Source of the DNA: Hydrogenophaga sp.
GTDB lineage: Bacteria > Pseudomonadota > Gammaproteobacteria > Burkholderiales > Burkholderiaceae_C
Direction: 5' to 3'
Assembly: GCF_022844385.1 (NCBI RefSeq)
Contig: NZ_JALHLX010000028.1
Coordinates: 1 to 33,622, forward strand
DNA: 33,622 nt
The position numbers and the translations under genes are program-made. The notes below the pieces were generated by a model. That model ran no database searches and was not told the DNA's origin. It was given only the letters and a program-made list of their open reading frames with translations. Below are positions 1-33,622 of this stretch, one piece after another. The first letter of the stretch is position 1. Every line of letters begins with the position of its first letter.

Positions 1-2249
1 CTGCCCAGGAACAGGTAGAGCCCGGTGTACCCACGCGGTGCGCTCACGATGCTCAGGTACAGCGGGCCGATGCCGGTGTCCGCGCCCACAAAGAGGCTGC
101 CAGCGCCGCGCAGTTGCCGCAGCGTGATGTCGCTGCGCTCGGTCCAGGCGTTGCCAGCTTCCAGGGAGCCGCCCACAAACAGTGCCCGCGCCACACCCAC
201 GTTGTAGGCCAGGCGCTGGTAATACGTGAGTCGGCCGAACAGCAGGTAGTTGCCCGCCACCTGCGCCGTGCGGTAGCCCGAGAGATTCTGGAAGCCGCCG
301 AGCGAATACTCGTCGATGGCGGCCAGCGGGATCTGGTTGGTGTAGGCCAGCCGCCCGCCGAGGTTGAAGCTGTGAACGCCCCAGGTCTTCACCGCGGTGA
401 ACGAGCTCTCCAGGCGGGTGAAGTCGTTGGAGGTGCCCCCGTCCACTTCGCGGCGACCCCAGGAGAGCTCGGCCTGCCCACGGTAGCCGCGTGAAGGGAA
501 GTTGGCGAAGTCGAGCTGGTCGGCGATCACGGCCGCGCGCAGGCCGCGCTCGGTCCATCGCACCGTGCTCACCCCGGCGGGAATCGCCGCCGACAGCAGC
601 TCCGGCTTGGCGCGCCGCGCACTGGCCACCACGCCCAGCCGTGCTTCACCCACCCTGCCACGCAGACCGATCGGCCAGCCCACATCGGCGCCGATCTTCA
701 CGCCCTGGCGCTGCACCAGCGCGAGTGCGTCACCCTCGTCGCTGAACAGCTCCACCTTTCTGATGCTGCCGTCCACATACGCCGCCACAAAGCGCTCGCT
801 GTTGCCACCCAGCGGCTGGTAGATCTCGGAGAACAGGCCCACCGTTTCGCCCAGCTGCACGCGGTTGCGCCACTCGGCTCCGCTCTCGTTGAGCCAGTGG
901 CGGTTGTGGCTGATGCGCAGGTTGAACGCGCCCTCGCCCTGGAAATCGGTGCGCAGGTCCAGACCCACGCGCAGGTAGTTCGGGCCCCAGGCGTTTTCGC
1001 GCAGGTTGATGGTGAGGTCTTCGGTGCCGTTGTCTTCGCGCCGGGTCAGCGTGTAGTCGATGCGCTCGTAGTCGCCTGCTACCGAGAGCTTCTGCAAATC
1101 CGCCTCGATCCTGGGCACATCCACGCGTTGGCCAGGCTCGGCCTCCAGCGCCCGGGCGAGCAGCGTGGCGCGCTCCTCGCTCACGCCCTCGAACCGGATG
1201 GCGCCGATGCGGCCCACGCGGTCCGCGTTGGCCAGCGCCTGCGCGCTGCGCGACTGCACCCAGAGCGCGTAACGAGCCTCGCCCACCGCGAAGCGCGCGA
1301 GCGCCTCGCGCACTGTGCCGGCGTAGTCGTTGCCGATCTTCACCAGCTCTTCGGCCTTGTCGAAATCGCTCGACGTGAGTTTGCCCAGTGGCGGCGCGAG
1401 CAGCAGGTCTTTGGGGGTGAGCGTGGCAATGCTGGCCTGCACGTTCTGCTCGGTCAGGATGTTGACCATCTGTGCCGTCACGCCCAGCACCGTGCCCAGC
1501 GTGTCGCGCCCGGCCAGCGGTGTGCCGATGTTCACCGCGATGATCACCTCGGCCCCCATGGCGCGCGCCACGTCCACCGGCAGGTTGTTCACCAGCCCGC
1601 CGTCGCCCAGGATGCGGTCGTTGATCGACAAGGGCGAGAACACCCCGGGCACCGACATGCTCGCGCGCAGGGCCGCCGCCAGGTCGCCACGCTCCATCAC
1701 CACCGCCCGCCCGGTCTCCATGTCGGTGGCCACGGCGCGAAACGGCGTGGGCAACTGGTCAAACGATTCGAGGTGGCGGGTGGACAGCGTGTAGCGGCGC
1801 AGCAGCACCTCCAGAGAGCGGCTGGAGACCGCGCCCGTGGGCAGGCGGAACTCGCCATTGCGAAACCCCAGTTGCAACACCGGCGAGAGTTCAAAGTCTT
1901 CTTCCTTGCGACGTTGCGAGAGCAACTGGCGCGGCTCACGGCTGTTGAAAAGGCCACCCCAGTCCACCGCCAGGATCTCGCGCTCCAGGTCGTCGGCCTT
2001 CATGCCGCTGGCATACAAGCCGCCGATGATCGCGCCCATGGAGGTGCCCACGATCATGTCGACCGACACCTGCGCGGCTTCCAGCGCCTTGAGCACACCC
2101 ACATGCGCAAACCCGCGCGCCCCGCCGCCTGAGAGCACCAGGGCCACACGGGGCCGATCAATGGCCACCGAGCCCTGCGCGGCTGACGGCAATGGCCCGA
2201 GCAAGGTCGCCAGCGTGGCGAAGACGAGGGGAATGAAACGGGAGCGCAT
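1..2249 (-). CDS. patatin-like phospholipase with C-terminal outer-membrane barrel (partial)
   Basis: About 750 residues are visible; the 3' end lies beyond the left edge, and the frame reaches base 1 open. A signal peptide (MRSRFIPLVFATLATLL, Ala-rich cleavage region near residue 25) is followed by a patatin domain. The glycine-rich oxyanion loop SGGGARG is at residues 40-46, the nucleophile elbow GTSMG has Ser70, and the catalytic Asp is in DGG at about D216. From roughly residue 330 a POTRA-like segment leads into a long beta-rich region with alternating aromatic strands, typical of a BamA/Omp85 barrel. This is the architecture of PlpD-type (type Vd) autotransported phospholipases A: the barrel inserts in the outer membrane and the lipase domain is exported. 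PlpD proteins are about 730 residues, so only the last few residues should be missing. It is divergent from the crotonase-fold gene; the shared upstream region is 205 bp. Confidence 0.9.
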   Translation of the reverse strand, partial: MRSRFIPLVFATLATLLGPLPSAAQGSVAIDRPRVALVLSGGGARGFAHVGVLKALEAAQVSVDMIVGTSMGAIIGGLYASGMKADDLEREILAVDWGGLFNSREPRQLLSQRRKEEDFELSPVLQLGFRNGEFRLPTGAVSSRSLEVLLRRYTLSTRHLESFDQLPTPFRAVATDMETGRAVVMERGDLAAALRASMSVPGVFSPLSINDRILGDGGLVNNLPVDVARAMGAEVIIAVNIGTPLAGRDTLGTVLGVTAQMVNILTEQNVQASIATLTPKDLLLAPPLGKLTSSDFDKAEELVKIGNDYAGTVREALARFAVGEARYALWVQSRSAQALANADRVGRIGAIRFEGVSEERATLLARALEAEPGQRVDVPRIEADLQKLSVAGDYERIDYTLTRREDNGTEDLTINLRENAWGPNYLRVGLDLRTDFQGEGAFNLRISHNRHWLNESGAEWRNRVQLGETVGLFSEIYQPLGGNSERFVAAYVDGSIRKVELFSDEGDALALVQRQGVKIGADVGWPIGLRGRVGEARLGVVASARRAKPELLSAAIPAGVSTVRWTERGLRAAVIADQLDFANFPSRGYRGQAELSWGRREVDGGTSNDFTRLESSFTAVKTWGVHSFNLGGRLAYTNQIPLAAIDEYSLGGFQNLSGYRTAQVAGNYLLFGRLTYYQRLAYNVGVARALFVGGSLEAGNAWTERSDITLRQLRGAGSLFVGADTGIGPLYLSIVSAPRGYTGLYLFLG

Positions 2250-2454
2250 GAAACACCTGTGAGCAAGGGCGGCGCCCAGGCGCCGGAATGCGGCCAAGTG
2301 TAGGCGGGCACCCGCTGAAAACCGGTGCCGATACACGCTGTCACGCAGCCGTCAGGACTCGGGAGCACGACCCAGAAAAGCACGCGCGTTCGTGGTAATT
2401 TGCGGCTTCCCCTTCAGCCCTGCGCTGCCTACTTTGCCCACCGAGAGACACCCC
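2250..2454. promoter_or_regulatory. divergent intergenic region, phospholipase / crotonase-fold gene
   Basis: This 205-bp stretch must hold both promoters. I see no convincing -35/-10 pair. A repeated GGCGCC block (about 2271-2284) is the only local symmetry. Confidence 0.3.
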
Positions 2455-3219
2455 ATGAGCGACATCCTCGTCCACACCGAAGCCGGCGTCTGCACCCTCA
2501 CGTTCAACCGCCCCGACAAGAAAAACTCCATCACTGCCGCCATGTACAGCGCCATGGCCGACGCGCTGCAGGCCGCGCAGGACGACGCGCAGGTGCGCTG
2601 CGTCGTGTTCCAGGGCAACGAGGCCATCTTTTCCGCTGGCAACGACATTGCCGACTTTCTGAACAACCCGCCCGCCACCACCGAGTCGCCGGTGTTCCGC
2701 TTCCTGCGCGGCATCGCGCAGTTTCCCAAGCCGCTGATCGCCGCCGTGTGTGGCCCGGCCGTGGGCATCGGCACCACGCTGTTGTTCCACTGCGACCTGG
2801 TCTACGCGGGCGACAACGCCGCCTTCTCCATGCCCTTCGTCAACCTCGGCCTGTGCCCCGAAGCCGCCAGCAGCCTGCTGGTGCCGCAGATGCTGGGCTA
2901 CCACCGCGCCGCCGAAGCCTTGCTGCTGGGTGAGCCTTTCATGGCCGAAGCCGCGCTGGAAGTGGGCCTGGTCAACCGCGTGCTGCCCCCGCTCGAAGTC
3001 GCCGGCTACGCGCAGACCGTGGCCCGCAAGATGGCCGCCAAGCCCATCAGCTCACTCATCGAGACCAAGCGCCTGATGAAGCAGGGTCAGCTCAAACAGG
3101 TCATGGCCGTGATGGCCGAAGAGGGCGTGAGCTTTGGCCGCATGCTGGGCGAGCCGGCTGCCAAGGAAGCGTTTGGTGCGTTCATGGAGCGTCGCAAGCC
3201 GGATTTTTCAAAGGTGTGA
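2455..3219 (+). CDS. crotonase-fold enoyl-CoA isomerase-like protein
   Basis: 254 residues. I chose the ATG at 2455 (MSDILVHTEAG) because crotonases begin a few residues before the first beta strand; an in-frame ATG 63 bp upstream adds only unlikely sequence. The oxyanion-hole segment FSAGNDIADF (residues 59-68) and the CGPAVGIG segment (99-106) identify the crotonase superfamily, which acts on acyl-CoA thioesters. The two glutamates of classical enoyl-CoA hydratases (E144 and E164 of rat crotonase) are replaced, by my alignment, with T108 and F128. A glutamate is instead present at E136 in LCPEAASS, resembling the SPEGCSS active-site region of ECI2-type delta3,delta2-enoyl-CoA isomerases. 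The following loop (NNPP) also resembles ECI2. Annotation pipelines would probably call it 'enoyl-CoA hydratase'; isomerase activity on unsaturated fatty acyl-CoAs is the better inference. Confidence 0.88.
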   Translation: MSDILVHTEAGVCTLTFNRPDKKNSITAAMYSAMADALQAAQDDAQVRCVVFQGNEAIFSAGNDIADFLNNPPATTESPVFRFLRGIAQFPKPLIAAVCGPAVGIGTTLLFHCDLVYAGDNAAFSMPFVNLGLCPEAASSLLVPQMLGYHRAAEALLLGEPFMAEAALEVGLVNRVLPPLEVAGYAQTVARKMAAKPISSLIETKRLMKQGQLKQVMAVMAEEGVSFGRMLGEPAAKEAFGAFMERRKPDFSKV

Positions 3220-3221
3220 GG

Positions 3222-3259
3222 CGCTCACCGCGCTGAGCGTCACTCGCCCACATCGAGTG
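3222..3259. terminator. two adjacent hairpins between convergent genes
   Basis: CGCTCA/TGAGCG (3222-3227 and 3234-3239, 6-nt loop) starts 2 bp after the crotonase-fold stop, and CACTCG/CGAGTG (3241-3246 and 3254-3259, 7-nt loop) follows. Both stems are perfect. No T-run follows, so intrinsic termination is only a candidate. The neighbouring kinase converges from the right. Confidence 0.4.
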
Positions 3260-3361
3260 CACTGCCTTCCGGACTGCGCAGCGGCACGCATTCGCACGAG
3301 CCATGCCTGCCGATCGGGACCATCTCATATCCCGCGGTCCGGCGGAGGAAGTTGAGCTCGT

Positions 3362-6300
3362 TCAGGCGCTGGGAAGATCGATCTCGAAGCGGGCACCCTG
3401 GCCAGTTGTGCTCTGTGCCCGGATACGCCCGCCCATGCGCTCCACCGCTTTGAGCACCAGCGCCAGACCAATGCCGGTGCCGGGAATCTGTTCTTGCCGG
3501 TGCAGTCGCTGGAACATGCCAAAGATCCGGTCGTGGTACTTCATGTCGAAACCGATGCCGTTGTCGCTCACGCTCAACAGCACCCGGTCGTTCAAGGTCT
3601 GCGCCTCAATGCGAATTTGCGGAGCTTGGCCAGCGGGTGTGAACTTCAGGGCGTTGTCCATCAAATTGCGCAGCACGATGGCCAGCCCCTGGGGATTGGC
3701 TCGCACCGCCACGCCGTCGCCCATCGTCACCTGCAGCTGGCCCCCGCGTGCCTCGATCTCGTCGTGAAATGGCGCTGCCACCGCCTGCACGGCCGCAGCG
3801 AGGTCCACGGGCTCGATGTGGTCGGTCAGTTGCTGCAGCCGCGAATAGGCCAGCAGGTCGTTGACCAGCGTCGACATGTGGATGGTTGCACGCTGGATTC
3901 GCTTGAGGTACTCCCGCCCCTGGTCGTCCAGCTGGTCCGAGTGCTCGTCGAGCAGCAGCGAGCTGAAGCCTTCGATGCCGCGCAGGGGTGTGCGCAGGTC
4001 ATGAGAGGCCGAGTAGGTGAAGGATTCCAGCTCGCGATTGACCGCCTGGAGTTGCTGCACGCTGGTCTCCAGCTGAGTTGTGCGTTCGATGACCTTGCGC
4101 TCGAGGCCTTCGGTCAGGCCCCGGATCTGCTCCTGCGCCTCCACCCGCAGGCGGATGTTCACCAGCATCTGGGCGAACAGCAGCAGCAGCGTGGTTTCTT
4201 CTTCCCCGTAGTCGTGGGTACTGCGCACCGTGTCCAGTCCCACGAAACCCATGCAGCGCTCGCCGTGCGTCAGCGGCAGCGCGATCAGGCTGCGGATGCC
4301 CTGGGATTCCAGCAGGTCGCGCAGATGGCCCGGAGGCAGCGCCTGAACGTCCGGGACGCGCATCTCCTTGTCCACGCGGTGATTGCCGATCCAGTCGGGG
4401 ATGAGCTCGAAAGGCAGGTTCTGGAGGTTGCCGATTTCCGGACTGACGCCCTCGGCACACCATTCGTGCGTGTTGCTGCCGGTCTCGGCCGCAAAGTCGT
4501 ATTCGAACAGGTAGGTGCGGTCGGCGCGGAGAAACTCGCCGATGTCGCCCAGCGCCTCGCTGATGGCGGCGTCCGCCTGGTGCACCGGCAGGTTGATGAA
4601 ACGGTTGGCCAGTCCGAACAACAACAATACAAACTGGTTCAGGCGCTCGCTCTCCAATTGCGCCGCCCGCCGTTCGGTGACATCGCGCACCACGAACATG
4701 CCAAGCCTGCTTTCGGGCAACCAGGCCAGGCGGGCGCTGAAGGTGTGCATGCCGTCGGGCAGTGCCAGGCTGTATTCGATCTCCTGCAGGCCCTGGCTTC
4801 GCGCACGGGCCAAGGCATCGCGCAACTGGGCGGTTGGTTCTGGCGGCATCACGTCGTCGATGACGCGACCCAGGAACTGTTCGGGCGGGGCGTACAACAT
4901 GTCTTGCCGTCCCGCCTGGTAGTGGACGAATCGTTCGTGTTCGTCAACCACGAACAGCATGTCCTGCAGCACATCGAACACCTGCTCGAGCATGGCGCCG
5001 CGTTCGCGCGCGGTGGCCTCTGCCTCGCGCAGCTCTGTCAGGTCGAGACAGGAGCCGATGAAGCCGATGAAGCGGTTGTCTGCATCGAATCGGGGTCGAC
5101 CTTGCGCCAGCAGCCACCGGTATCCGCCGCTGTGGTGCCACAGGCGGTGTTCCATGCTGAACGGCTCGCGGGCTTCGAAGGCGTTGAAGTATGCCGTCAT
5201 GCACCGGGTCTGGTCGTCGGGATGTATTCCCTTCAGCCAGCCGTCGTCCACTTCCTGTTTCAAGGTTCGACCAGTGAAAGCCAGCCACGCACCGTTGAAC
5301 CAATCGGCCCGCTTGTCGTTTCCGCTGGTCCAGATCAGCGCTGGTGAAGCGTTGGCCACCGTCTCCAGCTGGACCAGCGTTTGGCGCTGCGCTTCTTCGA
5401 GTGCCTTGCGGTCGGAAATGTCGAAGGTGGTGCCAGCAAGGTAGGTCACGCGCCCGTTGGCCTCGCGCAGGCCGCTGCCCCGGGTGTCGAACCAGTGGTA
5501 CCTGCCCTGTGCATCGCGTGCGCGGAACTCAAGCTGGTAGTTGTCCTCTCCCTTGAAGAAGCGCTGCAGCACCATTCGCAGGCGGGGCAGGTCTTCGGGG
5601 TGCAACAGGTCCAGGAACATCTGCCCCATCTGCTGCGTGGAGGGAGCCGGGTGTCCGAGCGATACAAAGAACGCGTCGCTGGGTTGAATGAATCCACCAT
5701 CGAAATCCCATTCCCAGACCTGGCCCTGGGCCGCCGCCAGCCTGAACCGCAGCTCGCTGCGCTCCAGCGCACGCTGTTCGCTTTCGAGCTGGGTGACGTC
5801 GCGGAACATCAGCAGCAGGCATTGCGCACCATTCTGTTGCACCCGCTCGGCGCTGTACCGCACGTGGATGAGGGACCCGTCCGGGCGCGAGCTGCTGCCG
5901 GCCGCATGGCGCACCACTTCACCGCGCTCCAGGCGTTCGATGAGATCGTGCCGGATGGAGGGCGACTGCCAGAGATTCAGCTCGATGGTCGATCGGCCGA
6001 TCAGCTGCTCGCGAGATCGGCCGAACAGTTCGCAGAACGCATCGTTGACCAGCACCAGCCGGCCGGTGTGCCATTCGGTGAGGGACATGGCCTCCGGGGC
6101 CGAGCGAAACACCGACTCGAACAACTGCTGGGCGGACAGGCGACGGGCTTCAGCCTCGTGGCGTTCGGTGATGTCGCGGCTCACCGCCAGCACCGTGGGT
6201 TTGTCACCGGGAAGCGCCGGTTCGAGCAGGGCCTGCGCTTCCCAGTGGCGCTGACCATCAGGGCCAGGGTAGGAAAAACACAGTGTTTCGCTCTGCCCGG

Positions 6301-7465
6301 TCCTGAAGACACCCTCGATGTACGCATTCCACTTCGCTGCGATGTCTGGTGGCGCACCGATCTCGCTGAGGGTTCTGCCCAGCATTTCAGAGGGTTTGAG
6401 TCCGTTGGCCGCTTCAACAGCCGGGTTGGCGTAGAGGACCCGCAGCTTCTGGTCGTAACGCACCACCACATCGGGCAGGTGCCCGGTGAGCGTCTGGAAA
6501 TGCCGTTCGCTGCGATGCCGCTGGTGCATCGCCCGGTCCAGGCGCCAGGCTCCAAAGGCCATGGCGGCGGCCACCAGCAGGGTGAGCGCGATGGCCAGGG
6601 GCAGCATCGCCGACCAGGTGGCCAGCACACCGTCGAGCGGAAGCGCGTAGACCATCACCAGTCGCCCGGCCCCTTCGTTCATGCGCTGGTAGCCCACAAT
6701 GCGTGGCACGCCGTCGATGACGGCCACCACCTTCATGACTCCGCTGGGTGCCTGCTGCAGGGCGGTGGTCACGTGGCCGCGTACCGTGCGCCCCTGGTCC
6801 CGCTCGACCACCGGGTACCGCACCAGTATGGTCGTGGCTCCGTCGTCTTCGACGCGGAACAGGCTCATGCTGCCGCCTGCAGACATGCCTTCAGAGGCAA
6901 ACCGGCCCAGCAAGGCCTGGCGGTCCAGCAGGACCTCAAAAGTCTGGCCGCCCTGCTCGGGGGGGTGTTGCCAGGTCAGAGGGACCACCCATCGACCCGC
7001 TTCCTCGCGGGCCAGACCGGGCAACCACTGGCCAGCGGCTTGCCCGGGCGTTGCAGCCTGGGTCTGGCGAAGGGAAAAAGGCAGGTTCAAGGACCTGACC
7101 AGCGGGGTGTGGTCCCCGAGCAGCTCGCCCTGGGCCACTTCGGGCGACTGGAGCACGATGTCCATGCCGGCCCGCGCCATCCGCAGCGATTCCTCGAGTT
7201 CAGCCGCGAGGCGTTTGACTTCGCGCTGCGCCTGTGCCTTGGCCATGTCCAGCGCCGCTTGGTGCTGCGACACCAGCAGGCCGATGGCCAGGAGCAGGAA
7301 CAGCCCGATGGCGACCACCGACAGCAAGCCGAGCCAGATGCGCTGCGGGTCGCGCGCGTTGGCGGCGGGCAGCAGGTTCACCGGCGTCTGGGCGCCCGGT
7401 TCGCCGGGTGGGGTGGTGTTCACGGGAGCGGCATGGGGCGGGGCGCTGCGGGTTCGGGCTGACAC
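3362..7465 (-). CDS. membrane-bound multi-PAS/GAF sensor histidine kinase
   Basis: 1367 residues. Transmembrane segments at about 44-66 and 283-306 bracket a periplasmic sensor of about 215 residues, probably Cache-like because it is preceded by a long amphipathic helix. Cytoplasmic domains in order: five PAS/PAC units (about 320-437, 447-568, 570-690, 697-815, 823-935), a GAF domain (about 945-1105), a coiled-coil linker, a DHp domain with phospho-acceptor H1155 in SHDLRTP, and a HATPase domain with NLMDNALKF, DNGIGFD and GTGIGLAL. The DHp-HATPase pair resembles bacteriophytochrome-type kinases. There is no receiver domain and no response regulator beside it, so the partner is elsewhere (an orphan kinase). 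It is the last gene of a minus-strand series with the chemoreceptor and FNR-type regulator, but a 329-bp gap precedes it, so it probably has its own promoter. The ligand cannot be read from sequence. Confidence 0.93.
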   Translation of the reverse strand: MSARTRSAPPHAAPVNTTPPGEPGAQTPVNLLPAANARDPQRIWLGLLSVVAIGLFLLLAIGLLVSQHQAALDMAKAQAQREVKRLAAELEESLRMARAGMDIVLQSPEVAQGELLGDHTPLVRSLNLPFSLRQTQAATPGQAAGQWLPGLAREEAGRWVVPLTWQHPPEQGGQTFEVLLDRQALLGRFASEGMSAGGSMSLFRVEDDGATTILVRYPVVERDQGRTVRGHVTTALQQAPSGVMKVVAVIDGVPRIVGYQRMNEGAGRLVMVYALPLDGVLATWSAMLPLAIALTLLVAAAMAFGAWRLDRAMHQRHRSERHFQTLTGHLPDVVVRYDQKLRVLYANPAVEAANGLKPSEMLGRTLSEIGAPPDIAAKWNAYIEGVFRTGQSETLCFSYPGPDGQRHWEAQALLEPALPGDKPTVLAVSRDITERHEAEARRLSAQQLFESVFRSAPEAMSLTEWHTGRLVLVNDAFCELFGRSREQLIGRSTIELNLWQSPSIRHDLIERLERGEVVRHAAGSSSRPDGSLIHVRYSAERVQQNGAQCLLLMFRDVTQLESEQRALERSELRFRLAAAQGQVWEWDFDGGFIQPSDAFFVSLGHPAPSTQQMGQMFLDLLHPEDLPRLRMVLQRFFKGEDNYQLEFRARDAQGRYHWFDTRGSGLREANGRVTYLAGTTFDISDRKALEEAQRQTLVQLETVANASPALIWTSGNDKRADWFNGAWLAFTGRTLKQEVDDGWLKGIHPDDQTRCMTAYFNAFEAREPFSMEHRLWHHSGGYRWLLAQGRPRFDADNRFIGFIGSCLDLTELREAEATARERGAMLEQVFDVLQDMLFVVDEHERFVHYQAGRQDMLYAPPEQFLGRVIDDVMPPEPTAQLRDALARARSQGLQEIEYSLALPDGMHTFSARLAWLPESRLGMFVVRDVTERRAAQLESERLNQFVLLLFGLANRFINLPVHQADAAISEALGDIGEFLRADRTYLFEYDFAAETGSNTHEWCAEGVSPEIGNLQNLPFELIPDWIGNHRVDKEMRVPDVQALPPGHLRDLLESQGIRSLIALPLTHGERCMGFVGLDTVRSTHDYGEEETTLLLLFAQMLVNIRLRVEAQEQIRGLTEGLERKVIERTTQLETSVQQLQAVNRELESFTYSASHDLRTPLRGIEGFSSLLLDEHSDQLDDQGREYLKRIQRATIHMSTLVNDLLAYSRLQQLTDHIEPVDLAAAVQAVAAPFHDEIEARGGQLQVTMGDGVAVRANPQGLAIVLRNLMDNALKFTPAGQAPQIRIEAQTLNDRVLLSVSDNGIGFDMKYHDRIFGMFQRLHRQEQIPGTGIGLALVLKAVERMGGRIRAQSTTGQGARFEIDLPSA

Positions 7466-7794
7466 TTTGTTTCAGTCTAGCAGTGTGCCCCGGCCAGCAG
7501 CGCGGAATCAGACCGGCAAAGCGGTGAATTCTTTTGCCGGGACCGCTACTGGCCGCTGACTTCGAACGGCGCCCGGGTGATCTGACTCAGCGTGCAACCG
7601 CATCCAGCGGCAGGAGCCGCTTCAGACAGTTCTCCAACATTGGACATCCATGCTTGAGCTGTCGTGACGTTGAATCACCACGGTTGGCGAAGCTGCGCCC
7701 CGAACGGTGGCAGTACCTCCGAAACCGGTCGTTTGACCTCATCGCACCTCTCGTTCCCATTGTGGCTTGCTCCGTCATGCGGATGGCAACGCAG
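7466..7794. promoter_or_regulatory. 329-bp intergenic region upstream of the multi-PAS kinase
   Basis: No supported gene. A perfect 6-bp stem with 4-nt loop (AGCGGC-AGGA-GCCGCT, 7606-7621) lies downstream of the small gene ending at 7795 and could end its transcript, though no T-run follows. The promoter of the kinase should lie in the part nearest 7466; I cannot place it. Confidence 0.3.
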
Positions 7795-8271
7795 TCAATG
7801 GCCTGATGCCCCCGGATTTCCGTTTGCGCGAAGTCCAGCAGGGAAGGAGGTCAGTCTTGTGTATTCGCACAACTGGCCATGGATCAATTTCGTGCGCGCT
7901 GAAAGATTCGCCAGAGCCCTGATGATCCATGGCGCGTGCCCATGCTTGCTGGCCACGGCATGCGCGGTTTCCACCACGCAAAGATTGGCATCAAGCAATT
8001 GTTGGCAAGGCCCTTCGATTTCCTTGAACTGCCAGATGGCGTGATCGCACTCCGTGTGCCGGAACAGTGCCCATGTGAATTTTTCCATGTCCACAGTCAT
8101 GGCCTGAGAGAGATGAACGATTTGCTCCATGATCTCCTCGGGCAGGCTCTCGCTCCCGGTGCTCTCGCCATTCTTCTGATCTTCCATGTGCTGCAACAGG
8201 CACTCGACGGCAATCATGAGATGCCTCTGGTGATTGCCCGCTGAGTGGAAATGTATGAAGCCTTGCTGCAT
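7795..8271 (-). CDS. hypothetical cytosolic protein downstream of chemoreceptor
   Basis: 158 residues, not recognised. The start is well supported: AGGAGAACAGG sits directly before the ATG at 8271. The protein looks all-helical and soluble. The first 30 residues are histidine-rich (IHFH, then NHQRH, then a further His), and four cysteines are spread through the middle, so metal or cofactor binding is possible. There is no signal peptide or membrane segment. It lies 58 bp after the chemoreceptor stop on the same strand and is probably co-transcribed with it, which suggests a role connected to that receptor. The family is unknown to me. Confidence 0.72.
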   Translation of the reverse strand: MQQGFIHFHSAGNHQRHLMIAVECLLQHMEDQKNGESTGSESLPEEIMEQIVHLSQAMTVDMEKFTWALFRHTECDHAIWQFKEIEGPCQQLLDANLCVVETAHAVASKHGHAPWIIRALANLSARTKLIHGQLCEYTRLTSFPAGLRANGNPGASGH

Positions 8272-8329
8272 CCTGTTCTCCTGGAGCGGGCGTGTCGCGG
8301 GGGATCAGACTTCTTGTCAGACATTCCTG

Positions 8330-9949
8330 TCACACACGTGCGGTCTCGGGAGTGGCAGCATGTGCGGCATCAGGGCGGAGCGAGCGGTCGGTGCGGGCGC
8401 TGCTGCCTGACAGTCTGAAATGCTCGACCGCCTGCACCAGCAGCTGGGCCTGGGTGTTCAGGCTCGCCGCAGCCGCTGCAGACTCCTCGACCAGCGCGGC
8501 GTTCTGCTGGGTCGTCTGGTCCATCTGGCTGATCGCCTCCCCGACCTGACCGACCCCGGCGCTTTGCTCGACGCTGGAGCTGCTGATTTCGCCCACGATG
8601 TCACTGACCCGCTGGATGGAAGAGACGATCTCATGCATGGTGGTGCCGGCTTGATCGACCAGTGCCGTTCCCTGTTCGACGCGCTCGACGCTCGCACCAA
8701 TCAGCCCCTTGATCTCTTTGGCTGCTTCGGCACTGCGCTGGGCCAGGTTGCGCACCTCGGCGGCCACGACCGCAAAGCCGCGCCCCTGCTCGCCGGCGCG
8801 GGCGGCTTCCACTGCAGCGTTGAGCGCCAGGATGTTGGTCTGGAAGGCGATGCCATCGATCACGCCGATGATGTCGCTGATCTTCCTGCTGCTGTCGTTG
8901 ATGTCGCGCATGGTCTGGACCACCTGACCAACCACCGAGCCACCTTGCCTGGCCACAGTGCTTGCGCTGGACGCCAGCTGGTTGGCCTGACGGGCGTTGT
9001 CAGCATTCTGGTTGGCGCTCGAGCCCATCTGCTCCATGGACGCTGAGGTTTCCTCCAGCGCCGAGGCCTGCTCCTCGGTGCGCTGGCTCAGGTCGGCATT
9101 GCCTTGCGCGATCTGGGCGCTGGCTGTGGCCACGCTCTCGGCGTTCCCTCTCACTTCGGCCACCACCTTGACCAGGCTTTCGTTCATGGACTTGAGGGCG
9201 CGCAGCAAGTCGGCGACCTCGTTCCTGCCGCTGGGGTTGATCTGTGAGGTCAGATCGCCTGCGGCCACGGTCTCGGCGACTTTCACCGCCTCATTGATGG
9301 GCCGTGTGATGGAGCGGGTGATCCCGATGGCCAGTCCCACACCCAGCAGCAGCGAAAACGCGGCGGCAGAAATCATTGCAGTCTCCACGAGCACTTCGAG
9401 TTCGCGGGCCAGCTTGAACTCCTGAGCGGCCACATCCACCTGGAGCTGGATGAGTTGTTCAGACAGGCCGATGGCGGTTTGGGCCAGAGGCACGACCTTG
9501 TCGCTGTAGATCGTCCGCGCGCCTTCGACATCACCACTGCGCACAGCCGTGAGGACAGGCAGCAAACCGTCGTTCAGGAAGGCAGCACGGGCGGGGGCAT
9601 AGGCCTGAGCCAACTGAGCCTCTTTCGGCGTGAGGTGGGTGGCCATGAAGCCTTCCCAGATCGTGCTGATGCGTGCAGCGTTGGCCTGGACCTGCGCCTG
9701 GTTCTTCTCCAGGTCGTCCGGCTGGAGGATGGCGTCCATCACCAGCACGCGGTTGGTCATCATGAGTTGGTTGATGGTGGCCAGGTTGCCCAGAGGCACT
9801 GTGCGGTCTTCGTAGATGGTTTTGACTTCTGCGAACAGTTTGGCTGCGCCCACGAAGCCCGTGGCGGCCATGCCCACGATGAGCATCAGCAGCACGCCAA
9901 AGCCCAAACCCAGTCGGGTGCCGATCTTGAGGTTCTGGGTGAGGTTCAT
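8330..9949 (-). CDS. methyl-accepting chemotaxis protein (4HB-type sensor)
   Basis: 539 residues from the ATG at 9949, chosen because [13 protein letters not shown] leads straight into the first membrane helix and GGAGAAACGC precedes it; the frame is open further upstream but that part is not protein-like. TM1 is at about 11-35, a four-helix-bundle periplasmic sensor at 36-188, TM2 at about 190-212, HAMP at 213-265 ([19 protein letters not shown]), then the long signalling coiled coil. The highly conserved hairpin tip ([19 protein letters not shown] followed by [11 protein letters not shown]) lies at about 370-400 and would bind CheW/CheA. No C-terminal NWETF-like CheR tether is present; the tail ends in ...ATPETARV. 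It sits downstream of the FNR-type regulator, suggesting redox- or energy-linked taxis, but the ligand is unknown. Confidence 0.95.
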
Positions 9950-10269
9950 GCGTTTCTCCAATTGGGTTGACCGAAGTTTGAATTCGCAAGCAATGCGATG
10001 CATGAAGCATCGGGACACTGGCCAAAAGGTGAAGCCTTGATTTGGGGGGGATATCCGGACGAATGCTGGAAATCTGAACGCCAAGTGACGAAACGCGCAC
10101 GAGCACCGGCCGAACTTCGGCGTCCTCCACCGCGATGTGCGCCTGTGCGAGGACATCTGATGGTCGAAAAGCCCTTCGCCAGCGACGCAAGCGATCGGTG
10201 GCCGTCGGCTCAATGGGCGCTGCATGAGCGGACCTTTGCCGACCCAGTCAAGGCTGGTGGCGCAACGCC
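9950..10269. promoter_or_regulatory. 320-bp region upstream of chemoreceptor with a perfect hairpin
   Basis: Between the FNR-type gene stop and the chemoreceptor start. It holds a perfect inverted repeat CGATGC-N5-GCATCG (9996-10012), about 47 bp before the ATG, and a seven-G tract near 10041. The repeat could be an operator or a leader hairpin. I found no clear sigma-28 or FNR motif and no coding sequence. Confidence 0.35.
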
Positions 10270-10986
10270 TTATTCGACAGCACGCCCTGACAGTGAGCTG
10301 CAATCAGGGGTCGTCAAGACGCCATGCCAGCGGTCGATCTTCCTGAACAAGCCCGTCTCGATCAAAAGGGCGATGTGCCTGGCGATGGTCTCGCGGCGTG
10401 CTCCCAGCACGTTGGCCAGCTCGGTATGGCTGGGAATGCGGAAGGACTGGTTGCCCTCTTCTGCAGCAATCAGGTGCAGCGCAACACACACCTTGGTGAG
10501 ATAACTTTCCTGGCGCAGCAGGTGAGACCAGTCACCCATGCAGCCCATGAAGTCGGTGATGGACTTGTAGAGTGCCTGCTGAAAGGGCGGATGGTGCATG
10601 GCGATCTCCCGGATCGCCTGGACATCCACTTCACAGACGCGCGTCGGGGTGATGGTCACCAGGCTCAGCATTGAGGGCTGACCAAAGGGCGCCGCGAAGC
10701 CGACCAGACGACCCTTGCCCAGCAACACGATGGGCTTGACCTCTCCACCGGGGCCCCGTCGCAAGCCATTGAGCAGTCCGACCTTGATCACCCCGAGTGT
10801 CTGCGCGTGAGCTCCCTGTGTCTCCAAACGCTCTCCGACCGCCAATGTGCGTTCGCGGGCCTGCAACCAGAGCTGTTCGTGTGTTGCCTGGGGCAGTGTG
10901 GCGAAAAGGCAGCGTGATTGCGTCGAGCAATGATCGCAGCGGGGTTTGCGGCTTTGCTCCGTCGTCAACTGAAGGGAATTGTTCAC
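10270..10986 (-). CDS. FNR-type Crp-family regulator with [4Fe-4S] cysteines
   Basis: 238 residues, starting at a GTG (10986) with only a weak ribosome site. The N-terminal [10 protein letters not shown] gives C17, C20 and C26 with the exact C-x2-C-x5-C spacing of E. coli FNR. The fourth cysteine (C118, in RVCEV) lines up with FNR C122 (MVCEI). All four ligands of the oxygen-labile [4Fe-4S] cluster are therefore present. A cyclic-nucleotide-binding fold (about 30-150), a dimerisation helix and a C-terminal winged HTH follow. The recognition helix RETIARHI keeps the Glu and Arg of FNR (ETISR) but has Ala for Ser, so half-site preference may differ from TTGAT. It is divergent from a PAS kinase; the intergenic region holds a matching palindrome. 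Confidence 0.9.
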
Positions 10987-11127
10987 GCTCGTAAAAATTC
11001 GCGGGAATGTTGTATGTCAAAAGTTTGCTGCAACCCAGAAAACGACATGCAATTCTTGCGGCAACAACAGCGCAAGTCGATGCTAGTGGCCCAGACCATG
11101 TGAAATTCTTACGTGCAACAAACGTCT

Positions 11128-11141
11128 GTGATCTCAATCAC
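11128..11141. promoter_or_regulatory. putative FNR/CRP-type operator
   Basis: Perfect palindrome GTGAT-CTCA-ATCAC in the 295-bp region between the FNR-type gene and the divergent PAS kinase. It has the geometry of an FNR site (TTGAT-N4-ATCAA) with G in place of the first T, and overlaps a CRP-like TGTGA-N6-TCAC. The first base lies 142 bp from the regulator start and the last 140 bp from the kinase start, so it could serve either promoter. The remainder of 10987-11281 has no gene. Confidence 0.6.
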
Positions 11142-11281
11142 TAAGCATGCTGATAGTCCTGCGAATTCCTCACTTTTGTCGATGATCAATGCACGTGACG
11201 TGTTCAAACACCGAAGCAGATCATTGCAGGGCAACTTGAGGAGCCCGAGATCCATCACCCACTCATGAGGAGACGCCATCC

Positions 11282-12847
11282 ATGCGGGACACCACCGACG
11301 AGCTCAACGACCTGACCTCCTGGCTGCTTGTTCTGGAGAAGATCGTGGAGCAAAGCGCCAACATGGTGGTGATCACCGATTCTTCGCAACGGATCCGCTG
11401 GGTGAACCAGACCTACACCAGAATCACCGGCTGGAAGCTTGAAGAAGTACAAGGCAAGCGGGCAGGAGAGCAGTTGCACGGGCCCTTGACCGATCCTTTG
11501 ATCAAGCAACGCCTGCGCGATCGTTTGCTTCAAGGACGTTCGGTGCCTGCAGCCGAAATCGTCAACTATCGCAAGAACGGTGAGCCATACGTGGCGTTGC
11601 TGAATATCGAGCCCATCCGGGACGATCAGGGCAAGGTGGTGGCCTACTTTTCAATTCAGAGCGACATCAGCGAGAAGCGTGCGCTTGAAAAAGCCAACGC
11701 CGAGCTCCAGCACCATTTGCAGGTGGCTCAGCGGCTGGCGCGTCTCGGCCGCATCGAATTCAATGCCGCCACGGGCCTGGTGCGATGGTCCAGCGAGGTG
11801 TATTCCATCCTTGAGCTTCCCGGGGACGAAGCGCCCAAGACCCCTGAAGCCGTACTCGACTACCTCTGCCCGCAGACGCAACTGGAACTGCTCAAGGGAC
11901 TGGAAGAGGTCATGCAGAGCGGGGAGGAATTCGACCGTGAACTGCCCATAACGACCCACAAGGGGCGACGCCGGTGGGTGCGCTGCCGTGGAGTTCCGGT
12001 GAAAAACGGCGACAGGATCCGGCTTCCGGCGACGTGGACCGTCCAGGACGTGAGCCTGTACAAGGAATTGATTGAGCAAAAGCGCCTGACGAACGAGAAG
12101 CTGCGGGCCATGGTGGGCGAAAGGACACATCACCTTGAGGAGGCCAATCGTTCACTGGAGGCGTTTTCACACGCCCTGTCGCACGACTTGAAGAAGCCGG
12201 TCCGGCACATGGCCAGCTATGCTGAAATTCTGGAGGAATCCCTGGTGGCAGGTGACATGGCATCCGCCAAGTCCTATTGCCGGAAAATCGTCTCCGCCGG
12301 CAAACTTCTGCAGTCGCAGATTGACGGTCTGCTGCGTTTCTCGCGCCTGGGGCGGCTGGGGATCAGCCCTTCCCTGGTTGCCATGGCAGATCTGGTCAAC
12401 GAGTGTCTCGTGGAAGTGGCGGCCTCATTTCAGGATCGCCGGTTTCAGGCCGTTGGTGTGGAAGCATTGCCCGAAGTCCTGGTGGATCCCGTGCTGTTTC
12501 GCGAAGTCTGGACAAACTTGATCGACAACGCTTTCAAGTACAGCCGTCCTCAGGAAGTGATGCAGCTGGCCTTCGCTTGCGCCAGCACGGACAGTGGCTG
12601 GACGCTGTCCTTGAACGACAACGGCTGCGGATTCGATCCCGTCATGCAGTCGCACATCTTTCAGATGTTCGGTCGCGCCAACCCGGACGATGTCGTCAGC
12701 GGTGACGGTATCGGCCTGGCGCTGTGCCAGCGAATTGTCCTGGCGCATGGAGGCCGCATGTGGGCCGAATCTGCGCTGGGTGAGGGCTCCACCTTCTTTC
12801 TCTTCCTGCCGCTCGTTGCACCGGGCTCGATCTTCGGCGGACTTTGA
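11282..12847 (+). CDS. cytosolic PAS-PAS sensor histidine kinase
   Basis: 521 residues; GAGGAGACGCC precedes the ATG. There are no membrane segments. The first PAS domain (about 20-135) is strikingly LOV-like: GEQLHGPLTDP followed by NYRKNG and the beta strands of LOV modules. At the position of the photo-adduct cysteine in NCRFLQG there is a glycine, so flavin-adduct photochemistry is not expected. A second, weaker PAS (about 150-260) ends in RWVRCRG. A coiled coil leads to DHp with H301 in SHDLKKP, then a HATPase domain with NLIDNAFKYS, DNGCGFDP and GDGIGLALC. It belongs to the phytochrome-like kinase subfamily. No receiver domain or adjacent response regulator is seen. The divergent FNR-type gene and the shared operator suggest expression linked to oxygen or redox state. 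Confidence 0.93.
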   Translation: MRDTTDELNDLTSWLLVLEKIVEQSANMVVITDSSQRIRWVNQTYTRITGWKLEEVQGKRAGEQLHGPLTDPLIKQRLRDRLLQGRSVPAAEIVNYRKNGEPYVALLNIEPIRDDQGKVVAYFSIQSDISEKRALEKANAELQHHLQVAQRLARLGRIEFNAATGLVRWSSEVYSILELPGDEAPKTPEAVLDYLCPQTQLELLKGLEEVMQSGEEFDRELPITTHKGRRRWVRCRGVPVKNGDRIRLPATWTVQDVSLYKELIEQKRLTNEKLRAMVGERTHHLEEANRSLEAFSHALSHDLKKPVRHMASYAEILEESLVAGDMASAKSYCRKIVSAGKLLQSQIDGLLRFSRLGRLGISPSLVAMADLVNECLVEVAASFQDRRFQAVGVEALPEVLVDPVLFREVWTNLIDNAFKYSRPQEVMQLAFACASTDSGWTLSLNDNGCGFDPVMQSHIFQMFGRANPDDVVSGDGIGLALCQRIVLAHGGRMWAESALGEGSTFFLFLPLVAPGSIFGGL

Positions 12848-12852
12848 ACATG

Positions 12853-12885
12853 GCGCCTCTCGTTGACAGAAATGTCACGAGGCGC
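12853..12885. terminator. hairpin after PAS kinase
   Basis: GCGCCTC (12853-12859) pairs with GAGGCGC (12879-12885), and the stem extends by CGT/ACG across one unpaired base. It begins 6 bp after the kinase stop. There is no T-run, so this is a candidate terminator only. Confidence 0.35.
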
Positions 12886-12954
12886 TGACGCGCCAGGTTG
12901 ATGTTGGCCAGACCCGGCACCACGAACGAACGCACCAGACGAAACCGGTCATTT

Positions 12955-12980
12955 GCTGCAACCGCTGCAACCGCTGCAAG
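12955..12980 (+). repeat. three tandem copies of a 9-bp unit
   Basis: GCTGCAACC occurs twice and is followed by GCTGCAAG. It lies in the non-coding stretch between the PAS kinase and the small secreted-protein remnant. No function is evident. Confidence 0.6.
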
Positions 12981-13016
12981 CGATCAACTGGCTGCGCAAA
13001 CGAGTCTTCAGACATT

Positions 13017-13359
13017 TCAGTTTTGCCCAATGCAACTTCGCAATGCGTCGCGAGCAGCGGCACCATCTCTCCAACTCATTTTGAAAACTTCCTGTCTTTC
13101 AATGCTGACCATGAAGTCCTGCTTTTCTCCCATGCCCGCAAGGGCGGCGTTCATGCCTGGAACGGCGAACGTGAGCGTGCCGAAACCACGCATTTCGGGA
13201 TTGGACTGAGCGTTGAAAATTTTGACCGTTGCAGGCGTCCCACCGGACTGTGTGCGCGTGGCCGAGATTTCACTGAAACAAAAGGGCGCGAGCGCTGGGC
13301 ACACCAGTACATGGAAAAAAGGCAATCGTGATGCCTGATAAAAACTTGCGTTGTTCCAT
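13017..13359 (-). pseudogene. small secreted protein, apparently frameshifted at a six-T run
   Basis: Two overlapping frames together make a plausible secreted protein of about 113 residues. The frame starting at the ATG at 13359 gives MEQRKFLSGITIAFF, an ideal signal-peptide start. It then meets a run of six T on the minus strand (13315-13320 on the plus strand) and soon stops at 13270. Dropping one T continues in another frame as HVLVCPALAPFCFSEIS, completing the signal peptide. The remaining frame runs to a stop at 13017 with well-balanced protein-like sequence (TVKIFNAQSN, FGTLTFAVPGMN, KMSWRDGAAARDALRSC). Family unknown. It follows the BamE-like gene by 76 bp on the same strand. Either the gene is broken, the run is miscounted, or slippage occurs; no clear ribosome site precedes the ATG. 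Confidence 0.45.
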
Positions 13360-13435
13360 TGAACACATCGCAATGCGGCCGAGTCGCGGTCCCTCCAAGC
13401 CTTGGGTCCACGTCGAGCCATCCACCGTGCCAGGT

Positions 13436-13729
13436 TTACCTGGCGATCCGGCGACTGATCTCTGTCACCACACCCGAATGAAACGTGAGGACCGTCATGG
13501 TTTGACGGTCTCTGGCGTGTGGAAAGTAGGTCCAGGTTTTTTCCTCGGGCTCTCCCCGGACCAAGCGCCTGAACGCTTCGTGGTCGGGCTTGCCGATCTT
13601 CAGGATCACCTCGCCCTCGCCCATGCCCTTTCGAATGAACTTGCGCTCTCCGGCATCTGCCGCCAGGACCGATGCGGCGCCCAACGCCAGCAGGCACGCG
13701 ACGATCCGTGTGATCGAAGGCGCCTTCAT
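13436..13729 (-). CDS. BamE/SmpA-like small periplasmic protein
   Basis: 97 residues from the ATG at 13729 (MKAPSITRIVACLLALG...); an ATG 12 bp upstream is an alternative. A signal peptide ends near ASVLA (residue 23); no lipobox cysteine is present. The mature part KGMGEGEVILKIGKPD resembles the 'GM-x-x-x-x-V-x-x-x-x-GxP' helix of the BamE/SmpA/OmlA fold, followed by a WTYFP strand and a C-terminal TEISRR. Function is unknown; BamE itself is a lipoprotein of the barrel-assembly machine, and this is only a fold-level relative. It lies 53 bp after a small lipoprotein gene on the same strand, so the two are probably co-transcribed. Confidence 0.75.
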   Translation of the reverse strand: MKAPSITRIVACLLALGAASVLAADAGERKFIRKGMGEGEVILKIGKPDHEAFRRLVRGEPEEKTWTYFPHARDRQTMTVLTFHSGVVTEISRRIAR

Positions 13730-13782
13730 GGGCCAAGCCATCCAAGGAGCGCCCCAAGCCGCTGCGCCCTTGCCCGCCAGAT

Positions 13783-14178
13783 TCAACACCGCCCGGCCGC
13801 CTTCATCAAGGCGTTGCATTGTCCTGCGCTGTTGCGGTCTCCCGCTGCCGCGGGCGCCTTGCTGCCGCTGCGGTTCTGGCCACCCACCACGGCGTTGCAA
13901 ACGGCATCGGAGTGCGGTGTCTGTCCGAAGCTCATGGCCTTCTGGAAGGCCGTGGCTCCGTACAGGTAACAACGGTACGAGCCGCCGTTTTTGACGTTCA
14001 CCGTGTAGTTGACCCGGCCACCTGTGTCCTCGGTGCGGTCGGTGATGGTGAACTGGCCCACCGATCGCCCGACGGCCATGGCCGTGCGCGCTTCCAGATC
14101 CTCCTGCTTCATGGTGGAGGAACATCCCGTGAGAATCGCCAGTGGAGCGACGAACAGTGCGATGGCTCGAAAAAACAT
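13783..14178 (-). CDS. small lipoprotein, unknown function
   Basis: 131 residues. The start at 14178 is supported by GGAGATCTGC before the ATG and by a clear lipoprotein signal, MFFRAIALFVAPLAILTGC, with lipobox LTGC and Cys19. The residue after Cys is Ser, consistent with outer-membrane sorting. The mature part has a beta-rich region (QFTITDRTEDTGGRVNYTVNV) and three further cysteines (YRC, AVC, QCN) that may form a disulfide. The family is not recognised. It is the first of three same-strand small envelope genes and follows the large lipoprotein at 14265-16139 by 86 bp. Confidence 0.78.
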   Translation of the reverse strand: MFFRAIALFVAPLAILTGCSSTMKQEDLEARTAMAVGRSVGQFTITDRTEDTGGRVNYTVNVKNGGSYRCYLYGATAFQKAMSFGQTPHSDAVCNAVVGGQNRSGSKAPAAAGDRNSAGQCNALMKAAGRC

Positions 14179-14264
14179 GCAGATCTCCAAAGTGTTGATG
14201 AAATGAAACGGCTGTCTCAAGGCCCATGGGCCCGGATGACCTGTCGCGGGCAACAGGCCCGCAC

Positions 14265-16139
14265 TCAGCGGCCCGACGTGTAGCGCCGCAGCACGATCTC
14301 GTCGCCCACGTTGCCGAAAAACTGGGCCCAGCCCATGACGGCGTTGCCGCGTTCGTTCATGGCCAAGGCGGGCGGGTTCGAGGGGTCGGGGTAGTTCTCG
14401 TTCGCCACGGCGGCGGCCCAGCCTGCGGCGACGGTGTAGCGGGCGACCATGGCGTCCCTGCTGACCGGATCGGCCCAGGCAATCAATGCGTTGCGCGAAT
14501 CGTCGATACCGAGCGCCGGCAGACCCAGCCAGGTCCCTGCATTGGCCGCTCGCACCGCAGTCACGCCGGCGAATGCGCCACCCGCGGGCGCACTGGCCAC
14601 CCGCAGCGTGTTGTCGAATTCAACCCAGGCCACCATGGCGTCACCGCTGGCGTTGGCGCGCAACACAGGAATGCTGATGAAGCCCTGGCTGTTGGGAACC
14701 GGGGCCGTGACGGCACTGCTGCCCTGCGACCAGGCGCCCGATTCGTATCGTTTGAACCGGATGCCGTTGTTGCCGGTGCCACCGCTGATGTCGAGCTGTC
14801 CCCACGCCAGAAGCGCGTAGGCGTTGTCGGCCACGACGAGGTCGTGTCTTCCGATGCTTTGCAACGAACCGGCGTCTGCCACAGCTTGCGAAGGCGTTGT
14901 CCAGCCAGTGGCCACCGAGTACCGGTTGCTCCACAGCCCGTTGCCATTGCCTGCGCCGGAGCGCTTCCACACCGCCAGGGCTTCGCCGGCGGGTGTGACG
15001 CCCACGACGGGGTCGCCGTCCACGCTGCCCACCACTTCGTTGTTTTCCAGGAGTTCCGGCGTGCCCCAGCCGCCAACCGGCGTGTAGCGACTGGCGTAGA
15101 TGCTGAAGCGGGTCGCCGGTCCGATTTGCGACCACACGGCCACCGCGTTGCCAGCAGCGTCAACACCCACGGTGCTCTCGCCCACCACGCCTGCACTGTT
15201 CTCCACCCGGACTTCAGGCCCCCAACCATTCACCGGGTCGAGCGCCCGTGCGTGCAGGTCTTGCGTGCTGCCGGTCTGCGTCCACAGCAACATGCCGAAG
15301 CCGCTGTTGCGGTCGATGGAGAGCCGCAACCGGGTGACATTGCCCACGTTCGTTTCCAGCCGCTCGGGCGTGGACCAGGTGCCTCCGCCACTGGAGCGAC
15401 TGGCCCACACGTGGTTTTCGGCGGTGCCCGCCTGAAGGCGCAGCCACACCGCAGTGGCACGCTCGTTGTTGTCGATCACCACCACCGGCGCTGACGCTCC
15501 CGCGCCTGCCAGTCGCACCAGTTCGCCCCATCCTGCCACGGGTGCACTCACGCGGAACGCAGCGCTCACGCTTCGCGCGGCGCTCACAGCGACGCTGCAG
15601 GTGGGCGTGGTGCCGTTGCAGGCGCCGCCCCAGCCGTCAAACACCTGGCCGGCGCCAGCGGCAGCCGTGAGCGTCACCACCGTGTCTGCGTCGTAGCTCG
15701 CGCCACAGGTGCTGCCGCAGTCGATGCCGGCAGGGACCGAGGTCACGCGCCCGTCGCCGGTGGTCGATACGGTCAGCGGGAATCGTGTTGCGGGGCTGGC
15801 GCCAAAGTTGGCCCGCACAGTGCGCGCTTCGGTCATGGTCACCGTGCAGGTGAGCGCTGTGCCGGTGCAGGCGCCGCTCCATCCGTTGAGTTGCTGGCGC
15901 GAGCCGGGTGTGGCCGTGAGCGTGACGACGGTGCCTTCGGAAAAGTCGGCCACGCACTCGCTGCCGCAGCGGATGCCATCGGGCTGCGAGCTGATGAGGC
16001 CGTTGCCGCTGAGGGTGACGGTGAGGGATCGGGCGTTGGGCGTTGGAGGCATCGGTGCACCCGAGCCACCGCCGCCGCATGCGGCCAGCAGCACCACCGA
16101 GAGGAGGGCCGACAGAAGCCCGGTTGTTTTCGCATTCAT
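14265..16139 (-). CDS. large lipoprotein with two InlB-like repeats and a propeller-like region
   Basis: 624 residues. AAGGAGCTGG precedes the ATG at 16139. Signal sequence with lipobox LAAC (Cys21) and a flexible GGGGSGAP linker. Two tandem repeats of about 75 residues (about 37-112 and 118-193), each with a paired-cysteine CGS.C segment, a VVTLTA strand, a GWxGAC motif and a closing RTVxAxF strand, match divergent InlB B-repeat (Listeria-Bacteroides type) domains. The remaining 420 residues contain about six repeats of the form 'D..GNA.A.W.Q....I.A.RY....GW..P..L', suggesting a beta-propeller. Such proteins are surface-exposed; the ligand is unknown. A 10-bp inverted repeat lies upstream. 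Confidence 0.88.
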   Translation of the reverse strand: MNAKTTGLLSALLSVVLLAACGGGGSGAPMPPTPNARSLTVTLSGNGLISSQPDGIRCGSECVADFSEGTVVTLTATPGSRQQLNGWSGACTGTALTCTVTMTEARTVRANFGASPATRFPLTVSTTGDGRVTSVPAGIDCGSTCGASYDADTVVTLTAAAGAGQVFDGWGGACNGTTPTCSVAVSAARSVSAAFRVSAPVAGWGELVRLAGAGASAPVVVIDNNERATAVWLRLQAGTAENHVWASRSSGGGTWSTPERLETNVGNVTRLRLSIDRNSGFGMLLWTQTGSTQDLHARALDPVNGWGPEVRVENSAGVVGESTVGVDAAGNAVAVWSQIGPATRFSIYASRYTPVGGWGTPELLENNEVVGSVDGDPVVGVTPAGEALAVWKRSGAGNGNGLWSNRYSVATGWTTPSQAVADAGSLQSIGRHDLVVADNAYALLAWGQLDISGGTGNNGIRFKRYESGAWSQGSSAVTAPVPNSQGFISIPVLRANASGDAMVAWVEFDNTLRVASAPAGGAFAGVTAVRAANAGTWLGLPALGIDDSRNALIAWADPVSRDAMVARYTVAAGWAAAVANENYPDPSNPPALAMNERGNAVMGWAQFFGNVGDEIVLRRYTSGR

Positions 16140-16202
16140 GAAGTTCCAGCTCCTTGTATTGGGGATGGAACGGGATGCTAGGGAAGGGGGGCGCTGCGGC
16201 GA

Positions 16203-16256
16203 ACAGCACCTTCGGGCATGCGTCGAAAGCGTGGTTGACCTGCCCCAAGGTGCTGT
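16203..16256. repeat. 10-bp inverted repeat upstream of the large lipoprotein
   Basis: ACAGCACCTT (16203-16212) and its exact complement AAGGTGCTGT (16247-16256), centres 44 bp apart, about four helical turns. This places two oppositely oriented half-sites 63-117 bp before the lipoprotein ATG. Candidate operator pair or leader stem-loop. Confidence 0.5.
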
Positions 16257-16266
16257 CTTGCGCGCG

Positions 16267-16279
16267 CTGGGGCGGTGCC
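16267..16279. terminator. short GC hairpin after hybrid kinase
   Basis: GGGGC-GGT-GCCCC lies just past the hybrid kinase stop at 16286 (minus strand). The stem is 5 bp with no T-run, so termination is tentative. Confidence 0.3.
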
Positions 16280-16285
16280 CCCCGA

Positions 16286-18112
16286 TCAGGCTTGGAGCAG
16301 CGAAGCTTGTGCAAACGCATGCGCCAGGAAGGCGCGCAGCCGCACCGGGCGCACAGGCTTGACCATCGCCGCCAGGCCGAAGTCGCGCGCGCTCTCCAGT
16401 TGGTCACTGCCGGCGTCACCCGTGACGATCAGTGCGGGCAACATCTCGTCGTCGAGTGCCTGTCGCAGTTCATGCACGGCATCGATCCCGCTTGCACCAT
16501 CGGCCAGGCGAAGGTCGACCACGAGTGCCTCGGCGCGAAAGCCATCGCGCACGATCTGCAAGCTGGAGGGAGCGTTCGTTGCCGATTGAACGTCGCAACC
16601 CCAGGAGCGCAGCAGGCCAACCAGCGCAGCGCGGGAGTCGGCGTCGTCTTCCACCACCAACACCCGGCGTGCAGGGAATGAAGACTCCGTCACAGGCAGC
16701 GGATGGGAAGTGGTGATGGGCGGCGTTGAAGCGGGTGCCAGGGGCAACATGAGCGAGAACGTGCTGCCGCGCCCCAGCTCCGACTCCACCGACACGCCCA
16801 GGCCCAGCAGATCGCTCAGGCGCTTGACGGTGGCGAGTCCCAACCCCAGGCCCAGCCTGCGGTCACGCGCCGGATTGCCCACCTGGTAGAACTCGTCGAA
16901 GATGCGGGGGAGGTCGCTGCTCGCCATGCCGATGCCGGTGTCCTCAACGCGCACTTGCACCGAATGCTCACCAGCGACGGCATGCACACGGACCTGGCCC
17001 TGCGTCGTGTAGCGGATGGCGTTGAACAGCAAGTTGGACAGCACGCGCGACAGCAGGGCGCGGTCGCTGCGAACCACCAGCGCAGGCACGTCGTTGACCA
17101 TCTGCAACCCCTTGGCACGTGCCAGCGGCTCGTATGGCCGACTGCATTCGCGCACGAGCTCCTGAAGAGAAAAAACCGACCACTGTGGCGCCAGGTTGCC
17201 CACGTCGAGGCGGGTGATCTCCAGCAGGTCATCGATCACCAACGCCATGCCGTCGACACATTCGCCGATGTGCCGGGCGACCTCGTCGACGTCCACCTCT
17301 TTCGGTCGGTCGATCAGTGTCTGCGACAGCAGGCCCATGGCGTGCAGCGGTTGGCGCAGGTCGTGGTTGGCCGCGGCAAAGAAGCGTGTGCGTGCCGCGC
17401 TGGCTTGCTCGGCGGCATTGCGCGCGGCCTCGCTGCGTTGGTTCTCATGCTGCAGTTCTGTGATGAGTTCCTCGTTGCGCTCGCGCTGCGTCTGGAGTTC
17501 GCGCAACACGCGAGACTGGTTGCGGCCGCTGGCCAGGGCATACACACCGATCAGGAACACCAGCAGCACCATGAGGGCCAGGTAGGTGTCGGCAAGCAGC
17601 AGGTCGCGCAGGATGAGCGGGCCGAGCACCAGCAACACGTGCGCCACGAGAACGCGGGGAAAACCGGGCAGCCGCACCGATCCTCCCATGGCAATGGCCA
17701 CCAGCGTCATGTGCAGGATCGACTCGGCTTGTGCCGTGCCCGGGGAGAGCAGCACAAAAGGCAGCATGCCCCACTGCGCAGCGTGCACGAGGGTGCTCGC
17801 CAGCCAGCCGCGCACCCAGGCGCGCGAGGGTGACATCGGCCGGCCGCGAGGCAGCAGGGAGAGCGGTGCCACCAGGCGGGAGAACACATGAAAGAGTGCC
17901 GCCACCAGGCGGGCGAGACTCACGGCGCAAAAGGCACCGAACCACCAGTCAAGCGAGTGTCCTGCCTGGGTCTCCATGAACTGCACGTAGCAGATCAGGG
18001 CCCCCAACATGCTGAGCAGCCATGCCACCGGGGTGGTGCGGATGAGGTGCTCTATCTGCTCGATCTCGAGCGCGGTGGCCTCGGCGCCATGGGGCTTTGA
18101 CCGTGCGGGCAT
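16286..18112 (-). CDS. membrane hybrid sensor histidine kinase with receiver domain
   Basis: 608 residues. About five to six hydrophobic helices occupy roughly residues 28-200, forming a membrane sensor region without a large periplasmic loop. A coiled coil then leads to the DHp domain with H250 in ANHDLRQPLHAMG, a motif of RpfC/hybrid-type kinases. The HATPase domain has NLLFNAIRYT, DTGIGM and LGLGLATV. A C-terminal receiver (about 485-605) carries the phospho-acceptor D533 in VVDLRLADG. It starts at the base after the stop codon of the NarL-type regulator (TGA-ATG), so the two are translationally coupled and almost certainly a pair. The ATG lacks a good ribosome site of its own, consistent with coupling. 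The attached receiver may act as a phosphate sink or as a regulator of the transfer. Confidence 0.93.
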   Translation of the reverse strand: MPARSKPHGAEATALEIEQIEHLIRTTPVAWLLSMLGALICYVQFMETQAGHSLDWWFGAFCAVSLARLVAALFHVFSRLVAPLSLLPRGRPMSPSRAWVRGWLASTLVHAAQWGMLPFVLLSPGTAQAESILHMTLVAIAMGGSVRLPGFPRVLVAHVLLVLGPLILRDLLLADTYLALMVLLVFLIGVYALASGRNQSRVLRELQTQRERNEELITELQHENQRSEAARNAAEQASAARTRFFAAANHDLRQPLHAMGLLSQTLIDRPKEVDVDEVARHIGECVDGMALVIDDLLEITRLDVGNLAPQWSVFSLQELVRECSRPYEPLARAKGLQMVNDVPALVVRSDRALLSRVLSNLLFNAIRYTTQGQVRVHAVAGEHSVQVRVEDTGIGMASSDLPRIFDEFYQVGNPARDRRLGLGLGLATVKRLSDLLGLGVSVESELGRGSTFSLMLPLAPASTPPITTSHPLPVTESSFPARRVLVVEDDADSRAALVGLLRSWGCDVQSATNAPSSLQIVRDGFRAEALVVDLRLADGASGIDAVHELRQALDDEMLPALIVTGDAGSDQLESARDFGLAAMVKPVRPVRLRAFLAHAFAQASLLQA

Positions 18113-18709
18113 TCAGGAGAGCCCCGCCTCGCGCGCGCGCACCAGCAGGTGGGTTCGGTTGCGCGCGCCCAGCGCCCCGAGCAACGCCGTGACATGGAGC
18201 TTCACCGTGCGTTCGGCAATGCCCAGTTCCTGGGAAATCTGCTTGTTTTGCTGGCCCCGTGCGATCAGGCTCAGCACCTCCAGTTGGCGCGCGGTCGGGC
18301 CTGCCCTTGGCTCCACAGGCTCTGCGGTGTGGTCGAACCACTCGCCACCGCGCACCACCCGGTCGAGCGCATTGAGGATGTGCGTGATCGGCAGTGATTT
18401 GCCCACGAAGCCCGAAGCGCCAGCCGCACGCGCCTGCGCCTGCAACCCTGCGTCCTCCTGGCCGGAGATCAGCACCCGGGCCACCAACGGGTGCCGCGCG
18501 CCAAATCGACGCAGACCCTCCAGCCCGTCGTCACCCGCCAGGCGGTAGTCAATCAGCACCAGGTCCAGTTCGGGCCAGCGCCAGGCGGTCTCCAGCGCGG
18601 TCTCCAGGCTCAGCACTGCACGGGCCTGCACGCCCTCGCGCGCGTGGGTCAGTGCGTGCACAAAGCCAACGCCGAACATGGGGTGGTCGTCGACGAGGAG
18701 CAGGTTCAT
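18113..18709 (-). CDS. NarL/LuxR-family response regulator
   Basis: 198 residues. The receiver domain has the acidic pair D7-D8, phospho-acceptor D54 (LVLIDYRL) and the conserved Lys in GFVGKSLP. The C-terminal LuxR-type HTH (about 138-195) contains LTARQLEVL-like PTARQLEVLSLIARG, NKQISQELGIAERTVKLHV and the terminal NRTHLL. It should bind DNA as a dimer when phosphorylated. It is the first gene of a two-gene unit with the hybrid kinase. The gap to the upstream LysR gene is 103 bp and holds a hairpin, so its promoter probably lies there. Confidence 0.93.
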   Translation of the reverse strand: MNLLLVDDHPMFGVGFVHALTHAREGVQARAVLSLETALETAWRWPELDLVLIDYRLAGDDGLEGLRRFGARHPLVARVLISGQEDAGLQAQARAAGASGFVGKSLPITHILNALDRVVRGGEWFDHTAEPVEPRAGPTARQLEVLSLIARGQQNKQISQELGIAERTVKLHVTALLGALGARNRTHLLVRAREAGLS

Positions 18710-18775
18710 AGGCAGCGCTTGCGCGACTCAGTTCCGATGCGCCGTATTTTGTGCCCGGTCAAAGAATCCGCCTAA

Positions 18776-18791
18776 CTGCCCCAAAGGGCAG
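18776..18791. terminator. hairpin between LysR gene and response regulator
   Basis: CTGCCC-CAAA-GGGCAG, a perfect 6-bp stem about 20 bp after the LysR stop. The minus strand after it is only modestly T-rich (GGATTCTTT further on), so this is a weak candidate. Confidence 0.35.
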
Positions 18792-18812
18792 GTCGGACCC
18801 TGAACTTCAGCG

Positions 18813-19685
18813 TCAGGCCAGGCCTTGCGCCAACGCCTCGAACACCACCCGGATGCGCCGGGAGGTGCGCAATTCACGATGGCTGACCAGCCAGATGGGG
18901 AAGTGCACCCGGGGAACATCGTCGAGCACCCGCACCACGCCCGGCGTTTCACGCGCGATCTCGTCCATCATGGCGCCAATGCCCATGCCCTGGCGCACCA
19001 GCGACCAGCTCGCCACCGAGTGCTCTGCGTAGCAGCTGAAATTGGCCTCGCTCAACGGCAGCCCGTGCTGGCGCAGGTAGGAAAGATACTGACCGGACCG
19101 ATCCGCGCCCACAAAGGCGAGATGCGCCGCATCGTCGGCGTTGCGCGGATGACCGTGGATGCGAACCCAGTCTTCAGACGCATAGAAGCTGGCGGAGGCT
19201 TCGCGGATCAGGCGGGCGATCAGGTCGGGTTGCTCAGGCTTGACATGACGGATGGCGATGTCCGCCTCCCGGCGCAGCAGATCGCTCAGTGCATTGGAGG
19301 CAATCACCTCGATGGCGATGCCCGGTTCCTGCTCGCGCAGCCGGCGCACCATCGGGGGCAACAAGTGGGCGGCCACTGCGTCGGTGGCCGAGACGGACAC
19401 CACCCCGCCCACCGCCTGCGAACGACCGGTGGCCGCCAGGCTCAGCGCTTCGGCGGCGGCGCCCATCGCGCGTGCGTGTTCCAGCAGTTCGAGTCCGGTC
19501 GGGGTGAGCGACATGGACTTGCCCACGCGCTCAAACAGGGTCACGCCCATCTGCCGTTCGATGGCCGCCACCTGGCGACTCAGGGTCGGCTGGGTCAGGC
19601 CGAGCTTGCGGGCGGCGGCCGACAGCGAGCCGGTGTCGGCCGTTTCAAGAAAGGCCTTGAGCTGGTTCCAGTCGAGTTGATTCAT
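18813..19685 (-). CDS. LysR-family transcriptional regulator
   Basis: 290 residues from the ATG at 19685 (MNQLDWNQLKAFL); an ATG 12 bp upstream (MRFC) is an alternative. The winged HTH is in residues 4-62 (TADTGSLSAAARKLGLTQPTLSRQ, then LFERVGKSMSLTPTG). The substrate-binding region covers about 90-285 in the usual two-lobe form (DLLRREADIAIRH, the hinge region, SVASWSLVRQGMGIG). It is divergent from a methyltransferase gene, the classic LysR arrangement in which the regulator controls its neighbour. The 102-bp intergenic region has an 18-bp palindrome. The effector is unknown. Confidence 0.92.
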   Translation of the reverse strand: MNQLDWNQLKAFLETADTGSLSAAARKLGLTQPTLSRQVAAIERQMGVTLFERVGKSMSLTPTGLELLEHARAMGAAAEALSLAATGRSQAVGGVVSVSATDAVAAHLLPPMVRRLREQEPGIAIEVIASNALSDLLRREADIAIRHVKPEQPDLIARLIREASASFYASEDWVRIHGHPRNADDAAHLAFVGADRSGQYLSYLRQHGLPLSEANFSCYAEHSVASWSLVRQGMGIGAMMDEIARETPGVVRVLDDVPRVHFPIWLVSHRELRTSRRIRVVFEALAQGLA

Positions 19686-19713
19686 ACAAAAACGCATATC
19701 CCCGCTGCAAATA

Positions 19714-19731
19714 ATCGCAATTCCCTGCGAT
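19714..19731. promoter_or_regulatory. 18-bp palindrome in LysR/methyltransferase intergenic region
   Basis: ATCGCA-N6-TGCGAT with perfect arms, 29 bp from the LysR start. A second inverted repeat, CGCAT-N7-ATGCG, follows at 19736-19752. Two neighbouring symmetric sites are what a LysR tetramer (recognition and activation sites) would need. The arms do not fit a strict T-N11-A core. Confidence 0.6.
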
Positions 19732-19787
19732 GCAACGCATGGATAGTATGCGGACGACCGATCACACACCCTCAATCTTTCGCACCC

Positions 19788-20486
19788 ATGGCCCTGCACA
19801 CCACTGCTCACTCCGCGCCCGCCCCGTCGTCTGCGCAGGCCCGCACCGCCCCCAACCCCAAGGCGGTTTTCTGGGACCGCATTGCACGCAAGTACGCATC
19901 GGACCCGATTGCCGACATGGCGGGTTACGAAGCCACGCTGCGGCGCGTGCGGACCTGGCTGTCCGTCGATCAGGATGTGCTGGAAATCGGCTGCGGCACG
20001 GGCACCACCGCCCTGCAGCTGGCGCCGTCGACCCGCAGCCTGCTGGCCACCGATTTCTCCGCCGACATGATTGCCATCGCCCGGGACAAGCTGGCGCATC
20101 GGCCGGTGCGTGGCTTGAGCTTCGCTCTCGCTGATGCGGATACCCCGGCCTTTGCACACGGCGCGTACCACGCCGTGCTGGCGTTCAACCTGCTGCACCT
20201 GGTGAGCGATCTGGATCACACGCTGTCGCTTGCGATACAGGCACTGAAGCCGGGCGGCTTGTTGGTCACCAAGACGCCCTGCGTCGGGGAAATGAATCCC
20301 TTGATCCCCCACCTGGCGTTGCCACTCATGCGCGCCATGGGCAAGGCACCGCATGTTCTTTGCTTCAAGGGCGACGATCTGCAGTCGGCCATCACCCGGC
20401 AGGGCATGGCGCTGGTTTCGGTCGAGCGACATGGAACCCGGGGCAAGGACATCAGGGCCTTCATCGTTGCCCGCAAGCCCTTGTGA
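19788..20486 (+). CDS. class I SAM-dependent methyltransferase
   Basis: 232 residues from the ATG at 19788. No strong ribosome site precedes it; the frame is open upstream but overlaps the LysR gene. Motif I VLEIGCGTGTTA (about 64-75), motif II region LLATDFSADMIAIARDKL, motif III LSFALADADTPAF and the post-motif LKPGGLLVTKTP mark a Rossmann-fold methyltransferase of the ubiquinone/menaquinone-biosynthesis or phospholipid-methyltransferase type. The C-terminal part contains a possible hydrophobic patch (PLIPHLALPLMRAMG). The substrate cannot be assigned. It is divergent from a LysR regulator that probably controls it. Confidence 0.87.
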   Translation: MALHTTAHSAPAPSSAQARTAPNPKAVFWDRIARKYASDPIADMAGYEATLRRVRTWLSVDQDVLEIGCGTGTTALQLAPSTRSLLATDFSADMIAIARDKLAHRPVRGLSFALADADTPAFAHGAYHAVLAFNLLHLVSDLDHTLSLAIQALKPGGLLVTKTPCVGEMNPLIPHLALPLMRAMGKAPHVLCFKGDDLQSAITRQGMALVSVERHGTRGKDIRAFIVARKPL

Positions 20487-20583
20487 AACGTCAGCACCCA
20501 GACGGGCTGAGGCCGACGCTGCCTGCCGACGGCGGAGACAACTGTTTGTGCCGGGCAGGACGGGTGGTGTAAGGTCCCGCTCC

Positions 20584-21795
20584 ATGAGCGACACCGACCC
20601 CACCCAGCCCGCCAGAACCCTGTTTTTTGAAGGCAACGCCCTCTTCGAAGCCGGTCGCCTCGAAGAGGCTGCTGCGTGTTACCAGGCCGCGCTGGCCCTG
20701 GTGCCCGGGCGGCCCTCCCTCCTGGCCAACCTGGGCGTGACCCAGTGCCGGTTGCGGCAATGGCCGCAGGCCGTGGCCACGCTCACGCAGGCCACCCAGG
20801 CCGACCCCACCCACCGCGATGCCTGGGTTGCGCTCGGTCTGTCGCAGGAGGCGCTGTCCCGATGGAGCGAGGCGGCGCATGCCTTGCAAACCGGTATCCA
20901 GCTGGGCGCCGTCACCGGCCAGCTCTGGCTGTCGCTGGCCATGTGCCGCATGCGCCTGCAACAGCCCATGGAGGCGCTGCACGCGCTCGACCAGGCGGTG
21001 GCGGTGGAGCCCACCCTGGCCGAAGCCTGGAGCCAGCGCGGCAGCCTGATGCGCGACACCGGGCGCTACGCCGAAGCCGCGCGCTCTTACGAGCAGGCGC
21101 TGGCGAACGGCGGTGACGAAACCCTCAACCGCTTTTATTTGTCGTCGGTGCAGGGCGGTGCCGCGCCGGCCCATCCACCGTCGCTGTATGTGGAGGCGCT
21201 GTTCGACGAATACGCCGATGAGTTCCAGACCCACCTGGTCGAGCAACTGAACTACCAGGCGCACACCACCCTGCTGGCGCCGTTGCGCGCCAGCGGCCAG
21301 CGCTTCGAGCGTGTGCTCGACCTGGGCTGCGGCACCGGCCTGTGTGGCCGCCTGATCCAGGCGCAGGCCGGTTCGGTTGAGGGTGTCGACCTGTCTTCCG
21401 CCATGGTGTCGCAGGCGAAGGCCAGTGGCGCCTACCGGCGCGTGGTGCACGGCGATCTGCTGGCGTTCTTGCGCGAGAGCACCGAGCCGGTGGATCTCGT
21501 GATGGCAGCCGACGTGTTCATCTACGTGGGCGCGCTCGACGCGGTGTTCGAGGCGGTGCGCTCTCGCCTGCAGCCGGGTGCGTGTTTTGCGTTTTCGGTG
21601 GAACTCGCCAGCGACGGCAGCGAACTCAAACTCCTGCCCAGCCTGCGCTACGCGCACTCACCCGCCTACATCGACCGCCTCGCCACGCTCAACGGCTTTC
21701 GCGTGCGCCAGAGCTGGCAGGCCCCGCTGCGCGAAGACCAGAAAAAGCCGGTGATGGGTCTGTATGTGCTGCTGGAGCCGGTGGCCAGCGCCTGA
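20584..21795 (+). CDS. TPR-methyltransferase fusion protein
   Basis: 403 residues from the ATG at 20584 (MSDTDPTQPARTLFF). Residues about 10-185 form five TPR units (NALFEAGRLEEAAACYQAAL, then LANLGVTQCRLRQWPQAVATL, and so on to GRYAEAARSYEQALANG). A short linker with SLYVEALFDEYADEFQTHL leads to a class I SAM methyltransferase: motif I VLDLGCGTGLCG, a motif II segment GVDLSSAMV, and DLVMAADVFIYVG. This layout is known in bacterial 'tetratricopeptide repeat methyltransferase' proteins, where the TPR part probably docks a protein substrate. It is 97 bp after another methyltransferase and convergent with a nuclease-fold gene with only 3 bp between the stops. Confidence 0.88.
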   Translation: MSDTDPTQPARTLFFEGNALFEAGRLEEAAACYQAALALVPGRPSLLANLGVTQCRLRQWPQAVATLTQATQADPTHRDAWVALGLSQEALSRWSEAAHALQTGIQLGAVTGQLWLSLAMCRMRLQQPMEALHALDQAVAVEPTLAEAWSQRGSLMRDTGRYAEAARSYEQALANGGDETLNRFYLSSVQGGAAPAHPPSLYVEALFDEYADEFQTHLVEQLNYQAHTTLLAPLRASGQRFERVLDLGCGTGLCGRLIQAQAGSVEGVDLSSAMVSQAKASGAYRRVVHGDLLAFLRESTEPVDLVMAADVFIYVGALDAVFEAVRSRLQPGACFAFSVELASDGSELKLLPSLRYAHSPAYIDRLATLNGFRVRQSWQAPLREDQKKPVMGLYVLLEPVASA

Positions 21796-21798
21796 GAT

Positions 21799-22833
21799 TC
21801 AAACCACCTTCGCCGGGCTGTACCTGAACGTCGCCCGGATGATCCCGTGGTCGCCAGTGCCCAGGGTCTTGTGGTCCTCGAAGTTCAGGTGGTCGTTGTT
21901 GATCACCAGGCCGTCGAACATCCAGAGCCGCTTCTTGCTGTTGTCGTAGAACTCCTGGCTCACCAGGATGTGGTCCAGCGACTCACGGATGTCCTGGTGC
22001 ACATGGGTGTAGTACACGTCGCGGGTGTCGCGGTATTCCTGCAGGGTCTGTGCGGTGTAGAGCGATGTGTCGCCACCGCCCTTGCTCTCGCCCACCAGAT
22101 ACCGCGGCTGCTCTGTGAGGATGTTGGCGGTGTTGCTGTGCTGGCCGTCGTTGATGTCGCCCAGCACGATCACCGGGGTGTCGTTGCCCTTCATCTGTTC
22201 GGACAACAGAAACCGCAGCGCCGTGGCCTCGGCCGTGCGCCGGATGGTGGAGATGGCCGCGCCCAGGCCGGTGGCGTGTTTGCTGTAGAGCACCTTGTCG
22301 GCCTTGAACCACTTCTCGTTGAAGACCTGGGTCGGCCCTTTGGACTTGAAGTGGCACACGTACACATGCACCTCGGGGCCGGGTTTGCGCGGCTGGATGG
22401 TGAAGTGCAGCACCGCCCGGGAGTAGCCCTTGATGTTCACGCCGATGCTGGGCGTTTGTGGGTCGTCGCCGGTGGAGCGCAGCACAAAGCCGGGTGGGAA
22501 CTTCGTGATCCACTCGGGCTGACCCGTGAGCAAACCTTTGCGCACGAGGGCACCGCAGTCGATGCGTTTGCCGTTGGAGTTGGGTGGTGCCAGCAGGTCG
22601 TAGTTGTCGGCCACACCGGCGGAGGTGAGCGCGCGCTGCACCGACACCACGTTCCACATTTCCTGCAGCCCGAACACGTCAGCGTCCAGCGACTGGAGCT
22701 GGTGCGCAGTCCAGCCGATCTTGCGGTCGTACTGGGCCTGGGTCCAGCCGGTTTTGTCCGTGTACATCGGCAGGCCGGGTTCGTTCAGGTTGTACAGGTT
22801 GAACGAGCCGATGCTGAGTTGCTTGAGATTCAT
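21799..22833 (-). CDS. endonuclease/exonuclease/phosphatase family protein
   Basis: 344 residues; GGAGGACTCGCC precedes the ATG. The DNase I-like fold is marked by SFNLYNL, the metal-binding Glu in FGLQEMW (about residue 58), the CHFKSKG segment, LGDINDG with its catalytic Asp and Asn, SLDHILVS and the final GDHGI. There is no signal peptide, so it is probably cytosolic. The family acts on nucleic acids, inositol phosphates or phospholipids, so the substrate is open. Close relatives are annotated as hypothetical nucleases. Confidence 0.87.
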   Translation of the reverse strand: MNLKQLSIGSFNLYNLNEPGLPMYTDKTGWTQAQYDRKIGWTAHQLQSLDADVFGLQEMWNVVSVQRALTSAGVADNYDLLAPPNSNGKRIDCGALVRKGLLTGQPEWITKFPPGFVLRSTGDDPQTPSIGVNIKGYSRAVLHFTIQPRKPGPEVHVYVCHFKSKGPTQVFNEKWFKADKVLYSKHATGLGAAISTIRRTAEATALRFLLSEQMKGNDTPVIVLGDINDGQHSNTANILTEQPRYLVGESKGGGDTSLYTAQTLQEYRDTRDVYYTHVHQDIRESLDHILVSQEFYDNSKKRLWMFDGLVINNDHLNFEDHKTLGTGDHGIIRATFRYSPAKVV

Positions 22834-22920
22834 GGCGAGTCCTCCGCAAGATGGTGACCACCACTGTGCACCCGCCGCGTGACAACGCCACCCCCCGGAT
22901 GGGGGAAGGCGCCAGGCGGT

Positions 22921-23199
22921 TCAGGCGTTGCGCCGCGCCACCCAGTAGGCCGCGCCCTCGGCGCCGTAGCGCTCGGCGTGCGGCACATGCGCGTCCAGCT
23001 CGAAGCTGTCACCTGCCCGCAGGTGGCGCGTGTGCTCGCCCACCGTGAGCCACATCTCGCCGCGTGCCACCAGCGCGTTGGCGGCAAAAGGATGGGAGTG
23101 GGTGTCGAGCACGGTGAGGGGTGCCCATTCGCGCTCCAGCACCTCATCGAATCCCTCGGTGAGGCGTTGCTGGCGGAAGGCTTCAAAGGTGGTGTTCAT
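22921..23199 (-). CDS. small cupin-domain protein
   Basis: 92 residues from the ATG at 23199 (GGAGAATCCCC upstream). Cupin motif 1 is LDTHSHPFAANALVARGEMWL with two histidines and Glu; motif 2 is RAGDSFELDAHVPHAE with a His near its end. These can bind one metal. It is a single-domain cupin with no signal peptide. The neighbouring DCC-COQ7 gene lies 58 bp upstream on the same strand and may be in one transcript. Function is unknown. Confidence 0.83.
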   Translation of the reverse strand: MNTTFEAFRQQRLTEGFDEVLEREWAPLTVLDTHSHPFAANALVARGEMWLTVGEHTRHLRAGDSFELDAHVPHAERYGAEGAAYWVARRNA

Positions 23200-23257
23200 G
23201 GGCGGGGATTCTCCGCAAGGGGTGACGCGGGTCAAGTCCGTTGGCGACGCCGCCGGG

Positions 23258-24163
23258 TCAGACCAGCCGCGCGAGCCTGACCGCCATGGCCGAGCCGCTG
23301 CCCACCAGCGCGCACCAGGCTCGCAGCAATACCCCGGGCGGCTGGGTCTGCAGGGCCAGCGCCTCGTCGCGGTGGGCCACCTCGTCGGCCTGGCATTCGA
23401 CCAGCAAGGCGCGCAGAGCATCCACACCGGGACGTCCTTCGATGCGGTCGATCTGTTGCTGGTAGTGGTGGTCCACAAAGGTTTCCACCGACGCGATGGT
23501 GGCGTGCACCGCGCGCGGGCCCACCAGCGCGGGCAGGGCGCCGGTGAGGAAACCCGCCACCCGCCAGGCCGGCAGCAGCCAGCTGCGCCGTGCCCAGGGC
23601 AGCACCTCGCACACGCGCCGCAGGTGGTCTTCTTCGGTGGCACCGTGGCGCTGCGCAAAGGCCTTGAGTTGGGCATCGCGCGTCACCAGCGCGATGCCGC
23701 GGTAGATCCACACGGCACCGGTTTCACCCGCGTGGTCCGATCGCAGCTCGGCCAGCATGTCGTCGGGCACGGCGGGTGCGTCCAGCCCGCGCGCCACGCG
23801 CTGCATGACCGGGCGCACGCGCAGGAAACCCACGTAGGCGCGCTCCATCAGCCAGGCCGCCCCCGGCACGCGGCCCAGAAAGGCGAGCCAGCGCCAGCCC
23901 GGCAGGCGCGCCCACAGCGCCAGAAAGGCCTCGGCGCCGCTGAGCAGGCTGCCGTCTTCACGCTGCACATGAAAGCGGGCCATCAACGTGCTGCGTTCGT
24001 CGGGCAGTGCGGTGCCGGGCGCGCTCACGTCGACCCAGCGCACCGGCTCGCGCGCCGCCAGGCCCTGGTAGACGGCGATCTCGCGGCGGCACAGCGGGCA
24101 ATCACCGTCGTACAGCACGGTCATGCAGCTCTGGGCGGGGGTGGTGTTGGTCATGCCGGTCAT
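23258..24163 (-). CDS. fusion of DCC thiol-oxidoreductase (DUF393) and COQ7-like di-iron hydroxylase
   Basis: 301 residues from the ATG at 24163; the ATG at 24154 is an alternative, both with weak ribosome sites. Residues about 15-125 are a DCC/DUF393 domain: TVLYDGDCPLCRREI has the CPLC pair (C22, C25). Residues about 135-301 resemble COQ7/UbiF-type demethoxyubiquinone hydroxylases: SDHAGETGAVWIYRG (E147), EEDHLRRV, SVETFVDHHYQQQ and ADEVAHRDEA supply the expected Glu and His ligands of a carboxylate-bridged di-iron centre. COQ7 hydroxylates a quinone ring. A thiol-disulfide domain attached to it could supply or gate electrons, which is inference. It is divergent from the DGPF operon across 117 bp. 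Confidence 0.88.
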   Translation of the reverse strand: MTGMTNTTPAQSCMTVLYDGDCPLCRREIAVYQGLAAREPVRWVDVSAPGTALPDERSTLMARFHVQREDGSLLSGAEAFLALWARLPGWRWLAFLGRVPGAAWLMERAYVGFLRVRPVMQRVARGLDAPAVPDDMLAELRSDHAGETGAVWIYRGIALVTRDAQLKAFAQRHGATEEDHLRRVCEVLPWARRSWLLPAWRVAGFLTGALPALVGPRAVHATIASVETFVDHHYQQQIDRIEGRPGVDALRALLVECQADEVAHRDEALALQTQPPGVLLRAWCALVGSGSAMAVRLARLV

Positions 24164-24280
24164 CGTATCGGCGCTGGCGCGGTGCTGCAGCGCCGTGCGC
24201 CAAGACCCCAATGAAGGTGTCAAAGAAACCCTGTGCTGTGTAGGATGTTCGGCCTGCTGCCAACCCCGTCTGGAGACCCC

Positions 24281-24634
24281 ATGTCCTACATGCTGTTGAT
24301 CATCGAACCCACCACGCAGCGCGCCACCCGCACCGAAGCCGAAGGCCGCGAGCTGTATGGCCGCATGCAGCGTTTTGGTGAAAGCCTGCAAGCGCAGGGC
24401 AAGCTGAGGGCTTCCGAATCGCTGGCTTCCCAGACCAGCGCGGTGCGCGTGTCCACCACCGCCGGGCGGGCGACCGTGGTGGATGGCCCGTTTGCCGAGG
24501 CCAAGGAAATGGTGGGCGGCTTTTTTTTGCTCGATTGCGCCAGCCTCGATGAGGCCGTGGCCATTGCCCACGAATGCCCGGCAGCCGAGTGGGCCACGGT
24601 GGAGGTGCGGGCCCTGGCGCCCTGTTACGAATGA
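24281..24634 (+). CDS. YciI-like DGPF-domain protein
   Basis: 117 residues from the ATG at 24281 (TGGAGACCCC upstream). Ferredoxin-like YCII fold; the DGPF signature is in VVDGPFAEAKEMVGGFFLLD (residues about 66-85). DGPF proteins are the best-known companions of ECF42 sigma factors and contain no enzyme motif that gives a reaction. First gene of the operon ending in the sigma factor. A candidate promoter upstream has TGTCAA at 24218-24223 with TAGG 17 bp further on. Confidence 0.86.
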   Translation: MSYMLLIIEPTTQRATRTEAEGRELYGRMQRFGESLQAQGKLRASESLASQTSAVRVSTTAGRATVVDGPFAEAKEMVGGFFLLDCASLDEAVAIAHECPAAEWATVEVRALAPCYE

Positions 24635-24637
24635 GCG

Positions 24638-24664
24638 TGTCGAAAACGCCGCTGCTGCTTCGTC
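24638..24664 (+). promoter_or_regulatory. candidate ECF42 promoter
   Basis: TGTCGA at 24638-24643, a 17-bp spacer, and CGTC at 24661-24664. This fits the -35/-10 signature I remember for ECF42 sigma factors (TGTCGA and CG[A/T]C). It lies 47 bp before the second DGPF gene, in the 77-bp gap between the two. The first DGPF gene has a weaker TGTCAA element at the same spacing. Confidence 0.6.
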
Positions 24665-24711
24665 GTACCGGTTGAGACAACCCAACCGACCCCGGTCACC
24701 AGGAGAAGCCC

Positions 24712-25143
24712 ATGCGATTCATGATCATCGTCAAGTCCTGCGACGAATTCGAAGCCGAAACCAGCCCCGCGCCCGACGAGGCGCTCATGGCCGAGATGGT
24801 GCGTTACCACGAGGAGATGGCCCAGGCCGGTGTGCTGCTCGACGGCTCGGGCCTGCACCCCAGCAGCAAAGGCTGGCGTGTGCACCACAGCGCCGATGGC
24901 AGCAAGCGCATCGTCGATGGCCCGTTTGCCGAAGCCAGGGAGCTCATCGCCGGCTACACCCTGATCCAGGTGCGTTCGCGCGAAGAAGCGCTGGAGTGGA
25001 GCCGCCGTTTCCCCAACCCGGCCGGCCGCGGCAAGGACGCCGTGGTCGAGCTGCGCCAGCTCTGTGAACTGGACGACTTCCCGCCGAGCCAGCCGCTGGA
25101 GGACTTCAAGAAGCTCGACGCCCTGCAGAGGCCCCAACCCTGA
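24712..25143 (+). CDS. second YciI-like DGPF-domain protein
   Basis: 143 residues from the ATG at 24712 (AGGAGAAGCCC upstream). DGPF signature in RIVDGPFAEARELIAGYTL (residues about 64-82). The C-terminal 40 residues (FPNPAGRGKDAVVELRQL onward) carry an acidic, Pro-rich tail not in the first copy. The two paralogues share the core but are clearly diverged. The putative ECF42 promoter lies 47 bp upstream. Confidence 0.86.
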   Translation: MRFMIIVKSCDEFEAETSPAPDEALMAEMVRYHEEMAQAGVLLDGSGLHPSSKGWRVHHSADGSKRIVDGPFAEARELIAGYTLIQVRSREEALEWSRRFPNPAGRGKDAVVELRQLCELDDFPPSQPLEDFKKLDALQRPQP

Positions 25144-25153
25144 GGAGCCCGAC

Positions 25154-25597
25154 ATGCCAGCCCAACACTTCGACATCCTCATCCAGGCGCCACGTGAGCA
25201 GGTGTGGACCACCATGCTGCAGTCGCCCACCTACGAGCAGTGGACCAGCGTTTTCTGCGAAGGCTCGCGGTTTGAAGGCTCCTGGGACGCGGGGCAGACC
25301 ATCCGCTTCTTTGGCTCGGACGGCAACGGCATGGTGTCCGAAATTGCCGAACACCGTCCCGCCGAGTTTGTGTCCATCCGCCACCTCGGCTTCATCGCCA
25401 ATGGCCAGGACGACACGACCAGCGACGCGGTGCGCGCCTGGGCCCCTTGCTTCGAGAACTACAGCTTCAGCGACGAGAGCGGGGGCACCCGCCTGCGCGT
25501 GGCCCTGGACGCGTTCGGTGGCTACGAAGACATGATGGCCAAGCTCTGGCCGTCGGCCCTGGACAAGCTCAAACGCCTGTGCGAAGACACCAACTGA
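25154..25597 (+). CDS. SRPBCC/AHSA1-like protein
   Basis: 147 residues from the ATG at 25154, with TGAGGAGCCC upstream. The pattern 'IxAPREQVWTTM..SPTYEQWT' and a hydrophobic-pocket half-barrel, followed by a C-terminal helix (MMAKLWPSALDKLKRL), match the START/AHSA1 family, which binds hydrophobic ligands or partner proteins. Such genes often accompany DGPF and VOC genes in ECF42 operons. The stop of the preceding DGPF gene is 10 bp away. Confidence 0.82.
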   Translation: MPAQHFDILIQAPREQVWTTMLQSPTYEQWTSVFCEGSRFEGSWDAGQTIRFFGSDGNGMVSEIAEHRPAEFVSIRHLGFIANGQDDTTSDAVRAWAPCFENYSFSDESGGTRLRVALDAFGGYEDMMAKLWPSALDKLKRLCEDTN

Positions 25598-25617
25598 CCC
25601 AACGACCGGAGGACCCC

Positions 25618-26028
25618 ATGCTGCGCGAAATTTTCGTCAACCTGCCCGTCAAGGACTTGAACAAATCCCGGACCTTCTTCAAGGCGCTGGGCCTGAACTT
25701 CAACCCACAGTTCACCAACGAGAAAGGCGCCTGCCTGGAGATTGCACCCAACATCTGCGCCATGCTGCTGGTCGAGCCCTTCTTTCAGGGCTTCACCAAG
25801 CTGCCCATTGCCGACGCCAGAAAGACCACCGAGGTGCTGATCGCGCTCTCGTGCGACAGCCGCACCGAGGTGGAAGAGCTCGTCGCCCAGGCCGTGGCCG
25901 CTGGCGCCACCACGCCCAATGCGCCGCAAGACCACGGCTTCATGTTTCAGCACGGTTTTGCCGACCTGGACGGACATCAGTGGGAAGTGTTCTGGATGGA
26001 CATGGCTGCAGCGCCGGCGCAAATGTAG
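25618..26028 (+). CDS. VOC-family (glyoxalase-like) protein
   Basis: 136 residues from the ATG at 25618 (CGGAGGACCCC upstream). The fold begins MLREIFVNLPVKDLNKSRTFF and ends DLDGHQWEVFWMD, the standard N- and C-terminal strands of a vicinal-oxygen-chelate domain. A possible metal-binding Glu lies in the last strand (QWEVF). VOC proteins include glyoxalases, dioxygenases and binding proteins, so no reaction is assigned. It lies 20 bp from its upstream and 9 bp from its downstream neighbour, within one operon. Confidence 0.85.
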   Translation: MLREIFVNLPVKDLNKSRTFFKALGLNFNPQFTNEKGACLEIAPNICAMLLVEPFFQGFTKLPIADARKTTEVLIALSCDSRTEVEELVAQAVAAGATTPNAPQDHGFMFQHGFADLDGHQWEVFWMDMAAAPAQM

Positions 26029-26037
26029 CCGCTGCGC

Positions 26038-27306
<1,269 letters not shown>

Positions 27307-27363
27307 TCTGTGGTCCTTTTGCCCGGGTACAAGCCCCCATGGCGTGGCGCGCGCGCGCCCCCC

Positions 27364-27387
27364 ACACTCGTCAAAAAAGACGAGTGT
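27364..27387. repeat. perfect 9-bp hairpin just before the FMO-like start codon
   Basis: ACACTCGTC (27364-27372), six A, then GACGAGTGT (27379-27387). Only TC separates it from the ATG at 27390. As RNA the stem would occupy the ribosome-binding region; as DNA it could be an operator, or a terminator for the sigma factor gene 57 bp upstream. Confidence 0.7.
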
Positions 27388-27389
27388 TC

Positions 27390-28550
27390 ATGTATCCCAC
27401 ACCCACCACGCGCACCGAGGTCGACACGCTCGTCATCGGTGCCGGACCGGCTGGCCTGGCCACCGCGGCCTGCCTGGCGCAACACGGCGAGCGCTCGCTG
27501 GTGATCGATCAGGCGCGCGAGGTCGCCTCGAGCTGGCGCCACCACTACGAACGCCTGCACCTGCACACCGTCAAGACGCATTCGGCGTTGCCGGGTCTGC
27601 CGTTTCCCGACAGCGCACCACGGTACGTGTCGCGCGAAGGCGTGGTCGACTACCTCACGCGCTACGCCGATCGCCACGGGATCGAACCCGAGCTGGGTGA
27701 CTCCGTGGTGGGCATCGAGCCTGCAGCGCCGGGCGCGGGCTGGATCACCCGCACCGCCAGTGGGCGGTTGATCGCGTCGCGCCAGGTGGTGGTGGCCACC
27801 GGCGCCAACCGCCGTCCGCGTGCGCCCGCGCTGCCGGGGCAAGGCCACTTTGGCGGGCGCGTGCTGCACAGCCGCGAGTACCACAACGCCAAGCCCTTCG
27901 CCAACCAGCGCGTGCTGGTGGTGGGCATGGGCAACACCGGCGCCGAGATCGCGCTGGACCTGGTGGAGCACGGCGTGCGCGCCGCGCTGTCGGTGCGCTC
28001 GCCGGTCAACATCGTCTATCGCGATGTGCTGGGCCGGCCCACCCAGCTCTCCAGCATCCTGCTCAGCAAGCTGCCGCACGCGCTGGGCGACGCGGCCGCC
28101 ACGCTGCTGCGCAACCTCAGCGTGGGCGACCTCGGCCGCTACGGCCTGCACACGGCCGACGTGTCACCGCTGCGCCAACTGCGCGAAGACGGCAAGACAC
28201 CGGTGATCGACGTGGGCACGGTCGCACGCATCAAGCGCGGCGACATCCAGGTCTATCCCGGCATCGAGACCCTGCTGCACGGCGGCGTGCGCTTCGCCGA
28301 CGGCACCGAACACCCCTTCGACACGGTCCTGCTTGCCACCGGCTACGACCCCGCGTTGAACGAACTGTTTCCGGTCACGCCCTTGCCGCTGGACGCGCGC
28401 GGCATGCCCACACAGGTGGTGGGGCAGGGCGATCTGGCCGGGGTGTATTTCGTGGGCTTCGACGTGCGCCAGCCCGGTGGACTGTTGCGTGCCATCGCTG
28501 CGCAGTCGCAGCAGGTAGCCGGCCACATTGCTCGGGCCGGCCGCTCTTAA
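27390..28550 (+). CDS. FMO-like flavin monooxygenase
   Basis: 386 residues from the ATG at 27390; an in-frame ATG 51 bp upstream would encode Arg-rich sequence across the hairpin and is less likely. The FAD-binding GAGPAG is at residues 17-22. The FMO fingerprint is HFGGRVLHSREYHN, followed by the NADPH-binding GMGNTGAEIAL. The C-terminal ATGYDP motif completes the YUCCA/class B flavin monooxygenase pattern. Such enzymes insert oxygen into N, S or C centres; the substrate is unknown. Convergent with the DUF3237 gene: the two stop codons overlap within TTAA (28547-28550). Confidence 0.88.
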   Translation: MYPTPTTRTEVDTLVIGAGPAGLATAACLAQHGERSLVIDQAREVASSWRHHYERLHLHTVKTHSALPGLPFPDSAPRYVSREGVVDYLTRYADRHGIEPELGDSVVGIEPAAPGAGWITRTASGRLIASRQVVVATGANRRPRAPALPGQGHFGGRVLHSREYHNAKPFANQRVLVVGMGNTGAEIALDLVEHGVRAALSVRSPVNIVYRDVLGRPTQLSSILLSKLPHALGDAAATLLRNLSVGDLGRYGLHTADVSPLRQLREDGKTPVIDVGTVARIKRGDIQVYPGIETLLHGGVRFADGTEHPFDTVLLATGYDPALNELFPVTPLPLDARGMPTQVVGQGDLAGVYFVGFDVRQPGGLLRAIAAQSQQVAGHIARAGRS

Positions 28551-29038
28551 AGTACGTTGAAGCAGCTGATCTCGACCCGGTCGGGACGGCGCACGCCGGA
28601 GCCCACGAACACCCGCTCGTTGATCCATGCGAAGCCCGGCGCGGAGGTCTCGAACGTGGGCACACAGCGGAAATACACCTGGGCTGGGTCCACCGGTTCG
28701 CCGCGGACGAGGCGGGCCGTGACCTCGGGCGCTGCGGTGCGAACGGCCCGGTTGCAGACGTAGATCAGCTCGCCCGCCTCCGTCTCCAGCAGGTAGCGCG
28801 CGTCCAGCCGGGCCAGCGTGGGAGTGACGATGGCCTGGAAGTCGGCGCCGCCCGGCAGCACGCGGGCGTTCCATCCACGGCCCTGCACTTGTCCGCCAAG
28901 GATGGGGATGATTCGCCGGTTGCCCGCCGGCGTCTGACCGATCTCGTGGGCCGGCGCTACCTGCACCGAGAGCGTGGCAAAGAATTCCAGCGTGGGTGGT
29001 GCGGGCGGGGCCCATGCCTGGTGGCTGGCTTCACTCAT
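28547..29038 (-). CDS. DUF3237 family protein
   Basis: 163 residues from the ATG at 29038. The sequence LEFFATLSVQVAPAHEIG then RRIIPILGGQVQGRGWNARVLPGGADFQ, and later YFRCVPTFETSAPGFAWIN with FVGSGVR, is a close match in pattern to DUF3237, a beta-barrel family of unknown function that often accompanies aromatic-acid catabolic genes. It overlaps the preceding Bug gene by 8 bp (ATGAGTGA includes that gene's stop), so it is translationally coupled to it. Confidence 0.85.
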   Translation of the reverse strand: MSEASHQAWAPPAPPTLEFFATLSVQVAPAHEIGQTPAGNRRIIPILGGQVQGRGWNARVLPGGADFQAIVTPTLARLDARYLLETEAGELIYVCNRAVRTAAPEVTARLVRGEPVDPAQVYFRCVPTFETSAPGFAWINERVFVGSGVRRPDRVEISCFNVL

Positions 29039-30029
29039 TGGCGCGGAACCCGGTGGCCTTGACGACCTGCGCCCAGCGTGCTGTCTCGGCGGCAATGGTC
29101 GCTGCGAACGCTTCACCTTGCTCCTGTGGCACGTCGAAGCCCTGTGCCTCCAGCCTTGCCTTGAATTCCGGGCTGGCCTGAGCTTTCACTGTTGCCGCTG
29201 CGATCTGGTCGAGCACCACCTTGGGTGCGGCCGACGGCGCCGCCAAACCGAACCAGACGGTGGAACTCAGATCCGGGTGGCCTAGCTCGGCCAGGGTCGG
29301 CACCTCGGGCAGGAACTTGGTGCGCTCTTTCGAGGTGACGGCGATGGCATTGAGCTTGCCGGACTGCACCTGTGGCAGCGCCGCCTGCAACTGAGTAAAC
29401 CCGAGCAGCACCTGGCCGCCCAGCAGGTCGGCAATCTGCGGCGCGCTGCCCTTGTAGGGGATGTGCACCATGTCGAGCTTCATGCGTTCGTTGAGCTGGA
29501 AGCCCAGGAAGTGCGAGGGCGTGCCCGGACTGAAAGAAGCGTAGGCGGCCTTCTTCGGGTTCGCCGCCGCCCACTTGACGAGCTCCGGCAAGGTCCGGGC
29601 GGGCACCGACGGATGCGTGACCAGCACCAGCGGACTCTCGATGCCCTTGGCGATCGGCTTGAAGTCTGACTGCTTCCAGCGCAGGTTGGGGTACACGGAC
29701 GGGTTGATGGTGAACATGGCCTGGGTGCTGATCCACAGTGTGTGGCCATCGGGCGCGGCGGCAAGCACGTGGTCGGCGCTGAGGTTGCCGTTGGCGCCGG
29801 CCTTGTTCTCCACAATGAAGGTGCCCCCGGTCTGGCGGGCGAGCTGGTCCGCCAGCGCCCGGGCATAGGCATCGACCGAGCCGCCGGCGGGTGTGCCCAC
29901 CACCAGCGTGACGCTCTTGCCGGGCCAGGTCTGGGCCAGGGCGAGGGGCGCGACGAAGGCCGCTGCCAGGGCCAACAAGGCGGTGTAGGCAAAGCGTGAG
30001 GTCGACGGGGGAGTGGGGATGGTGTACAT
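29031..30029 (-). CDS. Bug-family tripartite tricarboxylate transporter binding protein
   Basis: 332 residues; AGGAGACAAC precedes the ATG at 30029. A signal peptide ends near PLALAQ (residue 33). The mature protein has WPGKSVTLVVGTPAGGSVDAYAR, the ENKAGANGN segment, the TPSHFLGF loop and HIPYKGSAPQ, the typical Bug/TctC ligand-binding features. It should capture a carboxylate in the periplasm. No TctA or TctB membrane genes are nearby, so it is an orphan binding protein, common in Burkholderiales. A MarR gene is divergent across 101 bp and may regulate it. Confidence 0.92.
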   Translation of the reverse strand: MYTIPTPPSTSRFAYTALLALAAAFVAPLALAQTWPGKSVTLVVGTPAGGSVDAYARALADQLARQTGGTFIVENKAGANGNLSADHVLAAAPDGHTLWISTQAMFTINPSVYPNLRWKQSDFKPIAKGIESPLVLVTHPSVPARTLPELVKWAAANPKKAAYASFSPGTPSHFLGFQLNERMKLDMVHIPYKGSAPQIADLLGGQVLLGFTQLQAALPQVQSGKLNAIAVTSKERTKFLPEVPTLAELGHPDLSSTVWFGLAAPSAAPKVVLDQIAAATVKAQASPEFKARLEAQGFDVPQEQGEAFAATIAAETARWAQVVKATGFRANE

Positions 30030-30082
30030 GTTGTCTCCTGAGTTGTTCGGACGTGAGCGTTGAATCTATGTCCGGAACACTT

Positions 30083-30103
30083 GATTGACCAATACAACCA
30101 ATC
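30083..30103. promoter_or_regulatory. inverted repeat in Bug/MarR intergenic region
   Basis: GATTG (30083-30087) and CAATC (30099-30103) with an 11-bp spacer, 28 bp before the MarR start. The half-sites are short but correctly spaced for a MarR dimer. A second imperfect repeat, TGTTCGGAC / GTCCGGAACA, flanks it on the left at about 30044-30079. Confidence 0.4.
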
Positions 30104-30130
30104 TCAGGGTATTCACCCAGAGGAGTCAAC

Positions 30131-30646
30131 GTGATTGATATTCGGCCCGACCAACCCCATGCAGCGAGCGAACTCTTCCTCTACCGCCTCTCCCGCCTGC
30201 AAGCGGTGGCTGTGGCGCCAGTGGGGCGCCTGTGCCAGGCCCGCTACGGCATCTCGCGCCGCGAATGGCGGCTGATCGTCATGCTGGCCCGGCACGTGCC
30301 CATGCTGTCCTCCGAGCTGGCGGATCTGGCGCAGCTCGACCGTGCACGGACCTCGCGCATCATCACCGCGCTGGTCGAAAAAAAGCTCATCGCGCGTGTG
30401 GTGATTCCCAGCGACAGGCGCCAGGCCAGGGTGTCCCTGACGGAAAGAGGTCGTGCCCTGTATGACGAGTTCCTGCCGGTGGTGATTGAACTCAACCGGC
30501 AGTTGCTGCTGGCGCTGGAGCCCCACGAAGTGGAGCAACTCGACGCTCTGGTGCTGCGCTTGGCCGACCGCGCCCGCGCCAACCTTCAGGCGCTGGACCT
30601 GCCGAAGATGGACCGTTCGCAGGCAGAGTCGCGGCGCCAGTTTTGA
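30131..30646 (+). CDS. MarR-family transcriptional regulator
   Basis: 171 residues; AGAGGAGTCAAC precedes the ATG. Winged-HTH features: ISRREWRLIVMLARHVPMLSSELADLAQLDRARTSRIITALVEKKLI (recognition helix TSRIITAL) then the wing RVVIPSDRRQARVSLTERG, the hallmark DxRxxxVxLT motif of MarR proteins. It is divergent from the Bug gene and probably controls it and the coupled DUF3237 gene. The ligand may be an aromatic carboxylate, as for many MarR proteins (inference). Confidence 0.92.
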   Translation: MIDIRPDQPHAASELFLYRLSRLQAVAVAPVGRLCQARYGISRREWRLIVMLARHVPMLSSELADLAQLDRARTSRIITALVEKKLIARVVIPSDRRQARVSLTERGRALYDEFLPVVIELNRQLLLALEPHEVEQLDALVLRLADRARANLQALDLPKMDRSQAESRRQF

Positions 30647-30676
30647 GTCTGCGTTCGGGCGTCACAGGAGGCAGGG

Positions 30677-30712
30677 GCTCGGTGCCGTGCACAGGCCCGG
30701 CACTGACCGAGC
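30677..30712. terminator. bulged hairpin between convergent MarR and transporter genes
   Basis: GCTCGGTGCCG (30677-30687) pairs with CGGCACTGACCGAGC (30698-30712) across an extra four bases in the right arm. It lies in the 163-bp gap between two converging genes. Without a T-run this is only a candidate bidirectional terminator; I see no gene in the gap. Confidence 0.4.
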
Positions 30713-30809
30713 GGAGTCTGCTGCAGCACCGGGATGGCCACGCCGCAGACGCGCAGGAATCGTCAGCCGAAGGCGCCTGCGGATGCCGCCACCCGACCGA
30801 TTCAGGTGC

Positions 30810-31721
30810 TCAGGTGGCCAGCACCGAACCGTCCTTGGCGCGGTCGCGGGCCAGTGCTTCACGCACGCTCATGCGGCGGAAGAACACCGTCACGATGCTG
30901 GAGGTGATCACGATGAACAGCGAGTACAGCACCGGGATCAGCAGCACCTCTTGTTGCATCGTGCCGGTGAAGGTCAGCGTGACGATGAGCACCGCCAGCG
31001 GGCCGTTCTGAATGCCCGTTTCCAGCGCGATGGTGCGGCTTCGGTTGGGGTCCTGCTTGAACAACCGGGCCAGCACAAAACCCAGTCCGATGCCGAACAC
31101 CCCCAGCCCGATGGCGGCGAAGAACACGTACCACGGCGTGGAGGCCAGCAGCATGTGGTTGCGCGGCACCCAGGTGGTGAGCAGGAACAGAATCACCACC
31201 ACGCCGAGGAACCCGCCCACCAGCTCCACGGTGGCACCGATGTTGGGACTGAGCTTGCGCAGCACCATGCCGATGACGGTGGGCACCAGCAGCACGAACA
31301 GCACCTGCGCCACGTTGCCGGCGGGGATGCGGAATTCACCTTCCAGGCCGGCCAGCTGCGAGTAAAACTCGAGCAGCGCCGGCACCATGCCGAGCGCGAC
31401 CAGCGATGACACCGAGGTCATCATGATGGACAAGGCCAGCACCGCCTTGCTGAAGTAAGTGAAGATGTTGGAGGTAGTGCCGCCCGGCATGCAGCCCATG
31501 AGGATCAGGCCCACCGTGAGGGAGGGGGACAGGTCCAGCGCCTGTGCCAGCAAGTAGGCCAGCAGCGGCATGATGCCGTACTGGCACAGGATGCCTACCA
31601 GCACGCCCTTGGGTTTGCGGAACGCAATGAGGAAATCGCGCCAGGTCAGCGACGCGCCCATGCCGAGCATGATGACGATCATCATGATGCCCAGCAGCTT
31701 GGTCTCGAATTCGGAGATCAT
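30810..31721 (-). CDS. BASS-family (bile acid:Na+ symporter-like) transporter
   Basis: 303 residues with about nine to ten hydrophobic helices. The signature GCMPGGTTSNIF (about residues 96-107) and ETGIQNGPLAV (about 237-247) correspond to the two unwound-helix motifs of the BASS/ASBT transporter fold. It should import an organic anion with Na+. It follows the acyl-CoA ligase by 18 bp on the same strand, so the two are an operon and the likely cargo is a carboxylate that is then CoA-activated. Substrate identity (bile acid, keto acid, other) is not readable. Confidence 0.9.
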   Translation of the reverse strand: MISEFETKLLGIMMIVIMLGMGASLTWRDFLIAFRKPKGVLVGILCQYGIMPLLAYLLAQALDLSPSLTVGLILMGCMPGGTTSNIFTYFSKAVLALSIMMTSVSSLVALGMVPALLEFYSQLAGLEGEFRIPAGNVAQVLFVLLVPTVIGMVLRKLSPNIGATVELVGGFLGVVVILFLLTTWVPRNHMLLASTPWYVFFAAIGLGVFGIGLGFVLARLFKQDPNRSRTIALETGIQNGPLAVLIVTLTFTGTMQQEVLLIPVLYSLFIVITSSIVTVFFRRMSVREALARDRAKDGSVLAT

Positions 31722-31739
31722 GTGTGCCTGTCTTTCGGG

Positions 31740-33488
31740 TTAGTGCTGTTTCATCTCTTCGGCCACGGCCTTGCGCAGATCCTTGCGCAGCACCTTGCCG
31801 ATCGGGCTCTTGGGCAGCTCGTCGCGCACCACCACCAGCCTGGGCACCTTGTAGGCGGCCAGGTGCTGTTTGCAGTGGGCCAGCACATCGGCGGGCATCA
31901 CTTCCGTGGGGCTGTCGGGGTTCTGCACCACATAGGCGCGCACCGCTTCGCCGGTCTTGCCATCGGGCACGCCGATCACGGCCACTTCCAGCACGTTGTC
32001 CATCCTCGAAATCACGTCCTCGACCTCGTTGGGGTAGACGTTGAAGCCCGACACCAGCACCATGTCCTTCTTGCGGTCCACGATGCGCATGAAGCCGGTC
32101 TCGTCCATCACCGCCACGTCGCCGGTGGCAAACCAGCCGTCGTGCATCACCTTGGCGGTTTCTTCTTCGGCATTCCAGTAGGCCTGCATCACCTGCGGAC
32201 CGCGCACCCAGAGCTCTCCCGGCGCGCCGGCGGCCACGTCTTTTCCATCGTCGCCCACCAGGCGCACATCGGTGCCCGGCGCCGGTATGCCGATGCTGCC
32301 GTCGCGCGGCTCTCCGGTCAGCGGGTTGAAGCTCACCACCGGCGAGGTCTCGGTCAGACCATAGCCCTCTGCGATCGGCGTCTTCGTCACATCGCGCCAG
32401 CGTTTCGCCACCGCGCTGTGCAGTGCCGTGCCACCCGAAATGGAGGCCTTGAGCGTCTTGGGTGGGTAGGCCACAAACCACTCTTCGTTCAGCAGGCCGT
32501 TGAACAGCGTGTTGACCCCCGTCATCCAGGTGATCGGAAAGTTCTCGATCGCGCGCTGCAGGTTTTGCACCGGCCGTGGGCTGGGAATCAGCACGTTGTG
32601 TCCACCGATGGCCAGGAAGCCCAGCAGGTTGGTGGTGAAGGCAAAGATGTGATACAGCGGCAGGGCGGTGAGCACGCACTCCTGGCCCGGGGCCATGTGG
32701 CTTTGACCCATGGCGCGGGTCTGCTGGATGTTGCTGAGCAGGTTGTCGTGCGTGAGCATGGCGCCCTTGCTCACGCCCGTGGTGCCGCCGGTGTACTGCA
32801 GCACCGCCAGCTCATGGCGGCCGATGCCTTGCCAGTACTCGCGGGCCGGCGTTTTGGCGAGCGTGGCGCGCCCTTGTGCCAGCGCCTCGCTCAGCCGGAT
32901 GTGCGGCGCCGTGACGGGTGGCAGCACGCGGTTCCAGTAGCGCTGCACCCCGCGCACGATGGCGCCCGGCACGGCGGGGAAGAACGACGACACCGATGCC
33001 AGCACCACTTGCTTGATGCCGGTTTTGGCCAGCACGGCGGGCAGCTTGTCGGCAAACATGTCCACCATCACCAGCACCTGCGCGCCCGCATTGTTGAACT
33101 GGTGGATCATTTCTGTTTCGGTGTAGAGCGGGTTGGTGTTCACCAACACGCAGCCAGCCTTGAACACCCCCAGTGCCGCCACCGGGTAGCCCAGGCTGTT
33201 GGGCAACTGCACCGCCACCCGGTGACCCGCCTTCAGCCCCAGCACCGCGCGCAGGTAGCCGGCGAAGGCGTCCGAGAGTTCGTCCACCTGGGCAAAGCTC
33301 AGGCGGCCGTTCATGCCGTTGGGCACCACACAGCTGAACGCTGCTTTCACCTGGCTCTCGGTCTGCCACCGCTTGCAGCTTTCGTGGGCCATCTCGGCCA
33401 GATTGCGATAGGGCAATGCCTCCAGCGCGGGCGCGATGCCCACCTGCTGGTAGGACGCGTGCCAGGGGCGGGTAGGTGAGTCGGACAT
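31740..33488 (-). CDS. fadD: long-chain-fatty-acid CoA ligase
   Basis: 582 residues from the ATG at 33488 (MSDSPTRPW), matching the usual FadD start; a TTG 63 bp upstream adds unlikely sequence. AMP-binding signature LQYTGGTTGVSKGAML (about 221-236), YGLTETSP, GWFATGDVA, DRKKDMVLVSG, and the C-terminal catalytic Lys in PKSPIGKVLRKDLR define an adenylate-forming acyl-CoA synthetase. It activates fatty or related carboxylic acids via acyl-AMP. Length is normal. A perfect 14-bp palindrome lies 31 bp before the ATG, suggesting repression by a TetR-type fatty-acid regulator. First gene of the pair with the BASS transporter. Confidence 0.92.
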   Translation of the reverse strand: MSDSPTRPWHASYQQVGIAPALEALPYRNLAEMAHESCKRWQTESQVKAAFSCVVPNGMNGRLSFAQVDELSDAFAGYLRAVLGLKAGHRVAVQLPNSLGYPVAALGVFKAGCVLVNTNPLYTETEMIHQFNNAGAQVLVMVDMFADKLPAVLAKTGIKQVVLASVSSFFPAVPGAIVRGVQRYWNRVLPPVTAPHIRLSEALAQGRATLAKTPAREYWQGIGRHELAVLQYTGGTTGVSKGAMLTHDNLLSNIQQTRAMGQSHMAPGQECVLTALPLYHIFAFTTNLLGFLAIGGHNVLIPSPRPVQNLQRAIENFPITWMTGVNTLFNGLLNEEWFVAYPPKTLKASISGGTALHSAVAKRWRDVTKTPIAEGYGLTETSPVVSFNPLTGEPRDGSIGIPAPGTDVRLVGDDGKDVAAGAPGELWVRGPQVMQAYWNAEEETAKVMHDGWFATGDVAVMDETGFMRIVDRKKDMVLVSGFNVYPNEVEDVISRMDNVLEVAVIGVPDGKTGEAVRAYVVQNPDSPTEVMPADVLAHCKQHLAAYKVPRLVVVRDELPKSPIGKVLRKDLRKAVAEEMKQH

Positions 33489-33518
33489 GGGCGGCCAGGA
33501 AAAGAGGTTGAACAAAAG

Positions 33519-33532
33519 CGAACGATCGTTCG
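33519..33532. promoter_or_regulatory. putative TetR-type operator upstream of fadD
   Basis: CGAACGATCGTTCG is a perfect 14-bp palindrome, 31 bp before the fadD start. Size and symmetry match TetR-family operators; FadP is the known fatty-acid-degradation TetR repressor in betaproteobacteria, though I do not recall its motif with certainty. The region 33489-33622 appears to be a promoter region. No regulator gene is in the window. Confidence 0.6.
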
Positions 33533-33622
33533 ATTGTTTGGAGAGCGCCAATACTAATAAAGTCAGGTCCGCTTTTCTGGAGGGAGATCCCGGAAAACGC
33601 TCGGTGAAAACCCTCGCTCTCG

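Follow-up and report, generated by a model that had tools for sequence, protein, structure and literature searches.

Conservation of an ECF42-type promoter signature behind a YCII gene of Hydrogenophaga sp. and the apparent position of that gene outside the ECF42 regulon

The mapped promoters of RpoE10, an ECF42 sigma factor of S. meliloti, read TGTCGG-N17-CGTC, and RpoE10 overexpression raised glyoxalase-like genes and one gene with a hydrophobic-ligand-binding domain (PMC6180224). The same source places the start of SMc01149 9 bases after CGTC, and states that SMc01151, the first gene of the rpoE10 operon, which lies before rpoE10, was not raised by RpoE10 overexpression (PMC6180224); autoactivation can therefore fail. 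A review states that the partner of the ECF42 extension remains to be identified and itself suggests a YCII protein (PMC8999054). In another source, a ligand, possibly a protein, is proposed to bind the TPR domain and suppress ECF42 activity (PMC9023288).

We analyzed a stretch of 33,622 nucleotides from Hydrogenophaga sp., hereafter the window, which contains the following features.

24218..24223, plus strand: TGTCAA, not an ECF42 promoter (no CGTC at N16-18)
24241..24246, plus strand: TAGGAT, candidate sigma70-type -10 hexamer of YCII1 (conserved in the related loci L092 and L147)
24281..24634, plus strand: YCII1, a YCII/DGPF protein of 117 aa, apparently outside the ECF42 promoter (Pfam YCII, 1.2e-17)
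24638..24664, plus strand: TGTCGA-N17-CGTC, very likely an ECF42-type promoter (window match, conservation, mapped TGTCGG-N17-CGTC promoters of S. meliloti)
24712..25143, plus strand: YCII2, a YCII/DGPF protein of 143 aa, first gene past the promoter (Pfam YCII, 1.8e-15)
25154..25597, plus strand: AHSA1/SRPBCC-like protein (Pfam AHSA1, 1.8e-6)
25618..26028, plus strand: glyoxalase/bleomycin-resistance-like protein (Pfam Glyoxalase, 2.9e-6; Ble-like_N, 2.3e-10)
26038..27306, plus strand: ECF42-type sigma factor of 422 aa, the C-terminal extension containing DUF6596 (Pfam)

The YCII2, AHSA1-like, glyoxalase-like and sigma genes are separated by 10, 20 and 9 bp, and the sigma gene ends this co-directional row, in agreement with an earlier reading of the sequence alone that had called it the last gene. 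The protein carries ECF regions 2 and 4 (Pfam Sigma70_r2, 3.5e-10; Sigma70_r4_2, 1.7e-8), followed by approximately 245 residues in which DUF6596, which we take to be a mark of ECF42 sigma factors, was matched at 1.9e-37. ECF42 extensions comprise about 200 residues and are rich in TPR repeats; no Pfam TPR model reached 0.001 here, where the extension covers about residues 180-422. Comparison with solved structures yielded seven matching chains, all sigma factors and confined to residues 9-179. The YCII/DGPF neighbourhood of ECF42 is represented by the two YCII genes in the window. No adjacent anti-sigma gene was found: the Pfam models matched by the operon genes and by the gene after them are those of YCII, AHSA1, glyoxalase and flavin monooxygenase. 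The flavin-monooxygenase-like gene (27393-28550) lies past the sigma gene and shares its strand, and no terminator-like site was found between the two.

The ECF42 systems of S. meliloti RpoE10, S. venezuelae Sven_0747, Sven_4377 and Sven_7131, and P. putida ECF-10 share with this locus a YCII-related gene upstream, a long C-terminal extension without an anti-sigma family in adjacent genes, and TGTCG-type N17 CGTC promoters. The small regulon described for S. meliloti RpoE10 consists of glyoxalase-like and hydrophobic-ligand-binding proteins, and comparable kinds of genes are present here. Unlike in those systems, the promoter here lies between two YCII genes that belong to different clades, the upstream gene being apparently outside the regulon. 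The -35 box also differs from that given for RpoE10 (TGTCGA here, TGTCGG there), and the motif before SMc01151 is described as overlapping the mapped start site in S. meliloti.

In the window, TGTCGA (24638-24643) and CGTC (24661-24664) are separated by 17 bp on the plus strand. TGTCGA begins 3 bp past the YCII1 stop (24634), and 47 bp lie between the end of CGTC and the YCII2 start (24712); the coordinates in the sequence-only reading, between both DGPF genes and 47 bp before the second, were confirmed. Liu et al. in 2018 reportedly gave TGTCGA with CGTC or CGAC as the ECF42 group promoter signature, and this form is present at the window's locus. The pattern TGTCGA-N17-CGTC matched once in the whole window (shuffle expectation, 0.04; 4 of 100 shuffles had a match). 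In the whole genome, spacers of 15-19 bp gave 102 matches versus 75 for the reversed control, and the exact N17 pattern gave 6 versus 10. Because the exact pattern shows no genome-wide enrichment, the sequence alone would not convince; the motif is weak at genome scale, and the site owes its significance to position and conservation. With these, 24638-24664 is very likely an ECF42-type promoter.

Conservation was examined across 141 loci, comprising the window, 60 regions of the family and 80 contigs, the best of a named collection, that represent several phyla. The family regions came from 53 of the 58 sigma-positive genomes among 150 genomes of the family. One locus was probably counted twice, because L178 and L144 (a family genome and Piscinibacter sakaiensis) encode identical sigma proteins. 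A YCII match lay within 5.5 kb upstream of the sigma gene in 131 of the 141 loci. The spaced dyad (CGTC or CGAC, N17) was found upstream of the ECF42-type sigma gene in 115/141 loci (78 CGTC, 36 CGAC, 1 both), which supports the earlier proposal that an ECF42 signature serves the sigma operon. Counted separately, in the conservation check suggested with that proposal, TGTCGA-N17-CGTC occurred in 79/141 related loci and the CGAC form in 37/141; the S. meliloti -35 form TGTCGG had no N17 match in the 141 loci. At least 5 of the 26 loci without an exact N17 site had under 3.2 kb of upstream sequence. Scanning the spacer over the 5 kb before the sigma gene revealed a peak at 17 bp, with 83 CGTC and 41 CGAC sites, compared to at most 20 CGTC and 6 CGAC sites at the other spacings from 12 to 23 and 3 in the reversed control. 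When the two bases after TGTC were left free (N17-CGWC), GA occurred 124 times and every other pair at most twice. A site with a spacer of 16-18 bp was located 30-84 bp before the script-chosen start of 99 YCII genes.

The third base of the -10 box varied with lineage. Proteobacterial loci with a site had CGTC in 77 cases and CGAC in 7, whereas the other loci with a site comprised 29 with CGAC, 1 with CGTC and 1 with both. In three Variovorax loci and in a close relative (L090, L096, L114, L172), the box was CGAC and not the CGTC usual in proteobacterial loci. Q or non-Q at sigma residue 48 was the best split tried against this base (88% agreement, 114 sigmas), with 2 independent pairs on well-supported branches and 9 on all branches. 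The sigmas of L163 and L172 share Q at this position yet differ in the -10 base. Residue 48 as the determinant of CGTC or CGAC was dropped as confounded by descent.

A FastTree tree of the 198 YCII proteins from the 141 loci placed YCII1 of the window and 59 others on one branch with a local support of 100. Within this clade, the signature (spacer 16-18) followed 46 of the 60 genes, 0-95 bp past the stop, and preceded none within 150 bp. The other 138 YCII proteins were preceded only in 95 cases, both preceded and followed in 4, followed only in 1 and neither in 38; the N17 signature lay within 100 bp upstream of 85 of these 138 genes against a shuffle mean of 0.1. As the loci are related by descent, shuffle comparisons throughout overstate significance. 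Fourteen clade members have no exact copy within this reach behind them: 8 of these carry a copy with a change in the first base alone at most 41 bp past the stop, L072 has an exact copy 307 bp away, and 5 have none within one mismatch. A looser pattern, TGTCRR-N16-18-CGWC, lay within 200 bp upstream of 1/60 members. In L149, L067, L192 and L180, the signature is still behind YCII1 though the next gene is not YCII2. The Hydrogenophaga taeniospiralis locus, L068, likewise has TGTCGA-N17-CGTC after its YCII1 gene. The clade loci are Burkholderiales-type, except one Nitrosomonadales locus and one other gammaproteobacterial locus, and 38 were assigned to the window's family. As YCII1-clade genes are followed by the signature in 46/60 cases and never preceded by it, the ECF42 operon appears to begin at the signature, with YCII1 outside, and the signature does not look like a site inside the operon, as had been proposed.

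The sigma was present in 44 of the 45 YCII1-positive genomes of the family sample, and 14 of the 58 sigma-positive genomes had no YCII1 at E<=1e-25. The exception, G035, has a sigma (C27:46546-47202) that matches only at residues 1-74 and 277-420, which suggests an internal deletion, and also a full-length relative of 37% identity. Its YCII1 lies approximately 3 kb from the broken sigma, with no signature in C27:48000-53000. We also sampled 30 genomes of the genus, in 18 of which the sigma was present at E<=1e-60, some of the 12 others being less than 90% complete. The signature was found after YCII1 in 15 of the 17 genus genomes with both YCII1 and sigma. In G172, it was only approximately 190 bp past YCII1, and in G169 and G176 it was not behind YCII1. 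In G154 the sigma was found and YCII1 was not; G151 and G152 carry YCII1 but lack the sigma, and no site is listed next to their YCII1 gene.

Alternatively, the main promoter may lie before YCII1, the unit would include YCII1, and the site at 24638 would act as a secondary, internal booster. The co-directional genes, the 3-bp gap between the YCII1 stop and the site, and the failure to find a terminator-like site at this junction are consistent with such an arrangement. Against it, the N17 signature was found within 100 bp before 0/60 YCII1-clade genes, and none of the 7 loci with a displaced YCII1 or a broken sigma had an exact signature within 600 bp upstream. Upstream matches within one mismatch occurred among these seven only in L242, 682 and 1177 bp away, the one at 682 bp being exact, and exact signatures lay downstream in L237 and L239. 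We consider an internal booster unlikely.

The sequence-only reading had placed a second promoter before YCII1, in the form of TGTCAA with the same spacing, and had hinted at two promoters of different strength. Neither claim was supported: 17 bp after TGTCAA the sequence reads TAGG, the sole CGTC before the YCII1 start codon is at 24267, 43 bp downstream of TGTCAA, the three closest relatives in the comparison (L092, L147 and L067) lack TGTCAA, and TGTCAA-N17-CGWC occurred in 0/141 loci. TGTCAA was rejected as an ECF42 promoter.

TANNAT is the core of the sigma70 -10 box. The hexamer TAGGAT lies 34 bp before the YCII1 start codon, and L067 reads TAGCAT where the window, L092 and L147 read TAGGAT. 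TANNAT was found within 100 bp before 24 of the 60 YCII1-clade genes (shuffle mean 3.7, maximum 8), 36 having none, and before 3/138 other YCII genes (shuffle mean 7.8). Before the clade, a two-box sigma70 pattern showed no clear enrichment (5/60; shuffle mean 1.0, maximum 7), and within 24000-27500 no site was found that agrees with the sigma70 consensus at 9 of 12 positions. From these sequence patterns, sigma70 control of YCII1 appears plausible.

A sharper pattern, TGTCGAW-N14-TTCGTC, gave 44 sites in the 30 genus genomes, compared to 2 for the reversed control. Forty-two of them fell in sigma-positive genomes, 16 of the 18 having at least one, and the remaining 2 were both in G151, one of the 12 sigma-negative genomes (Fisher p 1.5e-5 per genome, relatedness ignored). 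G151 retains a remnant at L278:1468-2055 (minus strand), a 195-residue open frame in which the first part of YCII1 is followed by the end of the sigma C-terminal extension, represented by the final 76 matched residues, the rest of the operon being gone. Genes flanking this remnant resemble the window's neighbours, and a flavin-monooxygenase-like gene similar to that of the window adjoins it. The two G151 sites may be relics of a lost system.

Twelve of the 44 sites were behind YCII1 and 32 elsewhere, of which 31 were examined, G158:C34 being left out. For 27 of the 31, the start of a gene with a ribosome-binding-like site lies 29-82 bp downstream; these are 7 YCII, 7 AHSA1-type, 5 glyoxalase-type and 7 DUF1428 genes and 1 transporter. 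One member of each family was identified with Pfam and the others through similarity, and the transporter was named by eye. The window's operon itself includes YCII, AHSA1 and glyoxalase genes, like the targets elsewhere in the genus. No such gene was found downstream of 4/31 sites, one of them in the window's genome. ECF42-type sites precede unlinked YCII, AHSA1, glyoxalase-type and DUF1428 genes in several genus genomes (L244-L276), and G160 has six sharper-pattern sites.

A wider regulon in the window's genome was considered and rejected: the sole further sharper-pattern site, C49:11775, falls within one gene, at its end, with an antiporter-like gene 163 bp further on and no fitting target gene beside it, and is probably a chance match. 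Searching this genome with a DUF1428 target and an AHSA1-type target gave nothing at E<=1e-8, nulls of a kind that show little. A glyoxalase-type target with 94% identity is present near the end of the sequence stretch C214; going by the length of the locus, we judge its promoter to lie outside the assembly. The two-mismatch site scan there covered only the strand opposite this gene.

The dyad could also be read by another ECF sigma factor, for example an ECF41-type factor with a similar -10 box. The promoter of the RpoE9 (ECF41) operon of S. meliloti reads TGTCAC-N17-CGTC (PMC6180224), and the present site shares its 17-bp spacing and CGTC -10 box but has TGTCGA as the -35 box. In the 141 loci, however, the free bases after TGTC were GA 124 times and AC once, the sites follow the ECF42-type sigma from genome to genome, and at E<=0.001 the sigma has just one other match in its own genome, which by eye resembles RpoE. 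We regard recognition by another ECF sigma factor as very improbable. A functionless chance match is hardly credible, given the positional conservation across phyla and the 17-bp spacer peak, even though matches to the exact pattern do not outnumber those to the reversed control in this genome.

Taken together, it is probable in our estimation that 24638-24664 is the promoter for the operon's own ECF42-type sigma factor, and that YCII1 lies outside the regulon behind a housekeeping-type promoter whose read-through would provide basal sigma. The direct basis comprises the sequence, the gene order, the conservation, the co-occurrence of sites and sigma, and the lack of a signature before YCII1-clade genes; from it we infer that this sigma recognizes the site, where transcription starts, that the operon autoactivates, that read-through occurs and that sigma70 controls YCII1. 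The housekeeping-type promoter would read YCII1, and read-through past its 3' end would supply the basal sigma needed to start the loop. Read-through is likely since the genes are co-directional, only 3 bp separate the YCII1 stop from the site, and no terminator-like site was found. Going by one start mapped in S. meliloti, RNA polymerase with the active sigma would begin transcription near 24673, approximately 9 bp past CGTC. The transcript would cover YCII2, the AHSA1 and glyoxalase genes and the sigma gene, forming a positive loop. Autoactivation of the sigma operon is thus likely, because the gene order places the sigma gene behind the promoter.

YCII1 is the best candidate for the partner of the ECF42 extension, because it is conservedly excluded from the regulon, and it fits a sensor better than YCII2 does, because a sensor should precede the response. 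Across 48 loci, without a species-tree control, the distance-matrix correlation with the sigma extension was 0.68 for YCII1 and 0.52 for YCII2, and the partial correlations were 0.56 and 0.25, respectively. This comparison, suggestive only, points to YCII1 over YCII2 as the partner. We tentatively propose that YCII1 is the partner of the extension in Burkholderiales, a constitutive sensor that restrains the sigma from outside the loop, with YCII2 and the others as effectors; the ECF42 promoter would stay behind YCII1, housekeeping read-through would prime the sigma and the loop would take over. As a whole, this proposal is speculative and less likely to hold than not.

The promoter type, the YCII neighbour and the small regulon are already known for ECF42. 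What may be new is that one YCII paralogue is excluded from the ECF42 regulon in a conserved manner; the open-licence literature searched yielded no account of a YCII clade lying outside it. This split, with one clade outside the regulon and the others inside, names a concrete candidate for how ECF42 sigma factors sense their signal.
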